From the NCBI GenBank assembly GCA_022340185.1, contig JAJDOK010000032.1, positions 23,188-87,187 of the forward strand: a DNA stretch of 64,000 nucleotides. The letters run 5' to 3'. Positions 1 through 64,000 of the stretch are shown piece after piece. This stretch comes from Salaquimonas sp. Lineage in GTDB: Bacteria; Pseudomonadota; Alphaproteobacteria; Rhizobiales; Rhizobiaceae. A program made the position numbers and the translations under genes. The first letter of the stretch is position 1; each line of letters begins with the position of its first letter. The notes below the pieces were generated by a model that worked only from the letters and a program-made list of their open reading frames with translations, was not told the origin of the DNA and ran no database searches.

Positions 1-1
1 G

Positions 2-2644
<2,643 letters not shown>

Positions 2645-2657
2645 CGAACCGCCGCGT

Positions 2658-3002
2658 CTAGGTCTCGCTCCATACTGCCATCTCGTTGCCGCCCGGCTCG
2701 CGGAAATGAAGTCGCCGCCCGCCCGGAAACGCATAGGCCGGACGCAAGATTTCCCCGCCGGCTGCCACAATGCGCTTCTCAGCCTCCTCCAGATTGCCTG
2801 TCTTGAGAATGACAAGCGGCGCACCGCCGGACCGCTCCCCGGTTCCGTCGATGCCGCCATCGATCCCCGCATCCGCGAAGGCCTGGTAGGTCGGACCGTA
2901 ATCGGCAAACGACCAGTCGAACGCCTTGGTGAAGAATTTCTTCGACGCTGCAATGTCACCGCTGGCAAACTCGACATAGTCGATTTTCAAATCGTCGCTC
3001 AT
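2658..3002 (-). CDS. VOC/glyoxalase family protein
   Basis: MSDDLKIDYVEFASGDIAASKKFFTKAFDWSF..., C-terminal FREPGGNEMAVW typical of VOC fold. Confidence 0.85.
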   Translation of the reverse strand: MSDDLKIDYVEFASGDIAASKKFFTKAFDWSFADYGPTYQAFADAGIDGGIDGTGERSGGAPLVILKTGNLEEAEKRIVAAGGEILRPAYAFPGGRRLHFREPGGNEMAVWSET

Positions 3003-3082
3003 GCTTTTATCTCCCGTAAATTGTTCCCTTTTTGTTCTATTTTATCGACGCGATGTTTGCAAGCCGACTCACAGTGCGACGG

Positions 3083-3358
3083 TCACGCTGCCGCGCGACG
3101 CGGCACCCTGACACGGCGGAAGATTTCCACGATCCCCGAACGCGTACAGGCGACCGCACCCATCCTCAGTGCGCGGTCGCGCTCAATTCCGGTAATGTCG
3201 TAATGCGGCGCGCTCGTCTTCGGCGGCCCCTGATAGGACAGCCTGTGCACGCCCAGGCGGTGGGCGAAACGGTGCAGTTCGGCCTCGTCATCGGCCAGCA
3301 GATGGCACCATTTACGGCCCTTCCAGTGCCAGATCGCATCGTCGACATAAACCGCCAT
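3083..3358 (-). CDS. DUF4031-like small conserved protein
   Basis: MAVYVDDAIWHWKGRKWCHLLADDEAELHRFA...; internal ATG preferred over the longer ORF start. Confidence 0.65.
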   Translation of the reverse strand: MAVYVDDAIWHWKGRKWCHLLADDEAELHRFAHRLGVHRLSYQGPPKTSAPHYDITGIERDRALRMGAVACTRSGIVEIFRRVRVPRRAAA

Positions 3359-3438
3359 GAATCGCCCTTCATGTTCGCTGACCCGCGATGATTTTACGGT
3401 TGCCGGCACCAGGTCAAGCCCGCAGGAAGCAGGCGCGC

Positions 3439-4527
3439 CTACCCTTTCGGCGAGAACAGCCTTTGCAGCCAATTCTTCTTCTTGGCCGATGCGGCCTCGG
3501 CGCTGAGCGGCGAAGGTTGGGGAACCGGGACTGCTTCACCGGCATTGGTGGTCGTCGCAGCACTTTCCTCGGCAGGTTGTGCCGCAGCCGCCGCAGGCGC
3601 GGTGTTCGTGTCCTGCGATATGTTCGCCACGCTCGTCTTGCCGGCAAACAGGTCGCGGATCGCCTTCTTCTTCAGGACTTCCTCGAAAACTTCCTCGTCC
3701 TTCGTCACCTTCTGCGAATAGGCGAGCGCCAGGCTGTCGGGCGTCGTCGTCTCGGGGCAGGCGCGGGTCGGCTTGAAGTCCTTTTCGTCTTCCGCGATGC
3801 GGTTGAACACATATTGCCGGTCGCAGACATCGACCTTCGGCGGATGATGCGTGATCGCGAAATGGTCGCTGCCTTCCTTCAGCATCTTCCAGAACTCGAA
3901 ATTCGGATCATCCTTGTGCAGGGCCATGTTCTCCGGCGTCATGCGGAACGGAAAGGCCTGGACCTGGAAGCTCTTCTGGCCGCCCTTGAAGGCTTCGCGC
4001 GCCAGCGAATAGATTTCGCCGATACGTTCGTCCGTCATCGAATAGCAGCCCGCCGACGAACACGCACCGTGCACCATCAGATTGGAGCCGGTACGCCCGT
4101 TGGCGCGGTCATAGCTGTTGGGAAAGCCGATGTTGAAGGACAGGTAGTAGTCCGACTTCGGATTCATCTGGTAGGGATTGATGGTGTAGAACCCTTCAGG
4201 CGCCTGGCGGTCGCCCTCCTTGAATTTCGGCCCCAGCTTGCCCGACCATTTGCAGATCTGGTAGGTCTCGAGCAGGTCGTATTCGCCCTTGTCGGTCTGC
4301 TTCCAGACTTCCAGCTCGCTTTCTTCCTTGAAGATGCGGATCATGATCGGCGAGGCCGCCGTCATGCCCTTGGCCTTCATCTTCTTGACGAGCTTCTGCG
4401 AGATCGGTGTCTCTGCCTTGGGGAAGAGCGAGATCATGCCGCCGTCCTGACAGCCGCCGGCGAAGAGCGCCAGCGCCAGCAGGCCCATCGCGGCCGTCAG
4501 CCTCCAACCCTTGGTCTTCCCGATCAT
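3439..4527 (-). CDS. YafK-like murein L,D-transpeptidase lipoprotein
   Basis: Signal and lipobox LFAGGCQDGG; YkuD-type motif HGACSSAGCYSMTD. Confidence 0.85.
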   Translation of the reverse strand: MIGKTKGWRLTAAMGLLALALFAGGCQDGGMISLFPKAETPISQKLVKKMKAKGMTAASPIMIRIFKEESELEVWKQTDKGEYDLLETYQICKWSGKLGPKFKEGDRQAPEGFYTINPYQMNPKSDYYLSFNIGFPNSYDRANGRTGSNLMVHGACSSAGCYSMTDERIGEIYSLAREAFKGGQKSFQVQAFPFRMTPENMALHKDDPNFEFWKMLKEGSDHFAITHHPPKVDVCDRQYVFNRIAEDEKDFKPTRACPETTTPDSLALAYSQKVTKDEEVFEEVLKKKAIRDLFAGKTSVANISQDTNTAPAAAAAQPAEESAATTTNAGEAVPVPQPSPLSAEAASAKKKNWLQRLFSPKG

Positions 4528-4714
4528 CTTGCCCTTGCTGTCTGCCGAGTCTTGTCCCGTTCCCGCGCCTGGCGCTTGGCGAACTGATTCGTCAGATTAC
4601 CCCGCCAGTCATCTAAATGTCCGGGATTCCGGATACCGGTTCAAGGTTTATAACCGGTTTCCTTCACTCCGAACGGGGCCAAATTTGGGCCGAGAGCCAT
4701 TTCCACACGGCTTA

Positions 4715-5671
4715 TCAGGCGAGATTGCGGCCTATTGCAAGGAACTTCTCGCGGCGCTGCTGGCGCAATGCGTCGCCGTCTAGGCCGCCCAGTTCCTCCA
4801 GTGCGCTGCGTATAGTCTCGCCCGTGTCCGCGAGCACGCCGGCCGGCTCGCGATGCGCTCCGCCAACCGGTTCGGCGATAATGCCATCGATCACGCCAAG
4901 CTGCTGAAGGTCCTGCGCGGTGATCTTCATCGATGTCGCGACATCCTTTGCCTTCGCCGCATCGCGCCACAGGATCGAAGCGGCGGCTTCGGGCGAGGCG
5001 ACGGAGTAGATCGAATGCTGAAGCATGTAGACCCGGTTGGCCGTCGCAATCGCCATCGCGCCGCCTGAACCGCCCTCGCCGACGACAACCGAGACAAGAG
5101 GCACCCGGATGTTGAGGCATTTCTCGATCGAACGGGCAATCGCTTCCGCCTGGCCGCGTTCTTCCGCTCCGACACCCGGAAACGCGCCGGCGGTATCGAC
5201 CAGCGTGATGACGGGGATGTCAAACCGGTCGGCAAGATCCATGATCCGGATCGCCTTCCTGTATCCCTCGGGCCGCGCCATGCCGAAATTATGTTTCAGC
5301 CGGCTTTCGGTGTCGGCGCCCTTTTCATGGCCGATGACGGCGACGGACTCGCCGTCGAACCGGCCGAATCCTGCGACAATCGCCATATCCTCGCCGAAAT
5401 AGCGATCGCCCGACAATGGCGTGAAATCGGTAATGAAGGCTCCCAGATAGTCCTTGAAATGCGGCCGGTCGGGATGGCGGGCGATCTGCGTCTTGTGCCA
5501 GGGCGTCAGCTTCGAATACAGATCGTTGAGCGTCTCGTTCGCCCTGATCTCCAGCTTCTCGATTTCGCCCGACAGATCAACGTTTTCGTCGCCCTCGGAC
5601 ATGGTGCGCAATTCGTGGATTTTTCCCTCGATATCGGCAACCGGCTTTTCGAATTCGAGATAGCTGCGCAT
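4715..5671 (-). CDS. accA: Acetyl-CoA carboxylase carboxyltransferase subunit alpha
   Basis: MRSYLEFEKPVADIEGKIHELR...; RHPDRPHFKDYL; GEGGSGGAMAIATANRVYML. Confidence 0.97.
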   Translation of the reverse strand: MRSYLEFEKPVADIEGKIHELRTMSEGDENVDLSGEIEKLEIRANETLNDLYSKLTPWHKTQIARHPDRPHFKDYLGAFITDFTPLSGDRYFGEDMAIVAGFGRFDGESVAVIGHEKGADTESRLKHNFGMARPEGYRKAIRIMDLADRFDIPVITLVDTAGAFPGVGAEERGQAEAIARSIEKCLNIRVPLVSVVVGEGGSGGAMAIATANRVYMLQHSIYSVASPEAAASILWRDAAKAKDVATSMKITAQDLQQLGVIDGIIAEPVGGAHREPAGVLADTGETIRSALEELGGLDGDALRQQRREKFLAIGRNLA

Positions 5672-5839
5672 TCACCAGACTTCTTGTTTTGTTGGGATGG
5701 ATGCCGAAGGCCGCGGCCCATGAGGTCGGTTCCAGGCGGTGACCTCAAAATCGCGCGGCACACTGGCTTTTGGGGTCAATAATGTCAATATTTTGTGCAG
5801 GCGCGAAGAAAGCGCCTTTTACCCCGCCCGATCGCCGTT

Positions 5840-6781
5840 TCACTTCCCCGGACGCGCCAGTGGATGGCCTTCCTCGACCAGCCGGCGGAGCCTCTCGTCG
5901 AGGATATGGGTATAGATTTGCGTTGTGGATATGTCGGCATGGCCGAGCAATTGCTGCACGACGCGCAAATCTGCCCCGTTCTGCAACAGATGGCTGGCGA
6001 AAGCGTGACGCAGCACATGCGGTGACAGTTTCGAAGCGTCGAGACCGGCGCGAACGGCCAAATCCTTCAAATCCCGCGCGAAGGCCTGCCGCGTAACATG
6101 ACCCTCGGCCGAGGAAGCCGGGAACAGGAATTCGGTCGATCTTGCCTTGTCGACAGCCCCCTTTCCGGCTTGTTTGCGCGCCGCCAGATAAGTGTCGATC
6201 GCCGCCTTGGAACGTTCCGACAGGGGTACGATGCGTTCGCGTCCACCCTTGCCGGTGATCGAGAGAAAGGGCTGGTTCGGCCTTGCTGCGCCGGCAGGCA
6301 GGCTTACCAGTTCGCTGACCCGCATGCCGGTCGCATAGATCAGCTCGACCAGCGCCAGCATGCGCGCTGCCCGCACTTTCGCACTTGGCCGCCTTGCCGA
6401 TTCCGCTTCGCTTTCCGCCTGCCCGATCAGACGGTCGACTTCCTCGATACGCATCACCTTTGGCAGCGGGCGGCCTGGCTTGGGTGCCGATACGGGTCCG
6501 CTCGGATCGTCGCCCCGCAGCCCCTCGGCAAACAGGAAACGATGGAACTGCCGGATCGCCGAAAGGTGCCGCGCCTGCGTCGTTGCGGCAAAACCGACGC
6601 GTGCCAGCATCTCCATATGCTTCTTGATATCGTCGGCCTCGGCGGTTTTGAAATCCCTGCCGGTACCTTCCAGAAAAGCGCGATAGGCCTCCAGATCGCG
6701 GGCATAGGATTCAAGCGTGTTCTTCGCCGCGCCGCGCTCGGCGCTCATCATCTCGAGGAAATTGTCGATCAGGTGGTGCAT
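5840..6781 (-). CDS. xerD: Tyrosine recombinase XerD
   Basis: Catalytic motifs HVLRHAFASHLLQNGADLRVVQQLLGHADISTTQIYTH; chromosomal context next to aroK. Confidence 0.92.
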   Translation of the reverse strand: MHHLIDNFLEMMSAERGAAKNTLESYARDLEAYRAFLEGTGRDFKTAEADDIKKHMEMLARVGFAATTQARHLSAIRQFHRFLFAEGLRGDDPSGPVSAPKPGRPLPKVMRIEEVDRLIGQAESEAESARRPSAKVRAARMLALVELIYATGMRVSELVSLPAGAARPNQPFLSITGKGGRERIVPLSERSKAAIDTYLAARKQAGKGAVDKARSTEFLFPASSAEGHVTRQAFARDLKDLAVRAGLDASKLSPHVLRHAFASHLLQNGADLRVVQQLLGHADISTTQIYTHILDERLRRLVEEGHPLARPGK

Positions 6782-6802
6782 TCCACCTCGTTTCCTGCCC
6801 GC

Positions 6803-6949
6803 CTATTGCGGCTTCAGCTTGGCCGGCGGAATGCGCACGGTCATTTCGCGTTGGTTCGGCTCGACCATGGTCGCCAGTGCCACCATGCCGCCATAGATGC
6901 CGCCGGCAATGATCGCGCAGATCACCAGAAACCGAATCAGACTTGGCAT
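6803..6949 (-). CDS. Small single-TM protein (48 aa)
   Basis: MPSLIRFLVICAIIAGGIYGGMVALATMVEPNQREMTVRIPPAKLKPQ; C-terminal part of the listed ORF 6803..7651. Confidence 0.6.
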   Translation of the reverse strand: MPSLIRFLVICAIIAGGIYGGMVALATMVEPNQREMTVRIPPAKLKPQ

Positions 6950-7165
6950 GAATTCGTCCCGTACGCTCCCGCCGCCCCGCACGTTCTTCACATGTCGTTG
7001 AGGGCCTTTATGGGAAAACCATTGAAAAATGGCAAGCTTGGCGGGTCGGCGGCGTGGCTGGCGGCACCCTTGCCACTTGACGAAACCGCGCCGATGGTAT
7101 GCAACCGCCGCACATTTCAAGGGTTCCGCGCAACCTCGGCGCCAGATCGACGCGGAAGACGGGTA

Positions 7166-7762
7166 ATGAGAAAGGCAGAACGGATTCATATTATCAGGAC
7201 CGCCCTTGACGGACGCAGCATCGTCTTCGTCGGCATGATGGGTTGCGGCAAGTCGGCAATCGGCCGCCTCATCGCCGCCGAACTCGACCTGCTCTATTTC
7301 GATTCCGACACCGAGATCACCGCAGCCGCAGATCTGAGTGTGGCGGAAATATTCGAGCGTTTTGGCGAGGACTATTTCCGCAGGGGAGAGGAGCGCGTCA
7401 TTGCCCGCCTTCTTGGCGAGGGACCTGCCGTCATCTCGCTGGGTGGCGGTGCGTTCATGTCGCCGACAACCCGCGAGGAAATCGCGGCAAAAGCCATCTC
7501 CATCTGGCTCAAGGCCGATATCGACCTGCTTATGAGCCGCGTCATGCGCCGGCCCGGCACGCGGCCGCTGCTCGAAACCGGCGATCCGAGGGCGAAGCTG
7601 ACCGAGCTTCTGGATAAACGCTCGCCGGTCTACGCGCTTGCCGACCTGCATGTCGAATCATCGCGCATGTCGAAGAAGCAGACCTGCGAAAACGTGCTGA
7701 AAAGCCTCCAGGCATGGTTGGCAGAACATGGCGCCGACAACCGGCTGGCGAAGGTGAAATGA
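7166..7762 (+). CDS. aroK: Shikimate kinase
   Basis: FVGMMGCGKSAIGRLIA Walker A, FDSDTEI, ISLGGGAF; overlaps aroB start. Confidence 0.95.
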   Translation: MRKAERIHIIRTALDGRSIVFVGMMGCGKSAIGRLIAAELDLLYFDSDTEITAAADLSVAEIFERFGEDYFRRGEERVIARLLGEGPAVISLGGGAFMSPTTREEIAAKAISIWLKADIDLLMSRVMRRPGTRPLLETGDPRAKLTELLDKRSPVYALADLHVESSRMSKKQTCENVLKSLQAWLAEHGADNRLAKVK

Positions 7763-8886
7763 CCGAGACCGTCACCGTCGAACTGGGCAAGAGATCCTAT
7801 CGCATCGACATTGGCGCCGGGTTGATCGAAGGCGCGGGCGAGGTGGTCACCGCGCAGCGCCCCGGCGTGCGCTGCGCCATCGTCACCGATGACAATGTCG
7901 ATGCCGCTCACGGCGATGCCCTGCGCGCCTCTCTCGACAAGGCCGGTATCGGCCACACCACGCTGAGCGTGCCACCCGGCGAACCGTCGAAATGCTATGC
8001 CATGTTCGAGAAGGTCGTGAACGGTCTGCTTGAGGCAAGGCTCGAACGGGGCGATCTGGTGTTGGCGCTGGGCGGGGGCGTTGTCGGCGACCTCGCCGGC
8101 TTCGCCGCTTCCGTCACCAGAAGGGGCATGGATTTCGTCCAGATCCCGACCTCGCTGCTTGCCCAGGTCGATTCCTCCGTCGGCGGCAAGACCGGCATCA
8201 ACGCGCCTGCCGGCAAGAATCTCGTCGGCGCCTTCCACCAGCCCGTCCTGGTGCTGGCCGATACCGGCGCACTGGCCACGCTGCCGCCGCGCGAATTCCG
8301 CGCCGGTTACGCCGAGGTTGCCAAGTACGGCTTGATCGACCGTCCGGATTTCTTCCAGTGGCTGGAAAAAAACAGCGATGAGGTCTTCGCTTTCGGGCCG
8401 GCGCTCGCGCAGGCGATCGCGGCAAGCTGCCGCGCCAAGGCCGAAATCGTCGTCGCCGACGAGACCGAGAAGGGCCAGCGCGCCCTGCTCAATCTCGGCC
8501 ACACCTTCGCCCATGCGCTCGAAGGCGCATGCGGCTACGACGGTGCGCGGCTGGTTCATGGCGAGGCGGTTGCCATCGGTCTGGTGCTGGCGCACGAATT
8601 CTCCAACCGGATGAACCTCTGCGACGCCGACACGGTCGTGCGCGTGTGCGATCATCTGAAAAAGGTCGGCCTGCCGACGAAGATTGGCGACATTCCTGGA
8701 CCTCGTCTCGATGCCGACACGCTGTCGCGTTTCATCGCCCAGGACAAGAAGGTCAAGCGCGGCCGCCTGACCTTCATTCTTACAAAAGGCCTCGGCCAGT
8801 CCTATATTGCCGACGACGTTCCCCCCGATGAAGTACTTGCTTTCCTGAAGGAAAAACTGACGCCCTCTGGGAATAATCTGTCATGA
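7759..8886 (+). CDS. aroB: 3-dehydroquinate synthase
   Basis: LGGGVVGDLAGFAAS, SSVGGKTGIN, GHTFAHALE; ATGA overlap with aroK. Confidence 0.97.
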   Translation: MTETVTVELGKRSYRIDIGAGLIEGAGEVVTAQRPGVRCAIVTDDNVDAAHGDALRASLDKAGIGHTTLSVPPGEPSKCYAMFEKVVNGLLEARLERGDLVLALGGGVVGDLAGFAASVTRRGMDFVQIPTSLLAQVDSSVGGKTGINAPAGKNLVGAFHQPVLVLADTGALATLPPREFRAGYAEVAKYGLIDRPDFFQWLEKNSDEVFAFGPALAQAIAASCRAKAEIVVADETEKGQRALLNLGHTFAHALEGACGYDGARLVHGEAVAIGLVLAHEFSNRMNLCDADTVVRVCDHLKKVGLPTKIGDIPGPRLDADTLSRFIAQDKKVKRGRLTFILTKGLGQSYIADDVPPDEVLAFLKEKLTPSGNNLS

Positions 8887-10142
8887 CATCCGATTACTGG
8901 ATTTTGCTGTCCGTCATTGTCGCCCTGATTGTCGCTTCGGGTTTCTTTTCGGGCTCCGAAACTGCACTGACTGCCGTCTCGCGGGCACGCATGCATCTGC
9001 TGGAAAAGAACGGCGACAAACGTGCCGCGATCGTCAACGCACTGATCAACCGGCGTGACCGCCTGATCGGCGCGCTTCTGATCGGCAACAATCTGGTCAA
9101 CATCCTGGCTTCCGTACTGGCGACCAGCGCCTTTTTGAAATTGTTCGGCGATACCGGCCTGGTCATCGCCACCATCGCCATGACCGTCGTCATCGTCATC
9201 TTCGCGGAGATCACGCCGAAGAGCTGGGCGATCTCGAGCGCCGACAGGTTCGCGCTCGCCGTCGCGCCGCTCGTCGGTTTCGTCGTCGCCGTGCTGGCGC
9301 CTTTCGCCAATGTGACGAGTTTCATCGTTCGCGGGATTCTCAGGCCTTTCGGCATCCACTTCGATGCGACCCAGTCCATGCTGAGCGCGCATGAGGAATT
9401 GCGCGGCGCCGTCGAGGTGCTGCACCGCGAAGGTTCCGTCGTCAAGGACGACCGCTACCGCCTCGGCGGCATCCTCGACCTGCACGAACTGGAAGTCTCC
9501 GACGTGATGATCCACCGCACCAAGATGCTGTCGATCAATTGCGATGATCCGGCCGAGGCGATCGTGCGCCAGATCCTCGACAGCCCCTATACGCGCATTC
9601 CCGTGTGGAAGAATGAGGCCGAGAACATTGTCGGCATCGTCCATGCCAAGGACGTGCTGCGCTTTGTCGGTTCGAACGAGGACCTGACGAAATTCGACGT
9701 CATGAAGATCGCGGCCAAGCCCTGGTTCGTGCCCGAGACGACGACACTTCAGGACCAGCTCAACGCCTTCCTGCGCAAGAAGGCGCATATCGCGCTGGTC
9801 GTCGACGAATATGGCGAGGTCAAGGGCATCGTCACGCTGGAGGACATCCTGGAGGAGATCGTCGGCGAGATCGCCGACGAGCACGATATCGAGGTTTCCG
9901 GCGTGCAGACCCAGGCAGACGGTTCCGTCATCGTCGACGGTTCGGTGCCGATCCGCGATTTGAACCGCGCGCTTGACTGGGAATTGCCCGACGACGAGGC
10001 GACCACGGTCGCCGGCCTCGTTATTCACGAAGCGCAAACGATTCCCGAGGAAAAGCAGGCTTTCACCTTCTACGGCAAGCGCTTCGTCGTCATGCACCGC
10101 GAGAAGAACCGCCTGACGCAATTGCGGATCAGAAACCTCTGA
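8883..10142 (+). CDS. HlyC/CorC family protein (DUF21 + CBS + CorC_HlyC)
   Basis: N-terminal TM domain GFFSGSETALTAVSRAR, CBS pair, VDEYGEVKGIVTLEDILEEIVGEI. Confidence 0.93.
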   Translation: MTSDYWILLSVIVALIVASGFFSGSETALTAVSRARMHLLEKNGDKRAAIVNALINRRDRLIGALLIGNNLVNILASVLATSAFLKLFGDTGLVIATIAMTVVIVIFAEITPKSWAISSADRFALAVAPLVGFVVAVLAPFANVTSFIVRGILRPFGIHFDATQSMLSAHEELRGAVEVLHREGSVVKDDRYRLGGILDLHELEVSDVMIHRTKMLSINCDDPAEAIVRQILDSPYTRIPVWKNEAENIVGIVHAKDVLRFVGSNEDLTKFDVMKIAAKPWFVPETTTLQDQLNAFLRKKAHIALVVDEYGEVKGIVTLEDILEEIVGEIADEHDIEVSGVQTQADGSVIVDGSVPIRDLNRALDWELPDDEATTVAGLVIHEAQTIPEEKQAFTFYGKRFVVMHREKNRLTQLRIRNL

Positions 10143-10196
10143 GCCTTTGGAAGGTTCATCCCTCCCGTCGCGCACAGCCGCACCGGTTGTGCCATA

Positions 10197-12122
10197 TTGC
10201 GCTTCGGCAAGCACCGCGAAACAGGAATGGGCACCGGCATGGCGTTGACCGAAACGCGGCAAATCGCGCATGAAGTGATGGCTGCCTACCGCACGGCGTG
10301 GCGCCATCTGCGCCCGCTGTTCGCCGCCTATCTGTTCGTCCGACTGCTCGCGCTGGCGATTTTCGCGCCACTCGCCACGTTGCTGCTTTCGCTGGCGATC
10401 AGAACCAGCGGCCGCAGTGCCTTCACCGACCAGGAGATCGCCTATTTCCTGGCGACCCCGGCCGGCCTTGCCGGCATGGCAGTGGCCGGCGCCTTGCTGA
10501 TCGTCGCGTTCGTTCTCGACATTTCGCTCATGACCGCCATCCTTCGCACTGGCGAGCACACCATGACAGGAGCGGTGCAGGCCGGGCTGCGTCTGGCCTT
10601 TGGCCGCGTCACCGTCCTGTTCCGCTTCGCCTTGCGCCTGCTTGCCTATGTCGTGGCGATTGCCCTGCCCTTCCTTGTCGTGGCCAGCGCGATCGCCTGG
10701 TTCGCGTTGCGCAGCTACGATATCAACTACTACCTGACCTACTGGCCGCCCACATTCATTTTTGCGGCCATTGCGATCGCGCTGGTGGCCTGTGCCGCCA
10801 TCGTGGTGCTGATCAGGCAATTGTCGGGTTGGTGCATCGCGCTGCACCTTATCGTGTTCAGGCGCATTTCGCCGAGGCTGGCTTTTGGCCAAAGCAGGCA
10901 AATGCTTTTTGGCCATCGCCGCAAACTGGTCGCAAGCATCGTCGCCTGGATTGCCGCGCGCATCGTGCTTGGACTTGCCCCGACAATCGTCGCGGGTTTG
11001 CTGATTGAGTTTGTTTCGGATGCTTTCGGCGCCCGACTGCACATCGCTGCCATCCTCGTGATCGCCGTCCTGATTGTGTGGGCGTTCGCCAACGCTCTGC
11101 TTCACGCGCTGTCGAACGGTGCGCTGTCCGACCTGCTCTACCGCCTCTACCTGCGCGCCACGCGCGACGAGCCGGAACCTGAAGGAGCTTTTGCGCCCCC
11201 GACGCGACGCGCAAGAACTGCCGGCCTGCCCGCCGCCGGCATTGCTCTTGGCGCGCTCGCCGTCGTCTTCGCCACCATTGTCGGGGCCAACAGATTGCTT
11301 GACCGTATCCAGACACAGCGAACGGTCGAGATCATCGCGCATCGCGGTGCGGCCGCGATCCGGCCTGAAAACACGCTCGCCTCGATCGAAAAGGCGCTGG
11401 AGGACAAGGCCGACTGGGTCGAGATCGACGTCCAGGAAACCGCCGATGGCGAGGTCATCGTCGCCCATGACAGCGACTTCATGAAATTGGCGGGCGTCAA
11501 TCTGAAAACATGGAATGCGACGATGGACGACATCGCCCGCATCGACATCGGCAGCTGGTTCGACCCCGCCTGGTCGAACGAACGCACACCGACATTGCGC
11601 CAGGTGCTGGACAAGGCCAGGGGCCGGGGCAAGGTCATCATCGAGCTCAAATATTACGGCCATGATGTCAAGCTGGAACAGCGCGTCGCAGCCATTGTCG
11701 ATTCGACCGGCATGGCTGCCAACATCGCCGTCATGTCGCTCAAGGCCAAAGGGATAGACAAGATGCACGCGCTGCGCCCCGACTGGCACTATGGCATTCT
11801 CGCGGCCAAGGCGATCGGCAATCTGGCCGCGCTGAACGTCCAGTTCCTCGCGGTCAATACCGGGCAGGTTTCGACGCGTCTCATCAAACAGGCGCATGCG
11901 CAGGGAAAACAGGTCTATGCATGGACCGTCGATGACCCACTGATGATGTCGCGCATGATTTCCATGGGGATCGACGGCCTGATCACCAACGACCCGGCTC
12001 TGGCCCGCCATGTCATGGACGCGCGCAACGGGATCGAGACCTATCAGCGCCTCATGCTGTGGCTGGTCGACCAGTTCCGCATTGGCAGTTTCGATTTTGT
12101 CGCCGACGAAAAGGATGGATGA
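10197..12122 (+). CDS. Glycerophosphoryl diester phosphodiesterase with N-terminal membrane domain
   Basis: C-terminal IIAHRGAAAIRPENTLASIEKALEDKADWVEIDVQETADGEVIVAHD; hydrophobic N-half. Start may be internal (MGTGMALTETRQ). Confidence 0.9.
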   Translation: MRFGKHRETGMGTGMALTETRQIAHEVMAAYRTAWRHLRPLFAAYLFVRLLALAIFAPLATLLLSLAIRTSGRSAFTDQEIAYFLATPAGLAGMAVAGALLIVAFVLDISLMTAILRTGEHTMTGAVQAGLRLAFGRVTVLFRFALRLLAYVVAIALPFLVVASAIAWFALRSYDINYYLTYWPPTFIFAAIAIALVACAAIVVLIRQLSGWCIALHLIVFRRISPRLAFGQSRQMLFGHRRKLVASIVAWIAARIVLGLAPTIVAGLLIEFVSDAFGARLHIAAILVIAVLIVWAFANALLHALSNGALSDLLYRLYLRATRDEPEPEGAFAPPTRRARTAGLPAAGIALGALAVVFATIVGANRLLDRIQTQRTVEIIAHRGAAAIRPENTLASIEKALEDKADWVEIDVQETADGEVIVAHDSDFMKLAGVNLKTWNATMDDIARIDIGSWFDPAWSNERTPTLRQVLDKARGRGKVIIELKYYGHDVKLEQRVAAIVDSTGMAANIAVMSLKAKGIDKMHALRPDWHYGILAAKAIGNLAALNVQFLAVNTGQVSTRLIKQAHAQGKQVYAWTVDDPLMMSRMISMGIDGLITNDPALARHVMDARNGIETYQRLMLWLVDQFRIGSFDFVADEKDG

Positions 12123-12146
12123 AACGCAGGAGGCACCGAAGCCCGG

Positions 12147-12428
12147 TCAGGCTTCCGCCGGCGTCTTCGCCTCGATTGCCAGCGCATGCAGGCCTGCCGC
12201 GATTTCCTCCGCCGCAAGCGCATTGATCGCCCGGTGGCGCTCAACCCGGCTCATGCCGGCAAAGGCGTCCGAAACGATGCGGATGCGCAGATGGGTCTCG
12301 CCCGAACCGTCATAGGTTTCATCACCGTGATGATGACCGGCATGCAGATGGCTTTCATTGATGATCTCGAGTCTGCTTGGGCTGAATTCCTGCTCGAGTT
12401 TCATCTTGAGATTGTCGCTGCGACCCAT
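12147..12428 (-). CDS. BolA family protein
   Basis: MGRSDNLKMKLEQEFSPSRLEIINESHLHAGHHHG...GMSRVERHRAINALAAEEI. Confidence 0.93.
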   Translation of the reverse strand: MGRSDNLKMKLEQEFSPSRLEIINESHLHAGHHHGDETYDGSGETHLRIRIVSDAFAGMSRVERHRAINALAAEEIAAGLHALAIEAKTPAEA

Positions 12429-12541
12429 GTCGGGGCTCCGGGGAATCGATTTTTCGGATAACACGCAAACGCTCCTTTTGCGCAGCACACGGCTGAATGT
12501 CAATTCTTGTGAATGCAGCGCGCGAACCCCATAATCCGTCG

Positions 12542-13171
12542 ATGAGCACCTCTTCGAAATATTTCGACAAGATCAGGATCGGCAAGCGCCAGGCGCGCCG
12601 GGCCGCCGCGTCGAACGGACCCGGCGTGCAGAGCGGCCGCACCTGCCAGTGGGAGGGGTGCGACAAGCCCGCCACCCACCGCGCGCCGATGGGCCGTGCC
12701 CATGAGGGGCAATATTTCCATTTCTGCTTCGACCATGTGCGCGAATACAACAAGTCCTACAATTATTTCTCCGGCCTCGACGACGATGCGGTGGCGAAGT
12801 TCCAGAAGGATGCCGTCGTCGGCCATCGCCCGACATGGACCATGGGCGTCAATCGCTGGGGCAACACGCCGGAGGCCGAAGGGACCGACCGCCATGCCGG
12901 AGCCTCGGCGAGAGTCCGCGCCCGCCTGCAGGCAAGATCCGGCGAAAGGCAGGCTTCGCCGCGTGCCCGCAGGTTGCGCAGCCTCGAACAAAAGGCGCTC
13001 GATGACCTGGGATTGCCGCATTCGGCGACGGCGGCAGAGATCAAGGCGCGCTACAAGGAACTTGTCAAACGCCACCATCCCGATGCAAATGGGGGCGACC
13101 GTAGCTCTGAAGACCGGCTGCGGCAGATTATCCAGGCCTACAAGCTGCTGAAGCAGACGGGATTGTGCTAG
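12542..13171 (+). CDS. J-domain protein
   Basis: C-terminal J domain with HHPDANGG; MSTSSKYFDKIRIG start. Confidence 0.88.
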   Translation: MSTSSKYFDKIRIGKRQARRAAASNGPGVQSGRTCQWEGCDKPATHRAPMGRAHEGQYFHFCFDHVREYNKSYNYFSGLDDDAVAKFQKDAVVGHRPTWTMGVNRWGNTPEAEGTDRHAGASARVRARLQARSGERQASPRARRLRSLEQKALDDLGLPHSATAAEIKARYKELVKRHHPDANGGDRSSEDRLRQIIQAYKLLKQTGLC

Positions 13172-13281
13172 TCGTCATTGACCGCTAACACACTGGCTTA
13201 ACATACTGGCAAGGCGCCGTCCGCCCTCCACCCAAAGACCGACAAAGAGACATGGATCATTCATCACCGGAGGTACAGGGG

Positions 13282-14250
13282 ATGACAGAAGGTTTGCCGG
13301 ACACCACGGTTTCCGTCCGGAAAATGTTCAAGATCGATTCCGATCTGACCGTCCCAGCCTATTCCCATTCAAGCGAGCATGTACCGGATATCGATCCGGA
13401 CTATCTGTTCGACCGCCAGACGACGCTCGCCATCCTCGCCGGCTTCGCCCATAACCGCCGCGTCATCGTGTCGGGCTATCACGGCACCGGCAAGTCGACC
13501 CATATCGAGCAGGTCGCCGCACGGCTGAACTGGCCTTGCGTGCGTATCAACCTCGACAGCCATGTCAGCCGTATCGACCTCATCGGCAAGGATGCCATCG
13601 TGGTGAAGGACGGCATGCAGGTAACCGAATTCCGCGACGGTATCCTGCCCTGGGCCTATCAGCACAATATCGCGCTCGTCTTCGACGAATATGACGCCGG
13701 CCGGCCCGATGTCATGTTCGTCATCCAGCGCGTGCTGGAATCTTCTGGCCGCCTGACCCTGCTCGACCAGTCGAGGGTGATCCGGCCGCATCCGGCCTTT
13801 CGCCTGTTCGCCACCGCCAACACGGTGGGCCTTGGCGACACTACCGGCCTTTACCATGGTACGCAGCAGATCAACCAGGCGCAGATGGACCGCTGGTCGC
13901 TCGTCGTCACGCTGAACTATCTGTCGCACGACAAGGAAGTCGACATCGTGCTGGCCAAGGTGAAGTCCTTCGACACGCCGGAGGGCCGCGAAACCGTCTC
14001 CAAGATGGTACGCGTCGCCGACATGACCCGCAGCGGCTTCATCAATGGCGACATCTCGACCGTGATGAGCCCCCGAACCGTCATCACCTGGGCGGAGAAC
14101 ACCGAGATCTTCGGCGACAAGGGCTTCGCCTTCGAGGTGACCTTCCTCAACAAGTGCGACGAACTGGAACGCGCCTCCGTCTCCGAATTCTACCAGCGCG
14201 CCTTCGGCGAGGAGATCACGTCGTCCGCCGCCAATCTGGTGGTCGCCTGA
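13282..14250 (+). CDS. cobS: Cobaltochelatase CobS subunit (AAA+)
   Basis: [41 protein letters not shown]; upstream of cobT. Start could be 13252. Confidence 0.93.
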
Positions 14251-14289
14251 CGCCCGGAACGCTGATGGAAACATGAGCACGCCAAGTCC

Positions 14290-16203
14290 ATGAGCACACA
14301 AGGGAGCAACAGCCGCAGCCGGCCCCAGCCGCTGCCGGACTACGAACCGCTCAAGCGGGCGATCTCCAATTGCGTGCGCGCCATCGCCGGCGATTCGGCT
14401 CTCGAAGTCACCTTTTCCGGCGACCGTCCCATGCTCGCTGGCGAGGAGGCAAAGCTGCCCGATATAGGCAAGCGCCTCACCCGCGAGCAATTGTCGGTGA
14501 CGCGCGGCGCCGGCGATTCGCTGGCCCTGCGCAAGGCCTGCCACGACAATGCCATCCACATGCGCCTGTCGCCGGCCGGCCAGAACGCGCGCGCCATTTT
14601 CGACGCCGTCGAGCAGGCTCGCGTCGAGGCGATCGGCACGCGCGAGATGAGCGGCGTCGCTTCCAACATCTCCTCCATGCTGGAGGACAGATACGCCAGG
14701 GCCAACTATTCCAGCGCGCTCGACCGTGCCGATGCGCCGCTCGAGGAAGCCGTCGCGCTGATCGTGCGCGAAAAGCTCACCGGTCAGGTGCCGCCGAAAA
14801 GCGCGCAGGCCTTCGTCGATCTGTGGCGCGACCATATCGAGGCCAAGGCCGGTGAAACCATCGAGGCACTCGACGCCAAGCTGCAAGACCAGACGGCCTT
14901 CGCCCGCTCGATACGCGACCTGATCGCCGATCTCGACATGGGTGACGAGCTCGGCGACGACGACAGTGAGGATAGCGACGACAACGAGGAAGACGATAGC
15001 CAGAACGACGATTCCGATCAGTCGCAGCGCGAGAACGAGGAATCGACCGGCGAGGATGAAGGCGAGCCGCAAGAGACCGATTCGACCTCCGAGGAACAGA
15101 CCGAGGGCGAGATGGAAGCGGCAGACGCCAATGCCGACGATTTCGCCGAGGAGGACAATGAGAACGCCGAGACGCCGGGCGAGCCGCAGCGCCCGGAACT
15201 GCCTTTCTCCGGCCTGCCGCCGCACAGCGATTACAAGGTCTTCTCCACCGAATATGACGAGCAGATCGATGCCGCCGACCTGTGCGACGAAGCCGAACTC
15301 GACCGCCTGCGCGCCTTCCTCGACAAGCAGCTTGCCCATCTGCAGGGCGTCGTCGGCCGCCTCGCCAACCGGCTTCAGCGCAAGCTGATGGCGCAACAGG
15401 ACCGCGGCTGGGATTTCGATCTGGAGGAAGGCTATCTCGACACCGCGCGCCTGCCCCGCATCATCATCGACCCGATGACGCCGCTCTCCTTCAAGATGGA
15501 GCGCGAGACGGTTTTCCGCGATACCGTCGTCACGCTGCTGCTCGACAATTCCGGCTCGATGCGCGGCCGCCCGATCACGGTCGCCGCGACCTGCGCCGAC
15601 ATCCTGGCGCGCACGCTGGAACGCTGTGGCGTCAAGGTCGAGATCCTCGGCTTCACCACCAAGGCCTGGAAAGGCGGCCAGGCGCGTGAGAAATGGCTGC
15701 GCGCCAACAAACCGGCTTCGCCCGGCCGCCTCAACGATCTGCGTCACATTGTCTACAAGTCGGCTGATGCGCCATGGCGCCGGTCGCGCCGCAATCTCGG
15801 TCTGATGATGCGCGAAGGGCTGTTGAAGGAGAACATCGACGGCGAGGCGCTGATCTGGGCCCATTCGCGCCTGATGGGGCGGCCCGAGCAGCGCCGCATC
15901 CTGATGATGATCTCTGACGGCGCGCCGGTCGACGATTCCACGCTGTCGGTCAATCCGGGCAATTATCTTGAACGTCATCTGCGTCATGTCATCGAGGACA
16001 TCGAGACCTATTCCCCGATCGAACTGCTTGCCATCGGCATCGGCCACGACGTGACACGCTATTACAAGCGCGCGGTCACCATCGTCGACGCCGAGGAACT
16101 GGCCGGTGCGATGACCGAGCAGCTTGCCGACCTGTTCGACGAATACCGGCCGGGCAAACAGGCATCCCCTCCACGCCGCAAGCAAATGCGGGCAAGCGGA
16201 TGA
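14290..16203 (+). CDS. cobT: Cobaltochelatase CobT subunit
   Basis: Acidic central region plus C-terminal vWA/MIDAS domain [13 protein letters not shown]. Confidence 0.95.
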
Positions 16204-17279
16204 GGGCGCACCCGGCAGGTTCGGCAACGTTCCTGCGGGTGGTTTTTCCCGCGCTACCCTTTCTGTCGTCTGGCGCCAGCCGTTTCGCCTTCCTTTCGCT
16301 GTTTGCTGCTACGCTGCTGCTGGCCTGTACCTGCGTCCGGGCACAGGAAAACCTGATCCGTCCGGTCGAGATCCTCGCCTCGCCGATCGTCAGTTTTCGT
16401 ATTGCCGACCCGGAATCGCGCTTCGGTTCGCTGCGCTTCGTCGGTGGCCTGCAATTGCAGTCGGACGACAAGCAGTTCGGCGGCTTCTCCGGCATCAGGC
16501 TTCTGCCCGACCGTCACCGCTTCATCGCCGTCACCGATGCCGGCCAGTGGCTCGCCGGGCGAATCGACCGCGATCCCGCCGGCCTGCCGCGAGGACTGAC
16601 CGATACGGTGATGGGCTCGCTGCTGTCGCCTGACGCCGGCTTCATTGCGCGCAAACTCGATGGCGATTGCGAGGGGTTGGCAATCGACGGCGACCGCATC
16701 TTCCTGTCTTTTGAGCGCAATGACCGCATCGAGATGATGAAACTCGCCAACGGACTGCCTGTCGCCGGGTCGGCGGAGAAATTCGCCGATCTGAATCGCC
16801 TGCACCTTTCAATGAACAAGGGCATCGAGGCATTGGCGCACTTTCCCGCCGGTTCGCCCTTTGCCGGCGCGCTGCTGGCGATTTCGGAGGAAAGCCTGAA
16901 CCGGCAGCGCAATATCCGCGCCTTCTTTCTCGATGGCGAAACGACCAGCGAACTCGCATTTCAAAGGGACGGGGACTTTGCCATCACCGATGCCGAATTC
17001 CTGCCAAGTGGTGACCTGCTTATACTCGAGCGAGCCTATTCCGTGCGCAAGGGACAGGCCATGCGGCTGCGCCATGTGCCGGCGGGCGAGATTGCGAAAG
17101 GGGCGACAGCGAAGGGATCGATCCTGCTCAGCGCCGACAAATCTTACTGGATCGACAACATGGAAGGCCTCGACATCTCCGCCGCCGAAGACGGCTCGGT
17201 CCACCTGACGCTGATCTCCGACGACAATTTCTCGGCCCTGCAGCGAACCCTGCTGCTGGAATTCGTGCTGGAGAGATAG
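16200..17279 (+). CDS. Esterase-like activity of phytase family protein (secreted)
   Basis: [25 protein letters not shown], ...[13 protein letters not shown]...[20 protein letters not shown]. Confidence 0.85.
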
Positions 17280-17280
17280 A

Positions 17281-17925
17281 TCAGGCTTTGCCGATTTCGA
17301 CGCGACCCGGCACCAGCCAGCTCATCAGGACGCCATAAGGCACGAGCATGACCAGCCCGATCAGGATCTTGACGCAGAAATCGCCGAACGCCAGCGACAC
17401 CCACAATGGCGCCTCTCCACCAAAATAGGGAACGGGGAAACCGAGTGAGCCGTCTTCCATGCCGGTCATTGCGTCGAGAAAGGCGAAGCGTGCCGAAAAG
17501 GCGATGCCGAAGAACAGCACCGTGTCGAGCACCGAACCGAACATCGTCGAGACGAAAGGTGCCTGCCACCATGCCCTGCGCCGCAGGCCGTTGAATACCT
17601 GCGTGTCGAGAAGCTGGGCGCACAGGAAAGCCGTTCCCGATGCGATCGCGATGCGCGGCGTCGCGAGCCATACCGAGATGACAACCGCCAGCACGAAACC
17701 GGCATAGACCGTGAGCCTTGCCGCCTTGACGCCGAGCCTGCGATTGGTGAGATCGTTGATGAGGAAGGCGACCGGATAGGTGAACGCGCCCCAGGTCAGA
17801 ACGTCCTTCAGCCCGAAATGGGCGAACGGGAACTGGACGAGATAGTTCGACGCGGCGACGATTGTCGCCATGGCGAGTACGAACGGGAAGATGGCGCGAA
17901 GGCGCGCAATAACGGAGCGTTCCAT
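17281..17925 (-). CDS. yhhQ: Queuosine precursor transporter (YhhQ/VUT family)
   Basis: YPVAFLINDLTNRRLG, multiple TM segments, SAGCC-free MERSVIARLRAIFPFVLAMATIVAASNYLVQFPF N-terminus. Confidence 0.88.
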   Translation of the reverse strand: MERSVIARLRAIFPFVLAMATIVAASNYLVQFPFAHFGLKDVLTWGAFTYPVAFLINDLTNRRLGVKAARLTVYAGFVLAVVISVWLATPRIAIASGTAFLCAQLLDTQVFNGLRRRAWWQAPFVSTMFGSVLDTVLFFGIAFSARFAFLDAMTGMEDGSLGFPVPYFGGEAPLWVSLAFGDFCVKILIGLVMLVPYGVLMSWLVPGRVEIGKA

Positions 17926-17952
17926 TTTTTTATCCTGGGTTATGGCACCAGC
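17922..17952 (-). promoter_or_regulatory. Candidate preQ1-I-like riboswitch aptamer at the yhhQ start codon
   Basis: RNA GCUGGUGCCAUAACCCAGGAUAAAAAAAUGG: CUGG/CCAG P1, A-rich tail, loop CCAU able to pair with AUGG of the yhhQ start as a pseudoknot. Confidence 0.5.
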
Positions 17953-17955
17953 ATG

Positions 17956-17982
17956 AAAAAGGCACCCGAAAAGCCGGGTGCC
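17956..17982 (-). terminator. Rho-independent terminator after rpmB
   Basis: Minus strand GGCACCCG GCTTTT CGGGTGCC TTTTT: 8-bp perfect stem and U-run. Confidence 0.85.
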
Positions 17983-18005
17983 CGGTGAAATCGTTGCAGA
18001 CCGCC

Positions 18006-18302
18006 TTAAGCGGTCGCGGCTTCGGCCAGCTTCTTGGCGATCTGCTTCTTCAGAATGGTCGCCTTCTGCGACAGGTCGCGCTCCTTTGCCGCCATCAGGA
18101 AGGCATCGAGCCCGCCGCGATGTTCGACCGAACGAAGCGCACTGGCGGAAATCCGCATGCGCACGCGCTGGTTCAGCGCATCGCTCATCAGCGTAACATT
18201 GACGAGATTGGGCAGGAAGCGGCGACGCGACCGGTTGTTCGCGTGGCTCACATTGTTGCCGTAAAGGACCGCCTTGCCGGTCAGTTCGCAGCGCCTGGAC
18301 AT
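18006..18302 (-). CDS. rpmB: 50S ribosomal protein L28
   Basis: [36 protein letters not shown]. Confidence 0.98.
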
Positions 18303-18540
18303 CGTATCATCCTTCGAAAATTCGGTTCACCTCGAAGGTCTCGCCGCCTGCCGTTCTGCTGGATTTCCAGCATCTGCAACGAAATCGCGGCCTGTCCGGC
18401 CGCGCGCAACGTCATCCCTTCGGGAAAAGTCGGTTGTCTATAGTGTCGCCCGCCTTTTCAGTCAAGCTGTGTAAGTCAGGCATTATCGATCAGGCATCGC
18501 CCGAGCCTGACTTGACCGCCGCATTAATTGGTCGCTAGGC

Positions 18541-18861
18541 ATGGATGACCCACGGACGAAGCTGATGCCGCCACGCCCCGCACCTCATTTTGTCACTGGC
18601 CTCGACACGCTCGAAAGCGAATTGCTCGCCGAAAAGGCCGCCGCGCTCGGCCGCTCTGCCGAGGCCGCCAAGTGCGCACTCACAAAACTGAAAACCTGTC
18701 ACGAGCGAGACGAAGCTCGCGCCCGCCTGCTGAAATCAGCCGCGCGTGCCGTGCATCACTATTTCATCCAGCGTGAATTATGCGGACTGCGCCGCCATGA
18801 CGACGCAATCCGCAATCTTGCCATTCCCCGCGAAGTCCTGGTCCGCCTCGGGGCCAGTTAA
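18541..18861 (+). CDS. Conserved hypothetical protein
   Basis: 106-aa ORF MDDPRTKLMPPRPAPHFVTGLDTLESELLAEKAAALGRSAEAAK...; no family assigned with confidence. Confidence 0.6.
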   Translation: MDDPRTKLMPPRPAPHFVTGLDTLESELLAEKAAALGRSAEAAKCALTKLKTCHERDEARARLLKSAARAVHHYFIQRELCGLRRHDDAIRNLAIPREVLVRLGAS

Positions 18862-18863
18862 GT

Positions 18864-18927
18864 AAATCCAGGAAAATGCCTGCCCCGGAGGTGATCCGGG
18901 GTGGATACCGGTTTTCCGCCCGGATTT
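18864..18927. repeat. Palindromic repeat element, family 1 (RIME/REP-like)
   Basis: AAATCC-a-GGAAAA ... CCCCGGAggtgaTCCGGGG ... TTTTCC-gcc-c-GGATTT; same architecture as 57182..57225. Confidence 0.65.
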
Positions 18928-18946
18928 GGGTTAGATAGTATCCAGC

Positions 18947-19483
18947 TTATTTCGGCGCATCTGCCGCCGTCGCACCAGGCGGCAGGACGCGGAACATGAA
19001 GGTGCTGACTTCCTCGCCCACACCGAACGGACCCGGGACCTCATGTTTCACCGGCTTCAGGCTTTGCAGAAAGAGCGCGATGGCCCGCACATCTTCATCC
19101 GTCAGTTGCGCGATGGCGTGATAGGGCATGATCGGGGCAAGCATGCGCCCATCCGGCCGCTCTCCCGTCGTCAGTACATGCACGATTTCGTCGGTCGACC
19201 AGTTGCCAAGGCCGGTTTCCTTGTCCGGCGTCAGGTTGCGGCCAACGAACGCGCCAAGACCTGGCATCTCGAAACCGACGTCGGATCCGCCGAGATAGCG
19301 GTCCATGTCCGGATTGCCGAGAAAATAGCCGGGCGTGTGGCAATCGGTACAGCCGCCGAGCGTCACCAGATATTTGCCGCGCGCCACCTGCGCCTCGTCG
19401 GCAAACGCCGTCCCGCCGATTGCGCTCATGCACGACACGAAAAGCGCCGCCATTGCTGGCGCGCGCAACGCATTCAACCTCAT
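18947..19483 (-). CDS. Periplasmic mono-heme cytochrome c
   Basis: Signal peptide then GKYLVTLGGCTDCHTPGY heme-binding CxxCH. Confidence 0.9.
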   Translation of the reverse strand: MRLNALRAPAMAALFVSCMSAIGGTAFADEAQVARGKYLVTLGGCTDCHTPGYFLGNPDMDRYLGGSDVGFEMPGLGAFVGRNLTPDKETGLGNWSTDEIVHVLTTGERPDGRMLAPIMPYHAIAQLTDEDVRAIALFLQSLKPVKHEVPGPFGVGEEVSTFMFRVLPPGATAADAPK

Positions 19484-19715
19484 GGATACCTCCCCTAGAA
19501 TGAAATCACCTGACAGTTTCGGGCGGCCCCGTAATCATTCCCGCGCAAACATGATCTGCTCGAACGGGTTATTTGGCAAGCCGCCGCCAAGTGCGCGGCG
19601 CAAAATATCCGGTTCAGCCTGCGTTCAGGCTCGCCCTGCCAGGAAGGGCACTATAAAGGACCGCAATGCCGCCCCAGTGGTGTGGGAATCTGCGGCGAAT
19701 CGGGAGTTGTCGGCC

Positions 19716-20540
19716 ATGAAACCCGTGAAACTGTCCACCATTGCCGTGTTTGCGGCCTGCGCCGCATCGAGCGCCATTGCGCCGGCGAAAGCGGAGATGA
19801 TTGAACACAAGACGGTGTTCGACGTGAAGTTCGGCATTCTGTCGATCGGTAAGGCGACCTTCGACATCCGCTTCGACAAGGACCGCTATATCCTCGACAT
19901 GAACGGCAAGACCGTCGGCGTCGCAGAGATGGTCGCCCCCGGCTCCGGCGAGGTCGAGAGCGAGGGTCGTATCGGCGACAACGGTGTCGTCGCCGAAAAG
20001 CACGAGGTCGTCTTCCACGACAAGAAAAAGGACAAGGACAAGAAGCTGGAAATGAGCTTCAAGGATGGCGGGGTCGAAAGCGTCAAGCTCGACCCTGACA
20101 AGCACAAGGACAAGAGCGGGCCGAAATGGGTGCCGATCAGCGCCGATCAGCTACGCTCGGTCATCGATCCGGCATCGAGCATCATCGTACCGGTCGAATG
20201 GAGCCACGCCAACGACCCCAAGGCCGTTTGCGACCGCCAGCTCAACGTCTATGACGGCGACACACGCTTCGACATCCAGTTGAAATACAAGTCGACCAAG
20301 CCGATCTCGACGAAGGGCTACAAGGGCTATGCCTATGTCTGCTCGCTTCGCTACATCCCTGTCGCCGGCCACAAGAAGAAGCAGCGCAATATCGAGTATA
20401 TGAGCCATAACAAGGACATGGAGATCTGGCTAGCGCCGATGGCCAAGACCAATCTCTACACCCCGATCCGCATCGAGGTTCCGACCTGGGTCGGCACCTT
20501 CTCGGCCCTGCCCGACTATTTCGGCGTGGTATCGCGTTAA
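19716..20540 (+). CDS. DUF3108 domain protein, exported
   Basis: MKPVKLSTIAVFAACAASSAIAPAKAEMIEHKTVFDVKFGILSIGKATFDIRFD...; ends YFGVVSR. Confidence 0.82.
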   Translation: MKPVKLSTIAVFAACAASSAIAPAKAEMIEHKTVFDVKFGILSIGKATFDIRFDKDRYILDMNGKTVGVAEMVAPGSGEVESEGRIGDNGVVAEKHEVVFHDKKKDKDKKLEMSFKDGGVESVKLDPDKHKDKSGPKWVPISADQLRSVIDPASSIIVPVEWSHANDPKAVCDRQLNVYDGDTRFDIQLKYKSTKPISTKGYKGYAYVCSLRYIPVAGHKKKQRNIEYMSHNKDMEIWLAPMAKTNLYTPIRIEVPTWVGTFSALPDYFGVVSR

Positions 20541-20651
20541 GGGGAATCGAAAACGGCGCTGGAAAGCAGCCGCCACAATCGTTAAATGTGGGGAACGCAG
20601 CTTCACGAGCGGCGCAAACCCATTTTTGTAAACCGGTTCTGTTTCCCCCTG

Positions 20652-23600
20652 ATGGCTTCCAGCGTTTCCTCCAGACCGTCCGCCGACGGGCGCGGCGTCC
20701 TTGCCGTTCTGGGTCCCACCAACACCGGCAAGACCCACCTCGCCATCGAGCGCATGGTGGCGCATTCGAGTGGCCTGATCGGCCTGCCGTTGCGCCTGCT
20801 TGCCCGCGAAGTATACGAGCGCGTCGCCGAAAAGGTCGGCGTGGCCAATGTTGCTCTGGTCACCGGCGAGGAGCGGATCAATGCCGATGGCAAGGCGCGC
20901 TTCACCGTCTCCACTGTCGAGGCCATGCCCGACCAGACGGACGCCGCCTTCGTCGCCATCGACGAGGTCCAGCTCGCCGCCGATCCCGAACGCGGCCATG
21001 TCTTCACCGACCGGCTGATGAATCTGCGTGGTCGCGAAGAGACGATGTTGCTTGGTGCCGCCACCATTCAGCACGCGCTGCAGAATCTGTTGCCCGGTGT
21101 CGATGTCATCACCCGCCCGCGCATGTCCATGCTCACCTGGGCAGGACAGAAGAAAATCACCCGCCTGCCGCAGCGAAGCGCCATCGTCGCCTTTTCCACC
21201 GACGAGGTCTACGCCATCGCGGAACTGATCCGTCGTCAGCGCGGTGGTGCAGCCGTGGTGCTCGGTTCGTTGAGCCCAAGGACCCGCAACGCCCAGGTCC
21301 AGCTCTATCAATCGGGCGACGTCGACTTCCTCGTCGCTACCGACGCCATCGGCATGGGGCTCAATCTCGACCTCGACCATGTCGCCTTCGCCCAGGACCG
21401 AAAGTTCGACGGCTTCTCCCAGCGCCGGCTCACGCCCGCCGAGATGGGCCAGATCGCCGGCCGCGCCGGCCGCCATATCCGCAACGGCACCTTCGGCGTA
21501 ACCGGCCAGGTTCCGCCGTTCGACGATGAACTGGTCGAACGCCTCGAAACGCACAATTTCGATCCCGTCAAGGTGCTGATCTGGCGCAACCGCAATCTGT
21601 CCTTTGCCTCGCTCGAGGATTTGCGTGCCTCGCTGGAAGCTGCTTCCGACAGCAGGCTTTTAATGAAATCGTTTCCGGCGCCCGATCTCGTCGCGCTCGC
21701 CAATCTGGCGCGTGATGCGGAGATCGCCGGGCTGTGCAATGCGGAAACCGACATACGTCTGTTATGGGATGTTTGTCAGATACCCGATTATCGCAAGATT
21801 TCGCCAGGTGAACATGCCGGCCTCCTCGGCAATGTCTTCGTCGATATCGCCCGTCTTGGTCGTATTCGCGAAGACTGGTTCGCCCGGCAGGTGGCGATGA
21901 CCGACCGCACCGATGGCGACATCGACGCCCTGTCGGCGCGCATCGCCCATGTCAGGACCTGGACCTACCTGTCGCACCGCGATGGCTGGCTTGAAGACGC
22001 CGCTCACTGGCAGGAAGCCACCAGGCAGATCGAGGACAGGCTCTCCGATGCCTTGCATGAGAGCTTGACGAAACGGTTCATTGACCGCAGGACAAGCGTC
22101 CTGATGAAGCGTCTCAGGGAAAACGCGATGCTGGAAGCTGAAATCAGTTCCGAAGGCGATGTGGTCGTCGAAGGTCATCATGTCGGCCACCTGATGGGAT
22201 TCAGGTTCACCCCGGACAGTGCTGCTTCCGGCCCGGACGCCAAGGCGGCGACGGGCGCTGCGATGAAGGCGCTTGCCGCCGAGATCGCCAAACGCGCCGA
22301 ACGGCTGGGCGCCGCACCCAATGGCGATATAGCGCTCGGCGCCGATGCGACCTTGCGCTGGATCGGCGAACCGGTGGCCAAGCTCACCGCCGGTGACGAC
22401 ACCCTGCATCCGCGCGTCGTCCTGCTTGCCGACGAGCAACTGACCGGCGCACCGCGCGAGGCCGTGGCCAACCGGCTGGAGCGTTGGGTGGCGAACCATA
22501 TCACCACGCTGTTGAAACCGCTGATCGATCTTTCCACCGACGAGGCGCTGACGGGCATGGCTCGCGGCCTCGCCTTTCGCCTGGTCGAGGCGCTTGGCGT
22601 TCTCGACCGCCGCGATGTCGCGTCCGACGTGCAGGCGCTCGACCAGAACACGCGTGCGGGCCTGCGCCGCCACGGCGTACGCTTCGGCGCCTACCACATC
22701 TTCATTCCCGCGCTGCTGAAGCCCGCGCCGACCGAACTGATCGGCCTGCTATGGGGGCTGAAGAAGGGTGACACTGATATTCCCGGTCTGGCCGAACTGC
22801 CTGCCATGCTGGCCGCCGGGCGAACTTCCTTTCCCGCCGAAGCGGGCATCGACCGCGAGGTCTACCGTCTGTGCGGTTTCCGCCTGCTCGGCCCAAAGGC
22901 GGTGCGTATCGACATTCTCGAACGCCTCGCCGACCTGATCCGTCCCGCACTCGCCTGGCGTCCCGGCGCCGACGCGCCGCCCTCCGGCAATATCCCGGAC
23001 GGCGCTGTCGACGGGCGCAGCTTCATCGCCACACCAGCCATGCTGTCGATCCTCGGCGCAACGCATGAGGATATGGAACTGATCCTGAAAGGCCTCGGCT
23101 ATAGTGGCGAAACCAGGCCGGAAGCCGAAGTCCTCGCCATGCTTCCGAAGCCAGCCGCACCGGAGGCACCTGCGTCGGCAGCGGAGGGAGATGCTGTCGA
23201 AGCTGCGACGCCCGCTGAGCCTGCGGCAGAACCGCCGCAACAATCCGCCGAGGAAGCTGTTCAGCAGACGGCCGAAACCGAAACGGCGGCGGAAACCCGG
23301 CCCGCAGCCGAGGCAGTATCCGCGACCGAGGAAGCACCCGGCATCGGGGAGGCAACGCCAAGCGAAGCGGCACCCGACACTGAAGCCGGCGTGCAGGCGC
23401 CTTCCGAAGAGGCGGAACCCCTCAAAACGATCACGCTGTGGCGTCCCGCACGCCACGGTCGCCGTGACGAGGGTCGCCGCGATGACCGATCGACCCGCAA
23501 TGCGAGGCAACGCGCGCAACACGCCGATGGTCAACATGACGGTCAGCATCGCAACAAGCACCGTGGCAATGGCCCGAAAAAGGGCCCCGGAAAAGGCAAG

Positions 23601-23732
23601 CATTTCGACAACCGGAACGAAACCGGCGGCAAGAATGCGAAGCGGCCGGAGAGGTCCCGCCCGATCGATCCGGATTCACCCTTCGCTAAGCTGGCGCAGT
23701 TGAAGGCCGAACTCGAAAAACGCGATGGCTGA
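20652..23732 (+). CDS. SUV3-like helicase-related protein
   Basis: VLGPTNTGKTHLAIERM Walker A, AIDEVQLAADPERGHVFTDRLM, ATDAIGMGLNLDLDHVAF, MGQIAGRAGRH. Confidence 0.92.
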   Translation: MASSVSSRPSADGRGVLAVLGPTNTGKTHLAIERMVAHSSGLIGLPLRLLAREVYERVAEKVGVANVALVTGEERINADGKARFTVSTVEAMPDQTDAAFVAIDEVQLAADPERGHVFTDRLMNLRGREETMLLGAATIQHALQNLLPGVDVITRPRMSMLTWAGQKKITRLPQRSAIVAFSTDEVYAIAELIRRQRGGAAVVLGSLSPRTRNAQVQLYQSGDVDFLVATDAIGMGLNLDLDHVAFAQDRKFDGFSQRRLTPAEMGQIAGRAGRHIRNGTFGVTGQVPPFDDELVERLETHNFDPVKVLIWRNRNLSFASLEDLRASLEAASDSRLLMKSFPAPDLVALANLARDAEIAGLCNAETDIRLLWDVCQIPDYRKISPGEHAGLLGNVFVDIARLGRIREDWFARQVAMTDRTDGDIDALSARIAHVRTWTYLSHRDGWLEDAAHWQEATRQIEDRLSDALHESLTKRFIDRRTSVLMKRLRENAMLEAEISSEGDVVVEGHHVGHLMGFRFTPDSAASGPDAKAATGAAMKALAAEIAKRAERLGAAPNGDIALGADATLRWIGEPVAKLTAGDDTLHPRVVLLADEQLTGAPREAVANRLERWVANHITTLLKPLIDLSTDEALTGMARGLAFRLVEALGVLDRRDVASDVQALDQNTRAGLRRHGVRFGAYHIFIPALLKPAPTELIGLLWGLKKGDTDIPGLAELPAMLAAGRTSFPAEAGIDREVYRLCGFRLLGPKAVRIDILERLADLIRPALAWRPGADAPPSGNIPDGAVDGRSFIATPAMLSILGATHEDMELILKGLGYSGETRPEAEVLAMLPKPAAPEAPASAAEGDAVEAATPAEPAAEPPQQSAEEAVQQTAETETAAETRPAAEAVSATEEAPGIGEATPSEAAPDTEAGVQAPSEEAEPLKTITLWRPARHGRRDEGRRDDRSTRNARQRAQHADGQHDGQHRNKHRGNGPKKGPGKGKHFDNRNETGGKNAKRPERSRPIDPDSPFAKLAQLKAELEKRDG

Positions 23733-24117
23733 CGCTGCCGCGGGCGAAAGCTCCATTCGGTTGGACAAATGGCTTTGGCACGCCAGGGTGGTGCGCACCC
23801 GCACACTGGCAAAAAAGCTGGTCGAGGCCGGCAAGGTCCGGCTGAACCGCGCCAAGGTCCATTCGGCCAGCCACGGTGTCAGAGTGGGCGATGTTCTGAC
23901 CATCGTCCTGCCGCGCGCCGTTCTCGTTTACGAAATCGTCGGCATTGCCGAACGCCGTGAATCGTTTGCAGAGGCGAGCAAACTCTATGTCGATCTCAGC
24001 ACGCCGTCGGACGCACCCGAATCTGGAACAACCAGACCACCCGACGCACCCAACCTCAAACGCCCCGAAGGCCGCGAGCGGCGCCTGGCGCGTCGCCTTG
24101 CCGGCAAACCTGGGTAA
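23725..24117 (+). CDS. S4-domain RNA-binding protein (Hsp15-like)
   Basis: SIRLDKWLWHARVVRTRTLAKKLVEAGKVRLNRAKV. Confidence 0.92.
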   Translation: MADAAAGESSIRLDKWLWHARVVRTRTLAKKLVEAGKVRLNRAKVHSASHGVRVGDVLTIVLPRAVLVYEIVGIAERRESFAEASKLYVDLSTPSDAPESGTTRPPDAPNLKRPEGRERRLARRLAGKPG

Positions 24118-24289
24118 GCGCTACCTCAAGTCGCGCTTTTCGTGGGTAATTCGTTCTTGAAGCACCGGTTTAAAAGTTTTACCGACTTGTCGCGTTTGCA
24201 TCCTCCCCGGAGCGAAGAGCTTTTCCAGTGAATATTGGATCATTCTGACGGAGCGAATTTGTGACAAGATCAAGGAAAGGCCCGCAGGG

Positions 24290-24471
24290 CGTATCGGTTG
24301 ATACGGCCAAGGGGATTTTCGCCGATATTGGCGCCAAAGCGCCCGTCCCTCCGGGTTTCCGATTGTCGGGCACGCGAACCCGGATGTTTCCGGGTTCGGT
24401 CCCAAGCGAATCCAGATCGGGCGCACTCGATCTGGGGTGGCGAACCGGTCTTGCCCGATGCGAAGGCATCG
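24290..24471 (+). other. Cluster of five perfect-stem hairpins upstream of fdxA
   Basis: Hairpins 24290-24305, 24330-24343, 24375-24398 (10 bp), 24412-24435 (8 bp), 24456-24471 (6 bp, GAAG loop). Confidence 0.7.
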
Positions 24472-24552
24472 CGCTGTACCCGTTTCACCACCGGCTCACA
24501 CGCGCCAATCGAGAAACGGAATTGACCTAATGCTCACTGGAAGCGCTTTAAA

Positions 24553-24894
24553 ATGACCTACATCGTCGATGACAAGTGCATTAAGTGCAAATACATGGAC
24601 TGCGTGGAAGTCTGCCCGGTCGACTGCTTCTACGAAGGTGAAAACATGCTTGTCATTCACCCCGACGAATGCATCGACTGTGGTGTCTGCGAACCCGAAT
24701 GCCCGGCAGAGGCGATCAAGCCGGATACCGAGCCGGGTCTTGAGAAGTGGCTCCAGCTGAACGCCGAATACGCCGAGAAATGGCCGAATATCACGGTCAA
24801 ACGGGACCCGCCCGCCGATGCCAAGGAATTCGACGGCGTCGAAGGCAAATTCGAGAAATATTTCTCGGCCGAACCGGGAGAAGGCGATTCCTGA
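24553..24894 (+). CDS. fdxA: Ferredoxin FdxA (7Fe-8S type)
   Basis: [55 protein letters not shown]. Confidence 0.97.
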
Positions 24895-25323
24895 CACCGG
24901 AATCACGCCGGCGCGGTACATATGTCCTGTCGGTGATAGCCTGTCCATTTCCTTTCGCGCCTGCGAGAGGAAATTGATTTTTTCATATTTTTGCGTTATA
25001 TTGACGGGATTGGCGGAATTTGGCCGGCAAATCTGACAGTCAGGCGGCCTTGATTAGAGGAAAGTCACCCTCCCGAATTGAATCCAGCGCTTCGACGGCA
25101 AGGCAGCTTGCCCAGGATATCTTCCACTACGGTCTTATTCCGGCGCGCGGCAATTCGGATTCTGAATGAATATAAACGCGCAACGTCACTGGCGTCGTTA
25201 TCGATGTGTGGCACCGATCGCGATCCGGCCTTTGAAGGGCCCGCGAACCGGAATGCCTGCAACGATGTCCGTCCTGCGGCGATTGCGTTTCGATGCGGCG
25301 GATCAACAGGGAGTACAGTGTAA

Positions 25324-25887
25324 ATGGCAACGGTAAAAAAGACGACCCAGCGCCACGGCTTCAAGACCGGCGAATATATTGTCTATCCGGCCCATGGCGT
25401 CGGACAGATCACCGCCATCGAGGAGCAGGAAGTTGCCGGCCACAAGCTGGAACTGTTCGTCATCAATTTCGAGCAGGACAAGCTGACGCTGCGCGTCCCG
25501 GTCTCCAAGATCGAGTCGGCCGGCATGCGCAAGCTTTCCGAGTCGCAGACCATCGACAAGGCGCTCAAGACCGTTTCGGGCCGCGCCCGCATCAAGCGCA
25601 CCATGTGGAGCCGGCGCGCGCAGGAATATGAGGCCAAGATCAATTCCGGCGACCTGATCGCGATTTCCGAAGTGGTTCGCGACCTCTACCGTTCGGAAAA
25701 CCAGCCCGAACAGTCCTATTCCGAGCGTCAGCTCTACGAGGCCGCGCTTGACCGCATGGCCCGCGAGATTTCCTCGGTCAACAAGATCTCGACCACCGAA
25801 GCCGTGGTCCTGGTGGAAAAATACCTCGCCAAGGGTCCGCGCCGCGGACCGAAAGCCGAGGAAGCCGAGCAGGAAGAGGCCGCCTGA
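25324..25887 (+). CDS. CarD family transcriptional regulator
   Basis: GFKTGEYIVYPAHGVGQITAIEEQEVAGHKLELFVINFEQDKLTLRVP. Confidence 0.96.
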   Translation: MATVKKTTQRHGFKTGEYIVYPAHGVGQITAIEEQEVAGHKLELFVINFEQDKLTLRVPVSKIESAGMRKLSESQTIDKALKTVSGRARIKRTMWSRRAQEYEAKINSGDLIAISEVVRDLYRSENQPEQSYSERQLYEAALDRMAREISSVNKISTTEAVVLVEKYLAKGPRRGPKAEEAEQEEAA

Positions 25888-25935
25888 CAAGCCTCGATCC
25901 GGCTACGGCGTGACCTGAACGCCGGAAAATTGAGA

Positions 25936-25959
25936 GGCCCGGCCAGCGCCGGGCCTTTT
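25936..25959 (+). terminator. Rho-independent terminator after the CarD gene
   Basis: GGCCCGGC CAGC GCCGGGCC TTTT. Confidence 0.85.
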
Positions 25960-26022
25960 GCATTCGCCATGCGGATCACGATTATTTGACGCAACATTAC
26001 CGTCTTCTAACCATGAATCCGC

Positions 26023-26054
26023 ACCCCTTCACGTATAACGGCATGAAAAGGGGT
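26023..26054 (+). promoter_or_regulatory. Stem-loop sequestering the rpoH Shine-Dalgarno
   Basis: ACCCCTT (26023-26029) / AAGGGGT (26048-26054), 7 bp perfect; AAGGGG lies 7 nt before ATG 26061. Confidence 0.5.
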
Positions 26055-26060
26055 ACGATC

Positions 26061-26927
26061 ATGTCCTCAAACGGCAATGCCGACAACAGAATGATCAAGG
26101 CTGCAGTCACCGCTCCCTATCTGGAGCGCGACGAGGAGCACGACCTCGCTGTCCGCTGGGCCCAGAACCAGGACCAGGAGGCGCTGCATCGTCTCACCTC
26201 GGCGCATATGCGCCTGGTCATTGCGATCGCCGCGAAGTTCCGCCGATACGGCCTGATGATGAACGACCTGATCCAGGAAGGCCATATCGGCCTTCTCGAG
26301 GCCGCCGTGCGCTTCGATCCGGAACGCGGCGTGCGCTTTTCCACCTATGCCACCTGGTGGATACGCGCCTCGATCCAGGACTACATCCTGCGCAACTGGT
26401 CGATCGTGCGCGGCGGCACCTCCTCGACGCAGAAGTCGCTGTTCTTCTCGCTGCGCCGGCTGCGCGCCCAGATCCTGAAAGACAGCCAGCCGGCCAATTC
26501 GCACGAACTCTACAAGGAGCTTGCCCAGGCGATCGGCGTTTCGGTCAACGACGTCGCGCGCATGGATTCGCGCCTGTCCGGACCCGACGCATCGCTCAAC
26601 GCCCCGATCGTCCAGGACAACGACACCACCAGCGAGCGCCAGGATTACCTTGTCGACGAAAATCCCCTGCCCGACGAGACGGTGGAAACGGTAATCGACG
26701 GGGAAAAGCGGCTGGCGGACCTGGCCAACGCCATGGACGTGCTCAATCCAAGGGAGCGCAGGATCATCCAGTCGCGCAGGCTGAACGAGGTCGGCGCCAC
26801 GCTCGAGCAATTGGGTGACGAACTGGGCATCTCCAAGGAACGTGTCCGCCAGATCGAGAGCCGCGCGCTGGAAAAGCTGAAGAAAGCGCTGGTGGCGACC
26901 GGTGATTTTCCCTCCAAGCCGTCCTGA
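26061..26927 (+). CDS. rpoH: RNA polymerase sigma-32 (RpoH-type) factor
   Basis: LIQEGHIGLLEAAVRFDPERGVRFSTYATWWIRASIQDYILRNWSIVRGGTSSTQKSLFFSLRRLR; C-terminal ERVRQIESRALEKLKKAL. Confidence 0.93.
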   Translation: MSSNGNADNRMIKAAVTAPYLERDEEHDLAVRWAQNQDQEALHRLTSAHMRLVIAIAAKFRRYGLMMNDLIQEGHIGLLEAAVRFDPERGVRFSTYATWWIRASIQDYILRNWSIVRGGTSSTQKSLFFSLRRLRAQILKDSQPANSHELYKELAQAIGVSVNDVARMDSRLSGPDASLNAPIVQDNDTTSERQDYLVDENPLPDETVETVIDGEKRLADLANAMDVLNPRERRIIQSRRLNEVGATLEQLGDELGISKERVRQIESRALEKLKKALVATGDFPSKPS

Positions 26928-26996
26928 TCGGCTCGTGTTCGCCCACGCACAAGCGCGTGCGAAATCCAACCCAAAACCAAGAAATATCGGTGACCC

Positions 26997-27054
26997 ACCA
27001 CCCCTCCGTGGCAGGGCAAGCGTTGGTGTCCAACCAACGCGCCAGTCCGTGAAC
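26997..27054. repeat. Intergenic repeat family 2, copy A
   Basis: ACCACCCCTCCGTGGCAGGGCAAGCGTTGGTGTCCAACCAACGCGCCAGTCCGTGAACG; shares blocks with 30157-30211 and 63160-63250. Confidence 0.6.
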
Positions 27055-27059
27055 GAAAA

Positions 27060-28613
27060 CTAACTGTCGGTAACGATCTTGATCTTGCTTCCCGGCTCCG
27101 GCAGATCGCCCGGGCCGAGTCCGTTGATCAGGCGTAACAGCTTCAACGGTTCGTCGGTGCCTTTCATCTTCGCTGCAAGCTGACCGAGGCTTTCGCCTTC
27201 CTTCACCGTTTCGATACGGATTCTCAGCGGCGCCAGCGCCTGGCGCTCCTTTTCATTGAGCTGACGGAACGTGTCGGTGATGGAATCCGATACCGCCGCG
27301 ATCATCTCCTGGCCGGCCGGCGCCGCCGTGATGAAACGGTAAACCTGGTTGCCGATGCGGATCACCTTGATGCGGAAGTCCCAGCCTTCCGCCTGTGCAT
27401 CGGCAGCCGCGACCGCCAGGCCCGTCGCCGTTTCGCCGACGGTAATCGTGTCTTCCCTCAGCCCGTTGACCCAGCCGCTTTTCAGATAGTCCTCAAGACC
27501 CCTCCAGCGGCTGAGCACGGTCGCGTCGAACCGTGTCGCCGCTTCGCCCGGACCGGTGACGATGATCGCCTTGGGCTGGTTGTCGATGCGGGTGCCTTCG
27601 GGAACCGTGAAGGTGATGCCAAGCCGCGCATGCGAGAACACGCGGCCGCGCACATAGCCTTCGTCGGCCGTATCGCCATAGAGCAGTCCGTCAATGCCTG
27701 CGAGGTAGCGGTCGCGTTCCGTCGCTCCCACGCCCGGCGCACCGAAGAAGCGGGCATGCTTCTTGGCGAGCGATATGCGCTGAGGTGTGGCAGGATGGTT
27801 GGACAGGAAGTTGAAATCGTCCTCGAGCGCCGACTTGCCGGACTTGTAGGCCTGATAGGCCTGCATCGTCTCCAGGAATCGCGCCGCAGCGAACGGATCA
27901 TAGCCTGCCCGGCCGATCATGCGGATGCCGATCGCGTCGGCCTGCAATTCCTGTTCGCGCGAGAAATCCGAAAGCTTCAACTGATTGGCCGCCAGCGCGA
28001 CGCGGGCGGCAACCGAATCGCCCAGCACCTCGTGCACGACATCCTCGCCAAGCTGGGTTGAACTCATCTTTTCCTGGCGCAGGATGGCATGATTGGCGAT
28101 GACGTGGCCCATTTCGTGGGCGATGACCGCGGCGATCTCCGAGGAATCGTCGGCGAGCGCCAGAAGCCCCCGCGTCACGTAGACATAGCCGCCGGGCAGC
28201 GCGAAGGCGTTGACCTTCGGCGTGTTGAGGATCGTCACCTTGTAGACGCGCGACGGGTCGTCCGATACCGAGATCAGCCTGCCGATCACCAGCGCCAGCG
28301 CCTTTTCGGCTTCGGCATTGTGGTATTCGCCGCCATATTTGGCCAGCACCAGCGGATGTTCGCGCGCGCCGATGGCTTCCTGCGGATCGTCCGGCCGCAC
28401 GAAGCTGGAGGTCAGCGTTGCCTCGTTCTTGACGTCCTGCAGCGCCGACAGAACACAGCCTTGCAGCAATGCCGCCGCGCCAAGCACGACCGCACCCCTG
28501 CGCAACAGGCCAAACGGCCCGGCGCGGAATGTCCTCCTGTCCGAAATCGCCGTGTCAGACAAATGATCTGAACCCAAAATCGCTGTAATGGCCGGCAGCG
28601 CCGCTGGCGGCAC
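27060..28613 (-). CDS. M48 family zinc metalloprotease, lipoprotein, with C-terminal LysM-like segment
   Basis: VIAHEMGHVIANHAIL (HExxH), lipobox LLQGC, C-terminal VKEGESLGQLAAKMKGTDEPLKLLRLINGL. Confidence 0.9.
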   Translation of the reverse strand: MPPAALPAITAILGSDHLSDTAISDRRTFRAGPFGLLRRGAVVLGAAALLQGCVLSALQDVKNEATLTSSFVRPDDPQEAIGAREHPLVLAKYGGEYHNAEAEKALALVIGRLISVSDDPSRVYKVTILNTPKVNAFALPGGYVYVTRGLLALADDSSEIAAVIAHEMGHVIANHAILRQEKMSSTQLGEDVVHEVLGDSVAARVALAANQLKLSDFSREQELQADAIGIRMIGRAGYDPFAAARFLETMQAYQAYKSGKSALEDDFNFLSNHPATPQRISLAKKHARFFGAPGVGATERDRYLAGIDGLLYGDTADEGYVRGRVFSHARLGITFTVPEGTRIDNQPKAIIVTGPGEAATRFDATVLSRWRGLEDYLKSGWVNGLREDTITVGETATGLAVAAADAQAEGWDFRIKVIRIGNQVYRFITAAPAGQEMIAAVSDSITDTFRQLNEKERQALAPLRIRIETVKEGESLGQLAAKMKGTDEPLKLLRLINGLGPGDLPEPGSKIKIVTDS

Positions 28614-28723
28614 CGATTGTCATCCTGCTTTGCCTGTTAGCAGATTTTACTGCCAAAATTAAGGTGTTGGCGCATGCCGCCGGAGTAAAATCGTCGCGGC
28701 TTGTCACCGTCAGGTCCATGCGC

Positions 28724-30049
28724 TCAGTCAGCGGCCTTTCCGGGCGACGGCCGGCCGATCGAATGATAGGAAAGGCCGCTGTCGTCTGCTTCCTGTGGCG
28801 AATAGATGTTTCTCAGATCCACCAGCACGCGGTCCTTGAGCGTGGCCGCCATACGCTCCAGATCGAGCGCGCGGAACTGGTCCCATTCGGTCAGGATCAC
28901 CGCCATCACGGCGCCCTCCATGCAGGCCCAGGCATTGTCGCAATAGGTGACCGCGGTCAGTAGTTTTTGCGCTTCCTCCATGCCTTCCGGATCGAAGGCG
29001 CGGATGCTTGCGCCCATTTGCTGCAGCGCCGGCACGATGATCAGGCTCGGCGCCTCGCGCATGTCGTCGGTATTGGGCTTGAAGGTCAGGCCGAGCACCG
29101 CGATCTGCTTGCCGGCGACCGAACCGCCCGCGGCATTGACGATCCTGTCCACCATCGTTTCCTTGCGGCGGCGATTGGCTTCCACCACCGTATCGACAAT
29201 GGTCACCGGGCTGTTTGCCTGATGCGCGGTCTTCGATAGTGCCAGCGTGTCCTTGGGAAAGCACGAACCGCCATAACCGGGGCCGGCATGCAGGAATTTC
29301 GAGCCGATACGCTTGTCGAGGCCGATTCCATGGGCGACCTGCTGCACATTGGCGCCGACGGCATCGCACAGATCCGAGATTTCGTTGATGAAGCCGATCT
29401 TGACCGCGAGGAACGCATTGGCGGCGTATTTGATCAGTTCCGCCGTGCGCCGGTCGGTCACCACCATCGGCGTCTCGTTGAGATAGAGCGGGCGGTAGAG
29501 TTCGCGCAATGCCGCGACCGCCCGCTCGGTGTGCGCGCCGACGATGATGCGGTCGGGCCGCTTGAAATCGCCGATCGCCGCGCCCTCGCGCAGGAATTCC
29601 GGATTGGAGGCGACGTCGAAATCGGCGTCCGGATTTGTCTTCTTGATGATCGCCTCGACCTCGTCGCCGGTCCCGACGGGTACCGTCGACTTGGTGACGA
29701 TAATCGTATAGTCGCGAATGAGCCCGGCGATCTCTTCGGCCGCCGCATAGACATAGGTGAGATCGGCATGGCCGTCGCCACGCCGCGTCGGCGTGCCGAC
29801 CGCGATGAAGACGATGTCGGCGTCGCGGATGCCGCTCGCCGCATCCGTGGTAAACGACAGCCGACCCTGGCTTACATTGGTTTCGACGAGGTCCTCCAGA
29901 CCCGGCTCGTAGATCGGCATCCGGCCGGCCTTCAGCGCCTCGATCTTGGCCGCGTCCTTGTCGATGCAAGTAACCTCATGGCCGAAATCGGCGAAACAGG
30001 CCCCCGAGACCAGGCCGACATAACCCGTGCCGATCATCGCTACACGCAT
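28724..30049 (-). CDS. UDP-glucose 6-dehydrogenase
   Basis: MRVAMIGTGYVGLVSGACFADFGHEVTCIDKD; GYGGSCFPKDTLAL catalytic Cys motif. Confidence 0.96.
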   Translation of the reverse strand: MRVAMIGTGYVGLVSGACFADFGHEVTCIDKDAAKIEALKAGRMPIYEPGLEDLVETNVSQGRLSFTTDAASGIRDADIVFIAVGTPTRRGDGHADLTYVYAAAEEIAGLIRDYTIIVTKSTVPVGTGDEVEAIIKKTNPDADFDVASNPEFLREGAAIGDFKRPDRIIVGAHTERAVAALRELYRPLYLNETPMVVTDRRTAELIKYAANAFLAVKIGFINEISDLCDAVGANVQQVAHGIGLDKRIGSKFLHAGPGYGGSCFPKDTLALSKTAHQANSPVTIVDTVVEANRRRKETMVDRIVNAAGGSVAGKQIAVLGLTFKPNTDDMREAPSLIIVPALQQMGASIRAFDPEGMEEAQKLLTAVTYCDNAWACMEGAVMAVILTEWDQFRALDLERMAATLKDRVLVDLRNIYSPQEADDSGLSYHSIGRPSPGKAAD

Positions 30050-30156
30050 TCTTCAACTCCATTTTCGGGAGGATTGAACCTGCCGGGAAACTACGCCAAC
30101 ACGGTTTGACGCCCTTGTTGGCGCCACACGAATGGAACCGAAGCACCGCCATGTAG

Positions 30157-30211
30157 CGCCAACCCTGCTTGGCAGGGCAAGCTTCGTGGAGCAAGGCGCC
30201 GGCCCGTGAAC
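30157..30211. repeat. Intergenic repeat family 2, copy B
   Basis: GCCAACCCTGCTTGGCAGGGCAAGCTTCGTGGAGCAAGGCGCCGGCCCGTGAAC; CCCTGC-TTG-GCAGGG hairpin. Confidence 0.55.
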
Positions 30212-30478
30212 ACTCGCACAGGCAGAGCCTAGGCGAAAATTCTTGCGCGCTGACTACAAAAGCCGCGCCGGGGATGCAACCGGTATTCTTTCTGACACAC
30301 GGCCCGAAACGGCGAGTTTGTCGAGATGGTCCGCGGGGGGAAATCAGTATGGCAATACATGAAATCGCAATACCTCACGTGTTGCACGACAAAACTTGCA
30401 ACGCAGCCGAATAGAGACGCCGATCCATGTCGCCGATAGTTATTTCATGTTAAATTTACAACTGACGTGGAGGGTGAA

Positions 30479-31175
30479 GTGAAATCTATCATCAATTTAA
30501 CGGCAGGTATATTTGGGCTGGTTTGCACATCGGTGCCGGCGAGCGCCGGAACGATTGATCTGTTTGATCTTGCGGGTAATTTCAATCAGCCGTCTTTTTC
30601 CGGTACATATCAATACGCCCAAACCTTGACTGCTGATGATGTGTTCTGGTCGGAACTTTCCTTCAGGGTGATCAACGACATCGGTGGGACATTCAGCCTT
30701 GAAATTTACGGGGTTCGCGACGCAGGGCTCCCGGGCACGGGCTGGGCGCCGGATGTCGACAACAATCTGTTTTCAACCGTCCTTACCCATCTCGGCGGGG
30801 GTCTTCAGACCTTTACGGTGGCACCGAATCTCAGCGTGAGTTCTGGCGATGGCTATGTGTTCGTGCTCAATTCCTGTCTCGACAACAATGCCTCGAACGA
30901 GGGCACGCTACCCAGTTCCCTCGTTCGGGCAACGCAATTCAAATGGGGCGACCGATCAATATGTCGGCGGCGAATTCATTTTTGCCCATGACACCCCTTT
31001 GACCAACACCACGTCCTGGCAATCAAGATTTCCCAACAAAGAGGATCTGGCATTCAAGGCGACTTTTACCGATACGGCGTCTGTCCCACTACCAGCCGCA
31101 TTGCCGATGCTGGGCGCAGGCATTGTAGTCCTCATCGCCTTCGGCCGGCGCAGGGAAAAAGGCTCGACAGCTTAA
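30479..31175 (+). pseudogene. VPLPA/PEP-CTERM-type secreted protein gene interrupted by an apparent 1-nt frameshift
   Basis: ORF 30467..30991 carries the signal peptide and body; ORF 30849..31175 resumes in another frame as DQYVGGEFIFAHDTPLTNTTSWQS and ends VPLPAALPMLGAGIVVLIAFGRRREKGSTA. Deleting one base in GGGGCGACC (30945-30953) joins them. May be a sequence error. Confidence 0.7.
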
Positions 31176-31338
31176 TCCGGGCTTGCCTGCGAACTGATTC
31201 GGATCGAAATTGTTACATCTCTTGCAAACCGCCTGCGGTGTTGAACAATAACGTGACTTGCCGCTGCACAGCCAGGCGGCAAAGACTTGGCGGCCGCGCC
31301 GGCTTCGGATATTGAAGGAACCGCAAATCGCAACTGCC

Positions 31339-31415
31339 GGTCCCGTAGCTCAGCAGGATAGAGCATCAGATTCCTAATCTGAGGGTCACAGGTTCGAATC
31401 CTGTCGGGATCACCA
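31339..31415 (+). tRNA. tRNA-Arg (anticodon CCU), CCA encoded
   Basis: GGTCCCG acceptor pairing CGGGATC, TTCCTAA anticodon loop with CAGA/TCTG stem, ACAGG-TTCGAAT-CCTGT T-arm, ACCA 3' end. Confidence 0.95.
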
Positions 31416-31529
31416 CGCATCTGTTTTAGCCTTGATTTTTCACGATTATTTCTCGTCTCTTCGAGTGATGCGCGTGAAACATTTTTCAGTGCGCCATCAT
31501 CGAGCACTGCGGCGGGCTTGTTTCTGGTT

Positions 31530-31985
31530 TCACTTGCCGTTCCTGCTCTTGAGTTCCAGTTCGATCTCGAGCGCGGAAAGACCGCGTTCGAGCGCTTCGC
31601 GATCCTTTGGGCTAAGGTGTTGGAGGATGCTCGCCTCGCGTTCGCGCATCGGCGCGGCGAGGTCGTCATAGGCGCGCCGGCCGACCTTCGTCAGAGAAAG
31701 TATTTCCGATCGCCGATCGGCGGGATCGACACAGCGTATGAGCCAGCGGCGTTGCTCGAGCGCCCAGACGGCGCGGCTGACCTTTGTCTTGTGCTGCGAA
31801 CTGTGCTCGCCGATTTCCTTGGCTGTCGCCGATCCGAGATCCGCCAACGCGACAAGAACGCGCCATTCCGGTCGGTTCATCCCGAACCGGTTCTTGTAGA
31901 TCGGCCGGATCTCATTGCTCACAGCCTCCGTTAACCGGCTGAGGCGATAGGGCAGGAAAGTCTCGAGTGTGAGGCTCATGATCAT
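31530..31985 (-). CDS. MarR family transcriptional regulator, probably of hmgA
   Basis: [62 protein letters not shown]; divergent from hmgA. Confidence 0.9.
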
Positions 31986-32175
31986 TGTTAGTTACAAAAT
32001 TGATCGTCATAAATGCAACCAAAATCACGTGTATCCAAATTCGGCTGCAGTTGATCCCATTCTTCGCCGCAAGAGGATGGGCGGCCTGAAACGACAGACG
32101 GAGCCCCGGTGGTCGCCATGCCTTTTCAACATTCGGCGCGAAAAGCGCTGCAATGAAATTCAGGGAGGTACCGTT

Positions 32176-33531
32176 ATGAACAAGCAGGATGCCAGAAATA
32201 TCGTGTACTCGGAGGCGAAGGCCCTGGTTTCCGGTTATATGCCGGGCTTCGGCAACGATCATGAGACCGAGGCGCTGCCCGGAGCCTTGCCTCAAGGGAT
32301 GAACTCGCCGCAGAAATGCGCCTACGGGCTTTACGCCGAACAATTGTCCGGCACCGCGTTTACCGTCCATCCGCCTGAAAGAACCTGGTGCTACCGGATA
32401 CGTCCGAGCGTCAAGCATTCGACCCGTTACCGCAAGATCGACGTACCCTACTGGAAATCGGCGCCCTGTGTGCACGATGACATCATCAGCCTGGGCCAGT
32501 ATCGCTGGAACCCGGTGGAAGTGGACAGCGCACAGGAACTCAACTGGATTAGCGGGATGCGCACCGTCACAACGGCGGGTGATGTCAACACCCAGGTCGG
32601 CATGGCGAGCCATGTTTACCTGGTCACCCAATCTATGGTCGATGACTACTTCTTCTCGGCCGACAGCGAGATGCTGGTCGTGCCCCAGCAGGGCCGCCTC
32701 CGGTTTTACACCGAGCTCGGCATCATCGATCTGGAGCCCAAGGAAATTGCCATTCTCCCACGCGGTCTGGTCTACCGCGTCGAACTGGTCGAAGGCCCGG
32801 CACGCGGGTTCGTATGCGAGAATTACGGCCAGAAATTCGAACTGCCCGGCCGTGGACCGATCGGCGCCAACTGCCTGGCCAATCCCCGCGACTTCCGGGC
32901 GCCGATAGCCGCCTTCGAAGACCGCGAAGTTCCTTCAACCATCACCGTCAAGTGGTGCGGCCAGTTCCACACCACCGAGATCGGACAGTCCCCACTGGAT
33001 GTGGTCGCCTGGCACGGGAATTATGCGCCGGTAAAGTATGATCTGCGCAATTATTGCCCGGTGGGTTCGATCCTGTTCGACCACCCCGATCCGTCGATAT
33101 TCACTGTGCTGACCGCACCGTCGGGCAGCCCGGGCACGGCCAATATCGACTTCGTCTTGTTCCGCGAGCGCTGGTTGGTGGCGGAAAACACCTTTCGGCC
33201 GCCCTGGTACCACAAGAACATTATGTCCGAGCTGATGGGCAATATCTACGGCATCTATGACGCCAAGCCCGAAGGTTTCGTGCCCGGCGGGCTGTCGCTG
33301 CATAATATGATGCTGCCGCATGGTCCGGACAGGCAGGCGTTCGAAGGTGCAAGCAATTCCGAATTGAAGGCGGAAAAGCTGGACAACACCATGTCCTTCA
33401 TGTTCGAGACCCGCTTTCCCCAGCACCTGACCCCGTTCGCTGTGAAGGAGGCCCCGCTGCAGGACAACTACATCGATGTCTGGGCCGATCTGAGCAAGCA
33501 CTATGACGGCTCCAGGGAGGGCCGCTGGTGA
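32176..33531 (+). CDS. hmgA: Homogentisate 1,2-dioxygenase
   Basis: [81 protein letters not shown]. Confidence 0.98.
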
Positions 33532-34157
33532 AGCTCTACACCTACTGGCGATCCTCGACATCCTACCGTGTCCGGATTGCCCTCAATCTCAAGGGGCTCG
33601 TCTGGGAGGCTGTCCCTGTCAATCTCGTCGCCGGCGAACAAAACGCCGAAGCCTATGCAGCCCTCAATCCGGGTCAGGCAGTGCCAACCCTGGTCCTGGA
33701 TGATGGAACAGTGCTGATACAGTCAATGTCGATCCTGGAATGGCTCGACGAGCGATATCCCGCACCGCCCCTGCTTCCCGAGGATCCGGTCAAACGGGCG
33801 CGGGTTCGGGCGGCGGCGCTCGTCATCGCCGCCGATATCCATCCCGTCAACAACCTCAAGGTGGTCGCCAAGCTGAGGAAGATGGGGCACAGCCAGGATG
33901 ATGTCGTTGAATGGATGCAGGACTGGATGGCGCGCGGATTCCATGCCTTTGCGGCATTGATCGGACAAGACACACAGTTCTGCTTCGGGGACACGCCAGG
34001 CCTGGCCGACCTTTGCCTCGTACCCCAACTCTACAACGCCCATCGCTGGGGCCTGGAGCTCGCACCGTTCGCTCGACTGGTCGATATCGAGAAGAGGTGT
34101 CTCGAAATTTCCGCCTTTGATTCCGCACGTCCGGAAAACCAGCCCGACGCAGCCTGA
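33528..34157 (+). CDS. maiA: Maleylacetoacetate isomerase
   Basis: [38 protein letters not shown] (SSxxxRVRIAL); 4-nt overlap with hmgA. Confidence 0.95.
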
Positions 34158-34321
34158 GGAAGACACAAGAACGAACCGGAATGATTCGGAATCAAGAGCG
34201 CAAACACACCCGAAACGGATTTCTCCTCGACTATCTGCCCTATGACGTCTTTTCGTTCGGCGATGGTTCGCAGCGGCGTGACGGTCGCCGATGGATGGCG
34301 GCCACGCACAAGCAGCACATT

Positions 34322-35077
34322 TCACAGCCCGGCCTTCACGAGTTGTGAAATACCCTTACGGACCGCACAAAACACGTTGAGGTCGACCGGTCCCTCTATC
34401 CCGCCGATCCTGCCCCTGTGCGAGAACTGCCAGAACTGCCATTTCTCGCAGCGCTTCTGCGAGGGTTCATGGAAGATGTTCCGCAGCCACAGATGATGAC
34501 TCGGAAACATGCCGGGATTGCCTTCCATGTAATGCCTGTAGAATTCCCCGGTCACGTAGAAGACAGGCTTCTGGTGATGAACCGACTGGACCTCTGTAAC
34601 GAAGTCCCGCAATTCGGCAGCGAGGTTGGCGACTGACGGGATAGCGTCGCAATTTCCGCCGAATTCCAGATCGACGGCGAATGGCAAATTTGCCGGATCG
34701 CCCGGAACCGTCTCGAGAAAATTCCTGGCCTGGTCCTTTCCGGGACGACAGAACGTAAAGAAATGATAGGCGCCCGTGGCAATGCCAGCCTGCCTGGACT
34801 CCTTCCAGTTCTTTTGAAATCTGGCGTCCTTGAAGTCCCCGCCCTCGGTGGCCTTGATATAGGCGAAGCCGGCATACCCGCTCCGGGCGACCTTCGGCCA
34901 GTCTATTTCGCCCTGATGATGGCTGACATCGATGCCCTGTACCGGGAACCTGTCGCTCGAAGGAGTGTTGAAGCGGATCAGTCCGGCGTCGAAGGCAAGA
35001 TAGAAACCCCATCCAATTGCGAGCAGCAACGCAACCGATGCCGCGATCTTCGTGATGGTACCGTGTCGCCCCGCCAA
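34322..35077 (-). CDS. GH25-family lysozyme-like protein, membrane anchored
   Basis: VQGIDVSHHQGEIDWPKVARSGYAGFAYIKATEGGDFKDARFQKNW; PFAVDLEFGG. Confidence 0.9.
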   Translation of the reverse strand: MAGRHGTITKIAASVALLLAIGWGFYLAFDAGLIRFNTPSSDRFPVQGIDVSHHQGEIDWPKVARSGYAGFAYIKATEGGDFKDARFQKNWKESRQAGIATGAYHFFTFCRPGKDQARNFLETVPGDPANLPFAVDLEFGGNCDAIPSVANLAAELRDFVTEVQSVHHQKPVFYVTGEFYRHYMEGNPGMFPSHHLWLRNIFHEPSQKRCEKWQFWQFSHRGRIGGIEGPVDLNVFCAVRKGISQLVKAGL

Positions 35078-35219
35078 AGCCGCGATCCGTCAAATTTCAC
35101 ATCATCAGGAAAGCCGCCATAGAACCCAACTTGGTCATTCCTGTGAATGGGCGGGTTTCAGAACAATCCCTCGCGTGCAAAGCCTGAAACACCGTTTTTT
35201 TACCAGTCAGGCATGAAGC

Positions 35220-36248
35220 CTACACCACCTCCCGCGCCCGCCCCGTCGAGGCGCCGACAACAAGTTCGGCTTCCCACAATTCATGCACCGGCCCGCCTTC
35301 GGGATCATCGGCAAGCCCGATGATCAGTTCCGCGCAGCGCCGACCCGCATCCCGGATCGAGGATCGCGTCGCGGTGAAGATCGGTACCGACGCCATCTCC
35401 TGCAGGAAGGAAAGCCGGTCATCATGCGTCAGGACCGACACGTCCTTGCCCGGTTCCAGACCGGCATCCCGCAGGGCGCGCACCGTCCCGATCGCCTGCA
35501 GCACGCTTGAGGTCATGATCGCGCTCGGCGGCATATCACTGCCGAGCACCTGGCGCGCCCGGGCGTAGCCGTTCGGCTCCGTCATTTCGTCATGGAACAT
35601 CAGTTCGGGCGCCACCGTCATATCCCGCGCGCCATGCGCTTCCTCAAAACCCGTTCTGCGCCGCATCGCAAAGCTCATCTCGTCAAGTCCGTTCAACAGC
35701 GCAATGCGCCTGTGCCCGAGATCCATCAGGAACTCGGTTGCCCTGCGGAAACAGCGGCGGTTGTTGATGTCGAGCCAGGAATAGTCCTCGTCCGGATCGC
35801 TGGTCCTGCCGTGCACGATGAAGGGAACGCCGAGGTCGTGCAGCAAGGCGATACGTGGATCGTTCTGCTTCGGCCCATGCACGATCATGCCGTCCACCTT
35901 GCGCGAGGCAGCCAGCGCCCGGTAGGCGCGTTCCTGTTCAGCTTCCGGCACGACCGAGATCAGCATGTCATAGCCCTCGCGGGCATAGGTCTCGCCGGCA
36001 CCGGCGATGAAATCGGCGAAGTGCGGGTCGATCATCATGTGGTGGCCAAGCGGCACGACATGGCCGATCGACATCGACTTGCCCGTCGCCAGCCCTTTGG
36101 CCGAGGAACTCGGCTGATAGGCCGACGCACGCGCAGCCTCGATTACCCGCTTGCGGGTCGCTTCACTGACTTCCGGATAGCCGTTCAGCGCCCTGCTCAC
36201 CGTGGTCGGCGACAGGCTGAGCGCGTCGGCAAGCTCCTTCAGTTTCAT
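35220..36248 (-). CDS. LacI family regulator of the alpha-glucoside operon (AglR-like)
   Basis: MKLKELADALSLSPTTVSRALNGYPEVSEATRKRVIEAARASAYQPS; divergent from aglE. Confidence 0.92.
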   Translation of the reverse strand: MKLKELADALSLSPTTVSRALNGYPEVSEATRKRVIEAARASAYQPSSSAKGLATGKSMSIGHVVPLGHHMMIDPHFADFIAGAGETYAREGYDMLISVVPEAEQERAYRALAASRKVDGMIVHGPKQNDPRIALLHDLGVPFIVHGRTSDPDEDYSWLDINNRRCFRRATEFLMDLGHRRIALLNGLDEMSFAMRRRTGFEEAHGARDMTVAPELMFHDEMTEPNGYARARQVLGSDMPPSAIMTSSVLQAIGTVRALRDAGLEPGKDVSVLTHDDRLSFLQEMASVPIFTATRSSIRDAGRRCAELIIGLADDPEGGPVHELWEAELVVGASTGRAREVV

Positions 36249-36501
36249 CGCAACGGCATCCTCCCCGCATTCAAAACGCTTTGGATTTTGCTGCTTTTTT
36301 GGGCTTCGTCAAGGTTTTCGGCACAAGAGTCGAGCGGACAAGCGGTACTCGGGCTAACGGGTACGTTTATGCGTGGGCTGTTTGATTACTCAATAAATGG
36401 CAGTAAATATTACCTTTCTTCCAAAATCATGTCAGCGACCGCACAAGGTCACTCATACCCGCTTGACTCCGGCAGGTCGGCCGGTGCACAGTCACCTCCA
36501 G

Positions 36502-36515
36502 CCAAAGCGCTTTGG
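36502..36515. promoter_or_regulatory. Candidate LacI-type operator
   Basis: Perfect 14-bp palindrome CCAAAGCGCTTTGG; related half-site CAAAACGCTTTGG at 36272-36284. Confidence 0.65.
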
Positions 36516-36696
36516 ATTCTTGCGCATCGTGCAGGTGGAGGGGTTTTGTAAGTGGCATTTTGCGCCTTATCATGGTGAGGCGCATATCCCTGGAGGGGCC
36601 GGCATCGATCCTGAAACCATCGATCCTGAACCGTCTCGCCGGGCATTCAAAAGGAGACTTCAAGGACTTCGCTAAATTCCAGGAGGAGGAAACATC

Positions 36697-38061
36697 ATGA
36701 AATCCATGCTATTGGCCAGCGCCTTGGTGCTCGCCCTGACATTTTTTGCCGGCTCCGCCAGTGCCGCGGATTTGAAATTCCCGATTGGCGAAGGTGCCTT
36801 CAATTGGGACAGCTACAACAAATACGCCGCTTCCCATGATCTGAAGGGCGAGCAGGTGACTGTGTTCGGCCCATGGCTCGGACCGGACCAGGAAGCGGTC
36901 GAGTCAGTGCTCGCCTATTTTGCCGAGGCCACCGGCGCCGATGTCCGCTACACGGGTTCCGACTCTTTCGAACAGCAGATCGTGGTGGATGCTGAGGCTG
37001 GTTCCGCGCCTAACATTGCTGTTTTCCCGCAGCCGGGTCTCGCTTGCGACATGGCCAAGCGTGGCTTCCTCACCCCGCTTGGCGATGATGCTGCCAGCTG
37101 GATGAAGGCCAATTACGCCGCAGGACAATCCTGGGTCGACCTCGGATCCTGTGCAGGAAAGGACGGCGCCAAGGCGTTCTACGCATTCCCCTACAAGGCC
37201 GACGTCAAATCGCTGGTCTGGTACGTGCCGGAGAACTTCGATGATGCCGGCTACGAGGTTCCCCAGACCATGGAAGAGTTGAAGGCGCTGACCGAGAAAA
37301 TCGTCGCCGACGGCGGCACGCCGTGGTGCATCGGTCTGGGTTCGGGTGCGGCAACCGGCTGGCCTGCCACCGACTGGGTCGAGGACATGATGCTCCGCAC
37401 CCAGCCGCCGGAAGTCTACGACCAGTGGGTCAAGAACGAGATTCCATTCAATGACCCCAGGGTCATCGCCGCCATCGACGAGTTCGGCTGGTTCGCCCGT
37501 AACGACAAGTTTGTCGCCGGCGGCGCCGGTTCTGTCGCCTCGACGGATTTCCGTGATTCACCCAAGGGCCTCTTCACCTCGCCGCCGCAATGCTACATGC
37601 ACCGTCAGGCTTCCTTCATCCCCGCCTTCTTCCCAGAGGGCACGGAAGTTGGTGTCGATGCGGATTTCTTTTACTTCCCGGCCTATGCTGACAAGGATCT
37701 CGGTAAGCCGGTGCTGGGCGCCGGCACGCTGTTCGCCATCACCAAGGATAGCCCCGGTGCGCACGCCCTGATCGAGTTCCTCGAAACGCCGATCGCACAC
37801 GAGGTGTGGATGGCCCAGGAAGGCGGTGGTTTCCTGACGCCCTATACCGGCGTCAACACCGACGTCTATGTGACCGACGTTCGCAAATCGCTTGGCGACA
37901 TTCTGCTCAACGCAACGACCTTCCGCTTCGATGGATCCGACCTGATGCCGGGTGCCATCGGTGCCGGATCGTTCTGGACCGGCATGGTCGACTACACAGG
38001 TGGTAAGTCCGCCAAGGACGTCGCCGACGCGATCCAGAAATCGTGGGACGCGATCAAGTAG
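36697..38061 (+). CDS. aglE: Alpha-glucoside ABC transporter substrate-binding protein
   Basis: Signal peptide; extracellular solute-binding family 1; synteny with aglFGAK. Confidence 0.92.
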   Translation: MKSMLLASALVLALTFFAGSASAADLKFPIGEGAFNWDSYNKYAASHDLKGEQVTVFGPWLGPDQEAVESVLAYFAEATGADVRYTGSDSFEQQIVVDAEAGSAPNIAVFPQPGLACDMAKRGFLTPLGDDAASWMKANYAAGQSWVDLGSCAGKDGAKAFYAFPYKADVKSLVWYVPENFDDAGYEVPQTMEELKALTEKIVADGGTPWCIGLGSGAATGWPATDWVEDMMLRTQPPEVYDQWVKNEIPFNDPRVIAAIDEFGWFARNDKFVAGGAGSVASTDFRDSPKGLFTSPPQCYMHRQASFIPAFFPEGTEVGVDADFFYFPAYADKDLGKPVLGAGTLFAITKDSPGAHALIEFLETPIAHEVWMAQEGGGFLTPYTGVNTDVYVTDVRKSLGDILLNATTFRFDGSDLMPGAIGAGSFWTGMVDYTGGKSAKDVADAIQKSWDAIK

Positions 38062-38162
38062 GCATCATGGCCAGCACAATGCTGGCTGGTTGACATGCGA
38101 ATACGTCCGGGGCCGGTTGGTCCCGGACGTTCCAGCGGACGCGGCGGTTTCGGGAGGGCGCC

Positions 38163-39404
38163 ATGAATCCAGCGTTACAGGGATTGATCACGATCGTCAT
38201 CGGGGTCGGCGGTTGTCTTGCCTATTTCTATCTGTCCAACCAGTTCCTCGATCGTGTTCTGTTTCCGGGCACGGGCGAACATGCCGGACGCAACATCAAC
38301 CGGGCCAATCAGATCAGGCCATGGCTGTTCTTGTTCCCGGCGATCTTCGCACTGACGCTTTATCTCGCCTATCCCGTCGTCGAAACACTTCGGCTGTCGC
38401 TCACCGACCGTAATGCCGGCGGCGCCTTTGTCGGCCTCGCCAACTACCGCCAGATGATGGATGAGCCGAAATTCTGGGAAGCGATGAAGAACAACATGTT
38501 GTGGCTGATCGTGGTGCCTGCCGCGGCAACCGCCTTCGGCCTGCTCGCCGCCCAGCTCACCGACCGCATCAAATGGGGCAACATCGCCAAGTCGCTGATC
38601 TTCATGCCGATGGCGATCTCCTTCGTCGGCGCCTCGGTCATCTTCAAGCTCGTCTACGACACCCGCGCCGCTGACCAGGACCAGATCGGCGTCCTCAACG
38701 CGCTGTGGCTGACATTCGATGGCGAGACGAGCTCGTTGATTTTCCTGCGGCTCGTCCCCGCGATCATCGTTCTCGCCTTCGGCGCGTTCATGGCCTACGG
38801 AATCTACCTGACGCTCAGGCCCTTGATCTGGGGCGAAGCCGAGCGTGGCGGCGGCTCCTGGTGGACCGTCCCGCTTCGCGCAGCAGTCGCGATCGGCGCG
38901 GCCTGGCTGTTGTGGCTGTCACTGAAATCGATCTTCAACCTGTTCACCGTGACACTTCCCTACGGCGAACCGCAGACATGGCTGACCGTACCCTTCTGGA
39001 ACAATTTCTTCCTGATGGTGGTGCTGATCTGGATCCAGACCGGCTTTGCCATGGTCATCCTGTCGGCCGCGCTGCGCGGCATCCCCGAGGAGACCATCGA
39101 AGCCGCCATCATCGACGGCGCGAGTCCCTTCGACATCTTCTTCAAGATCAAGGTGCCGCAGATCATGAGCACCATCGTCGTGGTGTGGACGACGATCACG
39201 CTGGTCGTCCTGAAGGTCTTCGACATCGTCTATGCGATGACCAACGGCCAATGGGAGACCCAGGTGCTCGCCAACTACATGTACGACAAGCTGTTCCGCG
39301 CCAATGACTGGGGCGTCGGTTCGGCCAGCGCCATCATCATCATGCTGCTGGTGACCCCCATCCTGATCTGGAACGTCTACACCACCCGCAAGGAAATGCG
39401 CTGA
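38163..39404 (+). CDS. aglF: Alpha-glucoside ABC transporter permease
   Basis: Multi-TM, EETIEAAIIDGASPFDIFFKIKVPQ EAA-type loop. Confidence 0.93.
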   Translation: MNPALQGLITIVIGVGGCLAYFYLSNQFLDRVLFPGTGEHAGRNINRANQIRPWLFLFPAIFALTLYLAYPVVETLRLSLTDRNAGGAFVGLANYRQMMDEPKFWEAMKNNMLWLIVVPAAATAFGLLAAQLTDRIKWGNIAKSLIFMPMAISFVGASVIFKLVYDTRAADQDQIGVLNALWLTFDGETSSLIFLRLVPAIIVLAFGAFMAYGIYLTLRPLIWGEAERGGGSWWTVPLRAAVAIGAAWLLWLSLKSIFNLFTVTLPYGEPQTWLTVPFWNNFFLMVVLIWIQTGFAMVILSAALRGIPEETIEAAIIDGASPFDIFFKIKVPQIMSTIVVVWTTITLVVLKVFDIVYAMTNGQWETQVLANYMYDKLFRANDWGVGSASAIIIMLLVTPILIWNVYTTRKEMR

Positions 39405-39429
39405 CAAGGCGCCGAGGAGGCCTGAGCCC

Positions 39430-40584
39430 ATGTCTTCCATCGCAGGCAGCAAATCCGGCCTCACCTGGGCCGTGCATATCTCGGTACTGCTACTGGTCCT
39501 CCTGTGGCTGTTCCCGACCATCGGACTGCTGATCTCCTCGTTCCGCACGTCCGACCAGATCGCAACCAGCGGCTGGTGGGACGCCCTGTTCACCCAGGAA
39601 CAGAACATGGTGCTGCGCGCCAAGCCGCCCAAGGCGCAGAATCAGGAAGGCGCGACCTGGGTCATCTCCGGCAACATCTTCGCCGACAACGACGAAAGCC
39701 CCGCAACGATCTCGGTCTGGGGCACTTCTTCACGGGAGATCTCCAAATACACGCCTGGTGAGACTGCCGATCTGGGCGACAAGGGCAAGCTCACTGTCGA
39801 GGCCAATGGCGACTACCGTCTGGAAAACACCACCGAATTTTCCGGCAAGCGCGGCGGTCGTGTTTTCGTAACCGCCACGGCGCCGCCGAAATTCACGCTT
39901 GATAACTACCGCACGGTACTGTTCAGCGGCTCAACCACCGATTCCATGGCCAAGGCCTTCTTCAACACGCTGACCGTGACGATACCGGCCACCATCATCC
40001 CGATCGTGATCGCCGCCTTTGCCGCCTATGCGCTCGCCTGGATGCGGTTTCCCGGCCGCGCCTTGCTGATCGCCGCGGTCGTCGGCCTGCTGGTGGTGCC
40101 GCTGCAACTGGCGCTGATCCCGCTTCTGCGCCTGCACCTGGCCATCGGCATCGGCAAGGGCTATCTCGGCGTCTGGCTGGCGCATACCGGTTTCGGCTTG
40201 CCGCTCGCCATCTATCTGCTGCGCAACTACATGGTCGGCCTGCCCCGCGACATCATCGAGAACGCCAAGGTGGACGGAGCGACGGATTTCCAGATCTTCA
40301 CAAGGATCATCCTCCCTCTGTCGTTCCCCGCCTTGGCGTCCTTCGCTATCTTCCAGTTCCTGTGGACCTGGAACGACCTTCTGGTCGCCAAGGTCTTCCT
40401 GATCGACGCAACCGGCGAGACGACGGTCATGACCAACCAGATCGTCGAACTGCTCGGCACCAGAGGCGGCAATTGGGAAATCCTTGCCACCGCCGCCTTC
40501 GTATCGATCGCGGTTCCGCTCGCGGTATTCTTCGCGATGCAGCGTTACCTCGTGCGCGGCCTGCTGGCCGGTTCGGTAAAATAG
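39430..40584 (+). CDS. aglG: Alpha-glucoside ABC transporter permease
   Basis: Multi-TM, RDIIENAKVDGATDFQIFTRIILP. Confidence 0.93.
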   Translation: MSSIAGSKSGLTWAVHISVLLLVLLWLFPTIGLLISSFRTSDQIATSGWWDALFTQEQNMVLRAKPPKAQNQEGATWVISGNIFADNDESPATISVWGTSSREISKYTPGETADLGDKGKLTVEANGDYRLENTTEFSGKRGGRVFVTATAPPKFTLDNYRTVLFSGSTTDSMAKAFFNTLTVTIPATIIPIVIAAFAAYALAWMRFPGRALLIAAVVGLLVVPLQLALIPLLRLHLAIGIGKGYLGVWLAHTGFGLPLAIYLLRNYMVGLPRDIIENAKVDGATDFQIFTRIILPLSFPALASFAIFQFLWTWNDLLVAKVFLIDATGETTVMTNQIVELLGTRGGNWEILATAAFVSIAVPLAVFFAMQRYLVRGLLAGSVK

Positions 40585-40599
40585 AGGGACAGGGCGAAG

Positions 40600-42285
40600 A
40601 TGAACGTCCTCCACGACATCCCCGCGGAACTCACCCCCGGCGCGGTCACCCAACATGGCGAGGATCCCGACTGGTGGCGCGGCGCGGTGATCTACCAGAT
40701 CTATCCGCGCTCCTTCCAGGATTCCAACGGCGACGGCATCGGCGATTTGCGCGGCATCACCCAGCGCTTGCCCTATGTCGCCTCGCTTGGCGTCGATGCG
40801 ATCTGGATATCGCCGTTCTTTACCTCGCCCATGCTCGATTTCGGCTACGACGTCTCCGACTACAAGGATGTCGATCCGATGTTCGGCACGCTGGCCGATT
40901 TCGACGCAATGACCGCCGAGGCACACCGCCTGGGGCTGAAGGTGATAATCGATCTGGTGATCTCCCACACTTCCGACCAGCATCCCTGGTTCGTCGAAAG
41001 CCGCCAGAACCAGACCAATCCGCGCGCCGAATGGTATGTCTGGGCCGATGCCAAGCCTGACGGCACGCCACCCAACAACTGGCTGTCGATCTTCGGCGGT
41101 TCAGCCTGGGAGTGGGATACCAGCCGCTGCCAATATTATCTGCATAATTTCCTCACCAGCCAGCCCGATCTCAACTTCCACAACGAGGAAGTTCAGGCAG
41201 CGCTGCTCGATGCAGCGCGCTTCTGGCTCGACCGCGGCGTCGACGGTTTCCGCCTCGACACCATCAACTTCTACTTCCATTCGATCAGCCTCAAGGACAA
41301 TCCGCCCCTGAACCCGGAAAAGCGCAACGCCTCGATCGCCCCCGCCGTCAACCCCTACAATCACCAGAGCCATCTCTACGACAAGAGCCAGCCGGAGAAC
41401 CTCGATTTCCTGCGCCGTTTCCGCGCCCTGCTCGACGAATATCCGGCAGCGACCACGGTCGGCGAAGTGGGCGACGCCGAACGCAGCCTTCAGATCGTCG
41501 CCGAGTACACGTCTGGTGGCGACAAGGTGCACATGTGCTATTCCTTCGATTTCCTGTCGCCCGAGCGCCTGACGCCAAGGCGCGTGCGCCAGATCATCGA
41601 AACCTTCGAGAGCGAGGCGCCGGACGGCTGGGCCTGCTGGGCCTTTTCCAACCACGATGTCGTGCGCCACGCCTCGCGCTGGGCAGACCAGGTCAGCGAC
41701 CGTGATTCCTTTCTCAGGATGACGGCCAGCCTGATCCTGTCGCTGCGTGGTTCGGTTTGCCTCTATCAGGGCGAGGAACTCGGTCTGACCGAGGCCGTGC
41801 TCGATTTTGCGAGCCTGCGCGACCCTTACGGCATACGGTTCTGGCCGACCTTCAAGGGCCGCGACGGCTGTCGCACGCCCATGGTCTGGGACCACGGCAA
41901 TACCTATGGCGGCTTTTCGACCGACAAGCCCTGGCTGCCGGTACCGCCGGAGCACATGCATCTGTCGGTCGCCGACCAGGAAGGCCATTCCCAGTCGCTG
42001 CTCGAACACTACCGCCAGATGCTGGCCTTTCGCGCCGGCCATGACGAACTGGTCAAGGGCGATATCGTCTTTGTCGCGGATCAGGGGACGGTCCTTGTAT
42101 TCGACCGTGTGTTGGACGCCAGCACAATGCGTGTCGCGATCAATTTCGGCGAGACTCCGGCGACAATCGGGATCGACACGAAAGGTTTCGCACCGGTGCA
42201 GGCTCCCGGGCCGCACGGCCAGGCGCGGGACGGCGAGTTGAGCCTGCCGCCTTATGGAAGCTGGTTCGCGTTACGCCAGGATTAG
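40600..42285 (+). CDS. aglA: GH13 alpha-glucosidase
   Basis: WWRGAVIYQIYPRSFQDSNGDGIGDLRGI; DGFRLDTINFYFHS; GEVGDAERS; FSNHDVVR. Confidence 0.95.
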   Translation: MNVLHDIPAELTPGAVTQHGEDPDWWRGAVIYQIYPRSFQDSNGDGIGDLRGITQRLPYVASLGVDAIWISPFFTSPMLDFGYDVSDYKDVDPMFGTLADFDAMTAEAHRLGLKVIIDLVISHTSDQHPWFVESRQNQTNPRAEWYVWADAKPDGTPPNNWLSIFGGSAWEWDTSRCQYYLHNFLTSQPDLNFHNEEVQAALLDAARFWLDRGVDGFRLDTINFYFHSISLKDNPPLNPEKRNASIAPAVNPYNHQSHLYDKSQPENLDFLRRFRALLDEYPAATTVGEVGDAERSLQIVAEYTSGGDKVHMCYSFDFLSPERLTPRRVRQIIETFESEAPDGWACWAFSNHDVVRHASRWADQVSDRDSFLRMTASLILSLRGSVCLYQGEELGLTEAVLDFASLRDPYGIRFWPTFKGRDGCRTPMVWDHGNTYGGFSTDKPWLPVPPEHMHLSVADQEGHSQSLLEHYRQMLAFRAGHDELVKGDIVFVADQGTVLVFDRVLDASTMRVAINFGETPATIGIDTKGFAPVQAPGPHGQARDGELSLPPYGSWFALRQD

Positions 42286-42346
42286 CCGCAGGAACGAGAA
42301 GGAAGCGCGCGGAGGAGAAAGCGCGTTTCGCAAGGGAGGAATTGAA

Positions 42347-43438
<1,092 letters not shown>

Positions 43439-43590
43439 AACATGACAGGCTTGAGTGGGATCGTTCCGCCGCGGGGGTTTTGCGTTTAGGTCAAGGAAGG
43501 TGGCAACGCGCAGACTTGCGTCCCCCGCTCGCCGGAATGCTGAGGCGTCTACTGCGCATTTGCTGCAAAATTGCTGCATCCTTGTTGCGC

Positions 43591-44823
43591 CTATGCTGCA
43601 GGCATGCCGCGTTGATATTGCGATGCAGCAACAATGCGCCTGAACAGGATAAACAGCGCGCCGAGCGAGATCGCGGCGCTTGCAACAAGCAGAGCTATCG
43701 CAGCTCTCTGACCCCATGTCTCGGCAATCCACGCAAACCCGAATGGCGCCGTTGCCGACAGGATCAGCCGTAGCGAATTGAGCTTTCCGGTGATCCGCCC
43801 GTAGCCGACCGGTCCGAACAGGAAAAGCGGTACGGCACCGCGCACGATATAGGTCAATCCCTGGCCGGCGCCATAGCACACCGCAAATGCGATCGCCGCC
43901 TTTGCCGACAGCCCGGCGAACAGCAGAAAGGCGAGACCGGCCGTCAGCAGTCCGGTCGAGGCGAGCCCGGTCGTCATTGGCGTGCGCCGTGCTCCGAACC
44001 CCATTTCCACCACCCTCGCGCTTACCTGGAAGGGTCCCACCAGCGCGCCGATCGCCGCCGCGGCACTGATGCTGTAGCCAAGACCGTTCAGGATTTCCGG
44101 CAGGTGCAGTTGCGTCGCGGTGATCGCCACCGCCCCGCCGCAAAAGCAGATACCGAGCAATACCATCGTGCCCGGCGGCACCGGCCCGCGCAGGCGAGTG
44201 CCCTGATCCGCCGCTGCTCCGACATCAGCGGCCGCGTGAACGGGAACACCGCGCGGCAGCACAAGCCAGTGGATCGGCGCGCAGATCGCAAATTGCATCG
44301 CACCAAGCACGAAATAGACCTCACGCCAGTCGAGATATTTAAGCAGGAAGACGACCAGTGGCCAGAAGATTGTCTGGGCGAAGCCGGCAACGAGCGTGAT
44401 CTGGGTAATGCCCAGCCTCGCCCTTTCGCCGGCCACCTGTGTCATCGCCACAAAAGCCGCCTCGTAAAAGACGAGCGCCGAAACCAGCGTGACCAGCAGC
44501 GAGGCAGCAGTGAAAGAGACCCTGCCCTGTGTCAGGCCGACGCTGATCAGGGCAAGGCCAGCCAGTAGCGAACCGATTGTCATCGGCCGGCGCGCACCGA
44601 CCCGGTCAAGGAGATTTCCCACCGCTGGTGCAACCAGTCCGCTTGCGAGCAGGCCCACCGAGAACACCGCGAAGACAAAGGACCGGCTCCAGCCGAAAGC
44701 CGTGACGAATTGGTCCGCCAGGATCGAGAAGGAGTAGAACATCGAGCCATAGCCGACCGTCATGGTGATCGCCAGGCCGCCGACAGGTGCTGCCGTGCCG
44801 GGTACGAAAATCCTGTTCAGCAA
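43591..44823 (-). CDS. MFS transporter
   Basis: About 12 TM segments; LLDRVGARRPMTIGSLLAG. Confidence 0.9.
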   Translation of the reverse strand: MLNRIFVPGTAAPVGGLAITMTVGYGSMFYSFSILADQFVTAFGWSRSFVFAVFSVGLLASGLVAPAVGNLLDRVGARRPMTIGSLLAGLALISVGLTQGRVSFTAASLLVTLVSALVFYEAAFVAMTQVAGERARLGITQITLVAGFAQTIFWPLVVFLLKYLDWREVYFVLGAMQFAICAPIHWLVLPRGVPVHAAADVGAAADQGTRLRGPVPPGTMVLLGICFCGGAVAITATQLHLPEILNGLGYSISAAAAIGALVGPFQVSARVVEMGFGARRTPMTTGLASTGLLTAGLAFLLFAGLSAKAAIAFAVCYGAGQGLTYIVRGAVPLFLFGPVGYGRITGKLNSLRLILSATAPFGFAWIAETWGQRAAIALLVASAAISLGALFILFRRIVAASQYQRGMPAA

Positions 44824-44832
44824 GGCAGGGCT

Positions 44833-45843
44833 CTATTCCATCGAGAACCGGTAGCGCGTTTCATGACGATAGGTCTCGCCCGGCCGAAGCAGCGCACTGG
44901 GAAAATCCGGCCGGTTCGGCGCATCGGGCCATGTCTGTGGTTCGAGGCACATCCCCGCCCATTGTTCATAGGTTTTGCCGTGAAGCCCCGGCGCGGTGTC
45001 GCTGACGAATTCACCGGCATAGAATTGCAGGCCGGGCTCGGTTGTTGCCAGCGTCATGGTGACCCCGGATTTCGCGCTCCTCACCTTCGCCACTTCGCGC
45101 AAGCCGGTGCGCACGCCCGACAGGCAATAATTGTGGTCGTACAGCGCCTGCATTCCGCCAACTTTCCGGCGCAGCGCGCGCGGCGTACGGAAATCGAGAT
45201 CGGTTCCTTCCACCGAGGCGATCTCACCGGTCGGTATAGCTTCATCGTCGACCGGCAGGTAATGGCCGGCGCCGATCTGCATCTCGTGATCGAGGACCGT
45301 CTCCGAACCGTCGAGATTGAAATAGCCGTGATGGGAAAGATTGACGACGGTCGCCTTGTCGGTCGTCGCCCGCATGGAAAGCGCCAGCACGCCGTCGCCG
45401 GTGAGCGCGAAGGTGACAGACAATTCGCAATTGCCCGGAAAGCCCATCTTGCCGTCGCGGTCTGCCAGCGTCAGCGTGGTGCGGTCGGGACCGTGCCCGG
45501 CAATGGTCCAGTTGCGGTGATACGTTCCGCATGCCCCGCCATGCAGCAAATGCTTGCCGAGGAAATTGCGGTCGGTCTGATAGGTCTCGCCATTGATGGA
45601 AAAGCGGCCGCCGGCGATACGGTTGGCGTAACGTCCGACGATCGCGCCAAAGAACAGCCCGTGGTCCGGATAGGGGTCGAAGGTCGGGAAACCCAGCACC
45701 AGCGGCGGTGGATGGCCTTCCAGGCGCAGATCCTGCACCGTCGCGCCGAAGCTCAGGACGGAGGCTGTCAGTCCGCCGCCGCGGATCGTGACCCGTTCCA
45801 CCCTCTCGCCATCGCGCAGAGTTCCAAAGGTTTCGATTGCCAA
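44833..45843 (-). CDS. Aldose 1-epimerase
   Basis: GFPTFDPYPDHGLFFGAIVGRYANRIAGGRFSINGETYQ; VNLSHHGYFNLDG; a TTG start near 45843 avoids overlap with the RidA gene. Confidence 0.88.
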   Translation of the reverse strand: MAIETFGTLRDGERVERVTIRGGGLTASVLSFGATVQDLRLEGHPPPLVLGFPTFDPYPDHGLFFGAIVGRYANRIAGGRFSINGETYQTDRNFLGKHLLHGGACGTYHRNWTIAGHGPDRTTLTLADRDGKMGFPGNCELSVTFALTGDGVLALSMRATTDKATVVNLSHHGYFNLDGSETVLDHEMQIGAGHYLPVDDEAIPTGEIASVEGTDLDFRTPRALRRKVGGMQALYDHNYCLSGVRTGLREVAKVRSAKSGVTMTLATTEPGLQFYAGEFVSDTAPGLHGKTYEQWAGMCLEPQTWPDAPNRPDFPSALLRPGETYRHETRYRFSME

Positions 45844-45943
45844 ATCGCTCGGCCTCCCCCGATCCGGCCAAAACACCGAAAAAAGAGGTCTATATGGTTT
45901 GGCCAGTCGAAGGCAATCGTCAAGCCCCGCCTCGCGCCCTTCT

Positions 45944-46411
45944 TCAACGGATCGCGAACAGACCCTCCACCTCGACGCAGGCATTGAGCGGCAGCGCCGC
46001 GACACCAACGGCGGCGCGCGCATGCGCGCCCTTTTCGCCGAAAACCTCGGCGATGAAATCCGAAGCGCCGTTGATCACCTTCGGGTGGTCGGCAAAGCTC
46101 GGCGTCGAAGCGACGAACCCGCCGAGCCGCACGCAGCGCTCGACACGGCCGAGATCCCCGTCACAGGCCTGCTTGACCTGCGCCAGCAAGTTGATGGCGC
46201 AGATTTTCGCCTGTGTCGCACCTTCCTCGACGGTCACCTCCTGGCCGAGCAGTCCCGTTTTGACGAGCTTGCCGGCGACGAAGGGCAATTGCCCCGAGAC
46301 AAAGACCAGATCGCCATGGCGCACGAAACCGACATAGCTCGCCACCGGCGCAGCCGGTTCGGGCAGCTCGATTCCCATCGATACCAGTCGCGCCTCTATT
46401 TCCTGTGCCAT
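45944..46411 (-). CDS. RidA family protein
   Basis: GDLVFVSGQLPF...; C-terminal RAAVGVAALPLNACVEVEGLFAIR. Confidence 0.88.
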   Translation of the reverse strand: MAQEIEARLVSMGIELPEPAAPVASYVGFVRHGDLVFVSGQLPFVAGKLVKTGLLGQEVTVEEGATQAKICAINLLAQVKQACDGDLGRVERCVRLGGFVASTPSFADHPKVINGASDFIAEVFGEKGAHARAAVGVAALPLNACVEVEGLFAIR

Positions 46412-46570
46412 GTTCGCCCCTTGCCGGTCATGGAATCCTCGGTTGTTTTCGAGCGACACGTTGTGGCTTGCCGCGATGAAGAATCATCTGCATTCGACAA
46501 GTTCGTTCACCGCCAGTCCGCACAATGCCACCAGCCGCGCATAATGCCATATCCCGAAACGATGACATGG

Positions 46571-47359
46571 CTATTTCGCAGTCAGGCCTTTGCTCAAGCT
46601 GGCCATGAAACGAAGCGCCGACTGGGTGTCCGGGTCGGAAACCACCCTGATCGCACCGCCCAGTCCACCTCTTGATACCGGCGCCGCACGAGCCTCCTCG
46701 CGCGCCTTGGAGACGGCCTGCAGCAACTCGGTCAGCGTGTTCTGGATATCCTCGCGTTCAAGAATGGATACCAGGCGCATGAAGCCTTCCGAACGCGTCA
46801 GCCGATCGACGAGGAACAGGCCCTCACTCCAGACGCGGGCGAGCCGGCCAATCATGTCGTCGGTCAATGCGTCCTCGGCCGAGCCGACAAGCCGGGCGAG
46901 GTTTACGATGCGGTCGAGATCGCCGTTCTCAACCAGCTGGGCGATGGCCGGCAACGCTTTGGCGACGCCGCTGCGATTGGCTTGGTCCAGCATGTCGAGC
47001 CCACCACCGAAAGCGGCGGCAAGGCGGCCAACCATGTCGTCGGTCAGCGCATCCTCGGCCGAGCCGACAAGCCGGGCCAGGTTGACGATACGATCGAGAT
47101 CGCCGTTCTCGACCAGTTGGGAGATGGCCGGCAACGCTTTGGCGACGCCACTGCGATTGGCCCGGTCCAGCATGTCGAGCCCGCCGCTGACGGTGGCGGC
47201 GAGACGACTGATCATGTCGTCGCTCAGCGAATCCTGCGCCGAGCCGATGAGTCGGGCCAGATGAACGAGATTGTCGAGATCGCCATTGTCGACCAGTTCC
47301 TCTACGAGCGCCTCGGCGCGAGCGCGCGCTGTGCTTTGCACGGTTGCGGTTTCTGCCAT
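46571..47359 (-). CDS. DUF1641-like protein with three tandem 60-aa repeats
   Basis: LV(D/E)NGDLD(N/R)(L/I)V(H/N)LARL(I/V)GSA(Q/E)D(S/A)L(S/T)DDM repeated 3x; directly downstream of an SQR-like gene. Confidence 0.75.
   Translation of the reverse strand: MAETATVQSTARARAEALVEELVDNGDLDNLVHLARLIGSAQDSLSDDMISRLAATVSGGLDMLDRANRSGVAKALPAISQLVENGDLDRIVNLARLVGSAEDALTDDMVGRLAAAFGGGLDMLDQANRSGVAKALPAIAQLVENGDLDRIVNLARLVGSAEDALTDDMIGRLARVWSEGLFLVDRLTRSEGFMRLVSILEREDIQNTLTELLQAVSKAREEARAAPVSRGGLGGAIRVVSDPDTQSALRFMASLSKGLTAK
46757..47296 (-). repeat. Three tandem 180-nt in-frame repeat units
   Basis: Units 47296-47117, 47116-46937, 46936-46757 (minus strand). Confidence 0.85.
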
Positions 47360-47369
47360 GGTCGCCTCC

Positions 47370-48503
47370 TCAAAGCAGTCCGCGCGCGGAAGCCCAGTAG
47401 AGCTGGTTATAGGCCATCTTGAACCAGTGCACGGCCTTGTTCGGCGCCTTAGGCGCCGGCGGGTGATTGTAATCGAACATGGCGTAGGTCGCGCGGTCCC
47501 TGCCCGCTTCGATGAAACAGAATACCTTGCCGTCATATTCGCGCACCGGCTCGCCCAGCTTGATCAGCGCAGCCAGGTTTTCCGCCACCGCCTCGGCTTC
47601 AAAGTGAGCTGTCGAGCCGGCCTTGGATATTGGCAGGTTCGTCGTGTCACCGATGATGTAGACGTTGTCGCGGCCTTCCATCTTGAGACTCAGGCGATCG
47701 GTTGGAATGAAACCACCGGCGCCGAGTTTGTTCTTTTCGATGACCTCCATCCCCTTGTGCGGCGGCACCGAAACCAGCAGGTCGTAATCAACGGTCTCGC
47801 TTTCCTCGCTGTGGACTACCTTTCCCTTGCCGTCGACTTCCTTCATGTTGAAGAGGGTCTTGGTCTTGATGCCCATCTTGGCGAATTCGCCTTGGGCCCA
47901 TTTGGCGACGGGCTCAAGCGAATGGAGCCGGCCGATCGGGTAGGTGTAGTGGAACTCCGTCTTGTCGGCGATTCCCTTTTCCTTGAAATAGTCGTGGAGA
48001 ACAAAGGTAACTTCGAGCGGAATCATCGGGCATTTATGCGGTACGCCAACCACGATGCCGACTTTTCCACCCTTGAAGTCGCGGACCTGGCGCAGCATCT
48101 CGAGCGCGTTTTCCTCGGTGTAGCAATTGACGGAATTTTCGGCGAGCCCGGGAACTGTCTCTGCCGCCGGCCGCGAACCGGTGGCGATGACCAGGGAGTC
48201 GTAGCTGTAGGTCTTGCCGGATTTGGTCTTGACGCTGTTCTGGTCGAGATGAAACTCTTCGACCGGGTCGACGTGGAACTCGATCTCGGGTTCCAGAAGA
48301 CTTGCCTGCTCTCTATACAATTCGTCCGGCATCATGCGGCCGACGCACACATACAGCAGTCCGGGCTGGTACATATGCTGTTCGGAAGCCGACAGCATGG
48401 TGATCTGCGCCTTGCCCTGCCGGACCTCGTTCTTCAGCCTGCGGGCGAGATTATTTGCGAGAATGGTTCCGCCCATTCCGCCGCCGACAATCAATATCCT
48501 CAT
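47370..48503 (-). CDS. SQR-like FAD-dependent sulfide:quinone oxidoreductase family protein
   Basis: MRILIVGGGMGGTILANNLARRL; VIATGSRP; Cys residues at 127, 158 and 329 (hand-counted) resembling SQR redox Cys spacing; YIIGDTTNLPISKAG. Confidence 0.85.
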   Translation of the reverse strand: MRILIVGGGMGGTILANNLARRLKNEVRQGKAQITMLSASEQHMYQPGLLYVCVGRMMPDELYREQASLLEPEIEFHVDPVEEFHLDQNSVKTKSGKTYSYDSLVIATGSRPAAETVPGLAENSVNCYTEENALEMLRQVRDFKGGKVGIVVGVPHKCPMIPLEVTFVLHDYFKEKGIADKTEFHYTYPIGRLHSLEPVAKWAQGEFAKMGIKTKTLFNMKEVDGKGKVVHSEESETVDYDLLVSVPPHKGMEVIEKNKLGAGGFIPTDRLSLKMEGRDNVYIIGDTTNLPISKAGSTAHFEAEAVAENLAALIKLGEPVREYDGKVFCFIEAGRDRATYAMFDYNHPPAPKAPNKAVHWFKMAYNQLYWASARGLL

Positions 48504-48585
48504 CGTGACTCCTCCTCCAACCGGTTGCCTGTTGGCGGTGTCGTGTAATTCTCCCGGCGACCGGCAGCACCGGGATTGACGTCAT

Positions 48586-48822
48586 TTATTTTGTCTTGCG
48601 CACCACAATGTGCCAAACACCGCCCTCCTCGGTGCTGGAGACCATTTCGTGGCCAACCTTGTCGATCCATTCGGGAATGTCGCTGGCCGAACCCTTGTCG
48701 GTCGACAGGACTTCCAGTTCGTCACCGACATCGATCAGCTTCAGATTGGCGATCAGCTCCATTAGGGGGCCGGGGCAATAGGTGCCGCGGGCATCGATGG
48801 TCTTGCGTTCGGACATTTGCAT
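48586..48822 (-). CDS. TusA family sulfurtransferase
   Basis: TIDARGTYCPGPLMELIANLKLIDVGDELEVLSTDKGSASDIPEW. Confidence 0.95.
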   Translation of the reverse strand: MQMSERKTIDARGTYCPGPLMELIANLKLIDVGDELEVLSTDKGSASDIPEWIDKVGHEMVSSTEEGGVWHIVVRKTK

Positions 48823-48840
48823 ATTCTCCCAAGCAACCAG

Positions 48841-49227
48841 TCAGAACGACCAGCACTGGCCGCCTTCGGCCAGGCTGAGGAATTTGGTCAGGCCCATCGG
48901 CTCGGCAAGGAAGGGTTTCAACTCGTCCTCGCTGACGCCCAATATGTCGACCGCCATCGAGCAGGGATGGATTTTCGCCTCGCCCAATTCGACGGCCTGT
49001 TCGAGCAGGTCGAGAAATTCCGGTGCGTTTTTCTCCTCGATCAGCTTGCCCATCTCGCCTTCGGCAGGGGCGGGTGCCGTGTCGCCCTCAACGAAATAGG
49101 GCAGGGCGTTCATCGAGATGAAGACGGTCACATCATAGGTGCTGACGGCGGCCACCGAGGCCATCATGGCCGCAAACTGGAGCTTCTCCCGAGAACCCGA
49201 TGTGAGAACAATGCAGACCTTTGACAC
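48841..49227 (-). CDS. DsrE/DsrE2-like family protein
   Basis: SKVCIVLTSGSREKLQFAAMMASVAAVSTYDVTVFISMNAL; GTG start with GGAGGAGG upstream. Confidence 0.85.
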   Translation of the reverse strand: MSKVCIVLTSGSREKLQFAAMMASVAAVSTYDVTVFISMNALPYFVEGDTAPAPAEGEMGKLIEEKNAPEFLDLLEQAVELGEAKIHPCSMAVDILGVSEDELKPFLAEPMGLTKFLSLAEGGQCWSF

Positions 49228-49474
49228 GATTTCAGCCTCCTCCCCGCTTACCGCGCCGATCACGCCGGGACGATTGGGCATTTCCAAGTGATCTTCTGCA
49301 CATTCTTCCAGTCAATCAATGTTATAAGTGGTCGCACCTTAGTCCAGGGCGTGATGCCAGTCCTGTCGATACGGCGGATATCGTCGCACTTTCGACCGTT
49401 GAACCCGGAGCTGCCATCGTCCGCCATGTCCCTGTGCTCTCGTTCCGTGGAACAGTTTGACGGAGGCGGTGTGT

Positions 49475-50362
49475 TCATGAGGAACCGCTCCAGTCAGCAT
49501 GCCTTGCGAACCCCTCTGCGGTCTTGCCGGTCCAGGAAGCAACTTCCCCGCCAGCGCAAGTTTCGACGCATTCGAGAGCTTCTTGCGCATCCGCTTCTTC
49601 CACGATGCGTGTTTCGGTGCTGAAGCCTCCAGCCGGGCCGAAATCAGGATCGAAACGATGGATATGGTAGACGGGCAGATCCTTCATGTGCGACGGATAT
49701 TCCCCCCAGCGCAGCGTGGTCGCGATAGACGGCATCACCGTTGCCGTAATCTCGCCGACATGGCCCGCCGTACCGCGATGCACATGGCCGGAAATGACGC
49801 GGATGACGTTCGTCGAACGCTGCAATGTCCGACGCAACCGCTCCACCATTTCTGGCGTTTCGAAATTGAGCGGTTCCGGCCCCACCTGCACCATGAACGG
49901 CGGATGGTGGGCGAAAACCGCGATCGGCTTCGTGGTATCCGCCTCGATCCGTTCGGCCAGGCGTCTGGCGCGTTCAACGCAGAAATCGCCCTTATTGCTG
50001 GCGGTGTTGAGTGTGTCGACCGCGATCAGCCGGACAGGATAATCCTCGAGCGTATATTCGATGAATTCATCGTTCGGATCGAAATAGCCGCGATCGGCAA
50101 AGGCTACGCGCATGTTTGCGCGGTCGTCCTTGTTGCCCGGAATGACGAAGACCGGCACCCTGCCTTTATCGAGAATGCGTACGGCCTCGGCATACTCTTC
50201 CGCCCGCCCGTTGTGAACGACGTCGCCGGTGTGGAAGATCACATCGGGGGCCGGGTCGAGCGAATTGATGTCGGCGATGGCGCGTTCGAAATCGGCAATG
50301 CGCTGGCCCGCGTCCGGCACATCCAGCGCGATATGGGTATCTGAAATCTGTGCGATGATCAT
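49475..50362 (-). CDS. Metallophosphoesterase (CpdA/GpdQ-like)
   Basis: MIIAQISDTHIAL, DVIFHTGDVVHNG, PGNKDD, VISGHVHRG. Confidence 0.92.
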   Translation of the reverse strand: MIIAQISDTHIALDVPDAGQRIADFERAIADINSLDPAPDVIFHTGDVVHNGRAEEYAEAVRILDKGRVPVFVIPGNKDDRANMRVAFADRGYFDPNDEFIEYTLEDYPVRLIAVDTLNTASNKGDFCVERARRLAERIEADTTKPIAVFAHHPPFMVQVGPEPLNFETPEMVERLRRTLQRSTNVIRVISGHVHRGTAGHVGEITATVMPSIATTLRWGEYPSHMKDLPVYHIHRFDPDFGPAGGFSTETRIVEEADAQEALECVETCAGGEVASWTGKTAEGFARHADWSGSS

Positions 50363-50378
50363 GATACCGGTTTTGCGG

Positions 50379-51560
50379 CTAACTCGCCGCTTTCAGGCTT
50401 GCGTAATAGTCCCTGAGGATTGCCACCACCTCCGGCCGGCTGAACTCGGGCGGAATCTCGGCGCCCGAGGCCAGCATCTCGCGCTGCTGGGTGCCGGAAA
50501 TCGAGATGTGGTCTTCGGGGCCATGCGGACAGGTCTTGGCAGTCGCCATCCCGTAGCACTTCCTGCAGTAGAAGGTGATGTCGATCTTCAGCGGCTTGCA
50601 GATGAGCGCACCCGGCCAGAGCTGATCGAAGATGTGATGCGCATCGAATGGCCCGTAATAATCGCCGACGCCGGCATGGTCGCGGCCGACGATCAGGTGT
50701 GAGCAGCCATAATTCTGGCGGATCAGGGCATGCAGCAGCGCCTCGCGCGGCCCGGCATAGCGCATCTCGATCGGATAACCCGCCTGGATCACCGTGCCCG
50801 GACGGAAATAATTGTCGATCATCGCCTGGATCGCCTTGGTGCGAACATCGGCCGGAATGTCGCCTTCCTTGAGCTTGCCGAGCACCTGGTGGATGAACAC
50901 GCCGTCGGAAATTTCGGCGGCGATCTTCACCAGATGCTCATGGCTGCGATGCATCGGATTGCGGGTCTGAAAGGCGGCAACCACCGACCAGCCACGCTCG
51001 GCGAACATGGCGCGTGATTCGGCCGGGCGGATGTAGAGGTCGGGATATTTGGCCGGATATTCGCCTTCGCTCAGCACCCTGACGGGACCGGCCAGATTGA
51101 TCTCGCCCTGCGCCAGCACCTTGGCGACACCGGGATGCTTCGGATCGGCAGTGCGGTAGACGTGTTCGGCCTCCAGCGCCTTGTCGATCGAATATTTTTC
51201 CCGCACATCCATGACCGCGAGGATTTCACCGGTCTCGCCGTCGACGAGCGCGACTTCCTCTTCCTCGTGAATGGAACCGCCAAGTTCGCTGTCGACCGCC
51301 AGCGTGATCGGTATCGGCCAGAACACGCCGTTCGCCAGCTTCATGTCGAGGCAGGTGCCGCGCCAGTCTTCATGACCCATGAAGCCGTCGAGCGGCGTAT
51401 AGGCACCCATGGCGAGCATAAAGACATCGGACACCGCGCGCGAATCGAGCGGAACCTTCTTGAACTTCTCCGCGCGCTCCAATTCATCGGCACGTTCTGC
51501 CTCCGGCACGATCAGCGGCTTGACCGTATCTGAGCCGTGCGGCGGTACCAGTTTGGACAT
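50379..51560 (-). CDS. sat: Sulfate adenylyltransferase (dissimilatory type)
   Basis: [57 protein letters not shown]. Confidence 0.96.
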
Positions 51561-51615
51561 CGTTAATCCTCTTAGAAAGGAAATGCCGGAAGCCGGGGGC
51601 GGCCTGGCCTCCGGC

Positions 51616-52125
51616 TCAAATGGGTAGTGTCAGGGCTTCGTCGACGGCGGCCTCGCCATGTTCCGCCCCGCCTGCTTCGATCTCTTCCTCGGTGGCGTCG
51701 CGCACCGAAAGTACTTCGAGTCTGAAGATGACATGCCGGCCGCATAGCGGATTGTTGCCGTCCACCGTTAGCGTCGTGTCATCTTTTCTGGTCACGATGA
51801 AGTTGCGGGTTTCGCCCTTGTCGTTCTCCATGGTGATGATGGTGCCGATCTCCCGGAATTCCTCCGGCACGTTCTCGATGCGGTCGGTAAAGACCAGCGA
51901 CTCATCGCGCGGGCCGTACAGGCGGTTGCAGTCGATCGGCACCTCGATGACATCGCCGGCTGATTTACCCTCGAGCTGCTTCAGAACGTGCGGAGCGAGC
52001 ACGTCGTTGCGGCCGTGAACATAGCCCAGCGGAAACTCGACCGCGGTCAGCATCTGGCCGGATTTTTCGTCGGTCACCTTGTAGGTGAGTTCGACAAACT
52101 TGCTGTCCTGTATGATCTCGTTCAT
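51616..52125 (-). CDS. FKBP-type (SlyD-like) peptidyl-prolyl isomerase
   Basis: [70 protein letters not shown]. Confidence 0.88.
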
Positions 52126-52152
52126 GACCCCAATGAAAACCGGTTCGACCGC

Positions 52153-52503
52153 TCAGAAGATGGACGCACCGAAAATCCTGACCTCGTCGCCCTCGTAGCC
52201 GAGCACCAGCCTGCCAAGCCACTCGCCCTCTTTCTTGGTGCTGCGCTGGCGGTAGAGCACCGACACATGCTGGCCTCGCCTTATGATGCCGAGCGGGTCG
52301 AAATCCTCCGAAAGGTTCCGTGTGAGTTCGCTGGTAGCGAACTGCCGGCCGACCTCGACCTCGTTCAGCGAACGCATCAGCGAATCGGAAAAGCCTTTGA
52401 CGAAATCTCCGTAATTACCGTCGTTGGAGGCTTTGATGAGACCGGCCCAGATCTGGTTGGCTTGGGCGAAAATTTCCTCATCGCTTTTGTCCATGATGTT
52501 CAT
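52153..52503 (-). CDS. Uncharacterised protein encoded between aprA and the FKBP gene
   Basis: MNIMDKSDEEIFAQANQIWAGLIKASNDGNYGDFVKGFSDSLMRSL...YRQRSTKKEGEWLGRLVLGYEGDEVRIFGASIF. Confidence 0.8.
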   Translation of the reverse strand: MNIMDKSDEEIFAQANQIWAGLIKASNDGNYGDFVKGFSDSLMRSLNEVEVGRQFATSELTRNLSEDFDPLGIIRRGQHVSVLYRQRSTKKEGEWLGRLVLGYEGDEVRIFGASIF

Positions 52504-52557
52504 CGCTGGATTCTTCATCCTGCCCGGAATTGCAGCGCACAACCGGCCGCTCTTGGT

Positions 52558-52587
52558 GGAACCGGCATTTCAACAAACGCCGGTTCC
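52558..52587 (-). other. Intra-operon hairpin between aprA and the next gene
   Basis: GGAACCGGC N12 GCCGGTTCC, 9-bp perfect stem, no U-run on the minus strand. Confidence 0.6.
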
Positions 52588-52595
52588 CTTTGCGC

Positions 52596-54497
52596 TCAGG
52601 CCTGCGCCGTTTTCTTGACCGGGGCTTCGTCTTCGTCGGCGCCCACCAGGTGATAGCAGGGCGCCTTCTCCATGGTGTATTCGCCTGTGGCCGGATCGCG
52701 GCGCGAAACCGTCAGTACGTGCCAGTTTGCGTCGTCCACCTTCATCGCATCGCCTCGGTAATAATAGCCGGGCCACCGCGTCTCCTTGCGGAACAGCGTA
52801 TGCTGCGTGACGCACTCGGCGGTGCGGTGGCGGTGCTTCAGTTCCCAGGCGCGCAGCAGCTCATGCAAATCCTTCGCCGCCAGACACTCAAGATCCTCTT
52901 CCATGACGGCGAGCTTCTTCAGGCCGATATTCAGGAGCTTTTCGTTCGTCATGTAGTTGACGGTGACGCCGCCGCAATATTCGTCCATCAGCTTCTGCAG
53001 ACGGTCGAGGCCGTGCTTGGGATGGATGTAGCTCGGGCTCACCGTGCCGGCCACGATCTCGTTGCGGTACTTCTTGTAGCGTTCCAGCGGCTTGAAGATT
53101 TCGGCCTTGCGGTCCTCGATCTGCTTGTCGGAGACCTTGATGCCGTCCGCCTTGCCGTCATCGATATATTTGCAGGCGGCCTTGGCGGCGAGCCGGCCTT
53201 CGGTGAACGAGCCCGACGAGAAGGCATGCGGCGTTCCGCCGACGGCGTCACCCGCGCCAAACAGGCCCTCGACCGTCATCATGCGGTTGTAGCCCCAGAA
53301 ATATTCCGGCGGCGAGATGTCTTCAGGCCCACTGGCCCAGCCGCCCGCGCCGGTCGCATGCGAACCCATGACATAGGGTTCGGACGTGGTCAGTTCGGGG
53401 TTCTCGTTCTTTGGATCGACGTCGGTCGCGGCCCACAGCACCGCCTGGCCGATGGTCATGCCGAGGAAGTTCTCCCAGCCGACCTCTTCGAGATGCGGAT
53501 CCTGGAAGGCGTGCATGGTCACCATGTGGATGGGCCCGCGCCCGGCATTGACTTCACTGATCAGCGCGTGGTTGCGCAGGCAGGTCGGGATCGGCCTGTG
53601 GGTCAGGTGCGAAACCTCAGGATCGAGATATTCCTTGCCGACCATCTTCTGGAGTTCCGGGAACCATTTCGACTCGTATTCCTCGCCCAGACCGTTCTGC
53701 GTATAGGTCTTCAGGTGCAGGAAATAGGCGCCCACCGGGCCGTAACCGTCCTTGAAACGCGCCAGCACGATGCGGTTTTCCATCTGCGTCATCTTGGCGC
53801 CGGCATTGATCATCAACCCGTAGGCCGAGCCGGAAGACCACGGCGCATACCAGGTACGGCCCGCGCCCTCGCCGACCGAACGCGGCTTGAAGATGTTGGA
53901 AGCCCCGCCTGCAGCGACGATCACGGTCTTCGACTTGAAGACGTGATAATTGCCGGTGCGCACATTGAAGCCGACGGCGCCGGCGATGCGGTTTTCCTTC
54001 GCGTCGTCCATCAGCAGATGGGTGACGCAGATGCGGTTGTAGATCTTGTCGGCCGATTTCTTGGCCGCCTCGGCCACGATCGGCTTGTAGGATTCGCCGT
54101 GGATCATGATCTGCCAGCGTCCTTCGCGCAGATAGGTCCCCGTCTTGGGATTCTTCATGATCGGCAGGCCCCATTCCTCGAACTGGTGCACGGTTGAATC
54201 GACGTGGCGGGCCATGTCGAACAGCAGATCCTCACGCACCATGCCCATCAGGTCGATGCGGGCATAGCGGACATGGTCTTCCGGATTGTTCTCGCCCCAG
54301 CGCGTGCCCATGTAGCAATTGATGGCGTAAAGGCCCTGCGCCACTGCGCCGGAGCGGTCGATATTGGCCTTTTCGGCAATGACGATCTTCTTGTCCTGCC
54401 CCCAGAATCGCGCTTCCCAGGCAGCACCGGTGCCACCGAGGCCCGCACCGACAACCAGGACGTCAATATTGTCTTCGACGACGGTTTTGTAAGCCAT
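52596..54497 (-). CDS. aprA: Adenylylsulfate reductase subunit alpha
   Basis: VLVVGAGLGGTGAAWEARFWGQDKKIVIAEKANIDRSGAVAQGLYAINCYMG; RETRWPGYYYRGD. Confidence 0.96.
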   Translation of the reverse strand: MAYKTVVEDNIDVLVVGAGLGGTGAAWEARFWGQDKKIVIAEKANIDRSGAVAQGLYAINCYMGTRWGENNPEDHVRYARIDLMGMVREDLLFDMARHVDSTVHQFEEWGLPIMKNPKTGTYLREGRWQIMIHGESYKPIVAEAAKKSADKIYNRICVTHLLMDDAKENRIAGAVGFNVRTGNYHVFKSKTVIVAAGGASNIFKPRSVGEGAGRTWYAPWSSGSAYGLMINAGAKMTQMENRIVLARFKDGYGPVGAYFLHLKTYTQNGLGEEYESKWFPELQKMVGKEYLDPEVSHLTHRPIPTCLRNHALISEVNAGRGPIHMVTMHAFQDPHLEEVGWENFLGMTIGQAVLWAATDVDPKNENPELTTSEPYVMGSHATGAGGWASGPEDISPPEYFWGYNRMMTVEGLFGAGDAVGGTPHAFSSGSFTEGRLAAKAACKYIDDGKADGIKVSDKQIEDRKAEIFKPLERYKKYRNEIVAGTVSPSYIHPKHGLDRLQKLMDEYCGGVTVNYMTNEKLLNIGLKKLAVMEEDLECLAAKDLHELLRAWELKHRHRTAECVTQHTLFRKETRWPGYYYRGDAMKVDDANWHVLTVSRRDPATGEYTMEKAPCYHLVGADEDEAPVKKTAQA

Positions 54498-54976
54498 CAG
54501 TAGTACACCCCTTTTTTCATTTTCAGCCCGTTGGTCTCCAGGGTGTGCAGGCCGCCTTCATCCATGCGGATGTATTTCGGCTCGTTGTAGAGAAGCTGGC
54601 CGTCGCGCATGTCCGCATTGGGACCGGGGACCTCCTTGAGCTTGGGAATGCCCGTCCCCCACGGCTTGGTGGTGATCGGCGAGAGGAAGTTCTTCTCCGT
54701 GCCATCGCGGAACTTGATCTTCCAGGCGATCGTGCCCTTTTCCTCTTCGCGGCGCACCCGCACGGAGTGGCCGAGCGGTGCGAAATCGGCATAGCCGCGA
54801 ACGTCGATCGCGAATTGCGGACAGGCCTTCACGCAGGAATAGCACTCCCAGCACATGTCCGGTTCGATGTTGTAGGCGCGGCGATAGGTCGGATCGATAT
54901 GCATGATGTCCGACGGACAGATGTCGACGCAGTGCCCGCAGCCGTCGCATCGCGTCATGTAGACAAAGGTTGGCAT
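54497..54976 (-). CDS. aprB: Adenylylsulfate reductase subunit beta
   Basis: MPTFVYMTRCDGCGHCVDICPSDIMHID...CWECYSCVKACPQFAIDVRGYADFAPLG. Confidence 0.97.
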   Translation of the reverse strand: MPTFVYMTRCDGCGHCVDICPSDIMHIDPTYRRAYNIEPDMCWECYSCVKACPQFAIDVRGYADFAPLGHSVRVRREEEKGTIAWKIKFRDGTEKNFLSPITTKPWGTGIPKLKEVPGPNADMRDGQLLYNEPKYIRMDEGGLHTLETNGLKMKKGVYY

Positions 54977-55031
54977 TAACAGCTCCTCTTTGATTCAGTC
55001 GTCGCTTGCGAAGCGCCGATCGATAATGCCG

Positions 55032-55880
55032 TTAGTAATGTTGTGGCCGTTCGCGCTTGATGCCGAGCCCCATATTGAGGGGCGCGTCCTTCAACAGTTC
55101 CATGGAATGCCTGTCGCGATCCGCCGGGTTCGACCGGTCGGCTGGCGCTGGCAGATTGTCCATCGAACCGTCGGCCTTGGCGACGCGCTTCTGAAAGGCT
55201 GCCGCCGGCTTGAAGAACATGTGGGCGAATTTTGACCACAGCACCCCGCCGAACAGGACAAGGCTGGACAAGATGAACAGCGCCAGGAAGATGGAACTCC
55301 ATGCATTCCAGCCTGACGCCTGCGCCGCGGACCAGATCAGCCCGAACAGATTGGTCGCGATCAGCGACAGGATGAAAAGATCCGCGCGCACGATGCGGTG
55401 CCACGGATGTCCCTCCGCCGAAACATCGACCCGGATGAAGAACCAGAACCAGCCGCCGCCGATGATGACCATCAGTGCGCCGAGATGCCACAATACCGGC
55501 CAGACCGCCGGAGTCGCCATTGCCGGGCTCGGGTAGAAGAACACCATCGCGATCGTGGCGACAAGGAAGGAAACAAAGCCGTACATGCCAAGCAGGTGGG
55601 CAACCCTGCGCCGCTGGTTGCAGAACTCCGCCGAAGTCAGCACGTCCGCGGCGATGGTCTGGACGGCGATGCCGGCCTTGTGCGCACCGCCGACATTCTT
55701 GACGCGCGCCTTCTTTGCCTTCTCGGCATTTTCGAAGAAATATTGCGCGCTGCGCTTGTGCACCATGTCGGCGATCGTGCCGCCCACGACGAGCAGGAAC
55801 ATCACGACGACATAGGCCTGCATCACGGCCGCCGGAATGGTGTCCGACAGCACGGCAAAAGGATTCATTGTGAAACTCAC
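55032..55880 (-). CDS. aprM: Membrane anchor associated with Apr (AprM-like)
   Basis: Multi-TM protein immediately upstream of aprBA on the same strand. Confidence 0.82.
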   Translation of the reverse strand: MSFTMNPFAVLSDTIPAAVMQAYVVVMFLLVVGGTIADMVHKRSAQYFFENAEKAKKARVKNVGGAHKAGIAVQTIAADVLTSAEFCNQRRRVAHLLGMYGFVSFLVATIAMVFFYPSPAMATPAVWPVLWHLGALMVIIGGGWFWFFIRVDVSAEGHPWHRIVRADLFILSLIATNLFGLIWSAAQASGWNAWSSIFLALFILSSLVLFGGVLWSKFAHMFFKPAAAFQKRVAKADGSMDNLPAPADRSNPADRDRHSMELLKDAPLNMGLGIKRERPQHY

Positions 55881-55906
55881 AATCGGTCTCCTCCCCTGAA
55901 AATCCG

Positions 55907-55928
55907 GCCAGCTTTCATGAAGGCTGGC
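55907..55928 (-). other. Palindromic hairpin between the 57-aa ORF and aprM
   Basis: GCCAGC T TTCATGAA G GCTGGC. Confidence 0.55.
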
Positions 55929-55988
55929 GGCAATTCACCTTGTACGGCCCGGCCTCATTCGCTCGCGGGCCAAATGACACCGGAGCCC

Positions 55989-56162
55989 CTAGGGCCGCTT
56001 CGGCGTTTCGTATTCCGCTTCCTTGTGGAAGGGCTCCCAGATCGTCTCGTAGCCGACAAAGCCCTTTTCATTGGGCTTCATCTGGCGCGTCCTGAAATAG
56101 CGCGACTTGCCCTCGGGAACTTTCGGCGCCTGCTTTTTCTCGCTCGTCGATTTCTCGGCCAT
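55989..56162 (-). CDS. 57-aa ORF upstream of aprM, absent from the supplied ORF track
   Basis: MAEKSTSEKKQAPKVPEGKSRYFRTRQMKPNEKGFVGYETIWEPFHKEAEYETPKRP*; same strand as the apr operon. Confidence 0.65.
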   Translation of the reverse strand: MAEKSTSEKKQAPKVPEGKSRYFRTRQMKPNEKGFVGYETIWEPFHKEAEYETPKRP

Positions 56163-56264
56163 CGATTACCTCGGTAACGCCCATTCGATTGATAAAACGC
56201 AACGCCTGAACATACCGGTGTGCAAGTGATGTTACAACGAAAATGTTTTGATTTATCTATTGTT

Positions 56265-56294
56265 TTGATCGTATTGATCAGGTTAAACGATCAA
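56265..56294. promoter_or_regulatory. Candidate LysR-type operator in the lysR/apr divergent region
   Basis: TTGATCGT (56265-56272) N14 ACGATCAA (56287-56294), 8-bp perfect inverted repeat, with another TTGATC at 56274. Confidence 0.55.
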
Positions 56295-56299
56295 TTGTC

Positions 56300-57229
56300 A
56301 TGACACTGGATCAATTGCGGATTTTCGTTGCGGTTGCCGAACACGGCCATGTGACGCGCGCCGCCGACGCGCTGGGCCTGAGCCAGTCGGCGGCTTCCGC
56401 CGCCATCGCCACACTGGAGACGCGCTATCACGCAAGGCTGTTCGACCGCGTCGGACGCGGCATCCAGCTGACGGAGACCGGCAGGGTCTTCCTGCGCGAG
56501 GCACGTGCGGTACTCGACCGCGCCTCGTTGGCGCGCGCCGTGTTGCAGGACCTCGCCGGTTCGGCTTCCGGCTCGGTCGATATCGCCGCCAGCCAGACCA
56601 TCGCGACCTACTGGCTGCCGCGTCGCCTCGCCGCCTTTCATGCCGCCAATTCCGGCGTGCGCCTCAACGTGGTGATCCGCAACACCCATGACGTCGAGAC
56701 CGCTGTTGTCGACGGCAAGGTGAATGTCGGCCTGGTCGAGGGACCGACACGCCATCCGGCGCTGATCCGCCAGCATATCGACGACGACCAGTTCGTCCTT
56801 GTCGTCGCCGCCGACCAGAAACTACCCTTCGACGGCGCTGGCCGGCTAAACCTGCGCTCGGTGAGCTGGGTGATCCGCGAGGCCGGCTCCGGCACCCGTC
56901 TTGGCCTGGAGAATTTGGCGCAGCGCGCCGGTCTTTCCCTCGACGATCTCAACATCGCCTTGGTGCTACCTGGCAACGAGGCCGTGCGCGAAGCGATCGA
57001 AGCCGGCGCCGGCGCCACGATCATCTCGCGCCACGTCGTCGCCTCGGCCGTCGCCGCAGGCAGGCTGCGTGAAATTCCGATCGACCTGCCGCAACGCGAA
57101 TTCGCGCTGGTGCTGCACCGCGACCGCCACGAGACTCTGGCGCAAAAGGCGCTGGTCGACAGCCTCACGGCGGGCGCTGGAGCAATTCCAGGAAAAGTGG
57201 AAACCGGTTTTCCGTCCGGAATTGCGTAA
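56300..57229 (+). CDS. LysR family transcriptional regulator divergent from the apr operon
   Basis: MTLDQLRIFVAVAEHGHVTRAADALGLSQSAASAAIATLETRYHARLFDRVGRGIQLTETGR. Confidence 0.95.
   Translation: MTLDQLRIFVAVAEHGHVTRAADALGLSQSAASAAIATLETRYHARLFDRVGRGIQLTETGRVFLREARAVLDRASLARAVLQDLAGSASGSVDIAASQTIATYWLPRRLAAFHAANSGVRLNVVIRNTHDVETAVVDGKVNVGLVEGPTRHPALIRQHIDDDQFVLVVAADQKLPFDGAGRLNLRSVSWVIREAGSGTRLGLENLAQRAGLSLDDLNIALVLPGNEAVREAIEAGAGATIISRHVVASAVAAGRLREIPIDLPQREFALVLHRDRHETLAQKALVDSLTAGAGAIPGKVETGFPSGIA
57182..57225. repeat. Palindromic repeat element, family 1, overlapping the lysR 3' end
   Basis: GCAATTCC-a-GGAAAA gtggaaaccgg TTTTCC-gtcc-GGAATTGC. Confidence 0.75.
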
Positions 57230-57254
57230 AAAAAAGCTAGCGCAATGGATCGCG

Positions 57255-57599
57255 CTACCCGTCCGTCTTGCCGGTGTCGCGTGGCCTGGCCACGCCATAG
57301 GCCTGGGCAACCGGGAAGCGTTTCTCGTTCAGATCGATCTTCTCCTGCGCAGCCTCGACGGGATCGAAGCCTAGCGTCTCGGAAAACAGCAGCAGGTAGA
57401 TCAGGATGTCGGCCACTTCCGCGCGGACCTGCGCCAGCGCGTCTTCGCCAAGCGCCTCGTCGGACGGACGCCACTGGAAATGCTCCAGCAGTTCGGCTGC
57501 TTCCACGCTGACGGAAATGGCGAGGTCCTTGGGCGTATGGAACTGCTTCCAGTTCCGCTGATCGCGGAACTGCAGGATACGCTGCATCAACCGGTCCAT
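57255..57599 (-). CDS. MazG-like nucleotide pyrophosphohydrolase
   Basis: MQRILQFRDQRNWKQFHTPKDLAISVSVEAAELLEHFQW...EVADILIYLLLFSETLG. Confidence 0.9.
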   Translation of the reverse strand: MDRLMQRILQFRDQRNWKQFHTPKDLAISVSVEAAELLEHFQWRPSDEALGEDALAQVRAEVADILIYLLLFSETLGFDPVEAAQEKIDLNEKRFPVAQAYGVARPRDTGKTDG

Positions 57600-57641
57600 C
57601 GCCTTGCCGCCTCTGTGCACTGATATCAGTCAGTCTACGCT

Positions 57642-58562
57642 TCACTCGTAATAGAGCGAAACCGAATGTTTGGCTTCGGCGAAGAACAGCCAGCGCTCGA
57701 CGAACAGCCCGGCCAGCATCGCCACGAAGGCGAGCCCCAGCACCGGCGTGGCGAACTCCCACCATGCGACTGCCGCCGCGATGACGACCGGCAATGCCGC
57801 ACCGATGACAAGCGCGATGAAGCGCAATTTCGCGGCGTGCTTGCGCCCGATTTGGTGCACCATTTCGCGGGTGAGATAATTGCCGCCGGTATGCGGCCGC
57901 TCGAGCAGCCTGACCTCGCCGATCTTGCCGAGACCGGTGGCGCTGCCGCTGGTCATGCCGCGCGAGGCGAGGCTGGCGCCTGCCGCCCTTTGCCACCAGA
58001 CGATCTTGAGTGCCCAGGCGATGAGCAGAATGAGCATGGCGATGAGCGCGACCGGAATTTCACCGAGCGCCGAAGCCTTGCCGGCAGCGGCCACCAGCAG
58101 GAAGCCGCTTGCAAGCGAAAAGGCGAGATAGACGGCCGGCGTCAGCCAGCTATGCCAGTGCGGCACGGTCCTGAGCTGCGCATAGATCATCGACGTGGTG
58201 AAGACGGTCGCGATGCTGAACGCCGACACCGCCCAGCCGAGCCCCTGCGTCGGCAGATCGGTGAAAAGCCGCGCCAGCACGAAGATGCCGAACAGTGTCA
58301 GCGCGATGACCGACGCCACGCCTTCACGCGAAAGCCAGGACGAACGCCACTGGCTGAACGCCCGCCATGCGCGCTCCGGATGGCCGAGATGGAAAGTCGA
58401 CGACGCCAGGCCGATGACCGCCAGCGCCCCGGCAACCAGCGCAGTGAGGAAGAAGAACACCGGATTGTCGCTCAGCGGATAGCCGGCGCCAATCAGCGCG
58501 ACCGCGCCGAAACCGGCGCCGGACGTGACCGTGAACAGGATAACGGATATCGCCGGATGCAT
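57642..58562 (-). CDS. soeC: DmsC-type membrane subunit, probable sulfite dehydrogenase SoeC
   Basis: Multi-TM DmsC-like protein, last gene of a three-gene molybdoenzyme operon. Confidence 0.72.
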   Translation of the reverse strand: MHPAISVILFTVTSGAGFGAVALIGAGYPLSDNPVFFFLTALVAGALAVIGLASSTFHLGHPERAWRAFSQWRSSWLSREGVASVIALTLFGIFVLARLFTDLPTQGLGWAVSAFSIATVFTTSMIYAQLRTVPHWHSWLTPAVYLAFSLASGFLLVAAAGKASALGEIPVALIAMLILLIAWALKIVWWQRAAGASLASRGMTSGSATGLGKIGEVRLLERPHTGGNYLTREMVHQIGRKHAAKLRFIALVIGAALPVVIAAAVAWWEFATPVLGLAFVAMLAGLFVERWLFFAEAKHSVSLYYE

Positions 58563-58565
58563 CGC

Positions 58566-59309
58566 CTAACCCAGTTTCTCTAGCGCCTTGTCGAGCCAGC
58601 CGAGGAAACCGGTCGCCTCGAGCGATTCTGTTTGCTCGGATTGCTTCGGCGGCGTATTCGGACTCGTCTTCGCCCTCGGCGGCAGATATTTGTTGACCGG
58701 TCGCGTGCCCGCCTCCGGCATCAGGTCGAAGCCGCCGCGTTCGGCCACCATCTTCGATACGTCCGAATTCGGATCGCCCAGATCGCCATAATGGCGCGCA
58801 TGTGCCGGACACGTTCTGACACAGGCCGGCACGCGGTCGATCTCCGCCAGATTGTCATTGTAGATGCGGTCGATGCACAGCGTGCATTTCTTCATCACCT
58901 TTTCGACCGGGTCCATTTCGCGCGCGCCGTAAGGGCATGCCCAGGAGCACAGCCCGCAGCCGATGCACCGGTCCTCGTCAACCAGCACGATGCCGTCTTC
59001 GGACCGCTTGTAGCTGGCGCCGGTCGGGCAGACGGTGACGCAGGGCGCGTCCTGGCAATGCAGGCAGGATTTCGGGAAATGCACGATCTGCGCCGGACTG
59101 TCCTTCGGCGAGACCTCGAAGGTATGGATGCGGTTGAGCCAGGCGCCTTCCGGCTTGACGCCATAGGCGTCGACATCGCCGAGCGGCGCGCCGTAGCCGC
59201 CGGTATTCCATTCCTTGCAATTGACCGCGCAGGCATGGCAGCCGACGCAGATGTCGAGATCGATGACGAGGCCGAGCCTCTTTGTCGAAGGAGCGGGGAG
59301 AAGCGTCAT
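58566..59309 (-). CDS. soeB: 4Fe-4S ferredoxin-type subunit, probable SoeB
   Basis: Four Cys clusters (CVGCHACAVNC, CLHCQDAPCVTVC, CIGCGLCSWAC, CTLC...CVRTC); overlaps the soeA stop. Confidence 0.78.
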   Translation of the reverse strand: MTLLPAPSTKRLGLVIDLDICVGCHACAVNCKEWNTGGYGAPLGDVDAYGVKPEGAWLNRIHTFEVSPKDSPAQIVHFPKSCLHCQDAPCVTVCPTGASYKRSEDGIVLVDEDRCIGCGLCSWACPYGAREMDPVEKVMKKCTLCIDRIYNDNLAEIDRVPACVRTCPAHARHYGDLGDPNSDVSKMVAERGGFDLMPEAGTRPVNKYLPPRAKTSPNTPPKQSEQTESLEATGFLGWLDKALEKLG

Positions 59310-62269
59310 CGCGTCCACTCCTTTCCCCAAGTCACGTTTTCCGGCGGCTTCGGCAACGGATTCTCCTGCGGCGGAAACTGCGGCAGGCTCAGTTCATCGG
59401 GCGCTTCCGCCTTCTCGATCCGCACACGCAGGTCGAACCAGGCGGCCTGGCCGGTCACCGGATCGGAATTCGACCATCGCATCCCGTCGCCCTTGGGCGG
59501 CAGCAATTCGTTGATGAGATGATTGAGCAGGAAGCCCTTGCTCGCTTCCGGCGCACCCGGCTTCAGCGCCCAGGCGCCGCTGCGCTTGCCGATCGCGTTC
59601 CATGTCCACATCGTCTTGGGATTGACCGCGTCGGTACGCTTGACCGGCACGCGGATACGCCCGTGCGGCGAGATCACCCAGGCCCAGTCGCCATCCTTCA
59701 GCCCGGCGGAATCGCAGACCGCGCCCGGCACGAATAGCGGATTGGTGCCGTAAATCTGCCTGAGCCAGGCGTTTTGCGAACCCCATGAGTGATACATCGC
59801 CGCCGGGCGCTGCGTCAGCGCATGGAAGGGGAAGTCGCCCTCATCGATCGCCTCGCCCTCGAATGGCGCATACCAGTCGGGCAGCGGCTCGAAGCACCTG
59901 ATGATCTGCTCGCGATGGCTTTCCGGCGCCGCGGGCTGCACTTTGCCCTCGGCGGAAAGCTGGAACTTCCTGAGCGGCTCGAGATAGAGCTGGAACACGT
60001 TCTCGACGATCGAGTCCTGCACGCCGTGCTCCACCGCCCATTCCTGCCAGTCGCGGTTGGCATGGCGATAGTATCTCGTGTTTTCGGGCAGTTCGATTTC
60101 GAAGAAGCCGCCATGCTCGATATAGCGTTCGAGCTGGTCCTCGTTCGGTTCGCCACGACCGGTCTTGTCGCCGTCCTTGCCGCGCCAGCCGGCCAGCGGC
60201 CCGCGACCGGGTTTCCTCTCGTGATGGATGATATAGTCGGCATAGTCCTTGTAGCGCGGACTACCGTCTTCCTTCACCATGCCGGGAAAGCCCATTCTGG
60301 CACCGAGGTCGAGCAGTACCGACTGGAAGCCACGCACGTCGCGGTCGGGTTCCAGCACCGGCCACCTTATCGCATCGGCCAGCACGTCCGGTTCGCCGAT
60401 CGGGCGGTCGAGCAGCGAGATGCAGTCAAAACGCTCCAGATAGGTCGTGTCGGGCAGCACCAGATCGGCATAGGAGACCATCTCCGAATCGTAGGCGTCG
60501 GAATAGATGATCTTCGGGATGACATATTCGCCGTCCTCGTCCCTGTCGGACAGCATCTTCATGACGCCGGCCGTGTTCATCGACGAATTCCAGGCCATGT
60601 TGGCCATGTAGAGGAACAGCACGTCGACGCCGTAGGGATCGCGCGCATGCGCGTTCGAGATCACCATGTGCATCAGCCCGTGCGCCGATAATGGCGCGTC
60701 CCAGGAAAACGCCTTGTCGATGCGGACCGGCGTGACGCCATCTTCTTCGAGCAGCAGATCCTCGGGACCTTCGGGAAAGCCCAGATGCGGTCCCTGCAAT
60801 GGTTCGCCTGGCAGGTTGGGACCAAGATGCGGCTTGGGCTGCAGGCCCACCGGCCTTGGATAGGGCGGCTCGAAACGGAAACCGCCCGGCGTGTCGATCG
60901 ACCCGATCAGGATCTGCAACAGATGGATCGCCCGGCAGGTCTGGAAACCGTTCGAGTGGGCCGAGATGCCGCGCATGGCATGGAAGGAAACCGGCCGGCC
61001 GATCATCTTGTCATGCCGTTCTCCCTTCATGTCGGTCCAGGGCTGGTCGACGACGATTTCCTTTTCGAAAGCCGTCTCGGCGATTTCGGCCGCGATGCGC
61101 CGCGTCTGGTCGGCGGGAACGCCGGTCGTTTTCTCTGTCTCCTCCGGCGCAAGGCTCGCGTCGAGATAGCGCCGCGCCAGCAATTCGAACACCGGCACGC
61201 CTTCTCTCCCGCCATCGGGCCCGTCAGCGAGCTTGAACCGACCCTTCAGCGCCGGCTTCACGCCTTTCTTGTCGTAGGCGACAACCTTGTCGCCACCGCG
61301 CTCTGCGACCAGCGGCTTGCCGTCCTTGTCGCGCGCGAACAGGCCGTGATCGGCGGCGCCCTCGTCGTCGATCACCAGCCAGGGCGCGTTGGTGTAGCGG
61401 ATCAGATAGTCGAGATCGACTTTTCCCGATTTCAGCAGTTCATGGACGATCGACAGGACGAACAGCCCGTCCGTGCCCGGCGTCACACCGACCCATTCGT
61501 CGGCCACCGCGTTGTAGCCGGTGCGCACCGGATTGACCGCGATCGTCTTGACCCCGCGCTCCTTGAGACGCGAGAGACCGAGCTTGATCGGATTGGAATC
61601 ATGGTCTTCGGCAACGCCGAAGATGAGGAACAGCTTGGTCCGCTCCCAGTCGGCGGCGCCGAATTCCCAGAACGCCCCGCCGAACGTATAGACGCCGGCT
61701 GCCGCCATGTTGACCGAACAGAAGCCGCCATGGGCGGCATAGTTCGGCGTGCCGTATTGCTGGGCCCACCAGCTTGTCAGCGACTGGCTCTGGTCGCGCC
61801 CGGTGAAGAAGGCAAGCTTCTTGGGATCGCGCATGCGCACTTCGCCGAGCCATTCGGTGGCGAGCGTCAGCGCTTCCTCCCACTCGATCTCGCGGAATTG
61901 CCCGCTGCCGCGTTCTCCGGTCCGAAGCAGTGGCTTCCTCAGCCGCGCCGGCGAATAGTGTTGCATGATCCCGGCCGAACCCTTGGCGCACAACACGCCG
62001 CGATTGATCGGGTGATCGCGGTTGCCCTCGATATAGCGCACCTTGCCGTCGCGCAGATGGACGTTGATCCCGCAGCGGCAGGCGCACATGTAGCAGGTCG
62101 TGCGGGCAACACGGTCGGACACTTTCGGCGAAGCGTCGAGGCCACGCTCCTGCTCGCGATGCTCTCCCGTTCCTCGGCCCGGTCCGATCTCTTGCCCGGT
62201 CTCTTGTCCGGTCTGGCTCAAGAGCGCCTCTCCCTTTATGGTGCCCCGCCATCCTCGACGTGGCTTCAT
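59306..62269 (-). CDS. soeA: Molybdopterin oxidoreductase catalytic subunit, probable SoeA
   Basis: CYMCACRCGINVHLRDGKVRYIEGNRDHPINRGVLCAKGSAG; no obvious Tat signal; adjacent to apr/sat. True start may be downstream of 62269. Confidence 0.78.
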   Translation of the reverse strand: MKPRRGWRGTIKGEALLSQTGQETGQEIGPGRGTGEHREQERGLDASPKVSDRVARTTCYMCACRCGINVHLRDGKVRYIEGNRDHPINRGVLCAKGSAGIMQHYSPARLRKPLLRTGERGSGQFREIEWEEALTLATEWLGEVRMRDPKKLAFFTGRDQSQSLTSWWAQQYGTPNYAAHGGFCSVNMAAAGVYTFGGAFWEFGAADWERTKLFLIFGVAEDHDSNPIKLGLSRLKERGVKTIAVNPVRTGYNAVADEWVGVTPGTDGLFVLSIVHELLKSGKVDLDYLIRYTNAPWLVIDDEGAADHGLFARDKDGKPLVAERGGDKVVAYDKKGVKPALKGRFKLADGPDGGREGVPVFELLARRYLDASLAPEETEKTTGVPADQTRRIAAEIAETAFEKEIVVDQPWTDMKGERHDKMIGRPVSFHAMRGISAHSNGFQTCRAIHLLQILIGSIDTPGGFRFEPPYPRPVGLQPKPHLGPNLPGEPLQGPHLGFPEGPEDLLLEEDGVTPVRIDKAFSWDAPLSAHGLMHMVISNAHARDPYGVDVLFLYMANMAWNSSMNTAGVMKMLSDRDEDGEYVIPKIIYSDAYDSEMVSYADLVLPDTTYLERFDCISLLDRPIGEPDVLADAIRWPVLEPDRDVRGFQSVLLDLGARMGFPGMVKEDGSPRYKDYADYIIHHERKPGRGPLAGWRGKDGDKTGRGEPNEDQLERYIEHGGFFEIELPENTRYYRHANRDWQEWAVEHGVQDSIVENVFQLYLEPLRKFQLSAEGKVQPAAPESHREQIIRCFEPLPDWYAPFEGEAIDEGDFPFHALTQRPAAMYHSWGSQNAWLRQIYGTNPLFVPGAVCDSAGLKDGDWAWVISPHGRIRVPVKRTDAVNPKTMWTWNAIGKRSGAWALKPGAPEASKGFLLNHLINELLPPKGDGMRWSNSDPVTGQAAWFDLRVRIEKAEAPDELSLPQFPPQENPLPKPPENVTWGKEWTR

Positions 62270-62298
62270 CCACCAATCGTACTTCAGCAGGTGCTAAT

Positions 62299-63126
62299 AT
62301 GATAATCCACAAAATACAAGATTGGGATGACGCATACGCCAATATGCCTCACATACCCGGCGGCGAAACCTATCCGGAACAGTGGACGCAGAAAGCCACC
62401 CAATTCCGCGAAACCATGGTATCGGCCGGACGCGCCGAAATCGACCTTTCATACGGGCCGGGCGAGCGCAATTGCTGGGATCTTTTCCTTCCTGAAAGCA
62501 ATCCCAGGGGGCTGTTCGTCTTCATTCATGGCGGCTACTGGATGCGTTTCGACAAATCTTCCTGGTCATATGTAGCCGCTGGCCCACTGGCGCATGGTTT
62601 TGCCGTCGCCATGCCAAGTTATTCGCTGTGCCCGCAGGTCCGCATCCGCGACATCACGCGCGAGATCGGCGCGGCGATCGAAGCGGTGGCCGCGCGCATC
62701 GCCGGTCCGATCCTATTGGCCGGCCATTCCGCCGGCGGCCATCTCGTCTCGCGCATGCTCTGCGCCGATACGCCCTTGTCGAGTTCCACGCTTGGCCGCA
62801 TTGCCAACACGGTCAGCATTTCCGGCGTGCATGATCTGCGCCCGCTGGTTCCGCTTGAACTCAACGCAACCTTGCACCTCGACGCTGAGGAGGCGGCAGC
62901 CGAAAGCCCGGCCCTTCTCGAACCCGCCGGCGAAGTGAACCTGGTCTGCTGGGCCGGCGCGGCGGAACGTTCGGAATTCGTCCGCCAGAACGCGCTGCTT
63001 GCCAATATCTGGCGCGGTCTGCGCGCCAATACTTTATGCGTCGAAGAACCCGACCGCCATCATTTCAGCGTGGTCGAAGGACTGGCCAACCCGGAAAGTC
63101 CATTAATGACGACCCTCATGGACTGA
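62299..63126 (+). CDS. Alpha/beta hydrolase (kynurenine formamidase-like)
   Basis: FVFIHGGYWMRFDKSSWSYVAAG; ILLAGHSAGGHLVSRML. Confidence 0.85.
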   Translation: MIIHKIQDWDDAYANMPHIPGGETYPEQWTQKATQFRETMVSAGRAEIDLSYGPGERNCWDLFLPESNPRGLFVFIHGGYWMRFDKSSWSYVAAGPLAHGFAVAMPSYSLCPQVRIRDITREIGAAIEAVAARIAGPILLAGHSAGGHLVSRMLCADTPLSSSTLGRIANTVSISGVHDLRPLVPLELNATLHLDAEEAAAESPALLEPAGEVNLVCWAGAAERSEFVRQNALLANIWRGLRANTLCVEEPDRHHFSVVEGLANPESPLMTTLMD

Positions 63127-63159
63127 AATCAAAAATTTATACACATGCGGCCGGGGAGG

Positions 63160-63250
63160 ACGCCCCTCCGTGGTAGGGCAAGGATTTGACATCAAGAGGC
63201 GAAGAGCGAAGCGATCGGGACCGGAAAACCAGATCCGCTGGCCCGCGAAC
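63160..63250. repeat. Intergenic repeat family 2, copy C (with internal insertion)
   Basis: GACGCCCCTCCGTGGTAGGGCAAG ... GCTGGCCCGCGAACGGATG. Confidence 0.5.
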
Positions 63251-63285
63251 GGATGCCGGGACTGAGGTCTCGGTGGAAACAAAAA

Positions 63286-64000
63286 CTATTTCCCTGTAAA
63301 CACCGGCTTCTGCTTGGCGAGGAAGGCGGCGACCGCGTTCCTGAAATCCTCCGATTCGGTGAGCGGCTGCTGCGCCCTGGCCTCGAGCGTGATCGCATCC
63401 TGCAGCCGCATGCGCCCGACATGACGCAGCACCTTTTTGGCCGCGGTCTGCGCCAGCGGCGCGCCGGTCGCCAGTTTTTCCGCCCAGGCCGCTGCCTCCC
63501 CGACGGCCGCGTTCCTCGCCACCACCCGGTTGGCGATCCCCAGTCCGAGGCATTCGGAAGCAGGGATGCGTTTGCCTTCGACAATGGTCTCGAAGGCGCG
63601 CTGATAGCCCATGGCGTGCAGCAGGTGCCAGGTCGTGCCGCCATCGGGAATGAGGCCGATCGCGGCGAAGGCGAGATAGACCGATGCGTCCTCATCCATC
63701 ACCACCAGATCGCAGGTCATGGCGAGCGCGCCGCCGATACCCGCCGCCACGCCATTAACGGCGGCCATCCAGATCTTGGAACTGTCGGCGATACCCATCA
63801 GGAACGGCTTGTATTCGCTCTCGATCTGCTCGGTGATCGAAGGCGGCATCCCGTCGGACAGATCGGCACCGGCGCAGAACCCTTCGCCCGCGCCCGTCAA
63901 CACCACGACGCGGATGGCCTCGTCCTCGTTGACCGATTGAACCGCCTGAAGCAGTGCCGCGCGCAATTGCCCGTTGAAGGCATTGCGCACCTTCGGCCGG
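63286..64000 (-). CDS. Enoyl-CoA hydratase/isomerase family protein, 5' end beyond the window
   Basis: VVLTGAGEGFCAGADLSDG; frame stays open to the right edge. Confidence 0.92.
   Translation of the reverse strand, partial: RPKVRNAFNGQLRAALLQAVQSVNEDEAIRVVVLTGAGEGFCAGADLSDGMPPSITEQIESEYKPFLMGIADSSKIWMAAVNGVAAGIGGALAMTCDLVVMDEDASVYLAFAAIGLIPDGGTTWHLLHAMGYQRAFETIVEGKRIPASECLGLGIANRVVARNAAVGEAAAWAEKLATGAPLAQTAAKKVLRHVGRMRLQDAITLEARAQQPLTESEDFRNAVAAFLAKQKPVFTGK

Follow-up and report, generated by a model that had tools for sequence, protein, structure and literature searches.

A probable IS630-type MITE with a conserved fold between the ribosome-binding site and start codon of fdxA in Salaquimonas sp.

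The window analysed here, a 64,000-nucleotide stretch of a Salaquimonas sp. contig, contains a 435-nt intergenic gap between a gene for an S4-domain protein (ending at 24117) and fdxA (starting at 24553), and the question raised by this gap is why it should hold five perfect-stem hairpins. A first-pass annotation, made from the sequence alone, had recorded these hairpins within 24290-24471, had seen no convincing gene around them and had suggested either a structured leader or non-coding RNA, or a mosaic of palindromic repeats. All five hairpins were found at the positions given (Table 1), and the absence of a convincing gene was borne out: Pfam gave no match to the five ORFs tested from the gap, and no frame is conserved among the related copies described below. 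The segment 24230-24530 folds better than its dinucleotide shuffles (z = −3.7 on the plus strand and −4.6 on the minus strand, 0 of 100 shuffles as good). The hairpins do not, however, constitute the unit. This is instead a single non-coding insertion of 336 bp (24215-24550), not a hairpin array, and our sequence comparisons allow us to propose with good confidence that it represents a non-autonomous IS630-type MITE. Such an element would have entered a TA that lay between the fdxA ribosome-binding site and start codon, and its fold is probably conserved by selection.

The insertion upstream of fdxA and its parts

We compared the S4–fdxA gap, or the region upstream of fdxA, with that of same-genus genomes, leaving out G002, in which the orthologous gap was not identified. 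The element is absent upstream of fdxA in G001, G003, G004 and G005, and in all four a ribosome site, CGGAG, immediately precedes the fdxA ATG. In the window the element separates this native CGGAG from the ATG, and the only Shine-Dalgarno-like string remaining before the start codon is a GGAAG within the right terminal repeat; pairing of that repeat in the terminal helix P1 would mask it. Because the element lies between the apparent promoter and the ATG, it probably makes up most of the fdxA 5′ UTR in the source genome.

Table 1. Features of the S4–fdxA region of the window (feature, coordinates, strand, basis or remark)
Feature	Coordinates	Strand	Basis or remark
S4-domain RNA-binding protein gene	23725..24117	+	Upstream neighbour of gap; Pfam
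Putative native fdxA promoter, TTGAAG-N16-TTACCG	24157..24184	+	Similar in G001, G003, G004
Native fdxA Shine-Dalgarno, CGGAG	24208..24212	+	Adjoins left side of element; comparison with G001, G003, G004, G005
Whole element with terminal dinucleotides	24215..24550	+	Ends from alignment of 61 full copies
Left terminal inverted repeat with inner extension, 5′ strand of P1	24216..24246	+	Consensus helix 1
Arm A (GACGGAGCG ... CCGTC), tip is hairpin 1	24247..24347	+	Consensus helices 2-4, alignment to model
Hairpin 1, CGTATC/GATACG	24290-24305		Inverted repeat confirmed
Hairpin 2, GGCGC/GCGCC	24330-24343		Inverted repeat confirmed
Tiny junction hairpin, CC-TCC-GG	24348..24354	+	Consensus helix 5; loop tally, usually CCTTCGG
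Arm B, tip is hairpin 5, contains 60-nt insert	24355..24517	+	Consensus helices 6-10, alignment to model
Hairpin 3, CGAACCCGGA/TCCGGGTTCG	24375-24398		Inverted repeat confirmed
60-nt extra insert with hairpins 3 and 4	24378..24437	+	BLAST gap, alignment, insert comparison
Hairpin 4, CCAGATCG/CGATCTGG	24412-24435		Inverted repeat confirmed
Hairpin 5, CGATGC/GCATCG	24456-24471		Inverted repeat confirmed
Right terminal inverted repeat, 3′ strand of P1; contains GGAAG 24539-24543	24519..24549	+	Inverted repeat, alignment, consensus fold
fdxA-type ferredoxin gene (Fer4, DUF3470)	24553..24894	+	Begins 2 nt past element; Pfam

Family copies are approximately 265-280 nt long (mostly 273-278) and run from CTA/GAGC at the left end to GCTC/TAG at the right (CTAGAGC...GCTCTAG), with duplication of the TA and unrelated flanks beyond. 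The window copy, scored by the covariance model at 186 bits over 24214-24551, has its terminal inverted repeat at 24218-24242 and 24523-24547; its right end is the expected TA (24549-24550) and its left end reads AA (24215-24216) where TA is expected. No open frame is common to the copies and their lengths are not multiples of three, which, together with the lack of Pfam matches, rules out a protein-coding repeat.

In G001, BLAST found the parts 24216-24377 and 24438-24527 at several loci with 83-89% identity and without the intervening 24378-24437; the matching pieces break at query position 228 and restart at 289, as expected from the 60-nt insert. Hairpins 3 and 4 thus lie in extra sequence that is missing from most copies. 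Hairpin 2 is incidental, with no conserved pairing and with arms that pair elsewhere in the family consensus fold, leaving hairpins 1 and 5 as the only conserved parts among the five.

Comparable modules of 60-87 nt, each comprising two hairpins and a short linker, were also seen in copies L037 (from G048), L081, L087, L109 and L124 (Rhizobium). They usually occupy the junction loop; that of the window copy is in arm B, a different place from that in the G048 copy. The window and G048 modules are alike, with GA-TGTT-TC and GA-CGTT-TC loops and CAGATCG..CGATCTG. Deletion forms keep the ends, the smallest being a 59-bp hairpin (G001:C283:1233-1291), and some composites have two left-type ends, inverted relative to each other (L135:4022-4568, 547 nt; L143:730-890, 161 nt).

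Dispersal, target sites and co-resident IS630 elements

The source genome carries three divergent copies and the congener G001 about eight, and copies occupy many unrelated genomic places. Isolates that hold several copies include Rhizobium alvei, R. oryzicola and Stappia. Covariance-model matches were obtained in 68 of 298 genomes sampled from the order, 37 of 385 from the class and 29 of 399 from the phylum, 17 of the last being outside Alphaproteobacteria. A pattern derived from the conserved part of the window copy retrieved 111 stretches from public genomes. Those fitting the family are from Alphaproteobacteria (several Rhizobium, Stappia, Kiloniellaceae, Rhodovibrionaceae and many MAGs); the few single pattern matches in other phyla do not fit the family and were dismissed as chance. 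The carriers outside Alphaproteobacteria include plasmids of Azotobacter chroococcum and Pseudomonas aeruginosa, on which the element is unannotated. Copies from other classes have the same shape and a common core (GACGGAG ... GGCCCGTCCCTTCGGGTTG), and a profile blind to structure also recovers them, some strongly and the Pseudomonas-like ones weakly. Many MAG contigs end within the element (L065, L071, L101, L108, L111, L131 and others), and it is probable that near-identical copies interrupt assembly and that the copy numbers are too low. No Rfam family scored above its gathering threshold for the window, alphaproteobacterial or other-class copies, the only matches being weak sub-threshold foldbacks, and we found no description of the element in the open full-text papers searched.

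Taken together, the element has the general attributes of a MITE: it is short, non-coding, multi-copy and dispersed, has terminal inverted repeats and a TA duplication, and is matched by an empty site in relatives. IS630 elements favour CTAG sites and duplicate the TA. Amongst 61 full copies, 40 retain TA at both ends, and CTAG is present at the left end of 30 and at the right end of 40. By crude ORF calls, the upstream gene apparently ends with the TAG of the left end in about one quarter of the copies examined, as would be expected if the element targets CTAG. Carrier genomes also harbour IS630 (DDE_3) elements of 1052-1087 bp that end in TAGAGC or TAGAGT repeats; in several of them TTGRRTC occurs at the offset that it has in the MITE-like element. 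Five IS630 copies share with the element the TAGAGC-type start and the layout, and not the complete repeat; no IS630 was found that closely matches the terminal repeats of a given element beyond this outermost TAGAGC and layout, and a pattern search of G001, G052 and two Stappia genomes returned no IS-length pair bearing the element's own repeats. From the ends, the target sites and the co-resident IS630 copies we infer that an IS630-family transposase would act in trans, recognising the TAGAGC... repeats and moving the element into TA sites, preferentially CTAG. The window copy itself is probably old, given its decayed left TA, the three divergent copies in its genome and the finding of no DDE_3 gene in the 84%-complete assembly, and it is possibly immobile.

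IS630 copies with TAGAGC ends and a transposase in two frames (HTH and DDE) were noted at L196:204-1290, L199:2-1059 and L190:977-2028. In L294:2501-3920, from plasmid NZ_CP066311.1 of Azotobacter chroococcum, the right CTAG end of an element copy coincides with the insertion point of an IS630 whose ends are TAGTGT, an arrangement that looks as if element ends act as landing sites. We rejected this IS630 as a partner because its ends differ; it merely sits at the CTAG end.

Conservation of the fold

The consensus fold, computed with RNAalifold from 49 aligned copies, is a three-way junction closed by P1 (the terminal repeats, about 30 bp), from which arm A, arm B and, between them, a tiny CC-GG hairpin extend. 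It contains 94 pairs, 64 of them with compensatory change on both sides, a number reached in none of 500 shuffles; in arm A, 19 of 36 pairs show such double-sided changes. Paired cells amount to 95.6%; shuffling the 3′ letters lowers this to 82.3%, and sliding the partners by one to three columns to 34-41%. The terminal repeats vary among genomes (for example GTTTCCACCCAATG, ATGTTTTGGCTAGATAG and CCTTTCATGGCTTG), yet are complementary within each copy. In 33 copies that played no part in defining the fold (median identity 49%), aligned by sequence alone but selected by a covariance model that rewards pairing, 82.2% of cells are paired versus 58.1% after shuffling.

Conservation extends to bases outside the helices. 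In the 33 divergent copies the unpaired A100 is kept in 31, C187 and T188 in 32 and G111 in 30, and internal loops persist across divergent genera: G56 opposite A117 is unpaired in most copies, and the CTTG at 187-190 is likewise retained. Element length and the junction are maintained across classes. Since pairing has been kept through paired mutations despite wide sequence change, it is probably the fold as such that counts, and its retention by selection is also probable, for the conserved unpaired bases are not what pairing correction by template switching would yield.

Whether the fold is that of RNA or of single-stranded DNA is a point on which the evidence conflicts. G-U outnumbers A-C mismatches in 43 pair columns against 26 (p = 0.053), chiefly in arm A, which weakly favours the plus strand as RNA, while folding energy favours the minus strand, which gives the better RNA fold in 36 of 49 copies. 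The covariance model matches on both strands and the junction loop fits either molecule, as UUCG in RNA or, on the opposite strand, as GAA, a stable DNA triloop. The window copy has no promoter-like site on the plus strand and no terminator-like site.

Competing explanations and known systems

In the account we favour, the element is gene-less and its ends pair as P1 to close the three-way junction, as the covariation shows. The fold would be selected most likely for the element's own persistence, acting in single-stranded DNA while the element transposes, or in RNA upon read-through from neighbouring genes. Within this account, a sub-case that we consider rather unlikely is that the element spreads as DNA and works as RNA, with a transcript that binds a host or transposase protein and a mobility that depends on this RNA. 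The weak plus-strand preference for G-U, the frequent C(UUCG)G junction hairpin and the conserved unpaired motifs would suit it, but the strand preference is not significant, the model matches both strands and the window copy lacks a plus-strand promoter-like site and any terminator-like site. Less probable still is that the element is an ordinary MITE and its inner pairing a by-product of mutation, with template switching copying changes between the arms of inverted repeats without any selection. This would account for changes that are mainly from one Watson-Crick pair to another with few G-U or A-C intermediates, and for terminal repeats that are at once the most variable and the best paired portion; template switching should, however, erase mismatches, and the internal loops (G56/A117, CTTG 187-190, A100, G111) persist, as do length and junction across classes.

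The two possibilities raised in the first-pass annotation fared worse. A cis-acting leader or riboswitch evolved for fdxA regulation would be in keeping with strong folding and with a position between a promoter-like stretch and the ATG, but the orthologous leaders of four same-genus genomes lack the element, the remaining copies are found at many unrelated loci and the insertion splits the native Shine-Dalgarno from its ATG. We therefore reject a dedicated leader, which is missing in relatives and contradicted by the dispersed copies, and attach almost no probability to it; the suggestion was right in that the sequence is structured, as the compensatory pairing changes indicate, and wrong as to its origin. 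A mosaic of short palindromic repeats independent of one another, of the REP or BIME kind, is just as hard to credit. Several separate palindromes are visible and the 60-nt insert resembles a separate module, but the parts travel as one 265-280 nt unit in fixed order, with terminal inverted repeats, long-range pairing and a single fold common to several genera. The strongest hairpin, moreover, is not dispersed in the source genome.

MITE interiors are usually regarded as decaying IS remnants. In this element the interior has been maintained as a single specific fold at about 50% identity and below, across classes, by carriers that make up from about one tenth (class) to about one quarter (order) of sampled genomes, and the question thereby raised, why a gene-less transposon needs a complex fold, is testable. 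A broader reading, possible but more doubtful than not in our estimation, is that these mobile elements form a phylum-wide class not described before, whose functional cargo is the fold (a three-way-junction RNA or single-stranded DNA), selected across Alpha- and Gammaproteobacteria, with terminal repeats re-matched to the IS630 transposase of each host. The covariance model offers an annotation tool for a repeat at which assemblies break and which may be mistaken for ORFs, and the fdxA locus is a case of a mobile element replacing the leader of a conserved gene.

Among the closest parallels is RUP of Streptococcus pneumoniae, a 107-bp MITE driven by IS630-Spn1, with 9-bp repeats and confined to one species (PMC2229807). 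Both are non-coding and use a TA target, and RUP has terminal repeats similar to those of its resident IS630 (PMC2229807), a similarity seen for the present element in the outermost TAGAGC and the layout; no conserved internal fold is reported for RUP, whereas the present element is about 275 bp, with a 30-bp stem, a covarying three-way junction and a phylum-wide distribution. Correia/NEMIS elements of Neisseria likewise have TA at their ends and terminal repeats of about 24 bp, and their transcripts are known to fold by pairing of 5′ and 3′ ends and to be cleaved by RNase III (PMC2229807, PMC10969869), but they are confined to Neisseria and, as those papers describe them, form a stem-loop without the three-way junction. 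CIR, the methyltransferase-associated intergenic repeats of Caulobacter and Brucella, are about 110 bp with a conserved GANTC in the loop and resemble the element in being alphaproteobacterial and intergenic, with TA at the ends and two arms (PMC2229807). CIR lack an end-to-end stem such as P1, and GANTC is present in 26 of 49 element copies, below shuffled expectation; membership was rejected on length, the P1 stem and the unconserved GANTC. IS630 elements themselves share TAGAGC-type ends, the TA/CTAG target and many carrier genomes with the element, and differ in size (1.05-1.09 kb), in encoding a transposase and in their subterminal sequence. An IS630-type MITE is thus of a kind already known; its conserved internal fold is unexpected.
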